Positions 1-64,000 of a stretch of DNA of 64,000 nt are shown piece after piece. The stretch is taken from assembly GCF_003576245.1 (NCBI RefSeq), contig NZ_QWGA01000003.1, forward strand, positions 558,001 through 622,000, given 5' to 3'. A program made the position numbers and the translations under genes. Every line of letters begins with the position of its first letter. Positions within the stretch are counted from its first letter, which is position 1. Source of the DNA: Henriciella algicola. Its GTDB lineage: Bacteria > Pseudomonadota > Alphaproteobacteria > Caulobacterales > Hyphomonadaceae. A model generated the notes under the pieces. It was not told the origin of the DNA. It searched no databases and was given only the letters and a program-made list of their open reading frames with translations.

Positions 1-48
1 CCTCGTGAAAGGTCCGCCCCTTTTTTTATTGCGTCAGCTGGCGCCTGA

Positions 49-222
49 TCAGACCGGCTGGGCCTCGCCCTTGGCGTTGACCCACAGGGCGTGGATCACG
101 GCTGGCAGCCAGAAGAAGAAGCACAGCACGATATTGATAAGGAGCTGCGCTCCGACACCTGCCTTGAGGAAGACAGCGACGGGCGGGAGGATGACAGACA
201 AGATGATCTGTAGAAGTGACAT
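49..222 (-). CDS. YqaE/Pmp3-family small membrane protein
   Basis: A 57-residue, very hydrophobic protein with two membrane segments and the family pattern LPPVAVFLKAG in the first helix, then ILCFFFWLPAVIHALWV-like residues in the second. Pmp3/YqaE (UPF0057) proteins sit in the inner membrane and are often induced by salt or cold; the molecular role is unclear. I chose the ATG at 222 because the protein then begins directly with the conserved MSLLQIILSVI stretch; longer in-frame starts add a basic, non-conserved tail. Family assignment is firm, function is not. Confidence 0.88.
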   Translation of the reverse strand: MSLLQIILSVILPPVAVFLKAGVGAQLLINIVLCFFFWLPAVIHALWVNAKGEAQPV

Positions 223-393
223 CGATAATTCTTTCGTTTTGTACATGTTTGCAACGCGCCGCCTCCCGGAGCCGTTCCGAAGCCGAACCATTTTCCGGCT
301 CCACCCGTTGAAGACCCACACCTAAAAAATTCGCGTGACTACCCCAGCGGCAGACCCCTCACCCTGACAGAAAAAGAAATCAGGGAGACCGCC

Positions 394-1206
394 ATGAATT
401 ACGAACAGATCAAGGTAGAGACGCGCGGCAATATTTGCCTCATCACCCTCAACCGCCCCGACAAGCTGAACGCCTGGACCCCGGACATGAGCCGTGAGCT
501 TGGCAAGGCGATCACCGCTGCGAACGAGGATGAAGACATCGGCGCCATCGTCATGACCGGCGAAGGACGCGGCTTCTGCGCCGGCGCGGACATGTCCTAC
601 TTCCAGAACAATATCGATGCCTCAGAGACCAAGGCGCACAAGCGCGATGGCGGGATCGACTGGATCTCTCTGATCCGCTCATCCAAACCCTGCATCGCCG
701 CCGTCAACGGCCCGGCCTTCGGTATCGGCGTCACGCAGATCCTGCCCTTCGACATGATCGTCGCCTCGACCATCTCGAAGTTCGGCCTCGTCTTCGTACG
801 CGTCGGCATCGTGCCGGAACTCGCGAGCTCGCATTTCCTCGTCCAGCGCGTCGGCTGGGGCAAGGCACATGACCTCCTGCTTACCGCGCGGCCCGTATCA
901 GGCGCTGAGGCCGTTGAGCTTGGCCTCGCTGACCGCCTCTCAGAACCTGAAACCCTGCTCGACGACGCGCTCGAACTTGCCGGCCTGATGGCCGCCAATC
1001 CATCGCCCATGCTGCGCATGACCAAACAGCTTCTCAGCGCCAATAGCTGCGACACCGACACGGCCCGCATCCAGGCGCGCGAACATGAAAGTCTGGAGGT
1101 CTGCTACACCCTGCCAGAACACAAAGAAGCCGTCGCCGCCTTCGCCGAAAAACGCGCCCCAGACTTCAAGGCGGCACGCCACAAGGCACAGGCGAAGATT
1201 GACTGA
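394..1206 (+). CDS. Enoyl-CoA hydratase/isomerase (crotonase) family protein
   Basis: 270 residues, the usual crotonase length. The oxyanion-hole segments are visible as GRGFCAGADMSYF (about residues 58-70) and GPAFGIGVTQ (about 108-117), followed by the VGIVPELASSHFL helix that carries an acidic residue at the active-site edge. Crotonases hydrate or isomerise acyl-CoA thioesters, mainly in beta-oxidation; the substrate cannot be read from the sequence. The ATG has a GGGAG ribosome site 8 bases upstream. No other fatty-acid gene is adjacent, so its pathway is open. Confidence 0.92.
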   Translation: MNYEQIKVETRGNICLITLNRPDKLNAWTPDMSRELGKAITAANEDEDIGAIVMTGEGRGFCAGADMSYFQNNIDASETKAHKRDGGIDWISLIRSSKPCIAAVNGPAFGIGVTQILPFDMIVASTISKFGLVFVRVGIVPELASSHFLVQRVGWGKAHDLLLTARPVSGAEAVELGLADRLSEPETLLDDALELAGLMAANPSPMLRMTKQLLSANSCDTDTARIQAREHESLEVCYTLPEHKEAVAAFAEKRAPDFKAARHKAQAKID

Positions 1207-1280
1207 GCAGGTTCTCAGGTCTTCAAGCCCGCATGGTGAGCGAAGTCGAACCACGCGGGCGTCGCACCACAACGCTTCAT

Positions 1281-1354
1281 CCTTCGACAGGCTCAGGATG
1301 AGGTCACTGCTGCAGCCGCATCCCCCAAGGACCTCACCCTGAGCCTGTCGAAGG
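1281..1354. repeat. REP-like intergenic inverted repeat
   Basis: Two 24-base arms (1281-1304 and 1331-1354) are reverse complements with one mismatch, separated by 26 bases. The arm core CCTTCGACAGGCTCAGG is a widespread dispersed palindrome in proteobacterial genomes. A diverged related motif lies at about 1226-1257 (GGTGAGCGAAGTCGAACCAC). The element sits between two convergent genes and can fold into a long hairpin, so it may also act as a terminator or RNA-stabilising structure. Confidence 0.75.
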
Positions 1355-1380
1355 GCGAGGTCGCTCAAGCGACATGCGCA

Positions 1381-1932
1381 CTAAGCCCGCTCGTATGCCG
1401 CTTTCATCCAGGCCTTGAGCTCGTCATCGACCTCTTCGACCGCCTGGATCTTCATCTTGTGGGTGCACATGCTGCCCGGCTTCTCTTCGGCGAGGCGAAG
1501 CGTGCCGTCCTCACCTTTCAAGTTCAGGCCAAGGTCCACACGTGACTTGGTTGCCGGGGTGACGACCGCGAAGTTCTTTGAGCGGCGAAACGCGACGGAC
1601 GTTTTCTTCGGCGAGATCTCAACATCATCGCCCAGCGTCTTCGCATAGGCTTCCAGCGCATCGTAGATCGGCCGAAGGCTCTCCTTGCCTTCATACTGAC
1701 CCGAAAGCATGTCGCCTTCATCAGCCTCAAATCGGCCCTTTGCGGCCTGACAGACCATATTGGCGTGGCCGTGCCCGAAGCCGTGCTTTTCCTTCAGCAT
1801 CTTGACCTGATCGCCATGCTTTTCGAGCCCGCTCGACTGGACGACTTTCACCCAGTGCGCCAGCGGTTTGCCGGTCTTGGCCTCCATGCCGGCGATATGA
1901 GCCGCGAGCATTTCGTCCTGAGATTTTGCCAT
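1381..1932 (-). CDS. DUF4287/DUF5655 domain protein
   Basis: 183 residues. The N-terminal part (about 1-65), with AHIAGMEAKTGKPLAHWV and HGFGHGHANMV, is the DUF4287 pattern. The C-terminal half (about 75-183), with RPIYDALEAYAKTLG and a late KMKIQAVEEVDDELKAWMKAAYE helix, matches DUF5655, a domain predicted to bind small molecules or nucleic acid. Start ATG at 1932 is preceded by GGGGAGCAC; the upstream in-frame ATG at 1986 lacks such a site. Function unknown. Confidence 0.85.
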   Translation of the reverse strand: MAKSQDEMLAAHIAGMEAKTGKPLAHWVKVVQSSGLEKHGDQVKMLKEKHGFGHGHANMVCQAAKGRFEADEGDMLSGQYEGKESLRPIYDALEAYAKTLGDDVEISPKKTSVAFRRSKNFAVVTPATKSRVDLGLNLKGEDGTLRLAEEKPGSMCTHKMKIQAVEEVDDELKAWMKAAYERA

Positions 1933-2077
1933 GATGTGCTCCCCCCACTCACAGCCTGCATGCACGTTAAGGTTATCAGACCGCATTATGGGAATCTGTC
2001 AAGATTGGCGCGTGAATGCCGGTCCAATGATCCGTCGTTCAGGAGAATGCGTAGACCGGTCAGAAAGGACCTCTGCC

Positions 2078-2617
2078 ATGCGCTTCAAAGCCCGCCTAGC
2101 CCCAGCCATTCTCGCCGCTGGCGTTGCCGTTTCCGGCTGCGTCTCAAACTCCCTAGACGACTTCTCCAGCGCAGACCAGACACTCAGGCTGGAAGAGTAC
2201 TTCCTCGGCGAGACAACGGCGTATGGCATCTTCGAGGACCGGTTCGGCAAGATCAGGCGTCAATTCAAGGTGGACATTACCGGCACTGTCGAAGGCGACA
2301 CGCTGACCCTGGTAGAGGAATTTGACTATAGCGACGGCGAACAGGACACACGCACCTGGACAATCGATATCCTCGGCGACGGGCGCTATCGCGGCACGGC
2401 CAATGATGTGCCGGGCACAGCGCAAGGCCAGGCGGTCGGCAATGCGTTCAACTGGACCTACCGGGTCGACCTCAAGGTAGGCGATGGCACCTGGAATGTC
2501 GGCTTTGATGACTGGATGTATCTGCTGCAGGACGGGGTGCTGCTGAACCGGGCCTATGTGACGCGTTTTGGCTTGCGTATCGGCGAAGTCACCATCGCCT
2601 TCCGCAAGCCTGGCTAG
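2078..2617 (+). CDS. DUF3833 family lipoprotein
   Basis: 179 residues, beginning with a lipoprotein signal peptide ending VAVSGC (Cys about residue 21). The mature part is the lipocalin-like DUF3833 fold: LEEYFLGETTAYGIFEDRFG early on, then alternating strands and a final LRIGEVTIAFRKPG. Homologues are often near fatty-acid or photolyase genes, but the role is unknown. I set the start at 2078 because the signal peptide begins there; it follows AGAAAGGACC. The end overlaps the end of the convergent gene by 4 bases. Confidence 0.88.
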   Translation: MRFKARLAPAILAAGVAVSGCVSNSLDDFSSADQTLRLEEYFLGETTAYGIFEDRFGKIRRQFKVDITGTVEGDTLTLVEEFDYSDGEQDTRTWTIDILGDGRYRGTANDVPGTAQGQAVGNAFNWTYRVDLKVGDGTWNVGFDDWMYLLQDGVLLNRAYVTRFGLRIGEVTIAFRKPG

Positions 2618-3240
2618 GCGTCCTGCGTCCAGGAAGGGGCGCCGCTGCCGATCAGACCAAAGAAGCGCCGGTCTGTATTGGCAGGCTCAGCCCGGCGGAG
2701 CGGCAGGCCCGAAGTGCGGCTGACCGCTTCGCTCGCGCGGGCCACCACAGTCTTGCGGCCATTCTCATGGGCGCCCGGGTTACGGTCCTCGCCAAGAAGC
2801 ATCATCCGGCCGTCCTGAAGCTCCAGCCAGTAGGCCATTACCGTCATGCGCAGGCCGAGCACGCTGTGGGTCTCACGGCGGCGGCAGATGCCCTTGATGC
2901 TGCGATAGTTGATCTCGCCTTCGAAGCCTTCTGTCTTGTGATGGGCGGCGCGGTGGGCTGGCAGCACCAGCATGACATGGCCGGGGCGCAGCGACAGGTG
3001 CCACTTATGCTTCAGGCGCATCATATGCTGATGGCCAATGGTCAGCGGCGCAAGGACGAGGCCGATCGCGCAGGCAATCGTCGCGGCAAGCGCATCGCCC
3101 TGAACCAGAAGATAGACCGCACCAGCAAGCGAGGCGAGCACCAGCGCCCACATCAGAAGTGCCACGAATACAGAGGCGATCCTCGCCCCATACCCATATT
3201 CGAAAACGATCCGTTCTGGTTTCGCCATGACTTGCCCCAT
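2614..3240 (-). CDS. Two-helix membrane protein of unknown function
   Basis: 208 residues with two adjacent transmembrane segments (about 23-45 and 50-70), then a soluble basic domain (about 75-208) with a strand-rich stretch around VMAYWLELQDGRMMLLGEDR. The layout recalls small membrane-anchored PH-like or DUF2244-like proteins, but I cannot name a family. Start could be residue 5 (ATG at 3228), which would use GGGGCAAG as the ribosome site. It is convergent with the DUF3833 gene and divergent from nothing obvious. Confidence 0.7.
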   Translation of the reverse strand: MGQVMAKPERIVFEYGYGARIASVFVALLMWALVLASLAGAVYLLVQGDALAATIACAIGLVLAPLTIGHQHMMRLKHKWHLSLRPGHVMLVLPAHRAAHHKTEGFEGEINYRSIKGICRRRETHSVLGLRMTVMAYWLELQDGRMMLLGEDRNPGAHENGRKTVVARASEAVSRTSGLPLRRAEPANTDRRFFGLIGSGAPSWTQDA

Positions 3241-3315
3241 TCTGTCAGCACAAAGAACAAGGCATCCGCAATTTCCGTGCCGGAATTCAGAAGGCGTTAA
3301 GTCAGTTTGAGCGGC

Positions 3316-5115
3316 CTATTCTGCCTCCGCCGACGCGCTTTGCGCACGGGCCAGAAGCTCACCGCACGGGGCGTCCTGCGCCATGCCGGGCTCGATGAAT
3401 GGCAGGGCCGCCAGCCCGCCGCTCACGGACGCCAGAATACCTGCAATCCCGAACTGGGCCACCGTCCCCGCGCTGAACGGCTGGATTGAGGGATCGCGCA
3501 ACGTACCACCAATCGCGACATCGCCGATCAGCGTACCCAGCGAGGCATCCTTGGCCTCGGACCGCACACTCAAACGAAGGGCCTCATTAGACAGGTTCAC
3601 ATCGCCGCGCACGACGACGAGGCTGTCATCAGTGTCGACCACGGCTGGCGACAGCGTGCCGACGCCATTCTCGAAGTTCGCCACGATCGCCGCGCACCGC
3701 GCATCGACATACGTCCGGTCGCCCGGCGCCTCACCCAGCAGCGTGATCGCCTCTCCAAAGTCGAGCGCCGCGCCTTCAGCTGCCAGCGCCAATATGTCCG
3801 CATCCGTCGACCAGATCGAAACCGTGCCATTCATCGTCGCGGCCGCGTCGCGGAAGCCATTGCCATCCGTGGTCACTTCGAACTCACCATCCGCGCCGCC
3901 GCGCAGGTATGGCGAGAGCGAGAGGTTATCGAAGGCAACATTGGAAAGCTCGCCGCGCGCATCGGTATGGGCCGGCGACTGCGTACCGTCGAGCGTCGCA
4001 TAGCCGCGAAACTCACCTTGTGCGAAGTCTAGATGTATCCGCGGCGCCCGCACCAGCCTGCCCTCAATCTCGACATCGAGACCAAGCCCCTCAATGTCGA
4101 ACAAGGAGTCGGTCACTGTCTCGGCCGTATAGCTGACACTGCCATCGACAGCATCCAGCCTTGCAAAGTCGATCTCGACATCCGGGATAAGCCGCCCGCT
4201 TTGCTCAAAAGCCGCGCGCGCCGCTTTCGCCCGCGTGCCGCTCGTCTCGCCTTCACCGACGCCAATCGGGATACCGAACACGATGGCGAGGTCATCGGCG
4301 TCGAGCGCGGCAGAGGTAAGCTCTGCATTCACCACAGGCACCTCGCCCCCCGGCATCACATTGATCTCACCGTAAAGGTCGCTATCGCCGATCCGCGTTT
4401 CCGGGTCGACATTCAGCGTCCAGCGCTCCGGCCCGATATCGACGGTGAGGCGCATATCGTAAGGCGGCGTATCCGGCGCCGCGAGACCGACAAGATCCGC
4501 GACATCTGCAAAGTTCTCACCGCGCAGCCGCAGTCCGCCATCCAGCTCACTGAACGCGTCAGACGTGCGCCCATCAAAGCTGAGACGAGAGCCTGCGCCG
4601 CGCGCCTCCAGCATGAATGCGCCAGACCGCAGCGACCCGCGCGCGGTCTCGATCTCGACATCGCGCGTCTCGTCAGGGCGCACCACCTGCATGGTCACGG
4701 AGGTGAGCGACACCTTGTCGACGATACGGCGCGCAGATTTCAGCCCCGGCCCGTCGCCATCGCTCTCGCCACTATCCTCAATTCGGACAGAGCCATTCTC
4801 TGCCTCGAGATAGGACAGCCAGCTGACGAATGGCAGGAAGCCAAACAGATTGACTTGCGCCTCGATCCGCTCGGCGCTCACCCGGCCGGGCACGACGAGG
4901 CCTTCACCCTCAACCACCAACACCGCTGGAAACCGCGTATGCGCAGTTCCGACGCGTGATCCATCCGGCCCGAACGCGCCAAGCAATGCGTTGGCCACAG
5001 GCGTGCCAAAACGCGGCTGCGTCATCGCGAGCAGGAAGAGCAGGAAGGCGAGCAGCACGATGCCAATTACCCACCCGGCAATCTTGAAGGATCGTTTGAG
5101 TCCGGACGTCATCAA
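3316..5115 (-). CDS. AsmA-like inner-membrane protein
   Basis: 599 residues with one N-terminal membrane helix (about 11-31) followed by a long periplasmic region rich in beta strands. The ESWLSYLEAENGSVRIED-like element near residues 100-115 and the late LSNEALRLSVRSEAKDASLGTLIGDVAIGGTLRDPSIQP stretch are typical of AsmA/TamB-like proteins, which are thought to bridge the envelope and help move lipids to the outer membrane. It diverges from the helicase gene with 111 bases between. Assignment rests on overall pattern, so the exact subfamily is uncertain. Confidence 0.78.
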   Translation of the reverse strand: MMTSGLKRSFKIAGWVIGIVLLAFLLFLLAMTQPRFGTPVANALLGAFGPDGSRVGTAHTRFPAVLVVEGEGLVVPGRVSAERIEAQVNLFGFLPFVSWLSYLEAENGSVRIEDSGESDGDGPGLKSARRIVDKVSLTSVTMQVVRPDETRDVEIETARGSLRSGAFMLEARGAGSRLSFDGRTSDAFSELDGGLRLRGENFADVADLVGLAAPDTPPYDMRLTVDIGPERWTLNVDPETRIGDSDLYGEINVMPGGEVPVVNAELTSAALDADDLAIVFGIPIGVGEGETSGTRAKAARAAFEQSGRLIPDVEIDFARLDAVDGSVSYTAETVTDSLFDIEGLGLDVEIEGRLVRAPRIHLDFAQGEFRGYATLDGTQSPAHTDARGELSNVAFDNLSLSPYLRGGADGEFEVTTDGNGFRDAAATMNGTVSIWSTDADILALAAEGAALDFGEAITLLGEAPGDRTYVDARCAAIVANFENGVGTLSPAVVDTDDSLVVVRGDVNLSNEALRLSVRSEAKDASLGTLIGDVAIGGTLRDPSIQPFSAGTVAQFGIAGILASVSGGLAALPFIEPGMAQDAPCGELLARAQSASAEAE

Positions 5116-5226
5116 GCCCTAACGCGCCGCGCAGGCACCGGTTCGCAGACAGCCTGCCGATTTCGCTCTGATGCCGCTCAGCAAAGGGCACAGTCGGCCC
5201 CTGCCATTGGGGCCAATCCCTGCTAT

Positions 5227-7569
5227 ATGTTCTCCATGAGTTCCAGCCCGAATCGCCGCCCATCTATCTCGGAAATGGCCGCTGCCCGTGCGCCCGTGCC
5301 AGACACGAACGCCAATTATCTGGACGGCCTGAACCCCGAACAGCGCGATGCGGTCGAGACGACAGAGGGCCCGCTCCTCGTGCTTGCAGGCGCCGGCACT
5401 GGCAAGACGCGCGTGCTGACGACCCGCCTTGCCCATATCATCGCCTCCAAACTTGCCTGGCCCAGCCAGACGCTGACGGTGACCTTCACCAACAAGGCCG
5501 CCCGCGAAATGCGTGAGCGCGCGCTGAAGCTCATCGGCGATGCAGGCGAAGGCCTTCGCTGGCTTGGCACCTTTCACTCGATCTCGGCCCAGATTCTCCG
5601 CCGCCACGCAGAGCTTGCGGGCCTGAAGTCCAGCTTCACCATCCTCGATACAGACGACGTCATCCGCCTCTGCAAACAGGTGATCGAGGCAGAGAATATC
5701 GACACCAAACGCTGGACCCCGCGCCACCTCTCCAGCCTCATCGATGGCTGGAAGAACCGCGCGCTCACCCCGGCCAAGGTGCCCAAGGACGAAGCCTGGC
5801 AGTTTGCCGACGGCAAGGCGATCCAACTTTATGAGACCTATCAGAACCGCCTGAAGGTCCTGAACGCCTGCGACTTCGGCGACCTGCTGATCCACAACAT
5901 CACCATCTTCCAGAAGAATCCCGACCTGCTGGCGGACTATCACCAGCGCTTCAAATACATCCTGGTGGACGAGTATCAGGACACAAACGTCGCCCAGTAT
6001 CTCTGGCTTCGTCTGCTCGCGCGCGGCTCGAACAATATCTGCTGCGTTGGCGATGACGACCAGTCGATCTATGGCTGGCGCGGCGCTGAGGTCGACAACA
6101 TCCTGCGCTTCGAGAAGGACTTTCCGGGCGCCAAGGTCATCCGGCTGGAGCGTAATTACCGCTCCACCAAGCACATCCTCGCTGCCGCCTCTTCCGTTAT
6201 CGACTTCAACAAGGGCCGGCTCGGCAAGACGCTCTATGTCGGTGACGGCGAACAGGGCAATCCGGACGCAGAGAAAGTCCAGGTGCGCGGCCTCTGGGAC
6301 GGCGAGGCCGAGGCCCGCCTCATCTGCGATGACATCGAAAGCTACATCAACAAGGGCGGCCAGTATGAAGACTGCGCCATCCTCGTTCGTGCCTCATGGC
6401 AGATGCGGCTCTTCGAAGAACGCCTGATCATGTTGGGCATCCCCTACCGCGTGATCGGCGGCCCGCGCTTTTTTGAGCGCGCCGAGATCCGCGATGCGCT
6501 CGCCTATCTCCGCCTCGTGCGCAGCCCCGATGACGACCTCGCCTTTGAGCGTGTCGTGAACCAGCCAAAACGCGGCGTCGGCGCCACCACGATCCAGAAG
6601 CTGCAGACCTTTGCCCGCGCCGATGGCCGCTCGCTCTTTACCCTCGTGCCGATGGTGCTGCAGACCGATGAAGTCAAAGGCCCGGCCAAGCGCGGCCTCA
6701 CCACTTTCATCGACCAGATCAATCTCTGGCGCGACCGGCTCAATAACGGCATGCCGCATCATGAACTCGCGCAGGTTATCCTGGACGAGAGCGGCTATAC
6801 CGACATGCTGCAGAAGGACCGCTCCCCGCAGTCGCAGACACGCCTCGATAACCTCAAGGAACTGATCCACGCCCTCGGCCAGTTCGACAGCCTCGCCGGC
6901 TTCCTCGAACACGTCGAACTCGTCATGGATGTCGGCGGGCAATCGTCTGGCAATGAGGTCCAGATCCTCACCCTCCACGCCGCCAAGGGTCTTGAATGGC
7001 CGATGGTCTTCCTGCCCGGCTGGGAAGAGGAAGTCTTCCCGTCCCGCCGCTCTCTGGACGAGTCCGGCATGAAGGGCCTCGAGGAAGAACGCCGCCTCGC
7101 CTATGTCGGCATCACCCGCGCACGCGAAAAATGCGCGATCAGCTTTGTCGCCAACCGCATGATCTTCGGGCGCTGGCAGTCGGTCCTGCCATCGCGCTTT
7201 GTCGACGAACTCCCGCATGACAACGTCGAGGCAAGCAGCGAAACCGGCTATTCCACCATGCCCGGCGCCGATCAGGGTTTCCAGGGCACGATTGAGGATC
7301 TGGGAGAGCGCTCCAACTACACCTCCCCGGGCTGGCGCCGCCTCAAGGAAAATGCCGGCAAAGGCTCAAAGACCGGCCCCGTCATCGATGGCAAGGCAGA
7401 ACTCATCGCAACCAGCTCCGGCAAGTCCGGCTTCAAGATCGGCCAACGCGTCCACCACGAAAAGTTCGGCTACGGCCAGGTCCTCGCCGCCGACGGCACC
7501 AAGCTACAGGTCAACTTCAAGAATGTCGGCCTCAAGAAGGTCATCTCGACCTTCGTGACCGGGGTTTGA
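5227..7569 (+). CDS. uvrD: UvrD/PcrA-type superfamily 1 DNA helicase
   Basis: 780 residues, full length for UvrD/PcrA. Helicase motifs appear in order: Walker A AGAGTGKT (about 53-60), TFTNKAAREM (Ia), VDEYQDTN (II), GDDDQSIYGWRGA (III), LERNYRST (IV), TLHAAKGLEW (V) and AYVGITRAR (VI). The C-terminal FKIGQRVHHEKFGYGQV segment is the Tudor-like domain that contacts RNA polymerase in PcrA/UvrD. It unwinds DNA in excision and mismatch repair. The ATG at 5236 is an alternative start. uvrD and pcrA cannot be told apart here. Confidence 0.95.
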   Translation: MFSMSSSPNRRPSISEMAAARAPVPDTNANYLDGLNPEQRDAVETTEGPLLVLAGAGTGKTRVLTTRLAHIIASKLAWPSQTLTVTFTNKAAREMRERALKLIGDAGEGLRWLGTFHSISAQILRRHAELAGLKSSFTILDTDDVIRLCKQVIEAENIDTKRWTPRHLSSLIDGWKNRALTPAKVPKDEAWQFADGKAIQLYETYQNRLKVLNACDFGDLLIHNITIFQKNPDLLADYHQRFKYILVDEYQDTNVAQYLWLRLLARGSNNICCVGDDDQSIYGWRGAEVDNILRFEKDFPGAKVIRLERNYRSTKHILAAASSVIDFNKGRLGKTLYVGDGEQGNPDAEKVQVRGLWDGEAEARLICDDIESYINKGGQYEDCAILVRASWQMRLFEERLIMLGIPYRVIGGPRFFERAEIRDALAYLRLVRSPDDDLAFERVVNQPKRGVGATTIQKLQTFARADGRSLFTLVPMVLQTDEVKGPAKRGLTTFIDQINLWRDRLNNGMPHHELAQVILDESGYTDMLQKDRSPQSQTRLDNLKELIHALGQFDSLAGFLEHVELVMDVGGQSSGNEVQILTLHAAKGLEWPMVFLPGWEEEVFPSRRSLDESGMKGLEEERRLAYVGITRAREKCAISFVANRMIFGRWQSVLPSRFVDELPHDNVEASSETGYSTMPGADQGFQGTIEDLGERSNYTSPGWRRLKENAGKGSKTGPVIDGKAELIATSSGKSGFKIGQRVHHEKFGYGQVLAADGTKLQVNFKNVGLKKVISTFVTGV

Positions 7570-7955
7570 TGGCCGGACGCCGTGCCGAACAATCGCTGCC
7601 GAAGGCAATCCTCGAGAAATCCAGTCTTCGAGGACTGGAATATGCTTGGCATCCGGATGACATACCAGAAGTGATAGAAGCTGCTCGTGTTGCAGGACTG
7701 AAAAGCCTTGGAGGTCAGCTTCAATTCAGACTTCCGGACGCAACTTGCGAGATCTACTGGATAGAAGTTGACCAATTTGGAACTGAAGTAGACCCGGATG
7801 AAGCAGCGCGCCGTACGCTTGCACAATTCCATGCAATTTACTCGAAAGACAGTTGGTTCAGGGAAGGGCGCACCTTCCCCGCAGTGCGCGAATACGAGAA
7901 AGCTGGGGGCAATCTCAACGCGGCAATGTGCTTCGTCTGGTACCTTGAACGCTAG
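7569..7955 (+). CDS. Hypothetical protein overlapping the helicase stop
   Basis: 128 residues, soluble, mixed charge, no signal peptide. The ATG shares its A with the helicase stop codon (TGATG), so translation is probably coupled. I do not recognise a family; the C-terminal half has an aromatic pattern (AQFHAIYSKDSWFREGRTFPAVREYEKAGG). Its codon use is visibly more AT-rich than that of the helicase, so it may have been acquired later. It is a real reading frame by length and coupling, but nothing indicates a function. Confidence 0.65.
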   Translation: MAGRRAEQSLPKAILEKSSLRGLEYAWHPDDIPEVIEAARVAGLKSLGGQLQFRLPDATCEIYWIEVDQFGTEVDPDEAARRTLAQFHAIYSKDSWFREGRTFPAVREYEKAGGNLNAAMCFVWYLER

Positions 7956-7975
7956 TTCAACAGCTCGTTTCCGAA

Positions 7976-8091
7976 GACCCCTGTGAAGACAGGGGTCCAT
8001 GGTGGACCGCCTGAAGAGAGATCACCAAGTGCCGGGGGGAGCGCTACGCGCCAGCGACGCGTCACCCTCGACGGCGCAGCCGTCTGAGGGT
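7976..8091. repeat. Two intergenic hairpins in a gene-free gap
   Basis: The 279-base gap 7956-8234 has no convincing gene. It holds a perfect 9-bp hairpin (GACCCCTGT, loop GAAG, ACAGGGGTC, 7976-7997) just after the upstream gene, and an imperfect one at 8064-8091 (ACCCTCGACGGC, loop GCA, GCCGTCTGAGGGT). Neither is followed by a clear T-run. They may be transcription-end or mRNA-stability structures, or remains of dispersed palindromic repeats. Confidence 0.5.
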
Positions 8092-8234
8092 CCAGCTTCC
8101 GCCGTAACCCCATGCGCCAGTTTCACTATCCGGAGGTGGACACCCAGATGGGCTAACGCCCATCGGGCGTGACGACCCTTGAGGTTATCCGGTATTTTTG
8201 AAAACGGCGCGGCTGCCAGCGAACTTAGCCCGCC

Positions 8235-8738
8235 CTACTCCCACCCATCCGCGAACGGACAGGTTGCCTGCAGGCCAGCTTCTTCAGGCGTGTCAGAATT
8301 GAAGATGTCGACATCGACCAGCCAGGCGCCGTCTTCCTGAAGCTTGCGCACTTCGAGGAATTTGCCTGCATCGACGCCGTATTCGCCCTCATCCAGCGGA
8401 ACGAAGACGCAGGAGCGCCCGCGCACATAGGCGGTGTCGCCGCTGCCGCCGATGTTTTCGATATCGAGCGCGATACGGTAGCCTGTCTCATTCTCGGCTT
8501 CCCATGCCGCGATGTTGTCACGTCCGGTCACGGCAGGGCCGTTTGGCGGCATCAGGATCGCGTCTGAGGTGAAGTAGGAGGCGAGCAGCTCCCAGTCATT
8601 TGCATTATAAGCCGCAACCCAGTCGGCAGAGGCTGCTTCAATGGCGCTATAATCCTGCGGCCCGAGCTCTTCCGGCAGAGTCTGGCAGCCTGCAATGGCA
8701 GCGGTGAACATGATCGCAGTGAAAGCGGCGTGTCGCAT
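8235..8738 (-). CDS. SnoaL/DUF4440-like lipoprotein
   Basis: 167 residues with a lipoprotein signal (AAIAGC, Cys about residue 18). The mature part is an NTF2-like fold: IEAASADWVAAYNANDWELLASYFTSDAILMPP is the standard first helix and strand of DUF4440/SnoaL-type proteins, followed by GRDNIAAWEAE and a final strand block. Such domains can be enzymes or ligand binders; no catalytic pair can be assigned. Likely exported and lipid-anchored. Confidence 0.85.
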   Translation of the reverse strand: MRHAAFTAIMFTAAIAGCQTLPEELGPQDYSAIEAASADWVAAYNANDWELLASYFTSDAILMPPNGPAVTGRDNIAAWEAENETGYRIALDIENIGGSGDTAYVRGRSCVFVPLDEGEYGVDAGKFLEVRKLQEDGAWLVDVDIFNSDTPEEAGLQATCPFADGWE

Positions 8739-8832
8739 AGTGATCCCTCGTCAAAGCGCCTTCGCACTGGCGCGCTGCCACTCCCAAAGCAAGATACGCG
8801 CCGGACTGGCAAGTCCGCCCTTCAGCAGGCCT

Positions 8833-10095
8833 TTACCCGGCAGGCGCCCCATCAATCTTCCTCCCAAACACACGCCACGAAATGATGGCCAGCGTAAACA
8901 GGCCGCCCGACATGCACATGGCGAGAACCGCATTCCCGGCCCAGCCTGCATAGTCATAGACGGCGGTGCCTGCAGAACTCGAAATGCCGCCGCCAATGAA
9001 CATCATCACAATATAGATGGTCATGAGCCGGGTGCGGATATTTTTCTCGAGAGAGAGGAATGTCATCCGGTTACAGATATCGACCAGCGGTCCGAGAAGC
9101 GTCATCAGAACGACGGGAATGATGAGCAGCCAGAGATTGTAGCCGAGCGGCCAGAGCAGGCAGACCGCGACGAAATTGACGGCCGCCGCAACGATGCGAG
9201 CCTTGTAGGGCCCGACCCTGTCAGCCCATCGCCCGAGCGCCGGCGTCGTGAACAGGTTGAAGCCAGCAAAGGCGGCGAGATAGCCGACCACATCGACGCC
9301 ATAGCCCATGTCCGGCAGGTGCAGGCCAAGCCCCATCCAGACAGACAGGAAGACGCCAAAACCAAGCCCCTGCATGGCGCCGGAGATGATGATCTCCGGA
9401 TAGCGCTTCACCAGCGCGACCATGGAGAAAAGAAGGCTGAGATAGCTCTGCTTTGGCGCGTCGTCGCTACCTGCCTCGCGCTCATCCATGATGAAGGGAA
9501 GCAGGATCGAGACGATCAGCATGAAGCTGGACGCGATATAGTAGACGGTGCGCCAGCCAAAGGTCTCAGCCACGATGCCGGCCCCGGCGCGAGCGACGAG
9601 AATGCCGCCAATGACGCCGGTCGTCAGCATCGCCGTCACCGCGCCAAGCTGCCCCGGATCGACCCGTTTTGAGGCATAGGCTGGCAGGAGGTATGGCGCG
9701 ATCGTGAAGAAGCCGAGAATGGTCGAGGCCAGCGTGAACAGCCTGAAATCGGTCGCGAAGGCCATGCCGGTGATCGACAGGAACTGCCCGGCCACCGTGA
9801 TGGTCACCAGCTTGCGGTTAGAGACCCGGTCGCCCAGCGGCAGAAGCAGGAACACGCCCAGCGCCAGGGCGAGCTGGTTGGCGCCCGGCACAATGCCGAT
9901 CACCGCGTCTCTCACCTCAAAGCCGCGCGCGACCTCTGAGATGATTGGGTGAATGTAATAGGCATTCGCTGTCACCACGGCAGAGGCCAGCGTCAGGAGA
10001 AGCAGCTCTGTTGAAGAGAGACGCCGCTCAGCCGGGGCGGCTGCGTCTGGTGTCTCGGGCGTCTGCCCGGACGAAGGAGGAGGTGAAGCACCCAT
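8833..10095 (-). CDS. MFS transporter
   Basis: About 420 residues with twelve predicted membrane helices. A Pro/Ala-rich cytoplasmic N-terminus precedes helix 1 (TELLLLTLASAVVTANAYYIHPII). The loop 2-3 motif of the family is recognisable as PLGDRVSNRK, and the corresponding second-half motif as GRWADRVGPYKAR. The central loop (about 210-225) is short and acidic. This resembles YnfM-like or arabinose-efflux-like carriers; substrate unknown. The ATG at 10095 is preferred over a TTG 21 bases upstream, but neither has a good ribosome site. Confidence 0.88.
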   Translation of the reverse strand: MGASPPPSSGQTPETPDAAAPAERRLSSTELLLLTLASAVVTANAYYIHPIISEVARGFEVRDAVIGIVPGANQLALALGVFLLLPLGDRVSNRKLVTITVAGQFLSITGMAFATDFRLFTLASTILGFFTIAPYLLPAYASKRVDPGQLGAVTAMLTTGVIGGILVARAGAGIVAETFGWRTVYYIASSFMLIVSILLPFIMDEREAGSDDAPKQSYLSLLFSMVALVKRYPEIIISGAMQGLGFGVFLSVWMGLGLHLPDMGYGVDVVGYLAAFAGFNLFTTPALGRWADRVGPYKARIVAAAVNFVAVCLLWPLGYNLWLLIIPVVLMTLLGPLVDICNRMTFLSLEKNIRTRLMTIYIVMMFIGGGISSSAGTAVYDYAGWAGNAVLAMCMSGGLFTLAIISWRVFGRKIDGAPAG

Positions 10096-10307
10096 GCCGG
10101 GCGAGAGGTATAGCAAGTCTCTGGCGAAGCAAAGGTGACGCCCACGTCAGCTATCGCTGCGAGAGGGCGTCACTTCTGATTTCCACAGAAACTGTTGGTA
10201 GTCGCTTCGGAACACTATTCAGAAACACCGCCAGTACACCGTCACTGCACCATGGGTTTTGCAGGATGGAAACCCCACGATCCGACGGTATGGCGCGGTG
10301 GTTTCCC

Positions 10308-11354
10308 TCAGGCTTCCACCGGCCCGATGGTTTCCTTTGCCGGGCGCGGCGTCTTCGCATTGTTGATCCGGAACATGGCCGGACGCTCATAGAGGAAGGC
10401 GAGCGGCGTCTTGCGGACCACGAAGTGGAAGGCAAGCGGCGCAGCCAGCGCGAAGACCAGGATCGACAGCGAGGCCCAGCCCACATCCGGGATAAGCCCG
10501 GTCATGGCGAGACCTTTCTGGGCCACCTTCATCGGAATGAAGAAGGTCAGATAGATGACGATCGAGTGCTTGCCAGCATAGCGGATCGCATTGCCGACAT
10601 CGAAGCGGGCGAGCAGCGAGGCAACGCTGACAATGGCAAAAGCGCCTGCAAAACCAAGGACAAGGCTGATCACTGGCGCGTCACCAAGGCCAACGCTGAC
10701 AAGCTGCGCGTTCCAGATCGCCCAGACAGCAAGCGCTGAAACGGCCACCATGCCATGTCCGCGCACAGCAACTGCGAGGCGGAAGACAAGCGGCGCGAAG
10801 GCATAGCCCGCGAAGAAGAAGACGTACCAATTGGCAAACCGCTCGGTCACCGACCAGGACGGCGCGATCCAGCCTGCATAGAAGGCGACATGGGCCAGCG
10901 CAGCGACCGCGAAGACAGCCAGCACAGGCACGCGGGCGATGAGGCGGGTGACCACGTAGAAGAAGAGAAGCTGGTGAATGAACCAGAGGCTGGAGGCCGG
11001 GAAAATCAGCTGTTTCAAAAAGATAAGGGCGACGTCGGCCGGGTCCGACAGGAGAAGGTCAGCCTCGAAAGCGACCGTCTGAAGACCCAGCCAGAGCAGG
11101 TAGAAATAGGCAAAATGGACGACCTTGCGGTCAATATAGTCGACCAGCGGCCCATTGATGGAGCGCGACAGGAAAAGACCTGCGATCAGGAAAAAGTCCG
11201 GCATTCTGAAGGGCTTGGCGAAGGCGACGACGTCGTGCATCCAGCCGGTGCCCCCGACCATCTCGCCATAATTCAGCGTCGAATGCATCATCACCACGAG
11301 GATGATGCAGATACCCTTGCCGTAATCGACCCAATCAATGCGGTTCTTGGTCAT
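10308..11354 (-). CDS. Acyltransferase family 3 membrane protein
   Basis: 348 residues with about ten hydrophobic segments. It opens with RIDWVDYGKGICIILVVMMHS, the characteristic first helix of acyltransferase 3 proteins, which contains the conserved His followed later by MPDFFLIAGLFLSRS. Members O-acetylate or succinylate surface polysaccharides and related envelope molecules, using cytoplasmic acyl-CoA. No polysaccharide genes are adjacent, so the acceptor is unknown. It diverges from chvI across a 260-base promoter region. Confidence 0.9.
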   Translation of the reverse strand: MTKNRIDWVDYGKGICIILVVMMHSTLNYGEMVGGTGWMHDVVAFAKPFRMPDFFLIAGLFLSRSINGPLVDYIDRKVVHFAYFYLLWLGLQTVAFEADLLLSDPADVALIFLKQLIFPASSLWFIHQLLFFYVVTRLIARVPVLAVFAVAALAHVAFYAGWIAPSWSVTERFANWYVFFFAGYAFAPLVFRLAVAVRGHGMVAVSALAVWAIWNAQLVSVGLGDAPVISLVLGFAGAFAIVSVASLLARFDVGNAIRYAGKHSIVIYLTFFIPMKVAQKGLAMTGLIPDVGWASLSILVFALAAPLAFHFVVRKTPLAFLYERPAMFRINNAKTPRPAKETIGPVEA

Positions 11355-11614
11355 TTTTCGTCTCTCAAGACTAGCCTGTCAGGCGAGTTGCAAGATCTGT
11401 GCTCACTTTTCAGGATATGCCGTCCCGAATTGTGGCAGCCCCTGCCGCCACATGCCCCCAAATTGCCCCAGAGCCTTCCAAGCCTTGCCACAGGCCGGGG
11501 GTCTCTTGGCGGCGGGCCGGGGGCTTCCTCGATGGCGCGAACCGTGGTTCAACGCCGGACAGAAATCCTCGGCTTGTAAAACGTATAGCCGGAATGGGTT
11601 GAGAGGAGGCTAAG

Positions 11615-12310
11615 ATGACAACGCTGGCATTGGTGGACGACGACGAGAACATTGTCGCCTCGCTTAAAATGTTCTTCGAAGCCGAGGGCTACGACGTCAA
11701 AACCTATCATGACGGCCTGTCTGCGCTGTCGGGGCTGACCGAAACGCCGCCGGATCTCGCTATCCTCGATGTGAAGATGCCGAAGATGGACGGCATGGAG
11801 CTGCTGCGGCGGCTGCGCCAGAACTCAGAGCTGCCGGTCATCTTCCTGACCTCCAAGGATGAAGAGATCGACGAAGTAATCGGCTTCAATATCGGCGCCG
11901 ACGATTTTGTCCGCAAACCCTGCTCCAACCGCCTCCTGTCAGAGCGCGTAAAGGCCGTTCTGCGCCGCTCGCGCACGACCGAAGGACAGGTCGAGGACGG
12001 TGATCAGAAGCCGATCGTTCGCGGCTGCCTGACGCTGGACCCGAACCGCCATGCCTGTTCATGGGATGGCGAGCCGGTCCGCCTGACGGTCACCGAATTC
12101 CTGATCCTGCAGTCGCTGGCCCAGCGCCCCGGCTATGTCAAAAGCCGCGACCAGCTGATGGATGCGGCCTATGACGACCAGATCTATGTCGACGACCGCA
12201 CTATCGACAGCCACATCAAGCGTCTGCGCAAGAAATTCCGCGAAGTGGACGGCGAATTCGATGCCATCGAGACCCTTTACGGCGTCGGCTACCGCTACAA
12301 CGAAAGCTGA
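11615..12310 (+). CDS. chvI: Response regulator ChvI
   Basis: 231 residues: receiver domain (1-120) and OmpR/PhoB winged helix (about 135-231). The phosphoacceptor is Asp52 in [14 protein letters not shown], with acidic residues in LVDDDENI and the Lys in RKPCSNRL. The segment [19 protein letters not shown] and the C-terminus [18 protein letters not shown] are close to the ChvI/ExoR-ExoS-ChvI type, which controls envelope and acid-stress genes in alphaproteobacteria. An AGGAGG site precedes the ATG. The cognate sensor gene is not next to it but 4.4 kb downstream at 16676. Confidence 0.93.
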
Positions 12311-12398
12311 GCCCGGACGGGCTGGCCTCCAGCGCCTTGCAAAGAAGTCATTCGCTTTCCGCCGCGATCTGCTATGCTCGGGGCTGAGGAAACGATAG

Positions 12399-13382
12399 AT
12401 GGCGCAAAACAGCCACCCTGCCCCAGCTGCGCATGCTGACCGCGTGCGCGAAGCTGCCGAGTCCCGAAGCGGCGCGGCGGCCTCAGCCCTTGTTGCCTCA
12501 TGGCGCCGCTCTCTGAAGCGCTACGGCCTTGAGCCAGACACGCGCCGCGCACCCGACCTGATGACCCAGCAGTCGCTCAAGGATGCACGCCTGCCAATGG
12601 AGCAGTTGCTGCGTGTTGCCTCACCGTCGCTGGACCGACTGTTCGGCTCTGTCGGAGAGGCAGGCTGCTGCGTGCTGATGACCAATGCTGACGGGATCAT
12701 CGTCGAGCGGCGCGGCATGGCAGGCGACGACGCAGCGTTCCGCTCATGGGGCCTCTGGGAAGGGGCCGACTGGTCAGAGGCGCGCGAAGGCACGAATGGC
12801 ATCGGCACCTGCCTCGCCGAGAAGCGACCCATCACCATTCACCAGGACCAGCATTTCCATAGCCGCAACACCGCGATGAGCTGCATCGATGCGCCGATCT
12901 ATGACCATCAGGGCATGCTCGCCGCCGCGCTCGACGTCTCATCCTGCCGGGCTGACCTCACCGGGGCCTTCTCTCAACTGATCGCCGCGACCGTGTCAGA
13001 CACCGCGCGCCGCATCGAGAGCGATAATTTCCGGGCCCATTTCGAAGGGGCCCGCATTGTCATGGGCGAACGCCATGGCCGCGCTGGCGCCGTGCTGCTG
13101 GCCATCGATAGCGACGATGTCGTGATCGGCGCGACCCGTGCGGCCCGAATTGAGTTCGGGCTTGGCGATGCGCCCTCGCTTGAACCCCGCCCGGCGGCCG
13201 ATGTCCTCTCGGGCACACCGGCCCAGAGCGACCTTGCCGCCGCCGAACGCGCAGAGCTCCGCCGCGCCATTCTGCGTGCGAATGGCAATATGTCAGAGGC
13301 CGCACGCGCCCTCGGCGTTGGCCGTGCAACCCTGTACCGGCGCATGAACCGGCTCGGTATCGACCTCGACCGCCTGAATTAG
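12399..13382 (+). CDS. GAF/Fis-type transcriptional regulator (AcoR-like, no AAA+ domain)
   Basis: 327 residues. The N-terminal half is an AcoR-type sensor: LVASWRRSLKRYGL, then a GAF domain with NADGIIVERRG and the signature EGTNGIGTCLAEKRPITIHQDQHF (about 135-155). The C-terminus is a Fis-type helix-turn-helix (ILRANGNMSEAARALGVGRATLYRRM, about 290-315). The sigma-54-activating AAA+ domain found in full AcoR is missing, so it should act with ordinary sigma factors. Its position directly upstream of aldehyde dehydrogenase and DUF779 genes points to control of those genes. Confidence 0.92.
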   Translation: MAQNSHPAPAAHADRVREAAESRSGAAASALVASWRRSLKRYGLEPDTRRAPDLMTQQSLKDARLPMEQLLRVASPSLDRLFGSVGEAGCCVLMTNADGIIVERRGMAGDDAAFRSWGLWEGADWSEAREGTNGIGTCLAEKRPITIHQDQHFHSRNTAMSCIDAPIYDHQGMLAAALDVSSCRADLTGAFSQLIAATVSDTARRIESDNFRAHFEGARIVMGERHGRAGAVLLAIDSDDVVIGATRAARIEFGLGDAPSLEPRPAADVLSGTPAQSDLAAAERAELRRAILRANGNMSEAARALGVGRATLYRRMNRLGIDLDRLN

Positions 13383-13390
13383 AGGCCCGT

Positions 13391-13408
13391 TGTCTCAGAG
13401 GTGAGACA
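13391..13408. promoter_or_regulatory. Palindromic candidate operator
   Basis: A perfect inverted repeat, TGTCTCA-GAGG-TGAGACA, lies just after the regulator stop codon and about 110 bases before the aldehyde dehydrogenase start. A second overlapping partial repeat (GGTGA, GACATG, TCACC) continues to 13415. The symmetric form and location suit a dimeric Fis-type regulator binding site for the adjacent aldehyde dehydrogenase operon. The link to that regulator is inferred from position. Confidence 0.6.
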
Positions 13409-13518
13409 TGTCACCACCGGGCCATCGCCCGGCGCTCGTGACGCGCCCAGCACCCCGATGAATACTTCCTTCCAGGCCGTCCAACAGAGAGGGCGGCGAC
13501 AACATCAGGGAGACAGAC

Positions 13519-15039
13519 ATGGACACGCAAACGCTTGGGCACGGCCAGATGAAGGCCCCCTACAAATCGCGCTACGACAATTTCATTGGCGGCAAATGGA
13601 CCGCGCCGAAAGCCGGCCGCTACTTCGACAATATCTCACCGGTCAACGGACGGATCATCTGCCAGATCGCCCGCTCGGACGCAGCGGACATTGAGGCAGC
13701 GCTTGATGCAGCCCATGCGGCCGCCGATAGCTGGGGCAAGACATCTGTTGCCGAGCGCGCGCTTATCCTGAACCGGATCGCTGACCGGATGGAAGAGAAC
13801 CTCGAAGCGCTTGCCATTGCCGAAACCTGGGACAATGGCAAACCCGTGCGCGAGACGATGGCCGCCGACCTGCCGCTCGCCATCGACCATTTTCGTTACT
13901 TTGCTGGCGCCATCCGGGGACAGGAAGGCAGCATTAGCGAGATCGACCACGACACTGTCGCCTATCACTTCCATGAGCCGCTTGGCGTCGTCGGGCAGAT
14001 CATCCCCTGGAACTTCCCGCTCCTGATGGCGACCTGGAAGCTCGCCCCGGCGCTGGCCGCAGGCAACTGTGTAGTGATGAAACCGGCAGAGCAGACGCCA
14101 GCCTCGATCTGCGTCCTGCTGGAGCTGATCGGCGACCTGTTACCGCCGGGCGTCCTCAACGTCGTGCAGGGATTTGGCCTTGAAGCGGGCAAACCGCTCG
14201 CCTCCTCGAACCGGATTGCGAAAATCGCTTTCACCGGCGAGACGACCACTGGCCGCCTCATCATGCAGTACGCGTCGGAAAACCTTATTCCAGTGACGCT
14301 GGAGCTTGGCGGAAAGTCGCCGAACATCTTCTTCCCGGACGTCTGCCGTGAGGATGACGACTATTTCGACAAGGCCATTGAGGGCTTTGTGATGTTTGCC
14401 CTGAACCAGGGCGAGGTCTGCACCTGCCCGTCACGCGCCATCATCCATGAGTCGATCTATGACCAGTTCATGGAGCGCGCCCTGAAACGCGTCGCCGCGA
14501 TCAAGCAGGGCAACCCGCTGGACAGCGATACGATGGTCGGCGCGCAGGCCTCTTCCGAGCAGCGAGAGAAAATCCTCTCCTACTTCGATATCGGCCGCCA
14601 GGAAGGCGCAGAAGTCCTGATCGGCGGTGAGAGCCTCACCCTGCCGGGCGACCTTGAAGGCGGGTTCTATGTGAAGCCGACCGTGTTCAAGGGGCACAAC
14701 AAGATGCGTGTCTTCCAGGAAGAAATCTTCGGTCCTGTCGTTTCGGTCACCACCTTCAAGGATAATGACGAAGCCCTCTCCATCGCCAATGACACGCTCT
14801 ATGGCCTTGGCGCCGGTGTGTGGTCGCGTGAGGCGAACACCTGCTACCGCTTTGGCCGCGCCATCAAAGCGGGCCGCGTCTGGACGAATTGCTACCATGC
14901 CTATCCGGCCCACGCCGCATTTGGCGGATACAAACAGTCCGGCATCGGGCGTGAAAACCACAGCATGATGCTGGATCACTACCAGCAAACCAAGAACATG
15001 CTGGTTAGCTACGCCCCGCAGAAGCTCGGCTTCTTCTAG
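13519..15039 (+). CDS. NAD-dependent aldehyde dehydrogenase
   Basis: 506 residues, the normal ALDH length. The catalytic Glu is in [12 protein letters not shown] and the catalytic Cys is residue 301 in [15 protein letters not shown], where a second Cys at 303 is typical of the AldB/acetaldehyde group. The dinucleotide site shows FTGETTTGR and the middle holds [22 protein letters not shown]. It oxidises aliphatic aldehydes to acids in the cytoplasm. It sits between an AcoR-like regulator and DUF779, a common pairing for aldehyde or alcohol oxidation. The ATG follows CAGGGAGACAGAC. Confidence 0.95.
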
Positions 15040-15138
15040 AACGCGTTTCCTCCCAGAGCCCCGGCCGCTGCGACCTCTTTCCCCCGAAGAAGCAGCTGGC
15101 CGGGGCAATGTTCTTGCTGGCCAGGAAAGGTGTTCAAT

Positions 15139-15513
15139 ATGCCAGGACGAAATGAGGCGCCGCCGCGCGTGCTGGCCACAGAGGCCGCCGCTTCGCTTAT
15201 CGAAGAGATACGGGCCGATCACCCCGATATCCTGTTTCACCAGTCAGGCGGATGCTGCGACGGGTCCAGCCCGATGTGCTACCCGGTGAGCGACTTCAAG
15301 CTCGGCGAGCGGGATGTGAAGCTGGGTGAGGTCGCAGGTGTGCCAGTCTATATTTCCGGCAGCCAGTTCGAGGCCTGGAAGCACACCCAGCTGATACTAG
15401 ACGTTGTGCCGGGGCGCGGCGGCATGTTCTCTCTCGATAATGGCCGCGAGCGGAGATTTCTCACCCGCTCGCGAGTCTTTACCGAGGACGAACTCGCCGC
15501 CCTCGGCGACTAG
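15139..15513 (+). CDS. DUF779 family protein
   Basis: 124 residues. The central FHQSGGCCDGSSPMCYP motif (about 35-52), with three cysteines, is the hallmark of DUF779, a family nearly always encoded beside aldehyde dehydrogenases; its job is unknown. Start at the ATG 15139, 8 bases after AGGAAAGG; an in-frame GTG lies three codons upstream. It overlaps the convergent DUF1993 gene by 4 bases. Likely cotranscribed with the dehydrogenase. Confidence 0.93.
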   Translation: MPGRNEAPPRVLATEAAASLIEEIRADHPDILFHQSGGCCDGSSPMCYPVSDFKLGERDVKLGEVAGVPVYISGSQFEAWKHTQLILDVVPGRGGMFSLDNGRERRFLTRSRVFTEDELAALGD

Positions 15514-16031
15514 CCTTTCAGCTGCATCTGGCCGAGATAGTCGCGTTTGCCGATCGGAACGGCCTTCATGCGGAGGATGTCATAGGCTGTGGTAGCGTGG
15601 AAATAGAGGTTTGGCTTCGAGAAAGAGAAGAGGAAACCTTCTGCCGTGAAGGGCAGCGACATCTCTCCAAGCTTGAAGACCACGTCCTTGCCCGTCCATT
15701 CATTGACCTGATCAGCTTTCATAGCTGCCAGCGTCTGGGCCGTTTCGGCGAGCTTGGCCTGAAAACCGGCATAGTCGAGTGTTTCGAGCTTGTTTGGCGG
15801 GCCAGCTTCGCCGCGGCGTACGCTTTCCAGTGCGCCGAGCGAATGGTGCATGACCGAATGGAGCTGGAAAGGCAGCGGCGCCATGTCAGAATGGATGGTC
15901 TCACCGAGAAGCTCATCCGGGCTGAGGCCGCGGGCTTCGTAATGCTGGGCGCCCTTTTCGAGGACACCCTGCACCGAGCCGAGTATCTGTTGCATCGGGA
16001 CGACGATAGCTTCGTAAAGTGAGAGGCTCAT
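15510..16031 (-). CDS. DUF1993 family protein
   Basis: 173 residues, helical, no signal peptide. The start MSLSLYEAIVVPMQQILGSVQGVLEKG and the end KPNLYFHATTAYDILRMKAVPIGKRDYLG are characteristic of DUF1993, a DinB-like four-helix bundle. The HATTAYD motif supplies a possible metal ligand. No substrate is known. It is transcribed opposite to its neighbours. Confidence 0.88.
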   Translation of the reverse strand: MSLSLYEAIVVPMQQILGSVQGVLEKGAQHYEARGLSPDELLGETIHSDMAPLPFQLHSVMHHSLGALESVRRGEAGPPNKLETLDYAGFQAKLAETAQTLAAMKADQVNEWTGKDVVFKLGEMSLPFTAEGFLFSFSKPNLYFHATTAYDILRMKAVPIGKRDYLGQMQLKG

Positions 16032-16174
16032 TGGCAGGGCTCCTTGCGTGATTGCAGCTTTGCGTGAGGGCTACAGATCAATGTAGGCCGTAGCAAGAGA
16101 GTGCGAAGGGGGTTTGCCCGGCAGGCCCGTCAGGCTTATGCCAGCTGCAACCAGATGAAACACGGAGACACATC

Positions 16175-16639
16175 ATGGCAGACGCAGAAAACACGCTCCT
16201 GATGGAGACGACCAAGGGCCCGGTGAAGATCGAGCTTCGCCCTGACCTTGCCCCTAATCACGTTGCCCGCATCAAGGAACTCGCCCGCGAAGGTTTCTAT
16301 GACGGCATCGTCTTCCACCGCGTGATTGACGGCTTCATGGCGCAGGCTGGCTGCCCGAATGGCACCGGTACGGGCGGCTCTGACAAGCCGGACCTGAAGG
16401 CAGAGTTCAATGACGAGCCGCATGTGCGCGGCATCTGCTCCATGGCCCGCACGAACCAGCCACACTCGGCCAATTCGCAATTCTTCATCGTGTTCGACGA
16501 TGCCCGCTTCCTCGACAAGCAGTACACGGTCTGGGGCAAGGTGGTCGAAGGCATGGAAAACATCGACCAGCTGAAACGCGGCGAGCCAGTTCGCGAGCCG
16601 GACTCCATCAAGTCGCTGAAAGTCGAAGCTGACGCCTGA
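16175..16639 (+). CDS. ppiB: Cyclophilin-type peptidyl-prolyl isomerase
   Basis: 154 residues, short cyclophilin of the PpiB type without signal peptide, so cytoplasmic. Active-site residues are recognisable: FHRVIDGFMAQAGCP (Arg and Phe, about 44-58), ANSQFFIV (about 103-110) and the following YTVWGKVVEGM. It speeds proline cis-trans isomerisation during folding. A GGAG site sits 7 bases before the ATG. It is followed 36 bases later by chvG. Confidence 0.95.
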   Translation: MADAENTLLMETTKGPVKIELRPDLAPNHVARIKELAREGFYDGIVFHRVIDGFMAQAGCPNGTGTGGSDKPDLKAEFNDEPHVRGICSMARTNQPHSANSQFFIVFDDARFLDKQYTVWGKVVEGMENIDQLKRGEPVREPDSIKSLKVEADA

Positions 16640-16675
16640 TCAGCCGATTAATTATCGAGGCCCGGCAGGGAACAG

Positions 16676-18286
16676 ATGGACGAGCCCAAGCGAAAATGGC
16701 GGCTGCCTGACCTGAAAGGCGCAAACCCGCTTTCCTCGCGCATTGCGCGGCTCATCTTTGCATCGAACCTTGCCGGTCTCGCCATTCTCATTCTGGGCGC
16801 CATGGTGCTCAATGAGATGCGTGCCAGCTTTGTGGTCGCCAAGAAGCAGGACCTTGTCGGCCAGGCGCAGGTCTTCTCGAACCTGCTGGCAGAAGGCGCC
16901 ACATTCGGCCAGCCCCAGCCCGTCATGGACGAAGACCTGGCGCGGGCCACGCTAGCTGACCTGTCGCTGCCCATCTCGGTGCGCGGTAAGGTCTATGGCC
17001 CTGAAGGCGGGCTGATCGGCGACAGCTATTTCCTGTCTGACCGTGTGGTGGTCTCCTCGCTGCCGCCGCTGCAGGAGCCAAGCCGCCTGTCGCGCTGGGG
17101 CCGGTCCCTGTCTGAATGGGCGGTCTCTACTTTTGGCGCCATCGTGCCCGACCGCGGCGGCGATGCGGTCCGCACGCAGACCTTTGAGGATGAGTTTGCC
17201 GTCGCGGCCTCTGGCGCGGAAGCTGCCAGTCAGCGCTTCAATGACCGCGGCCAGCGCATCATTTCCGTCTCTGTCCCCGTCCAGCACGTGTCGGCCGTGG
17301 TCGGTGTGCTGACGGTAGAATCCAATGACATTGATGAGATCATCCGGGCAGAACGCGCCGCGCTTATCCCTTTTATTGGCGTGGCGGTGCTTGTCGCGCT
17401 GATCACGTCCACCCTCCTCACCATTGGTATCGCGCGGCCGCTGCGCAGGCTGTCAGCTGCTGCCGATGATGTGCGCTCTGGCTCTACTCAGAGGCTGGAC
17501 CTGCCGCGCATCACGAAGCGCCGCGATGAGATCGGTGCACTCGCCAATTCCATGGAGTCGATGACGGATGCGCTGTTCGAGCGGATCAGCGCGAACGAGC
17601 AATTCGCCGCCGATGTCGCCCATGAGATCAAGAACCCGCTGACCTCCATCCGCTCTGCTGTCGAAACCGCTGAGCGCGTCAAAGACAATCCCGAAGCGAT
17701 GGCCAAGCTTCACAAGGTGATCGCCCATGATGTTGGCCGTCTCGACAGGTTGATCACCGACATCTCCAACGCTTCGCGCCTTGAGGCGGAGATCACCCGC
17801 GTGCCGACCGAGACGATGAATATCGCGCGCTTCGTGCAGGACATTGTCTCGACCTATGAGCACCTGAAACTCGACGAGGCAGGCCCGACGGTGAGCTTTG
17901 ATGACGCCACGATGGGTGCGGGCCTGCGGGTGCGCGGGCGCGAAGGGCCGCTTGGACAGGTAATCCGCAACCTGATCGACAATGCGCTCTCTTTCTCCCC
18001 GGTCGATGGCACCGTTACCGTGCGCGTCGAGCAGGACAGGATCGGCCCGCAGACGACCGCGCGGATTGTGGTGGAAGATACCGGCCCCGGTATTCCGGAC
18101 GACAAGCTGGAGAAGATCTTCGACCGCTTCTATACCGACCGGCCTGCGGGCTCTGCGTTCGGGCGCAACTCAGGCCTTGGCCTGTCCATCGTGCAGCAGA
18201 TCGCGGCAACACATATGGGCAAGGTGTGGGCCGAGAACCGCGACAGCGGCGGCGCGCGGTTCGTGGTCGAATTGCCAGCCAGCTAA
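16676..18286 (+). CDS. chvG: Sensor histidine kinase ChvG
   Basis: 536 residues: cytoplasmic N-terminus, membrane helix (about 29-49), periplasmic sensor domain, second helix (about 225-247), HAMP, then the H-box FAADVAHEIKNPLTSIR with His316, N-box NLIDNALSF, G1 DTGPGIP and G2 SGLGLSIV. The N-terminal RIARLIFASNLAGLAILI helix and QVFSNLLAEGA stretch match the ChvG/ExoS family, partner of ChvI. It senses envelope or acid stress in related bacteria. The usual chvI neighbour is 4.4 kb upstream, but EIIA and HPr genes still follow. Confidence 0.93.
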   Translation: MDEPKRKWRLPDLKGANPLSSRIARLIFASNLAGLAILILGAMVLNEMRASFVVAKKQDLVGQAQVFSNLLAEGATFGQPQPVMDEDLARATLADLSLPISVRGKVYGPEGGLIGDSYFLSDRVVVSSLPPLQEPSRLSRWGRSLSEWAVSTFGAIVPDRGGDAVRTQTFEDEFAVAASGAEAASQRFNDRGQRIISVSVPVQHVSAVVGVLTVESNDIDEIIRAERAALIPFIGVAVLVALITSTLLTIGIARPLRRLSAAADDVRSGSTQRLDLPRITKRRDEIGALANSMESMTDALFERISANEQFAADVAHEIKNPLTSIRSAVETAERVKDNPEAMAKLHKVIAHDVGRLDRLITDISNASRLEAEITRVPTETMNIARFVQDIVSTYEHLKLDEAGPTVSFDDATMGAGLRVRGREGPLGQVIRNLIDNALSFSPVDGTVTVRVEQDRIGPQTTARIVVEDTGPGIPDDKLEKIFDRFYTDRPAGSAFGRNSGLGLSIVQQIAATHMGKVWAENRDSGGARFVVELPAS

Positions 18287-18370
18287 AGGCCTGCGCCGTA
18301 GCTAAAGCTTGACCTTCTCCCAAACCCTGTCAGCATCCTTAATGAGAGGGAATACGGACTAGACTATCTG

Positions 18371-18775
18371 ATGATCGGAATTGTTGTCGTCAGCCACGGG
18401 AAACTGGCACGCGAGCTTGTCAGGGCCACCGAGCATGTCGTCGGGGAGCAGGAGTATTTCCGCTCGATCTCCATTGAGGCCGAAGACGATATCGACGCCC
18501 GCCGGGAGCAGATCCGCGAGACGGTCGCCGCCTGCAATACCGGCAAGGGGGTCATCATCGTCACCGACATGTTTGGCGGCACACCTTCCAACCTCGCCAT
18601 TTCTGTCATGCCAGATGCCCGGATCGACGTGATCGCAGGCGTGAACTTGCCCATGCTGATCAAGCTCGTGGAAGTTCGCGGCGAAGCAAAGCTGGCCGAT
18701 GCGGTGAAGGCCGCGCGCGATGCCGGTCAATCCTATATCCGCATTGCCTCTGAAGTCATGGACAAGACAGCATGA
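18371..18775 (+). CDS. PTS EIIA component, mannose-type (PtsM/ManX)
   Basis: 134 residues, matching an EIIA-Man domain. The phosphorylated His is residue 9 in IVVVSHGKLA, and the TDMFGGTPSNLA motif (about 66-77) is diagnostic. With HPr encoded 4 bases overlapping downstream, and no sugar permease nearby, this is the regulatory, transport-independent PTS of alphaproteobacteria. In many relatives the order is chvI-chvG-hprK-EIIA-HPr; here hprK is not between chvG and this gene. Confidence 0.94.
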   Translation: MIGIVVVSHGKLARELVRATEHVVGEQEYFRSISIEAEDDIDARREQIRETVAACNTGKGVIIVTDMFGGTPSNLAISVMPDARIDVIAGVNLPMLIKLVEVRGEAKLADAVKAARDAGQSYIRIASEVMDKTA

Positions 18776-19071
18776 GCGCTGATGGAGAAAGCCTGGTCGA
18801 GCGCCGCGTTCAGATTGTAAACCGCAAGGGACTGCATGCGCGCGCCTCGGCCAAGCTGGCGCGCCTTGCCATGACCCTGCCTGCGCAGGTCTTCGTTCTG
18901 CGCAACGGCGAGACCGCGAACGCCCACTCCATCATGGACCTCCTCATGCTCGCCGCCCATCAGGGCAGCGAGGTTGAGGTCCGCGCGAGCGGGCCTGATG
19001 CGGCCCCATCGGTCGACGCCGTCTGCGCCATGATCGAGGACGGCTTCGGCGAGAACGACGATGACGACTAG
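18772..19071 (+). CDS. ptsH: Phosphocarrier protein HPr
   Basis: 99 residues. The PEP-dependent phosphorylation site is His22 in NRKGLHARASAKLA. Ser53 in NAHSIMDLLMLAA lies 31 residues further, the same spacing as His15 and Ser46 in classical HPr, so the target of HPr kinase is kept. A 13-residue N-terminal extension and an acidic tail (GENDDDD) are extra. It overlaps the EIIA gene by 4 bases (ATGA), so translation is coupled. Confidence 0.95.
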   Translation: MSADGESLVERRVQIVNRKGLHARASAKLARLAMTLPAQVFVLRNGETANAHSIMDLLMLAAHQGSEVEVRASGPDAAPSVDAVCAMIEDGFGENDDDD

Positions 19072-19080
19072 GCCCGCCGC

Positions 19081-20517
19081 CTAGAGGAAGATCGGCGCGA
19101 GCCAGTAGCCAATCGCGCTGATCACGACAATGCCAATCAGGTTGACCCGCAGGCCGCGTTTCATCATCTGCGCCACCGACACCTCACCCGTCGCATAGAT
19201 GATCGCGTTAGGCGCGGTCGCCACAGGCAGCATGAAGGCGCAGGACGCCGCCACAGCGGCTGGTGCAAGCAGGCTTTCAGGCGCAGCGCCAATGGCAAGC
19301 GCGAGTGAACCCAGGATGGGCGCGAGCGTCGTCATGGTCGCGACGTTGGAGGTTAGCTCTGTCAGGAAAATGACGAGCGCCACGACGGCGACGATGATCA
19401 AGAGGGGCGGTAGAACCGAAACGGCTTCCAGCTGGTTCCCAATCCACTCAGACAGGCCCGTGCGCGAGATCGCCTTGCCGAGCGCAATGCCCCCGCCAAA
19501 CAGGATCAGCACGCCCCAGGGCAGCTTTTCCGCCTCTTCCCAGTTCAGGAGTGCGCGCTTCTCCCCACTGCCTGCCGGCACAATAAACATCAGTACCGCG
19601 CCAAAGATGGCCGTGATCATGTCCATACGGGCGCCCTTGTAGGACACGAGGAGATCAAGACCGGCGCGTTCGGCCAACGCAAGCAGAGGCAGCTGGAGGA
19701 CCCAAAGAGTTGCGACGATCGCGAACACGGTCGCGGCGCGGGCCTCGGGCTTGGTGGTGGCCCCGAGCGCGCTCAGCTGGCCTTTGATCTCATCAGCCAC
19801 ATCTTCTGTGCTGCGACGGGCGGCGAGCCCACGGGTCACTGACCACCAGGCAGCCGGCACCAGCAGGCAGGCCGCAGGAACGCCAAAGGCCATCCATTGC
19901 GGAAAGCCGATCTGCGCATCCGCATTGTTCTGAAGCCAGTCCATCGCGATGAGGTTTGTGGGGGTGCCGATGGGCGTGCCGACCCCGCCAATCGAGGCTG
20001 CATAGCAGACCCCAAGCAGCAGCGCCGTCTTGAACATCTTGGTGTCGCCCGGCAGGGCCGCTGCGGCAGAAAGCGCAATCGGCACCATCATGATCGTCGT
20101 CGCCGTATTCGAGATCCACATGGACAGGAGCGCCGTGGCGGCCATGAAGCCGAAAATCAGCGCGCGCGGTTCAGTGCCGACACGGACCACGACATTAAGC
20201 GCGATCCGCCTGTGCAGGTCCCAGCGCTCAATGCCCATGGCGACGATGAAACCGCCAAGCAGAAGCACGACGATATGGTTGAAATAGTCACCGCCAACGA
20301 CAGTCGGATTGCCCGCCCCCACCAGCGGGAGCACGACAAGCGGCAGGAGAGAAGTCGCTGGAATCGGGATCGGCTCTGTCATCCACCAGACAGCCATCCA
20401 GGCCAGCAGGCAGCCCGTGCCCCAGGCCGCCCAGTCGAGCCCTTCGGGCGGTCCGGCCAGAGCCATACCGATCGCCAGGAGCGGGCCTAGCCAAAGTCCG
20501 ATAATCTTCGGTGAAAT
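19081..20517 (-). CDS. SLC13/DASS-family anion:sodium symporter, probable ATT start
   Basis: 478 residues with about 12 membrane segments. Family signatures: WWMTEPIPIPATSLLPL near the start, WISNTATTIMMVP with the SNT motif, GTPTNLIA, then LTSNVATMTTLAP and ATAPNAIIYATGE in the second half. DASS carriers import di- and tricarboxylates or sulfate with Na+. The first ATG (20466) would cut off most of helix 1. In-frame upstream codons read IIGLWLGPLLAIG, as homologues do. The only well-placed start is ATT at 20517, 6-7 bases after GGGAGG and after an in-frame TGA at 20530. Confidence 0.88.
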   Translation of the reverse strand: MSPKIIGLWLGPLLAIGMALAGPPEGLDWAAWGTGCLLAWMAVWWMTEPIPIPATSLLPLVVLPLVGAGNPTVVGGDYFNHIVVLLLGGFIVAMGIERWDLHRRIALNVVVRVGTEPRALIFGFMAATALLSMWISNTATTIMMVPIALSAAAALPGDTKMFKTALLLGVCYAASIGGVGTPIGTPTNLIAMDWLQNNADAQIGFPQWMAFGVPAACLLVPAAWWSVTRGLAARRSTEDVADEIKGQLSALGATTKPEARAATVFAIVATLWVLQLPLLALAERAGLDLLVSYKGARMDMITAIFGAVLMFIVPAGSGEKRALLNWEEAEKLPWGVLILFGGGIALGKAISRTGLSEWIGNQLEAVSVLPPLLIIVAVVALVIFLTELTSNVATMTTLAPILGSLALAIGAAPESLLAPAAVAASCAFMLPVATAPNAIIYATGEVSVAQMMKRGLRVNLIGIVVISAIGYWLAPIFL

Positions 20518-20590
20518 GGGCGTCCTCCCTCAAAGACGTTTCGCGCCGACACTGGTCAGGGAGCGCCCGCTTCGTCAAGCTTTGCGGTGG

Positions 20591-23287
<2,697 letters not shown>

Positions 23288-23325
23288 CCGTCTCTCTCCA
23301 GGCCCTTCACGGCCAGCGGCATAAG

Positions 23326-23354
23326 AAAAAGGGGAGACAGCCGCCTGTCTCCCC
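23326..23354 (-). terminator. Rho-independent terminator after rpmA
   Basis: On the minus strand a perfect 10-bp stem (GGGGAGACAG, 4-base loop, CTGTCTCCCC) is followed by five T residues. It lies between the rpmA stop and the GNAT start, so it ends the rplU-rpmA transcript. Confidence 0.9.
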
Positions 23355-23412
23355 TTCACATCTTGTGCGGTTCGATTGTCAGGCAGCACCCCGGCCGCCT
23401 GCAGCCGATCGC

Positions 23413-23682
23413 TTATTCTGCAGCGTCAGCCATCGGGACGACCGACACATACTGACGGTCACCACGGGTGCGCTTGAACTCAACGCGGCCCTCTTCGAGC
23501 GCGAAGAGAGTGTGATCCTTACCCATGCCGACACCCTTGCCTGCATAGGTCTTGGTGCCGCGCTGGCGGATGATGATGTTGCCTGGGACCACGTGCTGGC
23601 CGCCATACTTCTTCACGCCAAGGTATTTCGGGTTTGAATCGCGACCGTTACGTGACGAGCCGCCTGATTTCTTATGTGCCAT
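23413..23682 (-). CDS. rpmA: 50S ribosomal protein L27
   Basis: 89 residues with the conserved start [16 protein letters not shown] and [24 protein letters not shown]27 reaches the peptidyl-transferase centre with its basic N-terminus. It follows rplU in the standard order. No N-terminal cleavage motif of the Firmicute kind is present. Confidence 0.98.
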
Positions 23683-23723
23683 GAGGGCGCTCCTTGATCC
23701 TTAAGTGAAGCCTATATCAGGCT

Positions 23724-24425
23724 TCAGGCGTCTTTTGCCAGTTGTTTGGCTTGCTTGACCCACTCGTCGCGCTCGATGCGACCGCCGAGACCGGCTTCGT
23801 CGTCAAGCTCCTGGGCTTGCGTCTTGTTGAGGTCAGCAACCTGCCAGAAGTGGAAAATGCCAGCTGCGTTCAGCTTCTTTTCCATGGCCGGGCCAACGCC
23901 AGAGATCTTTTTCAGATCGTCGGCTTTGCCTTCTGCCTTTGCGAGGCGGCCGCGCTCGTCGGTCTTCGGCTTGTCAGCCTTGGCTTCTGCCTTTGGTGCA
24001 GCGTCCTTCTTGGGAGCCGCTTCCTTCTTGGCAGCAGGTGCCTCGGTCTTGGCTTCGGCCTTTGGAGCCTCTTCCTTCTTAGGCGCAGCAGCCTTCTTCG
24101 CCGGAGCTTTCTTGCCGTCGGTCAGGATCGAGGTGATCGTGACGACGCTCTCAAGCTGGCGATGGCCTTTCTTGCGGCGGTAGGTGTTACGCTGACGCTT
24201 TTTCATGATCAGCTTCTTGTCGCCCTTACGCTGGGCGGCAATTTCACCGACGACGCTTGCGCCATCAACGACAGGCGCACCGAGCGTGACGGAGTCGCCG
24301 TCGCCCAGCATCAGCACGTCGAACGTAACGTCAGCGCCAGCGTCGGCTGCGAGTTTCTCGACAACAATCTGGTCGCCTTCGGCAACCTTGTATTGTTTGC
24401 CACCAGTCTTGATGACCGCGAACAT
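23724..24425 (-). CDS. rplU: 50S ribosomal protein L21 with C-terminal extension
   Basis: 233 residues, more than twice the ordinary 103. L21 proper occupies about 1-105 ([30 protein letters not shown]). An Ala/Lys/Pro-rich linker (about 106-165) follows, then a helix-hairpin-helix segment with [20 protein letters not shown] (about 172-191) and a short charged tail. Such tails occur on L21 in several alphaproteobacterial groups; the HhH unit resembles those that bind nucleic acid. Its purpose on the ribosome is not known. Confidence 0.95.
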
Positions 24426-24589
24426 GGCCTCATCCTTCCGGAAGGTGAATTAGTTGAGTGTCCGCACGCGCATGGCGCCGGACATGAAGGCGCGGATAAA
24501 CACTATCAGCCCGGTGATGTCAAACCCCGTCCTGCATGAATCGGGGGGCTTGCATGCACTCTCATGTGACGCTATCTCCCCGCCCCTAC

Positions 24590-24679
24590 GGAGAGGTGCT
24601 AGAGTGGTTGAATAGGCTAGTCTCGAAAACTAGTGAGCTCGCAAGGGCTCCGAGGGTTCGAATCCCTCTCTCTCCGCCA
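24590..24679 (+). tRNA. tRNA-Ser (CGA anticodon)
   Basis: A 90-base class II tRNA. Acceptor GGAGAGG pairs with TCTCTCC (last pair G-T); the anticodon stem CTAGT/ACTAG encloses loop CTCGAAA with anticodon CGA at 24624-24626; a long variable arm (GAGCTC-GCAA-GGGCTC) follows, and the T arm is GAGGG-TTCGAAT-CCCTC. CCA is encoded. It reads serine UCG codons, frequent in GC-rich genomes. Confidence 0.97.
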
Positions 24680-24771
24680 CATTTTCCCTGAACATCATGA
24701 CAAGACGACCGCGTGGGGGGCTGCTCGCTCATGGCCCCGTCAGTCTGCCTGACAGGTGCTATGCTATCGTC

Positions 24772-25686
24772 CTAGGTTGAGCGGCGCTGGGTTTTCGCCT
24801 GCTTCCGCAGGTGATCGACGAATAGTCGAAAAGCTCGCGACCCCTCGCGTCGGCTTGAATAATAGAGGTGGAAGCCTGGAAACGGTGGGCACCAGTCTGC
24901 CAGTACCCGGACCAGCTTCTTCCTGGCCACCAGGTCCTCGACCAGGTAGTCCGGCATGCAGGCGAGGCCCCTGCCCCGCACGGCCGCGTCTATGATCGCC
25001 TCGACGTCATTCGATGTGAACTGTCCAGACACGCGAACATTCAGAGGTCTTCCGTCCTTCTCGAATTCCCAGGTGTAGAGATCACCATAGGTGTTCAGGC
25101 GAAGGTTTATACAAATGTGATCGGTCAGATCGTAAGGGGTCTCTGGTGTGGGCCGATCAGCGAAATAGTCGGGAGCGCCCACGACCGCCATACGGACGTC
25201 AGGCCCGATGCGTACAGCGATCATGTCCTTGTCGACGCGTTCACCCAATCTGACGCCAGCGTCGAACCGGTGCTTCACAATATCGACCAGGCTGCTGTCC
25301 ACCGAGATTTCTATATTCAGATCGGGATGTTCGGCGAGCAGCTGGTCGACCACCGGCATCAATAGCTGCATAGCAGCATCATGGCTGCTCGTGACCCGGA
25401 TGGTGCCCGCCGGCTTCTGCCGCAACTCATTCAGCGTATCGAGCGTAGACTCGATATTATCGAAGGCTGGACGCAGTGTTTCTGCCAGTTGCTCACCCGC
25501 CTCCGTCGGCGACACGTTCCGCGTAGTGCGCGTGAGCAAGCGAATACCCATCCGCTCTTCCAGCCGCTTCACCGTGTGACTGAGCGAAGATTGAGAGGTG
25601 CCAATCCTTGCCGCTGCGCGCGTGAAGCTCCGTTCCTCGCAAACCGCGAGGAAGGCGATCAGGTCTCCGAGTTCGTCGCGGCGCAT
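24772..25686 (-). CDS. LysR-family transcriptional regulator
   Basis: 304 residues. The winged helix-turn-helix (about 1-60) reads AFLAVCEERSFTRAAARIGTSQSSLSHTVKRLEERMG, standard LysR. The effector domain (about 90-300) ends with HLYYSSRREGSRAFRLFVDHLRKQ, typical of the DhcR/PecT-like group. It lies downstream of, and in the same direction as, the paoABC-like genes, 111 bases away, and may control them or the divergent alcohol dehydrogenase. The effector is unknown. Confidence 0.92.
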   Translation of the reverse strand: MRRDELGDLIAFLAVCEERSFTRAAARIGTSQSSLSHTVKRLEERMGIRLLTRTTRNVSPTEAGEQLAETLRPAFDNIESTLDTLNELRQKPAGTIRVTSSHDAAMQLLMPVVDQLLAEHPDLNIEISVDSSLVDIVKHRFDAGVRLGERVDKDMIAVRIGPDVRMAVVGAPDYFADRPTPETPYDLTDHICINLRLNTYGDLYTWEFEKDGRPLNVRVSGQFTSNDVEAIIDAAVRGRGLACMPDYLVEDLVARKKLVRVLADWCPPFPGFHLYYSSRREGSRAFRLFVDHLRKQAKTQRRST

Positions 25687-25797
25687 TTATATCTCCAGCG
25701 CATAATCCGGCTACGAAGCTAGCGCAGGCCTAAACGCATTCCGCACGCCGAAGGTTTTGGCGCCAAGAATGCCGACATTGCCACTCTGAACGTCGCC

Positions 25798-27993
25798 CTA
25801 AACAGGTTCAGGCATCTGGTCGAGGAGCTTGTCGAGGGTGATCGGATGCTCGCGGACCCGGATACCGGTCGCGTTATAAATCGCATTCCCGATCGCCGCG
25901 CTGACACCGCAAATACCAAGCTCACCGACGCCGCTGCCCTTCATTGGAGAGGCAAGCGGATCATCCCCGTCCAGGAAGATGCATTCCTGATGCGGGATAT
26001 CCATGTGGACCGGCACCTCATAGGAGGCGAGGTCATGGTTGGCGAAGAAGCCTTGCCTCGCATCGACGTGGAGGTCTTCCAAGAGTGCTGCGCCTGCGCC
26101 CATCGTCATACCGCCGATGACCTGGCTGCGCGCCGATACCGGGTTGAATATCCGCCCCGCATCACACACGGCGAGCATTCTGCGGATCCTGATCTCAGCA
26201 GTATGCACATCAACGCCAATTTCGACGAAATGCGCGCCAAAAGTAAAGTAGGAGTGGTCGTCTCCCCTGCTCTCAAAATCAATCTCGCCCTCAGCCTCCA
26301 GTGGACCAGTGGCAAGGGCGTCGGTGAGCGGCCTCTCAGCCGATCCGTCACTGACTGATCCATCCGCGAAGTTAAGCTCCGCCTCAGCATTGAGGCCGAG
26401 CGCCATGCGAACTTTCTCGCGCAGCTCGACACAGGCGGCATAAACACCAGACGTCGAACTTGTCGCGCCCCACTGGCCGCCAGACCCCGCAGAAACAGGG
26501 AAGGAAGAATCGCCAAGCCTGACCTCGACCTGCTCCAGGGGCAGCCCCAGCATCTCAGCCGCTGTTTGCGCAAGGATGGTGTAGGAGCCGGTACCGATAT
26601 CCGTCATGTCAGTCTCGACGACCAGCTTTCCAGAGGACTCAAGCCGGACACGCGCAGCAGATTTCGTGGCTGGACCGCCGCGAATGGCGGCTGCGACGCC
26701 CATGCCAACGAGCCAGCGTCCATCGCGCTTACTAGCGGGCGGGGACGGTCTTTTTTCCCAGCCGAACTCGCTTGCGCCTCTCTGAAGGCATTCCACCAGT
26801 TTGCGACGCGAGAAAGGCTTTCCGTCGTCCGGGTTGACCTGCGTGTCGTTCATCACGCGAAACTCAACCGGGTCGATGCCGAGTTTTTCAGCAAGCTCAT
26901 CCATGGCCACTTCAATGGCGATGGAGCCTGGCATGTCGCCCGGCGCTCGCATGGCATTTCCCTCTGGCAAGTTGAGGACAGCCAGCCTGGTTTGCATCAG
27001 GCGGTTCTCGCCGGCATAGGCTGGGCGGCTTGCTTGCGTGGACGCCTCGGGGCCGCCGCCTTCAAGATCACCCGACCAGGTTTCATGGGCGACCGAGGTG
27101 ATGTTGCCGTCTTGAGACGCACCAAGACGAATGCGCTGAATTGTCGATGGGCGATGGACGGTATTGTTGAAGATCAGCGGCCGTTGGAGCACCACTTTCA
27201 CAGGCCGCTGCACAAGCTTCGCGCCAAGCGCTGCCAGTATCGCATCAGCCCGGACAAACAGCTTCCCGCCGAAACCGCCCCCGATGTAAGGCGCAACCAA
27301 TCTGACCTTATCAGGCGATATCTTGAGCGTCTTGGCAATATCCTGACGGCCCCACTCAACCATCTGGTTTGACGACCAGACGGTCAGCTCATCACCCTCC
27401 CAAACCGCGATAGTGGCGTGCGGCTCCATCATCGCATGGGCATGATTCGCCGTCTCATAGGTCTCGTCGATTTTGACCGCCGCTCTCTCAAATGCCGACT
27501 GGAAATCACCCTGCGAGGAATCAGGTGCAGCATCTGTCGGGTCAGCGGAGTCTTTCTGATCACTGAGCTCGTAGACGCCCTCGCCTCTGGCATAGTCGAC
27601 CTTCACCAGGCCAGCGGCGGCGCGGGCCTGCTCAAAAGTCTCTGCAATGACGAGCGCAACGGCCTGATGGTAGTGAGTGATCTTTGGGCCGCCGAGCAGC
27701 GGCGCGGTATTGAAGTCACCAAGACCGAGCGGGCCAGCATTCTTATAGGTCACGATATCCAGAACTCCCGGCGCCTCTTGGGCGGCCGCGAGGTCAAAGC
27801 TGCGTATACGTCCTGTTGGGACTGCGGCGCCGACGACAAAGCCATAGGCAGCGTTGGGCGCGACGTCTTTCCATTCATAGGAATAGACTGCGGTACCTGT
27901 GGTCTTGAGTGGGCCATCAATTCGCGTCGTCGGCTTGCCAACCACGCGCCCCTGGTCGATCGGGTTCTGTTGGGCGGGTTTGATGAATTTCAT
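25798..27993 (-). CDS. Aldehyde oxidase molybdopterin-binding subunit (PaoC-like)
   Basis: 731 residues, the length of PaoC/YagR. The N-terminal hammerhead domain is RVVGKPTTRIDGPLKTTGTAVYSYEW; the cofactor domains follow with YIGGGFGGK (about 240-250), a central GTGSYTILAQTAAEMLGL stretch and the C-terminal GSGVGELGICG loop that carries the catalytic Glu. It should bind the Mo cofactor and hydroxylate aromatic or aliphatic aldehydes in the periplasm. It is the last of three subunit genes, 4 bases from the FAD subunit gene. Confidence 0.93.
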   Translation of the reverse strand: MKFIKPAQQNPIDQGRVVGKPTTRIDGPLKTTGTAVYSYEWKDVAPNAAYGFVVGAAVPTGRIRSFDLAAAQEAPGVLDIVTYKNAGPLGLGDFNTAPLLGGPKITHYHQAVALVIAETFEQARAAAGLVKVDYARGEGVYELSDQKDSADPTDAAPDSSQGDFQSAFERAAVKIDETYETANHAHAMMEPHATIAVWEGDELTVWSSNQMVEWGRQDIAKTLKISPDKVRLVAPYIGGGFGGKLFVRADAILAALGAKLVQRPVKVVLQRPLIFNNTVHRPSTIQRIRLGASQDGNITSVAHETWSGDLEGGGPEASTQASRPAYAGENRLMQTRLAVLNLPEGNAMRAPGDMPGSIAIEVAMDELAEKLGIDPVEFRVMNDTQVNPDDGKPFSRRKLVECLQRGASEFGWEKRPSPPASKRDGRWLVGMGVAAAIRGGPATKSAARVRLESSGKLVVETDMTDIGTGSYTILAQTAAEMLGLPLEQVEVRLGDSSFPVSAGSGGQWGATSSTSGVYAACVELREKVRMALGLNAEAELNFADGSVSDGSAERPLTDALATGPLEAEGEIDFESRGDDHSYFTFGAHFVEIGVDVHTAEIRIRRMLAVCDAGRIFNPVSARSQVIGGMTMGAGAALLEDLHVDARQGFFANHDLASYEVPVHMDIPHQECIFLDGDDPLASPMKGSGVGELGICGVSAAIGNAIYNATGIRVREHPITLDKLLDQMPEPV

Positions 27994-27996
27994 GAC

Positions 27997-28947
27997 TTAT
28001 GACCTCGCTTCTGCCAGGACAGCTGCGAGCGTGCGCTCAGCGAGCTTCAGTTTGTATCGATTGCCCTCAGTGGGCTGCGCGTCCCGAAGCAGGCGCTGGG
28101 CCGCCGCGGATGCGCCTTGCGGCAGAAGCTGTTCTGCCGCTTCTACCCTCCAGGGCTGTGGCGCAAGACCACCGCACGCAAAACGCCCTGATCCGTCCGG
28201 CTGAAGGACGGCAGCCACCGACACGATGGCAAACGCGTACGAGGCGCGGTCGCGGACTTTACGATAGATGTGCTTGCCACCAATTGGTTTTGGCAACGTG
28301 ACAGCCGTGATCATCTCCGCAGGTTCAAGCACAGTCTCGATATAGGGCGCACCGCCCGGCAATTCGTAGAACTCCGCGATCGGGATAGAGCGCGTCGCCC
28401 CATCGGGCATCTGCGTTTCCACGACGGCATCAAGGACACGCATCGCTACAGCCATATCGCTCGGATGGGTTGCGATGCAGGCATTGCTGGTTCCGACCAC
28501 GCCAAGCTGACGGCTGAAGCCGCCGATGGCTGCGCAACCGGAATTTGGTTCGCGCTTATTGCAGGCCATGTTGGTGTCATAGAAATACGGGCAGCGCGTT
28601 CTCTGGAGAAGGTTACCACCCGTTGTCGCCTTGTTGCGCAGCTGGCCAGACGCCCCGGCGACGAGCGCACGGCTCAGAACGCCATAGTCTCGCCTGATGC
28701 GTGGATCAGCCGCGAGCGCCGTATTCGAGACCAGTGCCCCAATCCGCAACCCGCCATCTTCGGTGGGCTCGATCTGGTCGAGGCCGGTCCCGCTGATGTC
28801 GATCAGGTGGGTGGGGGTTTCGATCTCCAGCTTCATCAGGTCGAGCAGATTGGTGCCGCCCGCGATGAATTTGACGTTCCGACGCCCGGCTGCCTTGGAT
28901 ACGGCATCTGCAGGGGAAGTTGCGCGCTCATAGGTGAACGGTCTCAT
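27997..28947 (-). CDS. Aldehyde oxidase FAD-binding subunit (PaoB-like)
   Basis: 316 residues of the CO-dehydrogenase/xanthine-dehydrogenase flavin subunit family: [18 protein letters not shown] (FAD contact, about 30-47) and [17 protein letters not shown]. Cysteines in [21 protein letters not shown] match those that bind an extra [4Fe-4S] cluster in E. coli PaoB, which normal xanthine dehydrogenase flavin subunits lack. The ATG at 28947 overlaps the upstream gene's stop by 4 bases. Confidence 0.93.
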
Positions 28948-29579
28948 GCGATTTCTCCTGCGACTTCGGACATCGCGTCCAGAATGTTGGAGTAGGCACC
29001 GCAACGGCAGATATTACCGCTCATACGCTCACGCATTTCATCGTTCGTCATGCCGACTTCTGCGGTGATGTCTTCGGTGACATGGCTCGGTATGCCAGCC
29101 TTGATCTCTTCGAGCACGGAAACGGCAGAACAAATCTGTCCGGGCGTGCAGTAACCACATTGATAGCCATCATGTTTGACGAAGGCCGCCTGCATCGGAT
29201 GCATGTTTTCAGGAGTCCCAAGACCTTCGATTGTCGTGACCTCATCGCCTTCATGCATGACAGCGAGGCTGAGGCAGGAATTGATCCGCTGGCCATTCAC
29301 AATCACCGTGCAGGCGCCGCATTGTCCGTGGTCGCACCCCTTCTTCGTACCGGTGAGGTCAAGGTGCTCACGGAGCGCGTCCAGCAGTGTCACCCGCGTG
29401 TCCAGCATCAGCTCACGCGACTGCCCATTGACGGTAAAACGAAGAGAAACCGGCTCGACCTGAGGCAATGAAGTCTGCGCGGAGGATGTGGGCGATAGTG
29501 TTGAGGCTATGGCGGTTGTGGCGACACCGCCGAGCAGCACACCCCGCCTCGAGACTTTGAAATCTTCGTCCTGGATCAA
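28944..29579 (-). CDS. Aldehyde oxidase [2Fe-2S] subunit with Tat signal (PaoA-like)
   Basis: About 211 residues. A twin-arginine signal [14 protein letters not shown] near the N-terminus exports the folded complex. Ferredoxin cysteines are in [12 protein letters not shown] and NSCLSLA; the second cluster is in [14 protein letters not shown] and [11 protein letters not shown]. No ATG or GTG exists before the Tat signal; the frame is closed by TAG at 29616-29618. I prefer the TTG at 29579, 6 bases after GGAG, over the TTG at 29591, which has no ribosome site. Confidence 0.92.
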
Positions 29580-29662
29580 TTGAGGCTCCAATTTTTGCGT
29601 GGGTACAGAATTGACCTAACGCGCAAGATACCAATTCGAACCATCATGAGACTGCAAAGCCT

Positions 29663-29681
29663 TATGAGCCTGGTTCATAAA
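29663..29681. promoter_or_regulatory. Inverted repeat in divergent promoter region
   Basis: TTATGAG-CCTGG-TTCATAA is a near-perfect 7-base inverted repeat (one mismatch) in the 270-base region between the paoABC-like operon and the alcohol dehydrogenase gene. Its size suits a dimeric repressor or LysR-type activator. Further fragments (TTTCATGAA at about 29728, GCATAAG at about 29740) may be secondary half-sites. The bound regulator is not established; the LysR at 24772 is the nearest candidate. Confidence 0.5.
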
Positions 29682-29852
29682 TACGCAGCAGGTGCAGTCT
29701 GCCGAACGCATTGAGCGCGCGAGGCGTTTCATGAACGAAGCGCATAAGCCCCTTATTGGTTTTGCACTTAATCATATGAGTTTCAGCCGCCATCTTCGGT
29801 CACGGTGAGCGCGCCCCCGTGCGCTAATCGTGAAATCCAAGGAGCAAACCCC

Positions 29853-30872
29853 ATGCTTGCAACCGTCATGCACGGACCTGGCGACGTTCGGTTCGAACAG
29901 ATCGACGACCCGAAATTACTTAAGCCAACAGACGCCATCATCCAGCTATCTGCCACCTGCATCTGCGGATCTGATCTGTGGCCTTACCGCGGTCTCCAGC
30001 CTCAGGATGAGCCCGCACAGATGGGACATGAATACTGCGGCGTCGTGATAGAAGTCGGCTCAGAGGTTCGGAACGTGAAGCCTGGCCAGTTTGTAGTCGG
30101 GTCCTTTTGCCTGTCTGACAATACCTGCCCGCATTGCGAATTCGGCTTTCAGTCATCCTGCGAGCAGGTCGAATTCATGACCGGTGCGCAGGCGCCGTAC
30201 GCCCGCGTACCGTTGGCGGATGGTACACTCGTGGCGACCAGTGAGATGCCCGACCTGGAATTGATACCGCACATGCTTGCGGTCTCAGATGTACTCGGCA
30301 CTGGCTGGTATGCAGCGGTCGCTGCGCAGGTCCGCGAAGGCGGAACGGCTGTGGTCGTCGGCGATGGGGCGGTTGGGCTAATGGGGGTACTGGCCGCGAA
30401 GGAGCTCGGCGCGGCGCGCATCATCGCGATGAGCCGACATGAAAGCCGTCAGAAGCTCGCGCTCGAATTCGGCGCGACCGACATCGTTGAAGCCCGAGGC
30501 GAGGAAGGCATCGAAAGTGTGAAAGAGCTGACGAAGGGCATCGGCGCGGAGTCTGTTCTTGAATGCGTTGGCATGGAGCAGTCCATGCAACAAGCCATTG
30601 GCGTTTGCCGCCCCGGCGGCACCATAGGCTATGTCGGCGTTCCGCACGGTGTCTCATTCGACGGGCAGGAAATGTTCTTTGCCCAGAAGCGAATGCTTGG
30701 CGGTCCAGCACCGGTACGCCGCTTCCTGCCCGACCTCATGGACCGAGTGCTGAAAGGCACCATCAAGCCCGGCAAGGTCTTTGATCATGTGCTTCCGCTG
30801 GATCAGGTCGCCGAAGGCTACAAGGCAATGGATGAACGCCGCGCCATCAAAACCATGCTGCGCGTCGACTGA
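29853..30872 (+). CDS. Zinc-dependent alcohol dehydrogenase (MDR family)
   Basis: 339 residues. The catalytic zinc ligands lie in ICGSDLWPYRG and MGHEYCGVV; the structural-zinc loop reads DNTCPHCEFGFQSSC, with Asp in place of the first Cys, as in a known subgroup. The Rossmann motif is VVGDGAVGLMGVLAAKELGA (about 168-187). It interconverts alcohols and aldehydes with NAD(P). Start ATG 29853 follows AAGGAG by 8 bases. Paired divergently with aldehyde oxidase, it suggests alcohol/aldehyde conversion. Confidence 0.93.
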   Translation: MLATVMHGPGDVRFEQIDDPKLLKPTDAIIQLSATCICGSDLWPYRGLQPQDEPAQMGHEYCGVVIEVGSEVRNVKPGQFVVGSFCLSDNTCPHCEFGFQSSCEQVEFMTGAQAPYARVPLADGTLVATSEMPDLELIPHMLAVSDVLGTGWYAAVAAQVREGGTAVVVGDGAVGLMGVLAAKELGAARIIAMSRHESRQKLALEFGATDIVEARGEEGIESVKELTKGIGAESVLECVGMEQSMQQAIGVCRPGGTIGYVGVPHGVSFDGQEMFFAQKRMLGGPAPVRRFLPDLMDRVLKGTIKPGKVFDHVLPLDQVAEGYKAMDERRAIKTMLRVD

Positions 30873-30884
30873 GGGAGAGATATC

Positions 30885-32072
30885 ATGAAGACATTCAAAG
30901 GTACCCTGGTGGGATCAGCCCTCGCTGTATCGGCTTGCGGCGCCATTGCCCAAGCCAAAGAACGCATCGCCCCTCCCGCCGTGTACAAGGTTGCCCCCGG
31001 GCTTGGACAGTACACGGATGACCTGCTCTTTGGTGAGGTCTGGGAAAGCCCCGACCTGACACCTCGCGACAGAAGCCTGGTGACTGTCACGACCCTTATC
31101 TCGACCGGCAAGTTCGCGCAGGTTGGCAGCCACACGAGGCGAGCCCTGGATAACGGGGTTACACCCGAAGAGATCGGAGAGATGATTACGCAGCTCGCTT
31201 TCTACACGGGTTGGCCGAACGCCATATCTTCGGTGTTTGAAGTCGAGAAGGTATTCGATGAACGGGGCATCGATGGCATTTCCGATGCCACGGAACTGCC
31301 CGCAGAGCTCGCGCCAGACGCTGATGCAGAAGCAGACCGCCGTCGCAGCGTCGACACTTCGATCTCTCCCGTCCTTCCTCGTCTGAGCCATTACACCAAT
31401 GAAGCACTCTTCAGCGATCTCTGGCTTCGCCCTCAGCTCAGCCCCCGAGACCGTAGCCTGGTAACAATCGTCTCACTGGTCGCAACCGGGCAAGCGGAGC
31501 AGGTTCGCTTCCATGCCCAGCGCGGCCTCGATAACGGACTGTCGCGCGAGGAAATCGCTGGCGCTGTTACCCACATTGCCTTTTACGCTGGTTGGCCGAA
31601 AGCGGTCTCCTCGGTCAGCGTTCTGGAAGACGTCTTCAACATCGACGACCAGGCCGATTCGGGTTCGGTGCAGGTCAATCGGGCAGAGGACAATCGCAGC
31701 GTGACTGCACCGGCCGACAATTTCACGGGGCAGGTACAAGTCGACACATATTTCAGTGCCGAGCCGCCGGCCCGACATGGCGGCGCAATCGTGCACTTCT
31801 CTCCCGGCGCTCGAACTGCGTGGCACACTCACCCGCTTGGCCAGACCCTCATCGTGACTGAAGGTGTCGGACGAGTGCAAAGCGAAGGCGATGCGGTTCA
31901 AACTATCAGGAAAGGCGACGTCGTCTGGATCCCGCCGAATAGCCGGCATTGGCATGGCGCCTATCCGGACGCTCGCTTGAGCCACGTTGCAATCGCTGAG
32001 GCCGAGAACGGGTCGGCAGTAACCTGGATGGAACATGTCGGCGGTGAAGACGACCCCTCCACCGACAGGTAA
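30885..32072 (+). CDS. Secreted tandem carboxymuconolactone-decarboxylase/cupin protein
   Basis: 395 residues with a signal peptide (MKTFKGTLVG...AIAQA). Two carboxymuconolactone-decarboxylase domains (about 45-130 and 168-252) repeat the pattern LTPRDRSLVT...RALDNGVTPEEI...FYTGWP. A cupin (about 285-385) follows with HTHPLGQTLIV and PPNSRHWHGA, whose histidines likely bind a metal. Proteins of this build are annotated as peroxidase- or quinol-linked, but the true reaction is unknown. It follows the alcohol dehydrogenase by 12 bases, so the two are probably an operon. Confidence 0.9.
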   Translation: MKTFKGTLVGSALAVSACGAIAQAKERIAPPAVYKVAPGLGQYTDDLLFGEVWESPDLTPRDRSLVTVTTLISTGKFAQVGSHTRRALDNGVTPEEIGEMITQLAFYTGWPNAISSVFEVEKVFDERGIDGISDATELPAELAPDADAEADRRRSVDTSISPVLPRLSHYTNEALFSDLWLRPQLSPRDRSLVTIVSLVATGQAEQVRFHAQRGLDNGLSREEIAGAVTHIAFYAGWPKAVSSVSVLEDVFNIDDQADSGSVQVNRAEDNRSVTAPADNFTGQVQVDTYFSAEPPARHGGAIVHFSPGARTAWHTHPLGQTLIVTEGVGRVQSEGDAVQTIRKGDVVWIPPNSRHWHGAYPDARLSHVAIAEAENGSAVTWMEHVGGEDDPSTDR

Positions 32073-32154
32073 GGCATCAGACCTTACAATCTGGAAGAAC
32101 GTGACAACAACGCCGCCCTGACCTGGTGGTGAAGACTGGATGCGGAAACGGAGT

Positions 32155-32184
32155 AAAGGCCCGTCGCTGGGCGGGCCTTTTCCT
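32155..32184 (+). terminator. Rho-independent terminator
   Basis: AAAGGCCCG, an 8-base loop, then CGGGCCTTTT forms a strong stem ending in T residues. It lies 83 bases after the stop of the cupin gene and would close the alcohol dehydrogenase/cupin transcript. Confidence 0.8.
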
Positions 32185-32298
32185 GTTCTTCGGGTCTCAG
32201 TCTTGCGGGAAAACTCCGGTCACCCGCAGCCTTCCCGCCGAATTCCTGAGCCGTCAATTTCGCCTAATCGTTCAGCGCGGAACCAGATCGTCCTCGAA

Positions 32299-32838
32299 CT
32301 AGTAGCTGTCAGCCCCGTCCGCTTCGTCCACAAGGCCGTCCCCATTCGTGTCGAGCGAAGTGAACATCCGGGTTCCTGATGCGTGAAATTCATCCTCGGA
32401 CAGGATGCCGTCCTCGTCCTTGTCCAGTACATTGAACCGGAATTCGGCCTGATCGATCTGGCGTTTACGCTGATCTTCAAGGTCCTTCAGAAGACGAACC
32501 TCATATTCCGATACATATTCTTCCGAGTGAATTGCCCCGTCGGCATTGGCATCGCGCCGGATGTAGCCAACCTGGCGTTCGGCCATGAACTCAGCCTCGC
32601 TGACCTTGCCATCACCGTTGACGTCGTACTTCTCGAAAAAGGCCTGCTTGCTGTGCCCGCCTGATCTTCGGGATGGGGTTTCTTGCGCGGCTTCATCGGC
32701 GGAAACGTCCTGCACGGCCTGCGATGCTACCCCTGCGCCAGAATCGGTCGCAGCTTCAGCGGCAGCATCATCGGCCCAGGCGACACCGGCAAAGAGCACG
32801 AGCAGCGCGGCGACAGTTAGAATTCTCTTGTATTGCAT
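32299..32838 (-). CDS. Secreted EF-hand protein
   Basis: 179 residues. A signal peptide (MQYKRILTVAALLVLFAGVAWA) precedes an Ala-rich linker. EF-hand loops are visible as DVNGDGKVSEAE, DANADGAIHSEE, DKDEDGILSEDE and DTNGDGLVDEAD, each with Asp/Asn at positions 1, 3 and 5 and acid at 12. It should bind Ca2+ in the periplasm. It follows the DUF4198 gene by 21 bases and is probably cotranscribed in the iron-related cluster. Confidence 0.92.
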   Translation of the reverse strand: MQYKRILTVAALLVLFAGVAWADDAAAEAATDSGAGVASQAVQDVSADEAAQETPSRRSGGHSKQAFFEKYDVNGDGKVSEAEFMAERQVGYIRRDANADGAIHSEEYVSEYEVRLLKDLEDQRKRQIDQAEFRFNVLDKDEDGILSEDEFHASGTRMFTSLDTNGDGLVDEADGADSY

Positions 32839-32859
32839 GTGGTCCATCCAGATGGGTTT

Positions 32860-33654
32860 TTATCGGGCAACTTCGAATGTGAGCGAGGTGGTGTAGCTAC
32901 GCTCATCGGTTTCAGCCCCTTCCGGAGCGTCGGCAGCATGCCGGGTCATCACGAGATACGGCCCCGGCCTGTCGAAGGTGAGGGCGATCTTTCCCTCGGC
33001 ATCAGTTTCAACATGCTTTTCGTATTTCGGCGCCTCATAAGCCCCACCGCCCCGCTTGATCTCGATCGACTGACTGGCGAGCGGCTCGCCATCGAACAAC
33101 ACTTCGAACTCGAAACCTTCGTCGAGATAGATCTCGTTGGGATGGGTCAGCGGCCTGATGACGAGACGCCCCAGAGATGCCTCGACCGCTTCCCAGGTGG
33201 ATGCGCCTTTTGTCACATAAACATCGGCAACGGTTTCGGTCTGGCTGGTCATGACCTGCGTCGCATTTTCGGGAACTTCAGCCTCTGCGCCAAGGATCGT
33301 TTGCCATTCCCCGTCGATGAGCGCCTTTGTGCTTGAGCGTCCAAGGCGAACGCCGGTCGTGTATCGGTAGGTGCCATCTTCCGACATCTCATCCTCAAGC
33401 AGGACAAGCTGCCTGAAAGGCGTAATCGCGCTGTACTCGTCGCGCGAACCATCCGGCGCGATCACGTGGTAATCGTCAGACACTACAGCGATCTCGGGCA
33501 CAAAAGCGTCTTCGGTAAACGATGCCTCAAGGGTGACGTACTCCCCTTCGGTCGTCACGAAGACGTTTGGTAGGAGATAGGAGGTATGAGCACTCGCCGT
33601 TAGCACAGCCCCGAAGGCTGTTGCTGACACGGCTCCAAGCTTGAGAACGGACAT
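32860..33654 (-). CDS. DUF4198 family exported protein
   Basis: 264 residues with a signal peptide ending TASAHT. The start of the mature protein, HTSYLLPNVF, and EGEYVTLEASFTEDAFVPEIAV fit DUF4198, whose N-terminal His often serves metal binding. The C-terminal LTFDRPGPYLVMTRH is a CnaB/carboxypeptidase-regulatory-like strand block. The family is frequently next to TonB receptors and thought to act in nickel, cobalt or iron uptake. GAGG precedes the ATG at 33654; a Fur-like box lies 50 bases upstream. Confidence 0.9.
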   Translation of the reverse strand: MSVLKLGAVSATAFGAVLTASAHTSYLLPNVFVTTEGEYVTLEASFTEDAFVPEIAVVSDDYHVIAPDGSRDEYSAITPFRQLVLLEDEMSEDGTYRYTTGVRLGRSSTKALIDGEWQTILGAEAEVPENATQVMTSQTETVADVYVTKGASTWEAVEASLGRLVIRPLTHPNEIYLDEGFEFEVLFDGEPLASQSIEIKRGGGAYEAPKYEKHVETDAEGKIALTFDRPGPYLVMTRHAADAPEGAETDERSYTTSLTFEVAR

Positions 33655-33701
33655 AGGGGACCTCGATAGTAGAAATTTCAGTGGCGACGCTTGCAGCATA
33701 T

Positions 33702-33720
33702 GCAAATGAGTTTTATTCGC
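33702..33720. promoter_or_regulatory. Fur-box-like palindrome
   Basis: GCAAATGAGTTTTATTCGC is a 19-base imperfect palindrome of the GCRAAT-N7-ATTYGC type, between the divergent DUF4198 and ApbE-DUF2271 genes. Very similar sites occur upstream of the TonB receptor and the DUF6607 lipoprotein in this window, which supports shared iron control. Confidence 0.65.
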
Positions 33721-33781
33721 AAGTAAGAATTTCTTGGCAGCCTGGAAGTCGGGCTGTCTCTTCTCAATCGCAGGCACCCTC

Positions 33782-35257
33782 ATGTTCCGTCACGCCATTA
33801 TCTGCCTACTATTCTCAGGCCTATCGTCCGCTAGCCTCCTCTCTCCTGCCGAGGCAGAACCGTTCAAGCGCCACCACGAGCGTATTCTGGGCACCTCGCT
33901 GGACCTGGTTATCATGGCCCCGACGGCCAGCGATGCTGACGCGGCAGAAGCGGCAGCTCTGGATGAGATTGAGCGCCTTGACCTCGTCTTCAGCCTGTAT
34001 CGCGCCTCGGAACTGACTGCGCTTAATGCCAAGGCGAGCTCCAGTGTTTCATCAGACATGCTGACGGTGCTGTCGCGTTGCGAAACCTATATGGACGAAA
34101 CTGGAAATGCCTTCAGTTGCCGGATCGGCAGCCTGCTCAAAACGTGGGCAGAAGCTGAAGCGTCCGGCGTTGCGCCAGACCGGCCAAGCCTCAGGATCAT
34201 GGCAGGCCAGATCAAACGGGCCAACGTCCGTCTCGACGACCCAGCTGGCACTGTTGAGCGCCCGTCCTCTGTCCTGTTCGATCTCAACGCACTCGCCAAA
34301 GGTTACGTCCTCGACGCCGCACTCGAAGCGGCGCGGCAAGCTTCTCCCGACATCTCGGGCATGCTGGTCAATATTGGCGGCGACATCCGCACATGGGGAG
34401 AAGGGCCAGACGCGGGAAAGTGGCGCATTGCTGTAACCTCGTCCTCTCAGATCGGAGATGGCGCCAGCGCACCAGGTCAGATGATGCTGATTGATGAGGG
34501 TGCTGTCGCAACCAGCGCGCAAGGCCTGCGTGATCGGGAAATCGGGGGTCAGTTCTTTGGACATGTTCTGTCACCGGCAGACGGATGGCCGGTCGAAGAG
34601 GTCTTTTCCGCCTCGGTCTATGCCCCTAAAGCCATGGATGCAGACGCGCTCGCAACAGCGCTGATGGTTATGGGGATCAAGGACGGTCTCGCCTATATCG
34701 AGACAATGGACAGCGTTGAGGCCGAAATCGTCACCTATGACGGCCGGCGTCATGCGTCATCGGGCTGGAGCCAGTTCTCAACGGGCGAGACATCGCCAAT
34801 ACCCGACCCAGAGGCTGATAAGTACTCGTTCGAGATTGATTTCGAAATTCCGTCAAAAAGTGTGGCCGCCTATGAGCGTCCCTATGTGGCGGTCTGGATT
34901 GCCGATGAACGCCGAAATCTGGTCAGGGTCCTGATGCTCGCTGGGGATGAGAGCCGCTGGATGGAAGAAAACTATTACTGGTATCGCCGCTTCGCCCGAA
35001 AGGCCGGTAGTCTGGTAGACGCAGTCGCCGGCCCCACGCGCAGACCGGGAGAATACGAGCTTCAATGGGACAGGCTCGATGATGACGGCGCGCCCGTACC
35101 GAACGGCAACTATGTCCTTCACATAGAAGCGTCACGCGAACATGGCGGCCACCAGCATGAGAGCCTGGCGTTCTCGCTAGCCGACGAGCCCTTCACGCTG
35201 ACTGCCGAAGCCGGGGAAGAGCTCGGCGAAACTACGGTGTCATTCGCCGTCAAATAG
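33782..35257 (+). CDS. ApbE-like FMN transferase fused to DUF2271
   Basis: 491 residues: a signal peptide (about 1-25), an ApbE domain (about 30-310) with ILGTSLDLVI, VLFDLNALAKGYVLDAAL and NIGGDIRTWGEGP, then DUF2271 (about 345-491) with PYVAVWIADERRNLVRVL and YWYRRFARKAG. ApbE proteins attach FMN to a threonine of exported flavoproteins using FAD; DUF2271 is of unknown role. The fusion is found with TonB/PepSY iron genes. No obvious FMN-acceptor protein is encoded nearby. Start ATG 33782 begins the signal peptide. Confidence 0.9.
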   Translation: MFRHAIICLLFSGLSSASLLSPAEAEPFKRHHERILGTSLDLVIMAPTASDADAAEAAALDEIERLDLVFSLYRASELTALNAKASSSVSSDMLTVLSRCETYMDETGNAFSCRIGSLLKTWAEAEASGVAPDRPSLRIMAGQIKRANVRLDDPAGTVERPSSVLFDLNALAKGYVLDAALEAARQASPDISGMLVNIGGDIRTWGEGPDAGKWRIAVTSSSQIGDGASAPGQMMLIDEGAVATSAQGLRDREIGGQFFGHVLSPADGWPVEEVFSASVYAPKAMDADALATALMVMGIKDGLAYIETMDSVEAEIVTYDGRRHASSGWSQFSTGETSPIPDPEADKYSFEIDFEIPSKSVAAYERPYVAVWIADERRNLVRVLMLAGDESRWMEENYYWYRRFARKAGSLVDAVAGPTRRPGEYELQWDRLDDDGAPVPNGNYVLHIEASREHGGHQHESLAFSLADEPFTLTAEAGEELGETTVSFAVK

Positions 35258-35306
35258 AGAGAACGGGCAAGTGAACCTGATCGGCTTAATTGCCTCGCGG
35301 CGAGCG

Positions 35307-36209
35307 CTAGCGGCCCTTGATTTCAACCGTAAAAGTCCGGCTAACGCCCGGTGGAGGTGCAGGAAAGGGTGATGCGCGATCGACGAACTTGACAGCATCC
35401 CTATCAAAACGGGCGGACCCGGAGCTCCGGCTTATCTCGATGGTTCTGACCCGCCCCTCACTATCGAGTGAAAATGTGACATAGCTAGACCCGGGCCCCG
35501 AAGCCCGCGGTCGGCGGCGACGCGAGAGGTGCTGCATCAGCTCTCCCGCAAAGTTCGTATAGGCCGCATTGTCCGCACTATTTCCGGTCTGGTCGGGCTC
35601 AGCAATCTCGCTGTCGTGACCACCTGTTGGCCCTGCATCCAGATCGGCGTCGGCGCCCCGGTCGTGAACCGGCGGTTCAGTATCGCGAGCTCTTTCTTCT
35701 GTCGTTTCAGACCGGCCTGCGTCTGCCACCGCATCGTCGGCAGGTGTCGGCCCTGGATGCCCTTCACCGCTATCATCCCGCTCCTTGACCTGCCGCGAGG
35801 GCTCAACTTCAGTCGGGGCAGGCTGCGGAGCATCGTGCTTGCTGGTTGCTGTTTCTGAAGGCTCTATCGGTTCCACCGGATCTGGCGTTGGGGCCAATTC
35901 TGGTTCGGGGGGTGGAACGGGGACCGGTTCTGGCGCCGCGGTTGACGGTGCCGGGACATGTTCCTCGACCGCCTCATCTGGCGCCTCTGGGGACGAACTT
36001 TCCGCTGGCGCAGGCACACGGCCCCGATCATCGGGAGGCTCGCTGTCGATCAAGGATGCGTCAGATGCGCCAAAGCTTACACTTATAGCTCCGCCCGCTA
36101 TTTTGGCCTCAGGCGGCGTTCCATCGGCAATGTAAACGACCATTGCGGCGTGTGCAGCGGATGCACACACGATGGCGGCACCAAATCTGACCGCATTCTT
36201 GTGTCTCAT
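35307..36209 (-). CDS. tonB: TonB-like energy transducer
   Basis: 300 residues: N-terminal membrane anchor (about 8-27), a long Pro/Glu/Asp-rich periplasmic spacer (about 50-200), and a C-terminal TonB domain with SYVTFSLDSEGRVRTIEISRSSGSARFDRDAV. TonB passes energy from ExbB/ExbD to outer-membrane receptors. Its start overlaps the end of the exbD gene by 4 bases; the order receptor-exbB-exbD-exbD-tonB makes it the dedicated transducer for the receptor at 37744. Confidence 0.93.
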   Translation of the reverse strand: MRHKNAVRFGAAIVCASAAHAAMVVYIADGTPPEAKIAGGAISVSFGASDASLIDSEPPDDRGRVPAPAESSSPEAPDEAVEEHVPAPSTAAPEPVPVPPPEPELAPTPDPVEPIEPSETATSKHDAPQPAPTEVEPSRQVKERDDSGEGHPGPTPADDAVADAGRSETTEERARDTEPPVHDRGADADLDAGPTGGHDSEIAEPDQTGNSADNAAYTNFAGELMQHLSRRRRPRASGPGSSYVTFSLDSEGRVRTIEISRSSGSARFDRDAVKFVDRASPFPAPPPGVSRTFTVEIKGR

Positions 36210-36589
36210 TCGCCAGTGTCCTCTGTCAGGATCACAACGGCTCCGGCACCTGCAGCCCGCAATTCGCTGACCCTTGAGAGCAGGATCCGTGCGGGAAGAT
36301 CCCGATCGGGAAGCAAGCGTACGGGCTCGCCGGCATGTGTCGCTGCTGCGACAACGGCGTCGAGACGCTGTAGCGGCACACCGTCCTTCAGCAACGCGCC
36401 CTCACGCGTGATCGCGAGCGCGTCGGGAGGGACGCAGCAATCATTGCTGGAGGTCTGAACAAAGCTGATGGCATCCGTTGGCGCGCGCGCAAGTGTGCCC
36501 GCCACCATGAAGAAGATCAGGATCAGGAAGACGATATTTATGAGCGAAACGACCGGATCGCGCCGCGTTCGCCGCTTTGACCTCTTCAT
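36206..36589 (-). CDS. exbD: ExbD-like biopolymer transport protein (second copy)
   Basis: 127 residues with one membrane helix (about 13-33, VSLINIVFLILIFFMVAGT) preceded by RRTRRDPV; the Asp usual in the ExbD helix is replaced by Asn in SLINIVF. The periplasmic part (about 40-127) is the ExbD/TolR domain. It overlaps both neighbours by 4 bases. The missing proton-carrying Asp suggests it is a structural partner of the other ExbD copy. Confidence 0.88.
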   Translation of the reverse strand: MKRSKRRTRRDPVVSLINIVFLILIFFMVAGTLARAPTDAISFVQTSSNDCCVPPDALAITREGALLKDGVPLQRLDAVVAAATHAGEPVRLLPDRDLPARILLSRVSELRAAGAGAVVILTEDTGE

Positions 36590-36981
36590 GCTGGCTCCAT
36601 GACCTTGACGTCCAGACTGCTCTTGCGGGGCAAGCTGGACAGGATATCCACCAGCCTCTGTGTGGTAGCCCCCTCATCGACACTCACCGAGAGCATTACC
36701 TGCCCGCCCAGGCCCGCCATTCGTCTCTCGATCGCTACTGCCAAGTCTGCTTCCTCGATGAATTGGCCATCCAGATTCAAACGATCCGCACTGACAAGCA
36801 GGCTCAATCCGCGATCATCGGGTGATGAAGTTGATCTACCACCATCTGCCGCAACGATTTCCAGCTCTGAGAAATGACTGAACGTCGATGCCAGCATGAA
36901 GAAGAGCAACAAGAGGAAGATCACATCGATCAGAGATGTGATCGAGGCGGCTTTTCGAGGCCTTACCTTTCGAAGCGCCAT
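36586..36981 (-). CDS. exbD: ExbD-like biopolymer transport protein
   Basis: 131 residues. The helix ITSLIDVIFLLLLFFMLAST (about 13-32) carries the conserved Asp (SLIDVIF) that moves protons in ExbD/TolR, preceded by the basic RKVRPRKAA. The rest is the periplasmic domain ending SLPRKSSLDVKVMEPA. It follows exbB by 8 bases. Start chosen at 36981, giving the usual ExbD N-terminus. Confidence 0.93.
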   Translation of the reverse strand: MALRKVRPRKAASITSLIDVIFLLLLFFMLASTFSHFSELEIVAADGGRSTSSPDDRGLSLLVSADRLNLDGQFIEEADLAVAIERRMAGLGGQVMLSVSVDEGATTQRLVDILSSLPRKSSLDVKVMEPA

Positions 36982-36989
36982 GGGAAAAC

Positions 36990-37622
36990 CTAGCTGACTT
37001 GCGCTTTTGCAGGCCTGTCCGAGACAGGCGTTGTGAGAACAGCGAAAGCATGTTCGGCAAAGGCGCGCTCCCGGTCGGCGCGTGCCTCGAACCACGACAG
37101 AGCAATGGACGTCGGCATGGCGACCGCCAGACCGGCCGCCGTCGTGAGCAGGGCGACCCAGATACCGCCAGCCAAAGTCGAAGGATCGACCTGCGAGCCC
37201 GCCGACTGCAGGGCCTGGAAGGCCTCGATCATGCCGATAACCGTACCCAGCAGCCCCAAGAGAGGTGCGAGTTGCGCAACGGTGTCGAGTGTACGAAACC
37301 CGCCCTCGAGCGGCTGCAAGGCCATTTCAGCCTCCGACTCCAGTCGGTCGACCACACCGTCACGCTGGCGCAGATCCATCCCGCGCAGAAGGATGGCCGC
37401 CAGCCAGTGCTTTTCCGCCAGAAGCGAGATCCGTGCTTCCGCGTCCCTTCCCGCATCGATTGCTTTCACCGCTTCGCTCAGCGCTTTGTGGCGGCCGACC
37501 CTTGCGGTGAGGAACTGCCCGAACTTGTAGAGGGCAAGTGCCGTAGTGAAGATCGATACGAGCAGCAGCAGAACGAGGATCGGCCCGCCAGTATCGTACA
37601 CAATTGTGAGACTTTTGGTCAT
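36990..37622 (-). CDS. exbB: ExbB/MotA-TolQ family proton channel
   Basis: 210 residues with three membrane helices (about 12-34, 108-130, 145-170). The core signature LAPLLGLLGTVIGMIEAFQAL and WVALLTTAAGLAVAMPTSIAL is clear. It forms the proton channel with ExbD. GAAGGAGAG precedes the ATG at 37622. It comes 121 bases after the receptor gene and is probably in the same transcript. Confidence 0.95.
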   Translation of the reverse strand: MTKSLTIVYDTGGPILVLLLLVSIFTTALALYKFGQFLTARVGRHKALSEAVKAIDAGRDAEARISLLAEKHWLAAILLRGMDLRQRDGVVDRLESEAEMALQPLEGGFRTLDTVAQLAPLLGLLGTVIGMIEAFQALQSAGSQVDPSTLAGGIWVALLTTAAGLAVAMPTSIALSWFEARADRERAFAEHAFAVLTTPVSDRPAKAQVS

Positions 37623-37743
37623 CCGTCTCTCCTTCCGGGTTCGCCGACCAGCCAATGGCTCGGGCCAGCGTTTTCACCTCAGAAGCCACCATGCCGGTCA
37701 GCATGGCGGCTTCCTCGATGTTCATGCTCAAGAGCGACCAGCT

Positions 37744-39750
37744 CTAGAAAGCCTTTGAGATCGTCACCTTCAGATTCCGGCCCGGCGCTGGGCGGGTTGA
37801 GAGGTAGGGCGTGAATGACTCATCCAGCAGATTTTCAACGCCAAGCCGTAGTGATGTTCCCTCAAGCACACCCTCATGAGCGGTAAGCGTCGTACGCAGG
37901 TTCAGGACTGTGTACCCCTCATTGTTGGTCCCGTTGACCTCGGTATCTGCCGCGTGAAGCACCTCCGCTGAGATATCGGCGAAGCGGGAGACCCGCTGGC
38001 CCACGGTCAGCCGTACCGTATCGGCCGGCGCGTTTACCCAATCGGACACTGCGCCCGCGAGGCTGGTTTGCTCGCCGTCCACGATATTGGCGTTGAGGTC
38101 GATGTAGAAGCCACTGCGTCGGGCGTAGGAGCCTTCAATTTCGAAGCCATGCAATTCGATGGAATCAACGCCAGAGTATGACGTGTTGTCTTCCAGATCG
38201 GTCTGATAGTAGTTCACCTTCAGGGCGAGAAGATCATTCGGGCCGAAGACCCCAACCCGGTCATAGGAGCCACCGAATTCCACCGTCTTGCCGATCTCCG
38301 GCTGCATCATGAAAGCAGGGTTTTGCAGGTCGTCGATAATCGGCAGGGATTCAGTGTAGGCATAACTACCGAAGAGTGAAAAGCCATTAGTGAACTCGTA
38401 GCGAAGCGAAGCACCGCCCATGAGCGCATCATTGTCATAGCTGACGTCGGCACCGTTATCGAGCGTGCCCTCAATCTCGGATGTCTCGTAGCGTAGCGCA
38501 GGCGAGAAGACCCAGCCATTTCCAAACTCAATCTGGTCAACGATGAAAGCCGCGAGGCGATCATCAGTGCCCCCGGGCGCCGAGTTCGCATCTTTGCGAT
38601 CTTTTTTGATGTATTCGATGCCGGTGCGCAGGTCGTGAACGAGGCTTCCCGTCTGAATGAACGCCGTGTTCTTGACTGTCAGTTTCGTGGTTTCGTAGCG
38701 GTTATCGGCGCCAACGATAGGCTCGATGATGAAGGGCGGAAGTGGAGAGCTCCCCGCGACATATTCTGCGTCGATCTTCTGATCAGCATAGGACAGGATT
38801 GCATCGATATTGACGAGATCATTCTCGAACGGATTGTAATTGTAGCGCAGGCTGCCGGACCGGGACTTCGTATCACGGTCCACATTGCCGAAAGACCCAC
38901 CTGTCGTGCCAAAGGAGTCGTATGGCTTGTCACGCTCCTGCGTTTCCGTTTCCGTGTAGCTGGCCGTAAGGCTATGGGCGCCCGTGCTGTATTTGCCTTT
39001 CAGCAACCATGACGGAAGCTCAAAGGCGCTGTTCAGGATCGCGTTGCCGTCGCCGTCTTCCTGGTCACCTTGTTCGCGATAGGAATAATTCCCGACGAAC
39101 TCCAGATTCTGGGTAGGCTGCCAGGCCGCGGTCGTGGACGTGCTGAAGCCGCCTTCGTTCGAATAGGCTCCCAGGGTCTGCCCCAGCTTGAAGCCCGGCT
39201 CTCCGCCTGTCATGTCCGATGCGTCAATCGTTTCGAGGCGAACCACGCCGCCGATGATGCCGGAACCATATTCGAAGCTGCCAACGGTGCCGCGGATGAC
39301 TTCCACGTTCTTGTAGAGATAGGGATCGGTGAAGAGCTGGGTGCCGACGCGGTAAATCTCTTCTGAGCCCACGCTCGCGCCATCAATCTGGATCGCGACC
39401 TTCTGGTCGGTGCCGTAGGTGCCATTCGCGCCGAAGCCGCGAATGTTGATCCCCGAACCGATCGGCGTCGAGCCATTTACGAGCGAGACGCCGGGCACGG
39501 AGTCGATCAGCTCGGCAATCGAGCTCGCCTGGCGATCATTGATCTCGTCCTTGTCAATGCGGGTGACCGGCGTTGCGGTATCTGTCTGGACGTCGCGCTT
39601 GCTCTCGCCCAGTTCCACGGTCCCGATAAACTCTTCCCCGTCTTCGCCAGCTTGCTGGTCTGCCGCCTGCGCTGCTGCCTGCAAAGCGAAACTGGAAATC
39701 AGTGCGGTAGCGCCCAGCAGGGCAGCCCTGCGGTAGGTCGTGATGTTCAT
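37744..39750 (-). CDS. TonB-dependent outer-membrane receptor, iron/heme type
   Basis: 668 residues: signal peptide to about residue 29 (LQAAAQA), plug domain with TPVTRIDKDEINDRQASSIAELIDSVPGV and the GSGINIRGFGANG motif, then a 22-strand barrel ending LSTRPAPGRNLKVTISKAF, with terminal Phe. The plug and barrel resemble the HmuR/heme-receptor group, but the substrate is not certain. GAGGGG precedes the ATG. Two Fur-box-like palindromes lie just upstream. The exb/ton genes follow in the same direction. Confidence 0.92.
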   Translation of the reverse strand: MNITTYRRAALLGATALISSFALQAAAQAADQQAGEDGEEFIGTVELGESKRDVQTDTATPVTRIDKDEINDRQASSIAELIDSVPGVSLVNGSTPIGSGINIRGFGANGTYGTDQKVAIQIDGASVGSEEIYRVGTQLFTDPYLYKNVEVIRGTVGSFEYGSGIIGGVVRLETIDASDMTGGEPGFKLGQTLGAYSNEGGFSTSTTAAWQPTQNLEFVGNYSYREQGDQEDGDGNAILNSAFELPSWLLKGKYSTGAHSLTASYTETETQERDKPYDSFGTTGGSFGNVDRDTKSRSGSLRYNYNPFENDLVNIDAILSYADQKIDAEYVAGSSPLPPFIIEPIVGADNRYETTKLTVKNTAFIQTGSLVHDLRTGIEYIKKDRKDANSAPGGTDDRLAAFIVDQIEFGNGWVFSPALRYETSEIEGTLDNGADVSYDNDALMGGASLRYEFTNGFSLFGSYAYTESLPIIDDLQNPAFMMQPEIGKTVEFGGSYDRVGVFGPNDLLALKVNYYQTDLEDNTSYSGVDSIELHGFEIEGSYARRSGFYIDLNANIVDGEQTSLAGAVSDWVNAPADTVRLTVGQRVSRFADISAEVLHAADTEVNGTNNEGYTVLNLRTTLTAHEGVLEGTSLRLGVENLLDESFTPYLSTRPAPGRNLKVTISKAF

Positions 39751-39778
39751 GATAAACCCCTCAGCATATGAACGTTAA

Positions 39779-39794
39779 TGCAACTCATTCGCAA
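39779..39794. promoter_or_regulatory. Fur-box-like palindrome, proximal
   Basis: TGCAACTCATTCGCAA (TTGCGAATGAGTTGCA on the other strand) is an imperfect palindrome about 30 bases before the receptor start, where it would block RNA polymerase or the transcription start. Confidence 0.6.
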
Positions 39795-39830
39795 TACGGA
39801 GCGGGTATACGATCAAACCAATCAATGCAA

Positions 39831-39847
39831 TTGAAAATGCTTCTCAA
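39831..39847. promoter_or_regulatory. Fur-box-like palindrome, distal
   Basis: TTGAAAATGCTTCTCAA is close to the classical Fur site TTGAGAATGATTCTCAA, 80 bases upstream of the receptor start. With the proximal site it suggests strong repression of the receptor-exb-ton genes by iron-loaded Fur. Confidence 0.68.
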
Positions 39848-39971
39848 TTTCAGAAAAGGTGCTAATCGGTAGTTTGCACGCCTGTCTTGAATGGCCTCGA
39901 CATGAGAATCCGAGAGGCTACGCCACCATGCCGTTCCCCCATGAACGGCATGGTGTGCGCGATTTACTCGC

Positions 39972-41027
39972 CTAGTTCGCCGAAACGGAGTCTGCTACGG
40001 TCTCGCGGAGCCGGTCCTGCAAATCGCCTATGTCAGCGGTAACGTACTTGCCTATCACCGACCGCGCTTCTTGGAGCGCTGGGTCCAAAGCCATCTCGCC
40101 AGCCTGGACCTGCCCAGCCAGCTCAAGAAGAGGCATATATAGATCCTCGGTTTCGCCTTTAAGCGTGATGGCGAACCCGTCATTCTCCGAGGCAATACGA
40201 CTCCATTCAGCGCGAACGCCTTCCCAGAAATCTGCGGTCCCGGCCCAGTAGTCTTCTGCCTCGGCGACCGGGTAATCATCGAAACGGCGATAGGTGTTCA
40301 GTCCGGACTCGCGCACCAGGACTTGCGGCTCTCCCCTGAGGACGAGCTTGGAATTGTCCTGCTCGTGTACCCAGCCGGTCGGTGTCAGGACGTGGCGATT
40401 GACGGCGTCGACGGCATGATAGTCATCACGGGTCGTCATATCGCGCCGCGGCAGTGGTCGCCATTCACGCGGTGCCGACCAGGCAGCGAGCCCGTCTTCA
40501 TATGTCCACTCGGCGACGGCGCCGTATCTTGGCGCGTCATCGACCTGGTAAACGGTCTGGGACCACGCCCCTTCCCGGGCCTCGGACGGTACATCCTTCC
40601 AGGCCCATGCGTTACCACCAATGAAGGTCAGCACTCGCGCAGGTTCGTACTGCCAGTCCTGGCGCCAGTGCTTTACCACGAACGGAGCCTCATCCGGCCC
40701 GACGACAAGCAGGTGCTGGAGCGAAATGAAATCTCCGCGGTCCTCAACCACGATCACTGTCTCATGCCCACCTGAACGCTTCGGCTCCTTGAGGTCATAG
40801 CCTTCGACAAAGGACACGGTTTCGGTGAAATCGAACGACACATCATAGTTTCCGGCCATTGCAAGGATCGATTGTCGATCGCGTTGGAATTGGGCGTCTT
40901 CCACAGCCGCAGACGGCGAGCTTGAGCTTGTTGCAGCTTGCGGTGCTTCGGGCGTCGCCGTGCAGGACGCCAATAAAACGGTGCCCAGCATTGCTGCAGC
41001 TCTCAACAGTTCTGGTGTGCGTATCAT
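39972..41027 (-). CDS. DUF6607 family lipoprotein
   Basis: 351 residues with a lipoprotein signal (TVLLASC, Cys about 22). The mature part shows the DUF6607 pattern: MAGNYDVSFDFTETVSFVEGYD, SGGHETVIVVEDRGDFISLQH, RDMTTRDDYHAVDAVNRH and TGWVHEQDNSKLV. Function is unknown; the family tends to sit with TonB receptors. A Fur-like box 84 bases upstream supports a link to iron. A hairpin at about 39923-39954 (ATGCCGTTC/GAACGGCAT) follows the gene. Confidence 0.85.
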   Translation of the reverse strand: MIRTPELLRAAAMLGTVLLASCTATPEAPQAATSSSSPSAAVEDAQFQRDRQSILAMAGNYDVSFDFTETVSFVEGYDLKEPKRSGGHETVIVVEDRGDFISLQHLLVVGPDEAPFVVKHWRQDWQYEPARVLTFIGGNAWAWKDVPSEAREGAWSQTVYQVDDAPRYGAVAEWTYEDGLAAWSAPREWRPLPRRDMTTRDDYHAVDAVNRHVLTPTGWVHEQDNSKLVLRGEPQVLVRESGLNTYRRFDDYPVAEAEDYWAGTADFWEGVRAEWSRIASENDGFAITLKGETEDLYMPLLELAGQVQAGEMALDPALQEARSVIGKYVTADIGDLQDRLRETVADSVSAN

Positions 41028-41110
41028 CTCATTCCCCTTGTCATGATGCGGCTTGCCCGCCTTACCGGTCTGCTGCTGGATAACCTTGCAAGTTGACCCT
41101 GCCTAGATTG

Positions 41111-41129
41111 CAACTGAGAATAATTCGCA
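41111..41129. promoter_or_regulatory. Fur-box-like palindrome
   Basis: GCAACTGAGAATAATTCGC is a 19-base imperfect palindrome between the DUF6607 gene and cobU, of the same GCAAnTGA-N-nATTCGC form as the sites at 33702 and 39779. Confidence 0.62.
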
Positions 41130-41248
41130 TTTGTAAAAGCTGATCTGCCAGGCTGAGCGGACTGAATGTCACTTCTGATTTCAGATCGCCGAAGAGCAAT
41201 TACGAAGGGCCCTATGGACCACTGCTTCTGTGCAAGGTAGCTACGCCC

Positions 41249-41755
41249 ATGACAGTCTCACTACTTCTGGGAGGCGCTCGGTCCGGCAAGAGCCGGCGGG
41301 CGCAGAACTTGGCCGAGCTAGCGTCGCCTAATCGCCTTTTCATCGCGACTGCGGAGGCATTGGACGATGAAATGGCGCAGCGGATTGCCCGGCATCAATC
41401 AGACCGCTCCGAAGGATGGCAAACCGTGGAGGCGCCGCTGGATCTCGTCTCCGCACTGGGCAGTGCGGGCGGGGAAAACGCAATCCTCGTTGATTGCCTG
41501 ACCTTGTGGCTTTCCAACCTGATGCATCACGGGCGCGACGTGGACACCGAAACAGAAAAGCTTTGTTCGGCGCTGCAAGCGATGACCCAGCCAGTCTTTC
41601 TGGTTTCCAATGAAGTGGGGATGGGACTGGTACCCGACACGAGGCTCGGCCGGAACTTCCGCGACGCGCAAGGCCGGCTCAATCAGCAGGTAGCAAACGT
41701 CTGCGACGTGGTTGAGTTTGTCGCCGCTGGCTTGCCCTTGAGGCTCAAGGGCTGA
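41249..41755 (+). CDS. cobU: Adenosylcobinamide kinase / GTP-guanylyltransferase
   Basis: 168 residues. P-loop LLGGARSGKSRRA at the N-terminus, then the conserved RIARHQSDRSEGWQTVEAPLDL and VDCLTLWLSNL, and VSNEVGMGLVPDTRLGRNFRDAQGRLNQ, all diagnostic of CobU/CobP. It phosphorylates adenosylcobinamide and adds GMP while building the lower ligand loop of B12. It overlaps the end of the convergent cobD-like gene by 11 bases. The only cobalamin gene here on the plus strand. Confidence 0.95.
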   Translation: MTVSLLLGGARSGKSRRAQNLAELASPNRLFIATAEALDDEMAQRIARHQSDRSEGWQTVEAPLDLVSALGSAGGENAILVDCLTLWLSNLMHHGRDVDTETEKLCSALQAMTQPVFLVSNEVGMGLVPDTRLGRNFRDAQGRLNQQVANVCDVVEFVAAGLPLRLKG

Positions 41756-42737
41756 GGGCTGCCGCCAACCGGTCTTCCGCCGCTCGTTTTTCTGGAAGCC
41801 CGATCCGTATTAGCCGGTCATTCCAGGCGAACCGGCGCACATATATCCCGGCTTGGGCGAGTTTTTCCCAGAAGGCACTTGCGTCGTCTGTCTCGACGAG
41901 ACGGAAGAGAGCCGTTCCCCCGACAATTTTAACACCATGTGATCGGAGAATGGTGTCCAGTCGCGCCTTGGCTTCAGTCAGCTGATGACGTGTCCTGTCC
42001 TGCCATGCGAGGTCGCCGCAGGCTTTGGCGCCGATATGAAGGGCCGGGCCGGACACCGGCCAGACACCTAACAAGTTTTGCATTGCGACACGAACCGGTT
42101 TCGGGGCCAGAAGCGCGCCAAGCCGGAGACCTGCCAAGCCAAAGAACTTGCCAAACGAGCGCAAGACGATGAGACTGTCTGCACCTCCTGACGACGCAAG
42201 GCTCAAGCGTGGATCAAGCTCGGCATAGGCTTCGTCGACGATGAGCCAGCCGCCTCGTTCAGCGAGACTGGCGGCGGTCTGCAACAAGATGCCTGGTTCA
42301 AAGCTGCGTCCATCAGGATTGTTCGGATTGCAGATGACGATGGCATCAACCTCACCCGGCATTGCTAGCGGGTCGGCGGTTTCCACGATGTCGGTATCTG
42401 CGCGGCTCCAGACAGCTAAGTGATCGCCATAGGTCGGAGACAGAACGGCAACTTTCTTCGGCCTGATAATGGTCGGCAGCAGGCGGATGAGTAATTCGCT
42501 ACCTGGGGCGAGGACCAGGCTCTCTGGCGGTGCCATCATGCTCCTCGCCATCGCTTGGCGGCAAGCCTCGTAGGCGCCTTGTGTGGGCAGATGCCGAAGC
42601 GACGCTTCCGGGATGGTGCCCACCGGATAGGGCCACGGATTGATCCCCGTCGAAAGATCGATCCATGGCTCTGGCGCATTGGGGAAGGCGGCCCGCATTC
42701 GGTCGAGCGCGCCCCCGTGGAGCAAGTCGTGTGTCAC
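41745..42737 (-). CDS. cobD: Threonine-phosphate decarboxylase (CobC/CobD type)
   Basis: 330 residues, a PLP aminotransferase-fold enzyme: DLSTGINPWPYPVG at the start, CNPNNPDGR (about 150), VDEAYAELDP, and the PLP lysine in RSFGKFFGLAGLRLG. It makes aminopropanol phosphate for the nucleotide loop of cobalamin. Start is the GTG at 42737, whose GTGA overlaps the cbiB stop. Upstream ATGs give only tails read across cbiB. Named CobD in Salmonella and CobC in Pseudomonas denitrificans. Confidence 0.92.
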   Translation of the reverse strand: MTHDLLHGGALDRMRAAFPNAPEPWIDLSTGINPWPYPVGTIPEASLRHLPTQGAYEACRQAMARSMMAPPESLVLAPGSELLIRLLPTIIRPKKVAVLSPTYGDHLAVWSRADTDIVETADPLAMPGEVDAIVICNPNNPDGRSFEPGILLQTAASLAERGGWLIVDEAYAELDPRLSLASSGGADSLIVLRSFGKFFGLAGLRLGALLAPKPVRVAMQNLLGVWPVSGPALHIGAKACGDLAWQDRTRHQLTEAKARLDTILRSHGVKIVGGTALFRLVETDDASAFWEKLAQAGIYVRRFAWNDRLIRIGLPEKRAAEDRLAAALSP

Positions 42738-43684
42738 AGCCTCTCCCCTATTATTACCACGCCCATCAAGGCTAGCGCCGCCACGAACAGTGCAAGAATA
42801 TAGAGGCGAAGTGCGCGGCGAATATCTGTGCTGCGAGGATCGCGCGCGCCTCGATTGAGCCAGGGCTCCTCGGTGTGTCTGTCGCCATAGATGCGCGGCC
42901 CGGAGAGACGAACCCCGAGAGCCCCCGCCATTGCCGCTTCGGGCCATCCAGCATTCGGTGAACGGTGTTTTCGCGCATCGCGAACCATAACCCTGAGCGT
43001 GAAAAGCCTTGCTGATGCCACGGCGATGAGAAATCCTGTCAATCTGGCGGGGAAAATGTTGACGGCATCATCCAGCCGGGCAGCAAACCCTCCGAAGGCG
43101 GCGTAACGCTCATTTCGATGACCGATAATGGAGTCGAGCGTGTTGATGGCTTTGTAGGCGGCGATGCCGGGAAGGCCGAAAAGCGCGCCCCAGAAAAGCG
43201 GCGCGATAACGCCATCAGATGCATTTTCAGCGAGGCTTTCAATTGAGGCGCGCGCAATGCCCGCCTCATCCAGCCTCGCAGGGTCGCGGCCAACGATGAG
43301 AGATACGGCCTTTCGCGCGGCTGAAAGGTCGCCCGCCGACAAGGGCGCGGCGACGCTCGCGACATGCTGGTAGAGGCTGCGCGACGCCAAAAGGCTGGAC
43401 GCGATCACCGCCTGAACCGCGAAACCTGCCCAGCTATCGGAGAGAGCCTGCGCAACCATAAGCGCCAAGCCCGCAACGAGTGTGATCGCCAGCAGGCTGG
43501 ACGCTGCGCCGAGGAGATACCGGGTCCAGTGCGGCCAAGTCTGCCTGTTGAGAAGCTTCTCAAGCACACCGACAAGGACCCCGAACCAGACAACTGGATG
43601 GCGCACGCGCCTGTAAAGCCAGTCAGGCCAACCAAAGACTGCCTCGACAGCCCAGGCAATCAGCATGAGCATTGCTGAGGTCAC
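42734..43684 (-). CDS. cbiB: Adenosylcobinamide-phosphate synthase
   Basis: 316 residues, about five membrane helices. Family motifs WPDWLYRRVRHPVVWFG near the start, DPARLDEAGIARASIESLAENASDG, GLPGIAAYKAINTLDSIIGHRNERY and SPNAGWPEAAMAGALGVRL are clear. It attaches aminopropanol to adenosylcobyric acid in the membrane. Start is the GTG at 43684, whose GTGA overlaps the cobQ stop, the same coupling as with the next gene. Confidence 0.94.
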   Translation of the reverse strand: MTSAMLMLIAWAVEAVFGWPDWLYRRVRHPVVWFGVLVGVLEKLLNRQTWPHWTRYLLGAASSLLAITLVAGLALMVAQALSDSWAGFAVQAVIASSLLASRSLYQHVASVAAPLSAGDLSAARKAVSLIVGRDPARLDEAGIARASIESLAENASDGVIAPLFWGALFGLPGIAAYKAINTLDSIIGHRNERYAAFGGFAARLDDAVNIFPARLTGFLIAVASARLFTLRVMVRDARKHRSPNAGWPEAAMAGALGVRLSGPRIYGDRHTEEPWLNRGARDPRSTDIRRALRLYILALFVAALALMGVVIIGERL

Positions 43685-45168
43685 CCGGGTGTCGGTTTCC
43701 AACCCGGCTGCCTCGCCAGGCTGAAGAGCCTGTCTATATCGACGCTGGCTTCGACGCCATCGGCCAACTCGTCGAGTGCACGCTCAATTGCTGCGGCATG
43801 GCTGTACCCAGCATCGGCCACACCTCCAGCCCGCTGTAGCCAATCGCGGCGAAAAACATCGCTCGAAAACGCACCGTGCAGATAGGTGCCCTCGATGCGC
43901 CCATTTGCCGATCGCGCCCCTTCAATGGCTCCTGCCAGATCGAACATTGGGCGAGCGGTATCCTGACCCGTCGTCCGCCCCGTATGGATTTCGTATCCAC
44001 TTACAAACGCCCCGGTCTGAGAGCAGTGAGCGCTCGCTGGCGCGACCTGCTTTCGACCTGTCATCTGGGTCTCAACATTGAGAAGTCCGAGACCGGGTGC
44101 CTCGCCGGGCTCCCCATCGACCCCATCAGGGTCTGCGATCCGCTTGCCGAGCATCTGATAGCCACCGCAGATGCCGAGCACACGGCCCCCACCGCGCGCA
44201 TGAGCAATGATGTCATGGTCCCAGCCTTGCTCGCGCAGGAAGCCAAGATCCCCCAAGGTCGATTTGGTGCCAAAAAGAATGATAACATCAGCGTCGCGCG
44301 GGATTGGCCTGCCAGGACGGACCCACTCAAACTCCACCCCGGCTTCCTGCTTGAGTGGATCAGCATCGTCAAAGTTCGCCATTCGCGACAGCATGGGCGC
44401 GGCGATCTTGAGTTGACCGCCCGAGAGCGCTGCGGGCCGTTCCAGCACGACAGCGTCTTCAGCTGGAAGGTGCGACGTCGCCTTCAGCCACGGTATGACG
44501 CCAAAGCAGGGCCAATCGGTCTTTTCCTCGATTGCAGTCACACCGTCGTCGAACAGCGCCGGGTCGCCTCGGAATTTGTTGATCAGGAAGCCGGTGATCA
44601 TCGCGGCGTCAGCCGGGTCCAGTACAGTCTTTGTGCCGACGAGGCCGGCAATGACGCCGCCCTTGTCGATGTCCCCTATAAGGCAGACAGGAACTCCAGC
44701 GCGGCGGGCGAAGCCCATATTGGCGATATCTCGGGCGCGTAGATTTATTTCCGCCGGGCTGCCAGCGCCTTCAATCATGATGATGTCGTGGGCAGCAGCG
44801 AGCCTCTCAAAGCTCTCCATGACCCGGTCCATGAGGTCACCTCGGTGCGCCATGTAATGCGCTGCTTCCATCGCCCCGATTGCCTTGCCGTGCACGACCA
44901 GTTGCGCGCGTTTGTCTGTCTCAGGTTTCAGTAGAACAGGATTGAAATCAGTGTGGGGTTCCAGGCCGCAAGCTAGTGCCTGGAGCGCCTGAGCGCGGCC
45001 AATCTCGCCCCCCGACGCGCAGGCAGCAGCGTTGTTCGACATGTTCTGCGGCTTGAACGGCGCCACGCTGAGACCGCGGCGTTTCGCGATCCGGCATAGG
45101 GCTGCTGTCAGGACGGACTTGCCGACATCAGAGCCGGTGCCCTGCAGCATCAAGGCTTTCGCCGTCAT
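43681..45168 (-). CDS. cobQ: Cobyric acid synthase
   Basis: 495 residues. N-terminal dethiobiotin-synthetase-like ATPase domain with MLQGTGSDVGKSVLTAALCRI and APFKPQNMSNNAA; C-terminal glutamine amidotransferase domain with the nucleophile Cys in VLGICGGYQMLG (about residue 338). It amidates four carboxylates of adenosylcobyrinic acid diamide. ATGA overlap with the ATPase gene upstream shows coupled translation. Confidence 0.96.
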   Translation of the reverse strand: MTAKALMLQGTGSDVGKSVLTAALCRIAKRRGLSVAPFKPQNMSNNAAACASGGEIGRAQALQALACGLEPHTDFNPVLLKPETDKRAQLVVHGKAIGAMEAAHYMAHRGDLMDRVMESFERLAAAHDIIMIEGAGSPAEINLRARDIANMGFARRAGVPVCLIGDIDKGGVIAGLVGTKTVLDPADAAMITGFLINKFRGDPALFDDGVTAIEEKTDWPCFGVIPWLKATSHLPAEDAVVLERPAALSGGQLKIAAPMLSRMANFDDADPLKQEAGVEFEWVRPGRPIPRDADVIILFGTKSTLGDLGFLREQGWDHDIIAHARGGGRVLGICGGYQMLGKRIADPDGVDGEPGEAPGLGLLNVETQMTGRKQVAPASAHCSQTGAFVSGYEIHTGRTTGQDTARPMFDLAGAIEGARSANGRIEGTYLHGAFSSDVFRRDWLQRAGGVADAGYSHAAAIERALDELADGVEASVDIDRLFSLARQPGWKPTPG

Positions 45169-45926
45169 ATAGCGCCTTCGATCTCCACCGAGCGCCCGTC
45201 GATCCGCGCCCGGACGCCATAGATCTCAGCCATGCGTTCAGTCGTTAGCGTGTCTTCCGGCGACCCATCCGCCACGATTTCTGCATCCTTCATCCAGACC
45301 ATGCGGTCGGCATATCTCGCCGCAAGTGCGATGTCATGCAACACTACGAGGGCGCCGCCGCCATCGTTCACAAAGGTCCGCATCATGTCCATGATCCGGA
45401 ACTGGTGGCGTGGATCGAGCGCCGCGACCGGTTCGTCGGCCACAAGGAGCGGCGCTTCCGCTGCAAAGGCGCGGGCGCAGTGTACGCGGGCGAGCTCGCC
45501 GCCAGATAGCGTATCGGCCTGGCGCTCGGTCAAGGTCGAGAGGTCGCATACTCCAATCGCCCGATCGACAGCCTCGGCATCCGCGGCACTCAGCCGGCCG
45601 GGAGCCGCGCCATACGCGAAGCGACCAAGAGCGATGACATCGCGGACCGTGTTCGGCCATGCGAGTGGACGCTGCTGAGGCAGGTAGGCGACCTGGCGGG
45701 CGCGTTGCATCGGAGAGAGGCGTTCGCTGTCTGCGCCGTTGAGCAATGCGGATCCGGTCGCTCGCTTTTCCAGACCAAGGGCCGATCGTAGCAGACTTGT
45801 CTTGCCGGCACCGTTCGGTCCGAGCAACGCAACCAATTCCCCGGTGCGGAGGGACAGGTTTGCTGCGCGAACAAGTGTAGCCTTGCCAGCAATCACCGTG
45901 AGATCGCGTGTCAGGAGTTCAGCCAT
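45165..45926 (-). CDS. btuD: ABC transporter ATPase for cobalamin (BtuD-like)
   Basis: 253 residues. Walker A GPNGAGKTSLL (about 36-46), Q-loop YLPQQRPLAW, signature LSGGELARVHCARA, Walker B LLVADEPVAALDPRH, His in VVLHDIALA. It belongs to the iron-siderophore/B12 group. It overlaps the permease stop by 8 bases; ATG at 45926 is used because upstream codons read only through the permease frame. Cobalamin as substrate follows from the operon. Confidence 0.92.
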   Translation of the reverse strand: MAELLTRDLTVIAGKATLVRAANLSLRTGELVALLGPNGAGKTSLLRSALGLEKRATGSALLNGADSERLSPMQRARQVAYLPQQRPLAWPNTVRDVIALGRFAYGAAPGRLSAADAEAVDRAIGVCDLSTLTERQADTLSGGELARVHCARAFAAEAPLLVADEPVAALDPRHQFRIMDMMRTFVNDGGGALVVLHDIALAARYADRMVWMKDAEIVADGSPEDTLTTERMAEIYGVRARIDGRSVEIEGAI

Positions 45927-46908
45927 TGAGCGCCCGCCTCTGGATTGCGATCCAGACAAAGGCCGGAGCGCCGATGAGTGCGGCAACTACACCAAGTTTG
46001 AGCTCGTTCGAGGTTGGCAGCAGGCGAACACCGATGTCAGCGAGGACAAGGATCAGTCCGGCAAGAAGTGCCGAGGGAAGGAGCGAGCGGGCCGGATCGT
46101 GCCTGACGAATGGGCGAATGATGTGCGGCGCGACAATGCCTACAAAGCCAATCGCACCAGCGAGAGCAACCGAGCCCCCAGTCGCAAGGCCAGCGCCTAG
46201 AACCGTCAGTATGCGCTGGTTGCGCAGGTTCAGACCGATCCCGCTTGCCGCTTCCTCACCGAGCGTAAGAGCTGAGAGCCCGCGTCTGGAGAACAGAAGA
46301 ATGCCGCCGCCGAGAATGAGAAAAGGAGCCGCTAGCCCCACTTCCTGAAAGCTGCGGTTTGCAACTGAACCAAGCATCCAGTTGATCATGTCCGACAGGG
46401 AGAACGGGTTCGGCGCGAGGTTCATGAGAAGGCTCATCGCCGCGCCGGAGAAGCTTGAAAGGCCGACACCGATGAGGATGAGTGTCACGACCGAGCGTGT
46501 CCTGATTGCTGCCAGTGCGATGAGCGCTGTCGCGGCCAGGGCACCCGCTATCGCTGCGATCGGCAGCACCCAGGAGGAGAGCGTAGCCAAACCGTAATAG
46601 AGAGAAAAGGTGGCAAACAGCGAGGCCGAGGCGGAAACACCAAGTACGCCCGGTTCAGCGAGCGGGTTTCGAAGCAGGCCTTGCAGCGCTGCGCCGCTGA
46701 TCCCGAGAGCTGCGCCAGTTACAAATGCGGCAATGGCCCGCGGAAGCCGGATCTGCCAGACGACGAGCCGGTCGCCGACGTCCGCCCCCCCGAAAAAGGC
46801 TGCAAGAACGCGGTCTGCCGGCAGAGGGGTGGAGCCAAGCAGGCAGGCCGCGAATATAGCCAGAAGCGAGGCTGCAGCGAGAATGGGAACGAGAAGACGT
46901 CCGCTCAA
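45919..46908 (-). CDS. btuC: ABC transporter permease for cobalamin (BtuC/FecCD)
   Basis: 329 residues, about ten membrane helices. FecCD signatures: VVWQIRLPRAIAAFVTGAALGISGAALQGLLRNPLAEPGVLG and GAIGFVGIVAPHIIRPFVRHDPARSLLPSALLAG. Start is taken as the TTG at 46908, whose TTGA overlaps the btuF stop and which follows GGGGG by 6 bases; the longer reading starts inside btuF. Confidence 0.93.
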   Translation of the reverse strand: MSGRLLVPILAAASLLAIFAACLLGSTPLPADRVLAAFFGGADVGDRLVVWQIRLPRAIAAFVTGAALGISGAALQGLLRNPLAEPGVLGVSASASLFATFSLYYGLATLSSWVLPIAAIAGALAATALIALAAIRTRSVVTLILIGVGLSSFSGAAMSLLMNLAPNPFSLSDMINWMLGSVANRSFQEVGLAAPFLILGGGILLFSRRGLSALTLGEEAASGIGLNLRNQRILTVLGAGLATGGSVALAGAIGFVGIVAPHIIRPFVRHDPARSLLPSALLAGLILVLADIGVRLLPTSNELKLGVVAALIGAPAFVWIAIQRRALNG

Positions 46909-47750
46909 GATGCGCCCCCTTCTGCAAGCGCTTCGATTGCGTCCAGGATGAACCAGCCGCCGCAGGCCGTCCACGCGCCTTTCAGTGGGACGACCGGCAC
47001 CTCGTCCATGTGCCGTTCGGCAACAGGATGATTCATCGGGCTCCAGGAGTCCGGGTGATTGGTCTGCTGGTCGAAGAATGCGGCGGCGATGACGTCCGGT
47101 CGCTCATAGGCGAGCCGCTCCAGCGGAATGGAGCGCCAGCCTGGCTGCTCCTGAAAGTTCTCGAAGCCTGCCGAGACCAGCATTTCGTGGACCATGGCAC
47201 CCGGTCCCGTCGTCACACCGGCGGGCGTCAGATAAAGCGCTTCTTCGCCGCCTGCCCTCCTGTCGATAGCCGCGAGCCTTGCGCGGAAATCGGTCACGAG
47301 CGCGCGTCCGCGTTCACTCTGGCCAAGTCCGTCTGCCATTTGTTGAATGAGGCTAGGAATCGAGCCGACTTCCTCGGTGTCCACGTTCGATGTCCACCCC
47401 ACTGTCAGAACCGGCACGCCTGCTCGCTCAAAAAACGCTTCGGCGTTGGGACCGCCGCCATAGGCGCGAACGACGAGGTCAGGTTTCAGGATCAGAACGT
47501 CTTCAGCAACAGGCCTCACAGTCGGGACACCGACGGCCTGGTCGCGCATATAGGAAAAGTCCTTCACACCATCGGGCGAGATCGCAAGGATCTGTTCCGG
47601 GTCTGCGAACTTCAGCACATACTGATCGGCGCAATAGTCGAGACTGACGATCCGCATCGGACGGTCTGTGTTGCCCGCTTGCGGCGTGGGAGGAGCGCCA
47701 CAGGCAGCCAGACAAAGTCCGGCAAGAGAAAGGGTCGCCAGTCTCGACAT
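46905..47750 (-). CDS. btuF: Cobalamin ABC transporter substrate-binding lipoprotein (BtuF-like)
   Basis: 281 residues with a lipoprotein signal (AGLCLAAC, Cys about 17). The mature protein has the periplasmic binding fold of the BtuF/FhuD class: MRIVSLDYCADQYVLKFADPEQILAIS, LILKPDLVVR and ERPDVIAAAFF. It captures B12 in the periplasm. It follows btuB by 9 bases, giving the order btuB-btuF-btuC-btuD. Confidence 0.92.
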   Translation of the reverse strand: MSRLATLSLAGLCLAACGAPPTPQAGNTDRPMRIVSLDYCADQYVLKFADPEQILAISPDGVKDFSYMRDQAVGVPTVRPVAEDVLILKPDLVVRAYGGGPNAEAFFERAGVPVLTVGWTSNVDTEEVGSIPSLIQQMADGLGQSERGRALVTDFRARLAAIDRRAGGEEALYLTPAGVTTGPGAMVHEMLVSAGFENFQEQPGWRSIPLERLAYERPDVIAAAFFDQQTNHPDSWSPMNHPVAERHMDEVPVVPLKGAWTACGGWFILDAIEALAEGGAS

Positions 47751-47759
47751 GAGCTGCTC

Positions 47760-49607
47760 CTAGTAACGCAGCCGGATGCCAACCGAACCGGACAGGCCCG
47801 GCGTGCCATAGCCGAGAATCTGCTGGTAATCCTCGTCAAACAGGTTTTCGACGCGGCCATAGAGCTCAACACTCTCATTGAGTGCGTAGCGGCCGGTCAG
47901 GTCCACACGGGTCCAGCCATCGAGCGTCGTACCATTGGTATTGGCTTCATCACCATTGTAGCGGACAAGGACAGCACCGGAGAATGGGCCATCCGGATCA
48001 AAGGCAAGTGTTACATTGCCAGACTGCTCTGGCAGCCGGCTCAGCTCATTGCCATTGCCGTCCTCGGCGTCGATCACGGTATAATTGCCGCTCACGCTCA
48101 GCCAGTCTGTCAGAACATAGGCACCAAAGAGTTCGACACCCTTGCTCTCGACTTTTGCGATATTGTCGTATCCGGCCGTGAAGGAGAAATCGATCAGGTT
48201 CTCTGTGTCCTGGCCGAAATAGGTGATGCCGGCTTCCGCCCGTCCATCGGCCGAACGCCATTCAATTCCGATATCGAATGCTTCCGATGTCTCAGGCTTG
48301 AGGTTCGCATTCGGCTCGGTAAGGCCGCAGAAGGTACAAATATAAGTTGACTGGAATATGCTTGGCGCCTTGAAGCCCTGCCCCCAGCTTGACCGGACAG
48401 TGACCTGATCCGTCGGGTTCCAGGCCGCAGCCAGACGCGCCGTCGTCTCGGAGCCGAAGCGGCTATCATCATCATTGCGGATGCCAGCAGTCAGCGTCAG
48501 CGATTGGACAGGCTTTAATTCGTAGAGGGCGAACAGACTGTCGGTATCGGCGTCTTCGCCATTAGCCGTAGTTTCCTCACGCTCAGCACCAAACGACACG
48601 GTGTTCATGTCGTTGATCTCGAACGTCCCCTGGTACCGGAATATCGACCGGTCGCCTTCAGCAAAATAGCTCTGGGCGCCGTTGGTAAAATTCTCGCGCG
48701 TGATATCGGAATAACCAACGAGGAAGAGGTTTTCCAGGCGGTCGTCGAACAGCGGCAGCTGGAGCGAGAGGTTGCCCGCCAGTGTCTCGTTCTGGGTAAC
48801 TTCGTCGCCATCCGCGACATTGCCCTGAGCACCCCCCGAATAGCTGTCATATTCGGATTCAGCGTCAGTGTAGAGGACAGTGGCTTCCAGGCGCGCATTG
48901 CTTGGCAGGTTCAGGCCACCCTTCGCGGACAGGGTGGTCGACTCATAACCATCGTCTTCGGTATTGCCGTTGTCTTCGTCGGCTTTGGAGATGCCGTCTG
49001 TCGAAATGCCAGACGCCGAAAGTCGGAAGTCGCCAGTTTCGTTTGCGCCTTCGACCGAAGCGCCGCCGCGCAACGTATTAAACGAACCGTATCCGGCAAA
49101 GGCGTTGCCGCCAAACCCAGGCTCTGGCTCTTTTGTGGTGATCGACACCACACCGCCAATGGCGTCGGAGCCCCACAGGGTCGATTGCGGGCCCTTGAGA
49201 ACTTCGATCCGCTCAATGCTGGCGGTGTCGAGAAAGGCAAAGTTGAAGCTGCCGTCGGTGGCGGACGGGTCGCCAACAGGGACACCGTCGATCAGGACGA
49301 GAGTCTGGCCAGAGGAAGCCCCACGGATGCGGACACTGGCAGAGCCGCCAAAGCTACCATTCTGATTAATCGTGACGCCTGGTGCCGTCGCGATCGCGTC
49401 AATTGCGAAATCGAGGTCTAGCTTCTCAAGATCCTCTTCCGAAATGATGCTGACGCTCGAGCCAATCTCGGTCGCGGTCTGATCGAGCCGCGAGCCTTCC
49501 ACGATAACCGGCCCCAGCCGGCTTTCCTCTGTCTGTTCGGTTTGCGCGAAAGCAGGCATGGCAATGCTTATGGCAGCCGCGCCGAGAAGTGCCGTTTTGT
49601 ACGACAT
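47760..49607 (-). CDS. btuB: TonB-dependent cobalamin receptor (BtuB-like)
   Basis: 615 residues: signal peptide ending AFA, a TonB box region (GPVIVEGSR), plug with SVSIISEEDLEKLD and GGSASVRIRGASSGQTLVLIDGVPVGDPS, then a barrel ending GLSGSVGIRLRY with an aromatic last residue. BtuB-type plug text and the cobalamin riboswitch upstream make B12 the substrate. GAGGGGAATTCCC precedes the ATG at 49607. Confidence 0.94.
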   Translation of the reverse strand: MSYKTALLGAAAISIAMPAFAQTEQTEESRLGPVIVEGSRLDQTATEIGSSVSIISEEDLEKLDLDFAIDAIATAPGVTINQNGSFGGSASVRIRGASSGQTLVLIDGVPVGDPSATDGSFNFAFLDTASIERIEVLKGPQSTLWGSDAIGGVVSITTKEPEPGFGGNAFAGYGSFNTLRGGASVEGANETGDFRLSASGISTDGISKADEDNGNTEDDGYESTTLSAKGGLNLPSNARLEATVLYTDAESEYDSYSGGAQGNVADGDEVTQNETLAGNLSLQLPLFDDRLENLFLVGYSDITRENFTNGAQSYFAEGDRSIFRYQGTFEINDMNTVSFGAEREETTANGEDADTDSLFALYELKPVQSLTLTAGIRNDDDSRFGSETTARLAAAWNPTDQVTVRSSWGQGFKAPSIFQSTYICTFCGLTEPNANLKPETSEAFDIGIEWRSADGRAEAGITYFGQDTENLIDFSFTAGYDNIAKVESKGVELFGAYVLTDWLSVSGNYTVIDAEDGNGNELSRLPEQSGNVTLAFDPDGPFSGAVLVRYNGDEANTNGTTLDGWTRVDLTGRYALNESVELYGRVENLFDEDYQQILGYGTPGLSGSVGIRLRY

Positions 49608-49792
49608 GGGAATTCCCCTCTTCGCACCCCGCCGCCCGTTAAGACAGGTGCTATTTATAACGACAAAATCTGGCCCATGACCCAATGGTTCATGCGGGCG
49701 GCCAGCCGGTTTCTTTTCAGGATGTCGTTACAAAAGGAGAGGCATCAGCCTTCCCGCCCGCTGAGAACTTTTCCCGGCCTCCGGACGAACGA

Positions 49793-49965
49793 CGCGATGG
49801 CAGGTCTCCTGGCTCGCCGATCATCGCCTTTGGCCGCCTTCCCAGGTCAAGTGTCCCAGTGGCTTGGTTGGCCATCAGCTCCCGGCTGACAGTTGCGGGT
49901 ACAGCACCGGATTTACACCGGCTTCCCTCTTAGCCCCCTGTTAGGGGAGCACCATCTGAGCGCTC
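49793..49965 (-). promoter_or_regulatory. Cobalamin riboswitch
   Basis: On the minus strand, 190 bases before btuB, the leader shows the conserved cobalamin aptamer: GATGGTGCTCC, GGGAAGCCGGTG, AATCCGGTGCTGTACCCGC, AACTGTCAGCC, GCCACTG, TGGGAAGGC and the B12 box GAGCCAGGAGACCTGCC. B12 binding should shut off btuB and the downstream uptake and assembly genes. The region 49608-49792 between it and btuB holds the expression platform. Confidence 0.96.
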
Positions 49966-50028
49966 TGATGTTGCAAGTGCGAACGCCTGTCAATAGGCTT
50001 GTTATCGCTTCTGACGCGGCGGCAACGC

Positions 50029-50631
50029 CTAGAAGTCGATGCCGCGCTGTGCCTTGATGCCGGCTTTGAACGGGTGCTTCACTTCGGTCATTTCGCTGAC
50101 GAGATCAGCGTACTCGCAGAGTTCTGGTTTTGCGTCTCGGCCCGTCAGAATGACACTCGTGCGTGTCGAACGGCCCTTAAGGGTCTCGATAACCGCAGCG
50201 ACATCGAGATAGTCATAGCGCAGCGCGATATTGATTTCGTCGAGTACGATGAGGTCATAAGCGCCGCTTTGCATCATGTCAGCGGCGCGTGCGAATGCCG
50301 CTTCGGCGGCCGCGATATCGCGATCCTTGTCTTGCGTATCCCAAGTGAAGCCTTCACCCATAGTGTGCCAGTCAACCTGGTCCTTGAAGCTCATGAAGAA
50401 CTGTTTCTCGCCGGTAATCCATTTGCCTTTGATGAACTGGACAACACCGACTGTCTGCTTCCAGCCAAGAGCCCGGATGATCACCCCGAAGGCTGAGCTG
50501 GATTTGCCTTTGCCATTACCGGTGTGAACCAGCACGAGGCCTCGGCCCGGATCTCGGGCCTCGGAGGTTTTCTTTTGCTGCTCGGCCTGGAGCGCCTTCA
50601 TCCTGTCGCTATGAGTCTGCTCGGTAGTCAT
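50029..50631 (-). CDS. cobO: Cob(I)yrinic acid a,c-diamide adenosyltransferase
   Basis: 200 residues of the CobA/CobO/BtuR family. P-loop HTGNGKGKSSSAFG (about 42-55) binds ATP; RALGWKQTVGVVQFIKG, MGEGFTWDTQDKDRD and LDEINIALRYDYLD are diagnostic. It adds the 5'-deoxyadenosyl group to corrinoids. AAAGGAC precedes the ATG at 50631. It follows the phosphatase gene by 11 bases. Confidence 0.95.
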   Translation of the reverse strand: MTTEQTHSDRMKALQAEQQKKTSEARDPGRGLVLVHTGNGKGKSSSAFGVIIRALGWKQTVGVVQFIKGKWITGEKQFFMSFKDQVDWHTMGEGFTWDTQDKDRDIAAAEAAFARAADMMQSGAYDLIVLDEINIALRYDYLDVAAVIETLKGRSTRTSVILTGRDAKPELCEYADLVSEMTEVKHPFKAGIKAQRGIDF

Positions 50632-50642
50632 GAGATGTCCTT

Positions 50643-51161
50643 TCAGTCGATCAGCGTAACAAAGGCGCCGAAGTCTATGCCGACGGCGTGGCTTTCGGCG
50701 GTCTCGTTGGCGGCGAGGGCTGCCTTGATGACGCCAGCATGCGTGACAATCAAGGTATGCCCGTCGGTGGTGCGATAATCGCGCAGCGCGTCCAGCACGC
50801 GGGCCCGCAACATGGCGACGCTCTCTCCGCCGTGTGGGCAAGAATGCAGAAAGTCCTCCGCCCAGGCATCGATTTCGACGCGCGGGATATCACTCCATGG
50901 CTGGCCTTCCCAACGACCGAAATCCATTTCACGCACGCGGATTTCTTCACTGACCGTCCGGTTTGTGTGCGCGGCAATGTAATCGGCCAGCCGCCGGCAG
51001 CGCGATAGCGGGCTGGTCACGATACGGTCGAAGTCGGGAAGCTCCTCAAGGATCGCACCGGCCTCTCGATCGAAACTTTCTGCCAGCTCGATATCGCTTA
51101 CGCCGTAGCAGATGCCTGGCGCCACATTGAGGCGGGTATGGCGCAGCAGCGTCACAGCCAT
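50643..51161 (-). CDS. cobC: Histidine phosphatase, probable alpha-ribazole phosphatase
   Basis: 172 residues of the phosphoglycerate-mutase-like fold: catalytic LLRHTRLN at the start (Arg-His, about 6-7), the second catalytic His in TLIVTHAGVIKA, and REMDFGRWEGQPWSDI in between. In this operon it should remove the 5' phosphate of alpha-ribazole phosphate or adenosylcobalamin phosphate. Its start overlaps the end of cobS by 10 bases. Confidence 0.92.
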   Translation of the reverse strand: MAVTLLRHTRLNVAPGICYGVSDIELAESFDREAGAILEELPDFDRIVTSPLSRCRRLADYIAAHTNRTVSEEIRVREMDFGRWEGQPWSDIPRVEIDAWAEDFLHSCPHGGESVAMLRARVLDALRDYRTTDGHTLIVTHAGVIKAALAANETAESHAVGIDFGAFVTLID

Positions 51162-51910
51162 ACGAGGAGACCAAGATAGAAACCGGTTTCGCTGACCTGC
51201 TGGACCGCGCCCAGCGTGTCACCCGTGTAACCGCCGAGCTTGGGCTCGAAGACCAGCCTCATGAGGACATGACCAGACATCAATCCTGCGAGACCGCAAA
51301 GCATCGCTGGGAAGGGTTGCAGCAGTGGCCAGAGGGAAATGACCAGCGCACCTGTCAGACAGGCAACGGAGAGTCCGGCAAGCGACAGGCCCGTCGCTAC
51401 TGGCTTGCCCGTGCCTTCGTCGCGCACGTACCGGCTGGTCGCGATCACCAGTACAGCTGAAAGCCGCGACAAAGCTTGGCCGACGATAAGCACAATGGCT
51501 ATCATACCAACGGACATGGCCGCCAAGGCCGCCGTCTTCAGCAACAGGATGACCACCAGCGCCGCCGTGCCATAAGTGCCAATCCGGCTATCTTTCATGA
51601 TCGCGAGCGATTTCTCGCGGGTCAGCCCACCACCGATGCCATCAAACGTGTCAGCAAGGCCATCTTCGTGAAACGCGCCTGTCAGCAGAATTCCCGCGCC
51701 GAGCGCCAAAAGGACGCTAACGAAGACGGGAAGGCCAAGTGAAGCTAACCAGAAGACCCCGGAGCACACAGCGCCAACCAATGCCCCGACCAAGGGATAA
51801 TATGCAGGCGTGCCCGCCATTCGCTCAGGCGTGTAACCCGGCTCGACCGGCAGGGGAATACGCGTCAGGAACTGGATAGCAAGGGCAAGTTTGGCAAATT
51901 CGTGCTTCAT
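51152..51910 (-). CDS. cobS: Adenosylcobinamide-GDP ribazoletransferase (cobalamin synthase)
   Basis: 252 residues, multi-helix membrane protein. Motifs: FLTRIPLP near the N-terminus, ILLTGAFHEDGLADTFDGIGGGLTREKSLAIMKDSRIGTYG with the metal-binding Asp residues (about 75-115), and LGGYTGDTLGAVQQ. It joins alpha-ribazole to adenosylcobinamide-GDP. Start overlaps the cobT stop by 4 bases. Confidence 0.95.
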   Translation of the reverse strand: MKHEFAKLALAIQFLTRIPLPVEPGYTPERMAGTPAYYPLVGALVGAVCSGVFWLASLGLPVFVSVLLALGAGILLTGAFHEDGLADTFDGIGGGLTREKSLAIMKDSRIGTYGTAALVVILLLKTAALAAMSVGMIAIVLIVGQALSRLSAVLVIATSRYVRDEGTGKPVATGLSLAGLSVACLTGALVISLWPLLQPFPAMLCGLAGLMSGHVLMRLVFEPKLGGYTGDTLGAVQQVSETGFYLGLLVWL

Positions 51911-52920
51911 GCCGGGCCGCTGACGCCCGCGCTGTCGAAGCTCGCCATTTCACGCAACATCGCTGCCGCCGCTTTCACCAGCGGCCAGGCGAGCAGAGCG
52001 CCGGTGCCTTCGCCCAACCGCATATCGAGATCGAGCAGCGGATCGGCTCCCAGTGCATAGAGAACTCTTGAATGTCCGGCTTCGGCGGAGCGGTGGGCAT
52101 AGATGAAGCTGCGCTCGCAGTCTGGTGCAATGTGGCGCGCGCATAGCGCTGCAGCGGTTGCAATGAAGCCATCCACGATAACGATCTTTCCGGTTTCGGC
52201 CGCCCCGATCATGGCGCCGGTCATGGTGACAATCTCGAAGCCTCCATATTCCATCAGCGCCGCGGCCGCCGAAAGTTTGTCTGGCGTACGCTCCGCCGCG
52301 TCCTCCAGCAGCGCCTTTTTCTTCCGCAAGCCTTCCCCGTCCAGACCTGTGCCCCGCCCAACAAGCGCTTCGACCGGAAGTCCCAGAATCTTTGCAGCAA
52401 CAAGACTTGCCGACGACGTGTTCCCGATACCCATTTCGCCGAAACACGCAGCGTGGTGATCACCGGCGCCGCCAATTGCGTGGCCGTTGGCCAGCGCCTG
52501 GTCCCGTTCGGCGGCTGTCATTGCGGGCCCGGCTATCGCATTAGCCGTCCCCGCGTCTATCCGGCGCGACACGAGGGCGGGGTTCGCCATAAGCTCGCCC
52601 GCCACACCGCAATCGACCACCTGCACGTCGACATCCAGCGTGCGCGCGAACACATTTGCTGCACCCCCGCCGGCCAAAAAGTTAGCCACCATCTGCCGCG
52701 TAACGTCCTGCGGGAAGGCAGACACGCCGGCCACCGCCATCCCGTGATCGGCCGCGAAAATCGAGAGCTGGCAACGTGACATAACAGGCTGCAGCGAGTT
52801 CTGGACCGTAGCGATACGGGCGGCCAGCTTCTCCATGCGTCCAAGCGATCCGACGGGCTTCGTCTTGGTATCAATGGCGCGTTGCAGAGATGTCTGAAAG
52901 TCTTCATTGGGCATGGTCAT
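51907..52920 (-). CDS. cobT: Nicotinate-nucleotide-dimethylbenzimidazole phosphoribosyltransferase
   Basis: 337 residues, the CobT length. FAADHGMAVAGVSAFPQDVTRQMV, FGEMGIGNTSSASLV and the C-terminal MRLGEGTGALLAWPL with the catalytic Glu are all present. It makes alpha-ribazole phosphate from dimethylbenzimidazole. ATGs at 52920 and 52914 are both possible. It heads the cobT-cobS-cobC-cobO operon; no riboswitch is seen upstream (52921-53142). Confidence 0.95.
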   Translation of the reverse strand: MTMPNEDFQTSLQRAIDTKTKPVGSLGRMEKLAARIATVQNSLQPVMSRCQLSIFAADHGMAVAGVSAFPQDVTRQMVANFLAGGGAANVFARTLDVDVQVVDCGVAGELMANPALVSRRIDAGTANAIAGPAMTAAERDQALANGHAIGGAGDHHAACFGEMGIGNTSSASLVAAKILGLPVEALVGRGTGLDGEGLRKKKALLEDAAERTPDKLSAAAALMEYGGFEIVTMTGAMIGAAETGKIVIVDGFIATAAALCARHIAPDCERSFIYAHRSAEAGHSRVLYALGADPLLDLDMRLGEGTGALLAWPLVKAAAAMLREMASFDSAGVSGPA

Positions 52921-53116
52921 GCCGCCGCTCTATCGTCCCGATGGGGGCAGAGCCAGAAAGTTTTTTTTCGTGAGGTCCCGTCCGCCGATTGGCCACTGTA
53001 GCAACGCAACTCGATCATCACTCGCCAGCATGTCCAGAAACATTACAGATCACGCTGACCTCCAGATGCGTTTTCACCCTCTGGGGTGAGGCGAAGAGAA
53101 GTAGGGACCGTCTATT

Positions 53117-53139
53117 CTTCCATCATTTGATGGAGGAAG
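53117..53139 (+). promoter_or_regulatory. Hairpin overlapping a ribosome-binding site
   Basis: CTTCCATCA and TGATGGAGGAAG can pair (one bulged base) with a 2-base loop, placing the GGAGG ribosome site of the following gene inside the stem, 4 bases before its ATG. It could damp translation of that gene; no sensor is evident. Confidence 0.4.
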
Positions 53140-53142
53140 TAG

Positions 53143-54552
53143 ATGATGCCTTTTATCCGCCACTGGAAAGCGGTTGCGTCGGTGGTCGCCCTGCACGGTG
53201 TTGTCGAGCCGACTGCGATGGCCATGGAGCCAGCCAACCTGCCCGACCGCGGCAATCCTGAGTGGGTTGCGCAATGCGGTCAGGAAGGCGGCTACCAGGC
53301 TTGTGAGAACCTTGCCAATCAACACTTGAAGGGACTCGATGGCGTCCCAGTAAGCCGGACCTATACGGGCTACTATCTTCTCAAGGCCTGCCGCTATGGC
53401 AATCTGGAGATGTGCGAGTATGCAACCGGAATGGTTGTCGGCGATGACAACAAACCGGTCGACGAACCTGCCGCGCTCAGCGTTTTCAAAGAGGCGATGG
53501 CCGTACGCTGCATAAATGGTGACCCGGTCACCTGCATTGCAGGCGCGATTACGTTCAATGACGAAGATCACGCCGCCTATGACCCTGATTATGTTGGAAA
53601 TTCTTACGCCATTGGATGTGAACGTGGCTCACCGTCAGCATGTTTCGCTCAAGGCCTGTGGTTCAGTCCGTACAGTCCGCAAGAAGGCGTTCAGGTGGAT
53701 GCTGAGAAGTCTCTGATCGGGTACAGGCGCGCCTGCATCTCAGAGCCCGGTGACGATGCCTATTTTGACGCCGAGGACGTATCGTTCGGATGCTATATGT
53801 CCTACTATTTCCTCCGCGGCGGCGAAGGTGTTCCAGCGGAACCTGAGCAAGCTGAGCACGCGCTCTATCGCTCCTGCGAGATGGGGAATGCGAAGAACTG
53901 CGAGTTTGCTGCCTCAGCATTTCATCACGGCGTCAACAACGTCGAGAAGAACCCCGTTTCGGCCCGGACAATGGCCCAGAAAGGCTGCGAACTAGGCAAT
54001 ATGGGCGCCTGCGCCATTGAAGGTCAGCTTGCCTTTACCGACGAAAACTACGCGAAGAGTTTCGCCGCATATCAACAGGCGTGCGACGCCGAGCCGTCAG
54101 ACGCCAACTGCCCCATGGCTGCCGTCGCGGCCTATCGAGGGTTTGGCGCGGAGAATGCCAAGACGACCGAATATGCGAGAGCTGCTTGCGACACCGGCGA
54201 TGGCTGGGCTTGCTACACCTATGCCAGCAATACGTTCTGGCTGGATGGCGATAATCACAACCGGCACCTCTACGCAAAATCATGCTCACTCGGCTTTGCT
54301 GAAGGGTGTGCTTTTGTTGAGGAGCTTGATGCGCGGGCAGCCCGGAACGCTGAAATCGATCGCCGCAATGAGCAGATGATCGCTGACCTTCAACGCCCTG
54401 TGCAGCCTATTCAGCGGACGCCGACTCTAGGTGAACAGATCGAGGCGCTCGGCAACAGCTTCAAAGACTGGAAGCCCAGCTATTGCAGCAATAGCTCTAT
54501 CACCTCTCGGGATGGTCTTTTCACGACGCGCCCGGAGTGTGCGGACTACTAG
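53143..54552 (+). CDS. Exported Sel1-like repeat protein
   Basis: 469 residues. The N-terminus (about 1-28) is a probable signal peptide. The rest is made of Cys-containing helical repeats of the Sel1/TPR kind, for example ACRYGNLEMCEYATGM, GCERGSPSACFAQGL, SCEMGNAKNCEFAASAF, GCELGNMGACAIEG and SCSLGFAEGCAFVE, each with two cysteines in the pattern xCxxGxxxxC, likely disulfide-bonded as in Helicobacter cysteine-rich proteins. Role unknown; such proteins scaffold other proteins in the periplasm. Confidence 0.87.
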   Translation: MMPFIRHWKAVASVVALHGVVEPTAMAMEPANLPDRGNPEWVAQCGQEGGYQACENLANQHLKGLDGVPVSRTYTGYYLLKACRYGNLEMCEYATGMVVGDDNKPVDEPAALSVFKEAMAVRCINGDPVTCIAGAITFNDEDHAAYDPDYVGNSYAIGCERGSPSACFAQGLWFSPYSPQEGVQVDAEKSLIGYRRACISEPGDDAYFDAEDVSFGCYMSYYFLRGGEGVPAEPEQAEHALYRSCEMGNAKNCEFAASAFHHGVNNVEKNPVSARTMAQKGCELGNMGACAIEGQLAFTDENYAKSFAAYQQACDAEPSDANCPMAAVAAYRGFGAENAKTTEYARAACDTGDGWACYTYASNTFWLDGDNHNRHLYAKSCSLGFAEGCAFVEELDARAARNAEIDRRNEQMIADLQRPVQPIQRTPTLGEQIEALGNSFKDWKPSYCSNSSITSRDGLFTTRPECADY

Positions 54553-54663
54553 AACGCCACTCGATCACGCCGCGCCAAGACCAGTCCTGCCCTGGGGCAG
54601 GGCTGGCTGTTCGCTCAGGCAATGGAGGCCGACTGAGCAAGCCCCACAACAGAAAAGAAAAGT

Positions 54664-56358
54664 TCAAGGTGCGTGAAGACGCAACAGTTCGGCCACGATG
54701 GTATCTGGGTGCGTGTACAGCAACGTGTTCCCGGAATTTGCAATCACGGACAGGCTGACCTTCTCCGGATCGCATTTATCAAGCCGCGTCTGGACCCAGG
54801 CCGGATCGAGGATCTTCGCATCCTCGCCGAGCAACCAGGCCTGAGCGCCGCGATAGGCTTCGAAGTCCTGTTCCCAATCCGCCATCGCGGCATTGCCATC
54901 CCGGACCCAGATCTCGGCTGACTGCTCGGTGACGTGAAAAATGCCCTCAGCGGCGAGGCGAGAGATTTCAGCATTCTCAAGTGCAGCCATGTCAGGCGCC
55001 GAATTGCCGTAAAGCTCGCGCAGGAAGGCGTCGATACCCCGCACGCGGTAAGTTGCGAGGCCAAGTCGGGTCAGCATCTTTAGGAAGCTGGGCGAACGCC
55101 TGTTCGCGGCGGCCATCATTCTAGAACCGCTATCCATATAGCGGAGGCTTGCCTCGTCATGCACTGGAACGCCGCCATCGACGATCAACAGGCCCTCGCA
55201 AGCATCTCCGAGCTCTGTCGCAATACGGAAACCGTGGCTGGAGCCGCCCTGGTGCACAATAACCGGCAATGAGGAGACCTTAAGACGTGCCAGCAGATCA
55301 ACGCAGTCGTTTACGACTGTCTGGTTATACTCTTTCCGCGTCAGACTGGGCTGGGAGTATCCAAAACCTGGCCGTGACGGGCAGATGAGGAAGAGGTCAT
55401 TTTCATTGAGGCGCTGGATGAATGCTTCTGAGAAGAAAGGACCCTGGATAAGACCATGAATGAAGAGCGCCGGACGGGTCCCGCTCCCGACGCGGTACCA
55501 GGCAAGCTCTCGGCCATCGCGATCCTGACAGAACTGGAGCCCGTCTTTCGGGGTTTCCCAGCGTAGCGGCGCCGAGCTCTCGACGGCCGTGTCGGGCATC
55601 TCACGGAGCAGATAGGCGATGCTCGCTGCGATGTGGATGACATCGCTCATCCGCGCGCAACCGCTCTTCCTCAGGATCGACTTCGATTGCGATTTGATCG
55701 TCTCGAGCGAGCGCCCCCTCTCCTCTGCAATGTCACCCGGTGTCTGGTTATGAAGATACCCGGAAAGCACCGAGGTTTCTGTCGATGTCAGGCCGAAAGC
55801 CGCGCCGATCCGGGTCAGGAGACGCTCAGACCAGTCGATGTACGAAACACTGATACGCGCCAGACCGTCAGCATCTGCAGGCCGTTGAATGAGTGCCATA
55901 CATGATCGTGTGTCATCGGCTTCGACCGTTGCCAGAAACACCTGATCGTCGACCTGATTGATGGGCGTCATCGACAGATAGCGGCGGATAAACCTCAGTG
56001 CCTCATGATCCAGCGGCAAGGCATCAAGTGTCATGGGAAACTCGCAATGAAACAGCCGCTCGGCCGCGCCATTACCCTTGACCGAACCTGAGGATGAAAT
56101 GTTGAGGATGGCGTGAAAGCGCGTGGCTGTCGGACCTTCAGCCTGGACCAGCTTCTGGATCAATCTGTCGAGCCGGTTGGTGTGACGGTCCAGCGAGGGA
56201 TCATCGTCCTCAACCATGGCGACATGATCTGCAATGACCGCTCCTGCCTCATCGCCGAAGAGATAGCGTTTGGCTTCGTTCAAAAAGCGGTCAAAAGCTT
56301 CTGGTTCTTCCGGCAACTCGTAAGCTGCATCCAGCACATCATGGAATGATCGATCCAT
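54664..56358 (-). CDS. LuxR-type regulator fused to alpha/beta hydrolase
   Basis: 564 residues in three parts: an N-terminal unknown sensor-like region (about 1-175), a LuxR helix-turn-helix (about 190-250, FGLTSTETSVLSGYLHNQTPGDIAEERGRSLETIKSQSKSIL) and an alpha/beta hydrolase domain (about 285-564). The nucleophile motif GSSHG (Ser about 372) is present after VIVHQG. Near the end, where hydrolases have the catalytic His (GAGH), this protein has SGN (Asn544) before LLYTHPD. The domain may therefore bind a ligand rather than cleave it. Convergent with the Sel1-like gene. Confidence 0.85.
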   Translation of the reverse strand: MDRSFHDVLDAAYELPEEPEAFDRFLNEAKRYLFGDEAGAVIADHVAMVEDDDPSLDRHTNRLDRLIQKLVQAEGPTATRFHAILNISSSGSVKGNGAAERLFHCEFPMTLDALPLDHEALRFIRRYLSMTPINQVDDQVFLATVEADDTRSCMALIQRPADADGLARISVSYIDWSERLLTRIGAAFGLTSTETSVLSGYLHNQTPGDIAEERGRSLETIKSQSKSILRKSGCARMSDVIHIAASIAYLLREMPDTAVESSAPLRWETPKDGLQFCQDRDGRELAWYRVGSGTRPALFIHGLIQGPFFSEAFIQRLNENDLFLICPSRPGFGYSQPSLTRKEYNQTVVNDCVDLLARLKVSSLPVIVHQGGSSHGFRIATELGDACEGLLIVDGGVPVHDEASLRYMDSGSRMMAAANRRSPSFLKMLTRLGLATYRVRGIDAFLRELYGNSAPDMAALENAEISRLAAEGIFHVTEQSAEIWVRDGNAAMADWEQDFEAYRGAQAWLLGEDAKILDPAWVQTRLDKCDPEKVSLSVIANSGNTLLYTHPDTIVAELLRLHAP

Positions 56359-56500
56359 CCGCTATAGATAGATGAATTCACATATCAGTCTAATACAAAT
56401 CGCTCAGCAGTGCTCATATTGGCGCTTCCGGGCCCTTTCCTGGCACTCAGATTGTAAACTGGCTCAAGAGCATGAAAATCCATTGCGATACGAACGAAAA

Positions 56501-56525
56501 CCGCCCGGATGTTCAATCCGGGCGG
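56501..56525 (-). terminator. Rho-independent terminator
   Basis: A perfect 10-bp stem (CCGCCCGGAT / ATCCGGGCGG, 5-base loop) is followed on the minus strand by TTTT (56497-56500). It lies 66 bases after the small gene at 56591 and would end its transcript. The rest of 56359-56590 shows no gene. Confidence 0.75.
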
Positions 56526-56590
56526 CAGCTGGGTGGTGGGGGGATGAGGGGTGGGTAGGCCCAACCCAGCGTGTTTGAAGCGCTAGAGCA

Positions 56591-56731
56591 TTAGAAACGC
56601 GTGGATGCGTATCGGCGCACCCGTCGTTCCCGCCAGAGACGACGTAGGAAGGATGGGCTCTGCGCGAGCAGTGCCGGCGAACCGGCCTTTGCCGAAGCGT
56701 AGGCGGGAGGGGGCGACTGCAGGTTTCTCAT
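56591..56731 (-). CDS. Small basic protein (46 residues)
   Basis: MRNLQSPPPAYASAKAG begins a 46-residue, strongly basic peptide ending SFLRRLWRERRVRRYASTRF. The ATG follows GGAG by 7-8 bases and a terminator follows the gene, so it is a plausible independent transcript. The Arg-rich LRRLWRERRVRR stretch recalls DUF1127 peptides, which in alphaproteobacteria act in RNA or phosphate control, but the usual LxxLDDRxLxDIGL tail is missing. Function unknown. Confidence 0.5.
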   Translation of the reverse strand: MRNLQSPPPAYASAKAGSPALLAQSPSFLRRLWRERRVRRYASTRF

Positions 56732-56841
56732 TTTTTTCTCCGTTTGTAGATCCGCTCCGTGGCGGACGCCCTTGATTTGGGCCAAACTAGTCCATAGCTC
56801 AAAGTGAAATTATCTCTCGACTTCATAGGCAGAGGTTATGC

Positions 56842-57756
56842 ATGCGTCCTACACTCAGACAGCTTCAGTATCTGGTTGCGATTGCTGACACCGGAAAGTT
56901 CGGTGAAGCGGCCAAGCGCACCAATGTTAGCCAACCCAGTCTCTCGGCGCAGGTCGCCGATATGGAAGCATATCTTGGGAACGTCTTGATAGAACGGGGG
57001 CGGCACGGCGCGTTTCTCACGCCTCTGGGGGAAGAAGCCGTCCGGCGCGCGCGGATGATCCTGCGCGATGTCGAGGATCTGAAAGCGGTGCTGGCATCAG
57101 AGAATGATGCGCTGACGGGGCGGATCAGGCTCGGCGTACTTCCGACCATTGGGCCCTATTTGCTGCCCGGCGTCACCCGCCATCTGCACGCCAAATATCC
57201 GGATTTTCGACTGAGCGTGCGTGAGGAACGCACGATCGACCTTGAGGAACACCTGCATGACGGCCGTTTCGATACCGTCATCTCGACAATTGAAGACCAT
57301 GCAAACGCCGAGCACATGCCCCTTTTTGAGGAGGAGCTATGGATCTGCGCGGCGCCGGACGACCCGATCGCCCAGAGCTATGGCGACGTGAAACTGTCTG
57401 ACCTTAGAGACAGACCACTCCTCACGCTCGGCTATGGCCATCGCTTTAACCTCAAGATCCAGTCGATTGCTGAAGCAGCCGGGGCCCACGTCAGCAGTGA
57501 GTATGAAGGCACCAGTCTGGATGCAATCCGGCAAATGGCTGAGATGGGGGCCGGGGTTGCCGTCCTTCCGAGCCTTTACGCGCTGACTGAAGCAAGACGC
57601 GATCCTGACCTCGTGGTCAGGAAAATCGATGACCCGCTGGCACGACGTGAAATCTCGTTGATCTGGCGCCAAACGTCGCCGCTTCGCGATCGGCTGGTCA
57701 GGCTGGCGGAAGAGTTGAAAACAGCGGCCGTGTCCGTCCTGGTCGGCCGGCGCTGA
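56842..57756 (+). CDS. OxyR-like LysR regulator without redox cysteines
   Basis: 304 residues. N-terminal winged helix: LRQLQYLVAIADTGKFGEAAKRTNVSQPSLSAQVADMEAYLG, then the OxyR-type effector domain (GVLPTIGPYLLPGVT, about 95-110). In E. coli OxyR the peroxide-sensing Cys199 follows GH; here the aligned stretch is YGHRFNLKI (Arg201), and the protein's only Cys is in ELWICAAPDD. It cannot use the OxyR disulfide switch. It lies 604 bases upstream of the bicarbonate transporter, same strand, and may regulate it. Confidence 0.9.
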   Translation: MRPTLRQLQYLVAIADTGKFGEAAKRTNVSQPSLSAQVADMEAYLGNVLIERGRHGAFLTPLGEEAVRRARMILRDVEDLKAVLASENDALTGRIRLGVLPTIGPYLLPGVTRHLHAKYPDFRLSVREERTIDLEEHLHDGRFDTVISTIEDHANAEHMPLFEEELWICAAPDDPIAQSYGDVKLSDLRDRPLLTLGYGHRFNLKIQSIAEAAGAHVSSEYEGTSLDAIRQMAEMGAGVAVLPSLYALTEARRDPDLVVRKIDDPLARREISLIWRQTSPLRDRLVRLAEELKTAAVSVLVGRR

Positions 57757-57853
57757 GGCCTAACATAGCATCAAGCTATGCCTTCGCCTGTTTTATTCGA
57801 TTTTTCAGAACAATGCTGCCTGCATAGGTTTCTTTCGCAGAAGGAGACTGATC

Positions 57854-58225
57854 ATGAGCTTTGCAAGAAAGCAGATAGCCCCCGCACGCGCAGTGAGGCT
57901 TGCTTACATTGCGGCGGAAAATGCCGACACGATAGAAACTGGCAACTCGAGCATCCTGAGCTCAGGTGATGAATTTTGGATGGTGGCGGAGTGGTCAAGA
58001 AGCGGAGAAAGTCTCGCTTTTCATGCTGAGTCCCTGATCAGCTGGGCGCCTGTAGAGATACTGGAACGCCCTACTCCCATCATAGATGAGACGGACCAGG
58101 CCAAGTGGCTTTGCAAATTCCGCTATTTCGGGCCAGTCAGGGATCGTGCGCGCCTTATCGAGAATGTGAAGACTGTTCTCGACTCCCTTGCCAGGTGGCA
58201 GGCCGTTCCAGCCCATAGCCTCTAG
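57854..58225 (+). CDS. Hypothetical protein
   Basis: 123 residues, soluble, no signal peptide; I do not recognise a family. AAGGAG lies 7 bases before the ATG. The sequence has a hydrophobic-aromatic centre (GDEFWMVAEWSRSGESLAFHAESLISW) and a helical C-terminus (RDRARLIENVKTVLDSLARW). It sits between the LysR gene and the bicarbonate transporter gene and may belong to that module. Confidence 0.6.
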   Translation: MSFARKQIAPARAVRLAYIAAENADTIETGNSSILSSGDEFWMVAEWSRSGESLAFHAESLISWAPVEILERPTPIIDETDQAKWLCKFRYFGPVRDRARLIENVKTVLDSLARWQAVPAHSL

Positions 58226-58360
58226 CTATCGAAACCATAACTTATTTGAAATTGTGCTTATAAATTGCCCCGTTACTTACGCTGCCGAGCTGGTTTGCCA
58301 GCAAGCGTAGACGCCGCGCGAAGTGCGGCTTTCTGACGAAAGCAAGAAAAGGCCGCAGCA

Positions 58361-59347
58361 ATGCTCGATCTGGCGCTCGCCACCCTTCTGTCCCCTGTTG
58401 TCCTGTTTTTTGTTCTGGGCTTGATCGCGGCATTGCTTCGCTCATCAATGAGCATTCCAGAAGCTTTCGCCAAAGGCCTGGCTATCTACCTCATGATGGC
58501 GATTGGCCTGAAGGGCGGCATTGCGATGTCGGAAAGTCCGGTCACTCTGGCGATGATCGGCGTATTTGCGATAGCAATCGCGCTTTCCTTTTCGCTGCCA
58601 GCAATCGCCTATGGCGCCCTGCGCGTGACAAGCAAGCTCAGCCGGACGGACGCCGCCGCAACGGCCGCGCATTATGGCTCGATCTCAATCGTGACATTCG
58701 TTGCGGCAACGCAGCTTCTGGCGTCCGCCAATATTGAGAGCTCCGGCTACATGGTGGCCGTAGCTGCCGTGATGGAAGCACCCGCAATCATCACGGCGCT
58801 CTTTCTAGCATCGCGCGGCAAACAGAAATCTGAACCTGTCGCAGGTTCCGAAAGCGGCGAGCTATTCCGAGAGGTTCTTCTGAATGCGTCCGTCGTCGTC
58901 CTCGTAGGTGCACTCATCATCGGCGCCCTTATTGGAACGGATGGCGCCGCACAGATCTCTCCGTTCTTTGTTGACCCGTTCCAGGGCGTATTGTGCCTGT
59001 TCCTTCTCGATATGGGCTTATCGGCCGGGCGCGGCCTGCGGCATGGCTGGCGGCAACTGGATGGCGCAGCGCTAGGCTTCGGCATCTACATGCCGCTCAT
59101 ATCTGCATCACTCGCAGCCGTTGCATCGATCCTTCTCGGTCTCGATACGGGCGACATGACCTTGCTCATGGTCCTGTCTGCATCGGCGTCCTACATCGCC
59201 GTCCCTGCCGCCATGCGTCTCGCGCTGCCCGAGGCAAAACCCAGCGTCTACCTAACCCTGTCGCTCGGTATTACTTTCCCATTCAACATCGCCGTCGGGA
59301 TACCTTTGTACCTGACAGTGGCACAGTGGCTCCAAGGAGGCGCGTAG
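58361..59347 (+). CDS. sbtA: SbtA-family sodium-dependent bicarbonate transporter
   Basis: 328 residues, about ten membrane helices. The N-terminal half opens with SPVVLFFVLGLIAALLRSSMSIPEAFAKGLAIYLMMAIGLKGG, the SbtA signature; AAHYGSISIVTFVAA (about 106-120) and the second-half repeat FVDPFQGVLCLFLLDMGLSAG and SASASYIAVPAAMRLALPEA are also typical. SbtA imports HCO3- with Na+ in cyanobacteria. A short soluble linker (KQKSEPVAGSESGELF) joins the halves. The PII-like gene follows 3 bases later. Confidence 0.93.
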   Translation: MLDLALATLLSPVVLFFVLGLIAALLRSSMSIPEAFAKGLAIYLMMAIGLKGGIAMSESPVTLAMIGVFAIAIALSFSLPAIAYGALRVTSKLSRTDAAATAAHYGSISIVTFVAATQLLASANIESSGYMVAVAAVMEAPAIITALFLASRGKQKSEPVAGSESGELFREVLLNASVVVLVGALIIGALIGTDGAAQISPFFVDPFQGVLCLFLLDMGLSAGRGLRHGWRQLDGAALGFGIYMPLISASLAAVASILLGLDTGDMTLLMVLSASASYIAVPAAMRLALPEAKPSVYLTLSLGITFPFNIAVGIPLYLTVAQWLQGGA

Positions 59348-59350
59348 ATC

Positions 59351-59656
59351 ATGCACGCAATGAAACGGCTGGAACTCATCATCGAGCGCATGGCCATGAA
59401 GCGCGCTGGCCGCATTCTCGAAAGTGCCGGCGTGAAGGGCTACACGGTCGTTCCCGCACTTGCGGGCTTCGGCCAGGGAACTTACTGGCAGCGCGACCGA
59501 GACATGTCGGCAAGCCAGGACATGGTGGTCATGATTGCGATCAGTCGCGAGGCCGTGATGCAAGCCGCACTAGACGAGCTACAGAAGCTTCTTGGCGCAC
59601 ATATCGGCGTCCTCAGTGTCAGCGACGTGAACGTCCTCAGGCCAGATCGTTTCTAG
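59351..59656 (+). CDS. sbtB: PII-like regulatory protein SbtB
   Basis: 101 residues, ferredoxin-like PII fold: KRLELIIERMAMKRAGRILESAGVKGYTVVPALAGFG, then the T-loop region GQGTYWQRDRDMSASQ (about 44-58) and a last strand IGVLSVSDVNVLRPDRF. It has the length and spacing of SbtB, which binds cAMP/AMP/ADP and blocks SbtA. The redox CGPxGC C-terminal loop of some cyanobacterial SbtB is not present. Gene order sbtA-sbtB with a 3-base gap supports the pair. Confidence 0.9.
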   Translation: MHAMKRLELIIERMAMKRAGRILESAGVKGYTVVPALAGFGQGTYWQRDRDMSASQDMVVMIAISREAVMQAALDELQKLLGAHIGVLSVSDVNVLRPDRF

Positions 59657-59794
59657 GGTCCTACGCCTGATACCAGGGTCTATCGATGAGCCCCACGAAT
59701 GATAGCTTATTACTATCCATGTGACAGAAAAGTTGGATTGGAAGTTATCGATCAGTTTCGCCAAATTTATCTGCGAAACAGAAGGATAACCGAA

Positions 59795-59989
59795 ATGAAC
59801 TGGCTAATGGAGATGTTTTCGGAATTCTCCGACAAAGTCATGGGTGAGAACGAACCTTTCGAGGAAAGACGGAAGTCGCATCGTCAGGAAGGCCGCAAGT
59901 TTGCGCATCCACCTGAACCTCCACCGCATTACGCGAAGAAAAACAAGAAGCAGCGGGCCGCCGACAGGTTTGCCGACTTCGACTGGTAA
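59795..59989 (+). CDS. Small charged protein in the sbtAB-nhaA cluster
   Basis: 64 residues, ending KKQRAADRFADFDW. The N-terminus is amphipathic (MNWLMEMFSEFSDKVM), the middle highly charged with a proline cluster (PPEPPPHY). An AAGGAT site is 8 bases before this ATG; an upstream ATG at 59699 would add 32 residues without a good ribosome site. Family unknown. Its place between sbtB and nhaA suggests an accessory or regulatory role in that transcript. Confidence 0.6.
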   Translation: MNWLMEMFSEFSDKVMGENEPFEERRKSHRQEGRKFAHPPEPPPHYAKKNKKQRAADRFADFDW

Positions 59990-60076
59990 TCTCTCTCCAG
60001 CACACTGAACCCTCAATCAAAGCCAGGCTGCCAAGCGCATCCTGGCTAACTTGCCCTATTGGAAGGACTTTTTGAC

Positions 60077-61303
60077 ATGTCCCTGATTGCCGCGAGGATA
60101 CAGAACTTCCTCAAACTTGAATCATCCGCCGGAATATTACTCATGATCGCCGCCCTGATGGCGTTGATTGCCAGCAACTCCATGCTGAGCGGACTTTATG
60201 GCGGTTTCCTCACGACGCCCGTTGTCGTTCAGGTTGGCGCCTTGGAAATCGCAAAACCACTCCTGCTATGGATCAATGACGGTCTGATGGCCGTGTTCTT
60301 TTTCCTGATTGGTCTGGAGATCAAGAGAGAGATCCTGGAAGGCGAGCTTTCGTCGTTTGACAAGGCGGCTCTTCCGCTCATAGCGGCGATTGGCGGCATG
60401 GCCGGGCCAGCGCTCGTCTATGTGCTCATCAACTGGTCGACACCGGAAATAATGAACGGCTGGGCTATTCCAGCGGCCACCGACATTGCTTTTGCCCTTG
60501 GTGTGCTGATGCTCCTTGGCCGGTCCGTACCGACCTCGCTCAAAGTGTTTTTGCTAGCCATCGCCATCATCGATGATCTCGGCGCAATCACAGTGATCGC
60601 CCTCTTTTACACGTCTGACTTGTCGACAACGGCGCTTGGTCTGGCTGCATTGGGCCTCGCCTCACTCATTGTCCTGAACCGGTCCGGTGTGAAGACGATC
60701 ACACCCTATGCGCTGATCGGCCTTTTCATCTGGGTATGCGTCCTGAAATCGGGTGTCCATGCAACGCTTGCCGGCGTTCTGACGGCGCTCGCCATTCCGA
60801 TCCATGGCAAGACGAAGGAGGCCCAGTCACCGCTGCACAAGCTTGAGCATGGCCTGCACCCGTGGATCGCATTAGGCGTATTGCCGATCTTCGCCTTCGC
60901 GAATGCCGGCGTGTCGCTCACTGGGCTTTCGCTGGAGGATCTTGCTGAGCCTATTACGCTTGGTGTGGCCGCAGGCCTCTTCATCGGCAAACAGATCGGC
61001 GTGTTTGGCGCGACCTTTCTTGCCGTCAAAGCGGGGATCGCGCGTCGGCCGGAAGGCACGAACTGGGCGCACATTTATGGCGTCGCATGCCTCACCGGTA
61101 TTGGCTTCACGATGAGCCTCTTCATCGGCATGCTGGCCTTCGACGCGAGAGACAGCCTCGACCAGGTCCGCATCGGCGTGCTGGCAGGCTCCTTACTCTC
61201 TGCGATCGCTGGCGTCGTTGCTCTCAAGCTGGCTGCGCGAATGACCGTTCAATCAGGCGCAACCTCCGCGACGCAAGCGGACGGGGCAAAAGCGCTCGCC
61301 TGA
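60077..61303 (+). CDS. nhaA: Na+/H+ antiporter NhaA
   Basis: 408 residues, 12 membrane helices. SSAGILLMIAALMALIASNS, INDGLMAVFFFLIGLEIKREIL, the ATDIAFALG stretch and the two adjacent Asp residues in AIAIIDDLGAI (about 164-165) that bind Na+ are all NhaA features. It exchanges internal Na+ for external H+. Placed after sbtAB, it could expel the Na+ that enters with bicarbonate. GGAAGGA precedes the ATG at 60077. Confidence 0.95.
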   Translation: MSLIAARIQNFLKLESSAGILLMIAALMALIASNSMLSGLYGGFLTTPVVVQVGALEIAKPLLLWINDGLMAVFFFLIGLEIKREILEGELSSFDKAALPLIAAIGGMAGPALVYVLINWSTPEIMNGWAIPAATDIAFALGVLMLLGRSVPTSLKVFLLAIAIIDDLGAITVIALFYTSDLSTTALGLAALGLASLIVLNRSGVKTITPYALIGLFIWVCVLKSGVHATLAGVLTALAIPIHGKTKEAQSPLHKLEHGLHPWIALGVLPIFAFANAGVSLTGLSLEDLAEPITLGVAAGLFIGKQIGVFGATFLAVKAGIARRPEGTNWAHIYGVACLTGIGFTMSLFIGMLAFDARDSLDQVRIGVLAGSLLSAIAGVVALKLAARMTVQSGATSATQADGAKALA

Positions 61304-61368
61304 AACGGGACGCTCGACGACCACTAAAGACCTGCCAGCCTTTGCTGAAGCGCTATCCGCAAAGCGAA

Positions 61369-61398
61369 ACCGCCCGGGACAACCCGGGCGGTTTTTTT
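61369..61398 (+). terminator. Rho-independent terminator after nhaA
   Basis: ACCGCCCGGG, loop ACAA, CCCGGGCGGT, followed by seven T residues; a strong hairpin 65 bases after the nhaA stop. It ends the sbtAB-nhaA transcript. Confidence 0.93.
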
Positions 61399-61446
61399 AT
61401 TGCGAGCAGCTAACGCTTTCACTGCTTCATCTGGGACACTGAGTCC

Positions 61447-62199
61447 TCAGAATTCGCGGCCGATGAAGACCTTGAACATGGCGTCATCGCTCGCATCCGT
61501 CAGACCGGCGCGAATTGCCGACTGAAGGAAAACGCCGTTCGACCAATCAAGCTTGAGAACTGGCCCGATCTGATGGGCCTGCTCATCGAGACCTCCGATG
61601 TCGCGGCTGTTGCCCCATTCACTGAAAACTTCCACGCCGAAGCGCGCTCCGGCGGCACCGAGCAAGCTTGTGTCCACCCCGCGTGTGAGCTGTGCCCGCG
61701 TTTCGATCTCAACGCCACCTTCGCTTCCCGAGCCCGTTTCAACTTCGCCAATGGCATTGGCGCGCCACTCCCAGTCGCCCGCGAACTTGTCAGTTATGGT
61801 CAGCCTGACTTCAGCTTCGTCAGGGCCGCCGCCATCGGCAAAGCCATAGGCGAACCGAAGACCGCCATTGAACCCTTCGCCTGAGCGCGCTTCTTCGCTC
61901 CACTGGAACCAGTTCTCGACCGTAAAAGCGCTGAAGTCCCAGTCCTCGTCATCCGGACGCGAAAAGGAACTGATAAGGCGAAGCTGGTACCAGCCCGTTG
62001 CCGCATAATCGTAATGCACGCGCGCGCCAGCATCACCATCATCATTGATCCCGAAGCGGGTCTCAATGGACTGCTCACCGTCGGATATGCCAGCAGAGCC
62101 AACATTACCGGTAAGGGACTGAGCTTCGGCAGCTTGCGATATGAGGAATGCGCCAACAGCAAGCATGGAGGGCGCGAATAGAAGGTTGAACTTCGACAT
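61447..62199 (-). CDS. Outer-membrane beta-barrel-like protein
   Basis: 250 residues with a signal peptide (MSKFNLLFAPSMLAVGAFLISQAAEA). The mature part is alternating hydrophobic/polar strands with WYQLRLISSFSRPDDED, DFSAFTVENWFQWSEE and a terminal DAMFKVFIGREF ending in Phe, as expected for an outer-membrane barrel. No domain family is certain. ATG at 62199 is preferred; the TTG 21 bases upstream lies in the terminator side. It lies between nhaA and the carbonic-anhydrase-like gene. Confidence 0.75.
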   Translation of the reverse strand: MSKFNLLFAPSMLAVGAFLISQAAEAQSLTGNVGSAGISDGEQSIETRFGINDDGDAGARVHYDYAATGWYQLRLISSFSRPDDEDWDFSAFTVENWFQWSEEARSGEGFNGGLRFAYGFADGGGPDEAEVRLTITDKFAGDWEWRANAIGEVETGSGSEGGVEIETRAQLTRGVDTSLLGAAGARFGVEVFSEWGNSRDIGGLDEQAHQIGPVLKLDWSNGVFLQSAIRAGLTDASDDAMFKVFIGREF

Positions 62200-62218
62200 T
62201 TCAGATTTTGACCTCAAC

Positions 62219-62265
62219 AAAAAAGGCGCGCCAGTGTGCGAGTGAGGGGAACACTCTGGCGCGCC
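62219..62265 (-). terminator. Rho-independent terminator
   Basis: GGCGCGCCAGAGTGT and ACACTGGCGCGCC form a long stem (13-nt loop) followed by TTTTTT on the minus strand. It ends the transcript of the carbonic-anhydrase-like gene at 62292, 27 bases after its stop. Confidence 0.88.
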
Positions 62266-62291
62266 GAGTTCTCAGGGATGAAAGGTGCTAA

Positions 62292-62870
62292 TTATTCTGG
62301 AGCATATGGCAGTGAGGAATGGTGAAGAACGATCTTCAGATCGCCCTCATTGTCGCGCACATAGCCGAAGCTGTACTCAACTTTCACTTCCTCACCGCTG
62401 GTACGGGTGAAGTAGTAGTTGCCCATGGCCATCGCGCTGTCGGAGTCGACGAAGGTTGCCTCATTCTCCCAGCGCACATCGGTGTAAGGGGCGATCGCAA
62501 ATCCATTGTCCTCGTCGATAGAGCCACCAACGAAGTAGGACAGTGCACCATCAAAGTCGCCGCGGAACTGTTCCTCGGCCGCGAGGGTCGGCTTGAAGAG
62601 GACCGGGTGCGAGCCGTAGGCATAAAAACGCTCAATGTGCGCTTCAGCGGCTTCGGTGTAGTCGTCGCCCTCCGAGAAAGCTTTGCCGATGGTAACGATA
62701 CCCTCGCCCCAGGCCTGTTGCGCTTCGGCAACGTCAGCCTTCGTAATCGGTGCGGCAGAAGCCGTTGAAGCGCTCGAGCTGATTGCCTGGGTCTGAGCGC
62801 AAGCAGGGAAGGCAATTGCCAGCGGAGCTGCGATAAGCGCGGTCTTCGGGATTGATTTAATCATGGTCAT
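62292..62870 (-). CDS. Secreted NTF2-like protein, probable iota-class carbonic anhydrase
   Basis: 192 residues. A signal peptide (IPKTALIAAPLAIAFPACAQ) gives a periplasmic protein of about 165 residues. The NTF2-like domain has QQAWGEGIVTIGKAF, VLFKPTLAAEEQFRG, ALSYFVGG, MAMGNYYFT and ends VLHHSSLPYAPE. An HHSS motif in this place is the mark of the COG4337 iota-class carbonic anhydrases; such proteins are often misnamed phosphoribosyl-AMP cyclohydrolase. It would hydrate CO2 beside the SbtA transporter. ATG at 62870 follows AAGG. Activity not proven here. Confidence 0.8.
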   Translation of the reverse strand: MTMIKSIPKTALIAAPLAIAFPACAQTQAISSSASTASAAPITKADVAEAQQAWGEGIVTIGKAFSEGDDYTEAAEAHIERFYAYGSHPVLFKPTLAAEEQFRGDFDGALSYFVGGSIDEDNGFAIAPYTDVRWENEATFVDSDSAMAMGNYYFTRTSGEEVKVEYSFGYVRDNEGDLKIVLHHSSLPYAPE

Positions 62871-63052
62871 TACTCGCCTTTTGTTTCTGACGGCGCACGG
62901 CCCATGCCGTTGCTGCCGATCTCTGGCGGGCTTCATTGCCCGTGGCGAAGAAATGGCTTTTTGGACCTTCGTTGAATTCGGCTAGGTAGCAGGTCTCGCG
63001 GCCTAGGCCGAATGGCCTATGCGTTTGCGCCAGGCCGACCTAGATTACCCGG

Positions 63053-64000
63053 GTGTCCAAGCAGACTTCATCTTTCTCCGGCCAACCTGAAACAGTTGCC
63101 GAAATGCGAGACCTATACAGGTCAGCCGAGGCTCGGGCCGCCCGTCTGCGACTGTTGGTCGAAGCGAGCAGGGACCTGTCAGCGGCAGAGGCCAGTACGC
63201 TGTCGGATACGCTTCAGCAAAGCGCGATGCGCGCCGCTCATTTCGCAGGCAGCCGTGAAGGTAAAGTGTCGGATGACCTTGACGCAGGGGGCATTGCCCT
63301 CATTGCACCGGGCACTACAGATGAGAGGGTCGGCACGCTTTGTCTGTCAGAGCTCGAGAGCCTTGATGCGCTCGCCGACGAAGAAGACCGCCAGGCCCTT
63401 GCTCTTTTATGTCAGTTGATGGCGTCCGCGATCCAACGCGTTGCCAAGCAGCAGGAGAATGACGTTCTGCTGGACGCTGTACAGGAGCGAGAGAGACGTC
63501 TGGAGCATGTGATCGGCAATCTGTTCAATGCGCAGGAAGAGGAACGTCGCCGGGTGTCGAGAGACCTGCATGACGGTGTCGCGCAGACGGCAGGCGCCCT
63601 GTTTCGCCGCCTCGAGGCCGTTCCAACCAGTGAAGCAATTTCTCCCGATGATCGCTCTCAACTGATTTCAATGTCGCAGGGTCTCATACGCGAACTTCGT
63701 GCCGTGATCGCAGGACTAAGGCCGACTGCGCTAGACGATCTTGGTCTGGCCTCCGCGTTAAAGGTGATGAGTGACCAGATGAGAGGTGAGGGCTTCGACA
63801 TTTCCGTCGAGACCAGTTCTGACCATGATTGGCCGACCGGCCTCACAACGGCCTATTATCGGATCGCCCAAGAAGCCTTGATGAATGTCCGCAAGCATGC
63901 TGGCGGTGCGTGCCGGGTAGATATCACACTGAAGTCGGATCCCGCTGACGGACGCTGGACCATGACCGTCCGCGATTATGGCATAGGCCTGAAAAAGGGC
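63053..64000 (+). CDS. NarL-type sensor histidine kinase, partial
   Basis: At least 316 residues; the frame is open at the window end. A GAF-like N-terminal region (about 20-145) includes GTLCLSELESLDALADEEDRQALALL. HisKA_3 follows with the phosphoacceptor His in EEERRRVSRDLHDGVAQ (about 165-181), then IRELRAVIAGLRPTALDDLGLASAL, and the ATPase domain opens at YYRIAQEALMNVRKHAGG. No membrane segment is seen, so it may be cytoplasmic. Start is the GTG at 63053 after an in-frame TAG at 63041; ATG 63104 is the alternative. Its response regulator should lie beyond the window. Confidence 0.88.
   Translation, partial: MSKQTSSFSGQPETVAEMRDLYRSAEARAARLRLLVEASRDLSAAEASTLSDTLQQSAMRAAHFAGSREGKVSDDLDAGGIALIAPGTTDERVGTLCLSELESLDALADEEDRQALALLCQLMASAIQRVAKQQENDVLLDAVQERERRLEHVIGNLFNAQEEERRRVSRDLHDGVAQTAGALFRRLEAVPTSEAISPDDRSQLISMSQGLIRELRAVIAGLRPTALDDLGLASALKVMSDQMRGEGFDISVETSSDHDWPTGLTTAYYRIAQEALMNVRKHAGGACRVDITLKSDPADGRWTMTVRDYGIGLKKG

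What the first reader, a model, noticed from the sequence alone, without database searches (positions are those of the whole stretch)
58361..62870. Inorganic-carbon uptake module in a heterotroph-like genome
SbtA and SbtB genes (58361-59656) are followed by a small unknown gene, nhaA, an outer-membrane-like barrel gene and a periplasmic carbonic-anhydrase-like gene with an HHSS motif. In cyanobacteria SbtA takes up HCO3- with Na+ under control of SbtB; NhaA would expel the Na+, and the periplasmic enzyme would convert CO2 to HCO3- for SbtA. No Rubisco or carboxysome genes are in the window, so the bicarbonate may feed carboxylases of central metabolism at low CO2. The gene identities are read from motifs; the joint role is inferred from clustering.
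Basis: partly seen in the sequence, partly recalled or inferred. Interest (0 to 1): 0.78.

Follow-up and report, generated by a model that had tools for sequence, protein, structure and literature searches.

The report
Bicarbonate pump beside swappable carbonic anhydrases
A bacterium without the carbon-fixing enzyme RuBisCO carries a predicted, regulated bicarbonate pump near an apparently exported carbonic anhydrase, a sodium-proton exchanger and a porin-like barrel, and some relatives keep parts of this layout while using a different, unrelated kind of carbonic anhydrase.

Summary
The gene calls hold up, except the small ORF at 59699-59989, which relatives do not support. SbtA is an Sbt_1 protein of a divergent type. 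Its partner is PII-like, closer to 5d4n than to SbtB. The "carbonic-anhydrase-like" gene is iota-class carbonic anhydrase (CA) with a signal-like N-terminus. The barrel is predicted OmpG-like.

RuBisCO is absent from this genome and all 105 searched in its family (Hyphomonadaceae). Neighbourhoods support a CA link: within about 6 kb of SbtA, family genomes carry iota-CA (8), beta-CA (4), delta-CA (2) or an SgcJ/EcaC-type gene (1): 15 of 33 SbtA genomes. In 37 of 80 named loci a same-strand beta-CA lies within 1 kb.

NhaA follows the CA and LysR as much as SbtA. Two same-genus genomes have the collinear locus without SbtA-PII; a third has NhaA with delta-CA; four genomes of another genus have LysR-iotaCA-NhaA.

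Best reading: a LysR-linked locus coupling CO2-HCO3- interconversion, Na+-driven HCO3- import and Na+/H+ exchange in a heterotroph. Transport and CO2 dependence are untested. New variant of a known kind.

The parts
56842..57756 (+). LysR-type regulator, OxyR-like but without the OxyR peroxidatic cysteine; recurrent neighbour of SbtA, NhaA and CA genes
   Evidence: Pfam LysR; best NCBIfam OxyR at 197.6 bits against a cut-off of 329; Arg/Lys/His at the place aligned to a Cys of 6g1b in the window and 22 of 22 relatives read
57854..58225 (+). orf123, small conserved protein of no known family (motif HxESLISWxPxE...CxFRYFGP)
   Evidence: found in 6 genomes of the family loci examined, with this LysR within 4 kb in all 6; no family over cut-off
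58201..59782 (.). SbtA-PII cassette, absent from the otherwise collinear locus of two same-genus genomes (about 170 unaligned bases there instead)
   Evidence: blastn of L124 against G019 and G014: collinear up to L124:4201 and again from 5784
58361..59347 (+). sbtA, divergent Sbt_1-family predicted bicarbonate transporter
   Evidence: tree
59351..59656 (+). PII-like regulator beside sbtA (5d4n-like; no cysteine, so no redox R-loop)
60059..61303 (+). nhaA, Na+/H+ antiporter (a later ATG at 60077 is a possible start)
61366..61395 (+). terminator-like hairpin between nhaA and the converging barrel gene
   Evidence: 13-pair stem with T tail; one of 11 found against 6.4 expected
61447..62220 (-). 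outer-membrane barrel, OmpG-like porin fold predicted
62292..62936 (-). iota-class carbonic anhydrase with hydrophobic signal-like N-terminus; likely start at 62870
63053..64000 (+). histidine kinase (HisKA_3), cut by the window end; beside iota-CA and barrel in 8 genomes

Best explanation
The locus is a LysR-linked inorganic-carbon and Na+/H+ exchange system in a bacterium without RuBisCO. Proposed flow: CO2 and HCO3- cross the outer membrane through the OmpG-like barrel (inferred); the exported iota-CA equilibrates them in the periplasm (enzyme class shown by homology, export inferred); SbtA imports HCO3- with Na+, gated by its PII-like partner (inferred from family); NhaA returns Na+ in exchange for H+, which periplasmic CO2 hydration also supplies (inferred). 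Imported HCO3- serves carboxylases other than RuBisCO and cytoplasmic pH (inferred). SbtA-PII is an optional cassette on a LysR-CA-NhaA core. CAs of unrelated class stand in this neighbourhood in different relatives, which argues that CA activity itself is what selection keeps there.
For: Gene families. CAs of four kinds within about 6 kb of SbtA in the family: iota 8 genomes (one of them the signal-less type), beta 4, delta 2, SgcJ/EcaC type 1 (beside SbtA without PII), together 15 of 33 SbtA genomes. G061 has LysR-iotaCA-SbtA-PII and G049 has SbtA-PII-deltaCA-barrel, each on one strand. Same-strand beta-CA within 1 kb of SbtA in 37 of 80 named loci, in two gene orders. Collinear locus with and without SbtA-PII; similar core with delta-CA in G009. 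In the family loci examined, LysR is within 4 kb of this NhaA in 9 of 9 genomes and a CA within 4 kb of the barrel in 18 of 18 (15 iota, 3 delta); these loci were chosen around SbtA or CA genes, so the 18 of 18 is partly by choice. No RuBisCO in 105 genomes.
Against: This SbtA is far from the tested cyanobacterial protein (78.6 bits), whereas another SbtA in the same family, in G088, scores 405.5 bits; a weakly similar SbtA-like protein (24% identity) is suspected of poor function (PMC11890772, passages). The genome keeps a beta-CA elsewhere, which would dissipate an imported HCO3- pool. 18 of 33 SbtA genomes have no CA recognised near SbtA (some at contig ends). Of family genomes with SbtA and a given CA, the two are close in 8 of 21 (iota), 4 of 27 (beta) and 2 of 10 (delta). 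Close iota-CA and SbtA is rare outside the family: 2 of 10 class genomes with both, one of them the window. Fisher values ignore shared ancestry. Export was judged by a home-made hydrophobicity score, not a signal-peptide predictor.
Confidence: 0.55

Rival explanations
1. Alkaline-pH and Na+ homeostasis first: LysR, exported CA and NhaA form a proton-handling unit in which periplasmic CO2 hydration supplies H+ to NhaA, and SbtA-PII is a later addition with its own role.
For: LysR-iotaCA-NhaA without SbtA in G079, G081, G082 and G085; NhaA with barrel and CA without SbtA in G009, G014 and G019.
Against: In 13 other family genomes LysR sits with SbtA-PII and no NhaA (LysR-SbtA in 15, NhaA in 2 of these); G061 has LysR-iotaCA-SbtA-PII.
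Confidence: 0.3
2. Two neighbouring but independent units: LysR-orf123-SbtA-PII-NhaA on one strand, and CA-barrel with its two-component system on the other, close by chance or shared inheritance.
For: Opposite strands with a terminator-like hairpin between; CA-barrel occurs without LysR, NhaA or SbtA in the loci of G060, G069, G077 and G094.
Against: SbtA-iotaCA closeness recurs in different arrangements in 8 of 21 genomes with both, and CAs of other classes occur beside SbtA.
Confidence: 0.2
3. This SbtA type carries another anion and is not a bicarbonate transporter.
For: Only 78.6 bits to Synechocystis SbtA, against 405.5 for the G088 protein. [quoted passage not shown]
Against: Repeated pairing with carbonic anhydrases and a PII-like protein.
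Confidence: 0.12

Closest known systems
Cyanobacterial SbtA-SbtB
   Same: Sbt_1 transporter followed by a PII-like gene
   Different: Divergent SbtA; PII-like protein nearer 5d4n than SbtB and without cysteines, so no redox R-loop; no RuBisCO in the genome
PII-like protein of the 5d4n group (recalled as carboxysome-associated CPII; the PDB labels it P-II)
   Same: Best solved relative of the window's PII-like protein (1.7e-14 by profile)
   Different: No RuBisCO in this genome; ligand binding untested
Iota carbonic anhydrases with solved structures 7c5v and 7c5x
   Same: Domain match with KPT, the SYFVG Tyr and HHSS kept; motif and catalytic residues named in PMC8425729 (passages)
   Different: Exported-type N-terminus and a place near SbtA, NhaA and a porin-like barrel
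SulP (predicted bicarbonate transporter) next to beta-CA (can2-sulP of Acidithiobacillus)
   Same: Predicted bicarbonate-transporter and CA gene pair (PMC6458275, passages)
   Different: Other transporter family, in an autotroph
SBT-family permease in SAR11 IIIa.3 and LD12
   Same: Sbt gene in a heterotroph, beside a remark on anaplerotic use of inorganic carbon (PMC10030771, passages)
   Different: No CA-NhaA-porin cluster mentioned in the passages read

Membership tests
SbtA (Sbt_1, Na+-dependent bicarbonate transporter) | Full-length Sbt_1 domain above cut-off | tested here: met
   369.8 bits against a cut-off of 27, profile 1-308 of 308
SbtA (Sbt_1, Na+-dependent bicarbonate transporter) | Na+-dependent HCO3- transport | not testable with these tools
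   needs uptake assay
SbtB | PII-like gene beside sbtA | tested here: met
   window genes 3 bases apart; PII within 4 kb of SbtA in 31 of 32 family genomes examined (G051 not fetched)
SbtB | C-terminal redox-sensitive R-loop forming a disulphide (PMC10991534, abstract and passages) | tested here: not met
   window protein ends RPDRF and has no cysteine; so filed as PII-like, not SbtB
Iota-class carbonic anhydrase | Sequence match to solved iota-CA with HHSS and catalytic Thr, Tyr and Ser | tested here: met
   (residues read off the printed alignment by eye)
Iota-class carbonic anhydrase | CO2 hydration activity | not testable with these tools
   needs assay
NCBIfam NF047901 equivalog (metal-independent CA) | Score over the curated cut-off | tested here: not met
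   117.5 against 350 bits; relative, not equivalog
NhaA | NhaA equivalog model over cut-off | tested here: met
   TIGR00773 485.2 bits against 254
OxyR | Peroxidatic and resolving cysteines | tested here: not met
   one Cys only, at 169; Arg aligned to the Cys of 6g1b
OmpG-like porin | Monomeric porin barrel fold | tested here: inconclusive
Cyanobacterial-type CO2-concentrating mechanism | RuBisCO | tested here: not met
   no PF00016 match in own genome or 105 family genomes

The most novel reading that the evidence does not exclude
A modular inorganic-carbon system of RuBisCO-less bacteria: a LysR derived from an OxyR-like ancestor, with a basic residue where the peroxidatic cysteine was, senses CO2/HCO3- and controls a periplasmic carbonic anhydrase of exchangeable class, its own outer-membrane porin, NhaA and an optional SbtA-PII cassette, working as a bacterial carbonic-anhydrase/Na+-H+ exchange metabolon.
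Probability: 0.22. Interest if true: 0.8.

Novelty: new variant of a known kind. Interest (0 to 1): 0.6.

Why it matters
Iota-class carbonic anhydrases were described only in recent years (PMC8425729, passages) and I saw no physiological role for them in heterotrophic bacteria in what I read. Here one has a concrete genetic context with a predicted bicarbonate transporter, an Na+/H+ antiporter and a porin-like barrel, in bacteria without RuBisCO. CAs of different class in comparable neighbourhoods, and the natural presence or absence of the SbtA-PII cassette in close relatives, give ready comparisons for testing why such a bacterium would import bicarbonate.

Tried and rejected
Rejected: NhaA being unlinked to this system (my first reading from SbtA loci alone), overturned by CA-centred loci. 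Rejected: the small ORF 59699-59989 as a conserved gene. Rejected: calling the regulator OxyR or the PII-like protein SbtB. Weak result: SbtA presence against beta-CA absence in the family is not significant (6 of 12 beta-lacking genomes have SbtA against 27 of 93 others, p 0.13). The orf123 model had low confidence (mean pLDDT 53.9) and was not searched. Weak tblastn matches of SbtA to NhaA were taken as membrane-protein composition, without a test. Alpha-CA (27 of 105 genomes) lies on other contigs than SbtA in the four genomes that have both. Gamma-CA was not searched because its Pfam model is too general. Paper searches (open-licence papers only) gave no listing whose title or printed abstract start describes this cluster; apart from eight papers seen in passages, papers were seen as listings only.
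Full report
OBSERVATION. The window lies at G000:C5:558001-622000 of a 3.2 Mb genome in 8 contigs. Relatives place it in the Hyphomonadaceae: contigs of family genomes reappear with the same length under named records, for example G023:C3 (134593 bases) as a Hyphomonadaceae MAG and G060:C9 (232529) as a Hyphomonas MAG. The genus was not named by any search. The genes on the + strand are LysR (56842), orf123 (57854), SbtA (58361), PII-like (59351) and NhaA (60059); on the - strand the barrel (61447) and iota-CA (62292); then a histidine kinase from 63053 on the + strand. SbtA and the PII-like gene are 3 bases apart. A terminator-like hairpin follows NhaA at 61366-61395 (11 such sites found, 6.4 expected).

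CO-OCCURRENCE. In 105 family genomes SbtA is in 33, iota-CA in 30 and both in 21 (Fisher 2e-7); within the window's genus 7 of 29 have both (10 and 10 singly; p 0.006). In 385 class genomes the counts are 73, 21 and 10 (p 0.002). These tests ignore relatedness. In 8 of the 21 family genomes the two genes lie within about 6 kb (places; in several others the two are on different contigs of draft genomes). In the class sample 2 of 10 are close: the window and G240, where the SbtA is of the G088 type (65% to it).

NEIGHBOURS OF SbtA. Of 33 SbtA genomes in the family, 15 have a recognised CA within about 6 kb: iota in 8 (G000, G005, G041, G050, G056, G061, G067, and G015 with the signal-less type), beta in 4 (G022, G023, G025, G088), delta in 2 (G049, G065), and an SgcJ/EcaC-type gene in 1 (G101, where no PII was found; CaMKII_AD 4.1e-8, TIGR02246 over cut-off). 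Most bacterial homologues of the first iota-CA are annotated as SgcJ/EcaC (PMC8425729, passages), but the G101 protein's activity is only inferred. The delta-CA assignments are firm (PF10563, 2.6e-66 and 3.8e-64). The other 18 show no recognised CA nearby; some end at contig edges, and G051 was not fetched. Put the other way, delta-CA is close in 2 of 10 and beta-CA in 4 of 27 family genomes that have it together with SbtA. In a tree of 47 SbtA proteins the genomes with an adjacent beta-CA (G022, G023, G025) fall among same-genus genomes without one (G011, G017; G015, G016; G028), and the window's SbtA groups with G065 and G049 and two Robiginitomaculaceae rather than with those same-genus copies (86/90 support).

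NAMED LOCI. At least five of the 80 (L147, L148, L151, L154, L155) are contigs of family genomes already counted above. So pairing this SbtA type with a CA is widespread, mostly in Alphaproteobacteria; what is special here is the exported iota-CA, barrel and NhaA.

THE LOCUS IN CLOSE RELATIVES. G005 has the same cluster. G014 and G019 have LysR-orf123-NhaA-barrel-iotaCA-kinase without SbtA-PII; blastn is collinear on both sides of a segment equal to window 58201-59782, in place of which they have about 170 unaligned bases. G009 has LysR-orf123-NhaA-deltaCA-barrel: a similar core with a CA of another class. G079, G081, G082 and G085 have LysR-iotaCA-NhaA. NhaA of this type is in 9 family genomes of the loci examined, with LysR within 4 kb in 9 and a CA within 4 kb in 9 (8 iota, 1 delta). 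The loci were fetched around SbtA or CA genes and whole genomes were not searched for NhaA, so the second count is partly by choice. In 6 of 80 named loci NhaA precedes SbtA on the same strand, with divergent LysR visible in 5; in three of these, including Hellea and Algimonas, a permease lies between.

COMPARTMENT OF THE CA. The 50 genomes with an iota-CA match (30 family and 21 class, the own genome shared) were sorted by a home-made N-terminal hydrophobicity score; G051, cut by a contig end, was set aside, and second copies in G050, G068, G094 and G252 were not scored. Of 26 with a signal-less iota-CA (eight of which also have an exported one), 24 have no beta-CA match, G033 has only a stop-interrupted beta-CA fragment, and G082 has an intact beta-CA. 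Of 23 with exported-type iota-CA only, 22 have a beta-CA and G346 does not (beta-CA lists). The short form therefore behaves as a substitute for the cytoplasmic beta-CA and the exported form as an addition to it. The window's gene is of the exported form, and its genome has one beta-CA elsewhere. This supports a periplasmic role, on comparative grounds only.

REGULATOR. The LysR is OxyR-like, but its one cysteine is at residue 169. At the place aligned to a cysteine of 6g1b (a peroxide-activator entry) it has Arg, and 22 of 22 relatives read there have Arg, Lys or His. That this is OxyR's peroxidatic cysteine is recalled. It should not be able to use OxyR's disulphide switch; that it senses an anion such as bicarbonate is speculation.

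MECHANISM AND WEIGHT. Shown: the gene families, the recurrent proximity, the presence/absence of the cassette, CAs of different class in comparable places, the lack of RuBisCO in 105 genomes. Inferred: substrates, directions, export and joint regulation. The HCO3- sink is also inferred; carboxylases were not searched for. A beta-CA in the cytoplasm argues against a large HCO3- pool as in cyanobacteria, so supply to carboxylases and pH balance are more likely than concentration. A general scheme of periplasmic CA plus bicarbonate transporter in Gram-negative bacteria is already in print (PMC8425729, passages), an Sbt permease in heterotrophic SAR11 has been noted (PMC10030771, passages), and inorganic-carbon transporter and CA genes are called widespread in heterotrophs as well as autotrophs (PMC10880623, passages). 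What I did not find in the searches named under Tried and rejected is this cluster, its exchangeable CA or its NhaA-barrel core.

Noticed in passing
L032, L092, L113, L139, L224-L232 and other loci: Signal-less iota-CAs and beta-CA nearly exclude each other: 24 of 26 genomes with the short form have no beta-CA match, one more has only a stop-interrupted fragment, one (G082) has both.
   Followed up: partly
L045:5221-5391 (G078): A C-terminal beta-CA fragment of about 57 codons lies directly upstream of SbtA in a genome that has no beta-CA over threshold but a signal-less iota-CA.
   Followed up: partly
L144, L146, L149, L152: A permease of about 700 aa (AA_permease and TrkA_C domains tested in L146 only; the others alike by eye) sits between NhaA and SbtA, or just after PII in L152.
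   Followed up: no
L060 (G088) and L114 (G240): A second SbtA type close to the Synechocystis protein (405.5 bits) occurs too: as a second SbtA in G088, and in G240 with a beta-CA and an iota-CA within about 8 kb.
   Followed up: partly
window 57854-58225: orf123, a small conserved protein with motif HxESLISWxPxE...CxFRYFGP, matches no family over cut-off and accompanies this LysR in all 6 genomes where it was seen.
   Followed up: partly
window 63053 onward; L041, L054, L059, L051, L052: Sensor-kinase and regulator-like genes lie beside the iota-CA and barrel: the window's kinase type in 8 genomes, another kinase-like gene with a response-regulator-like gene (by eye) in G050 and G067.
   Followed up: no
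L061, about 7308-8275 (G077): SbtA is split over two reading frames in this genome; left as it is.
   Followed up: no
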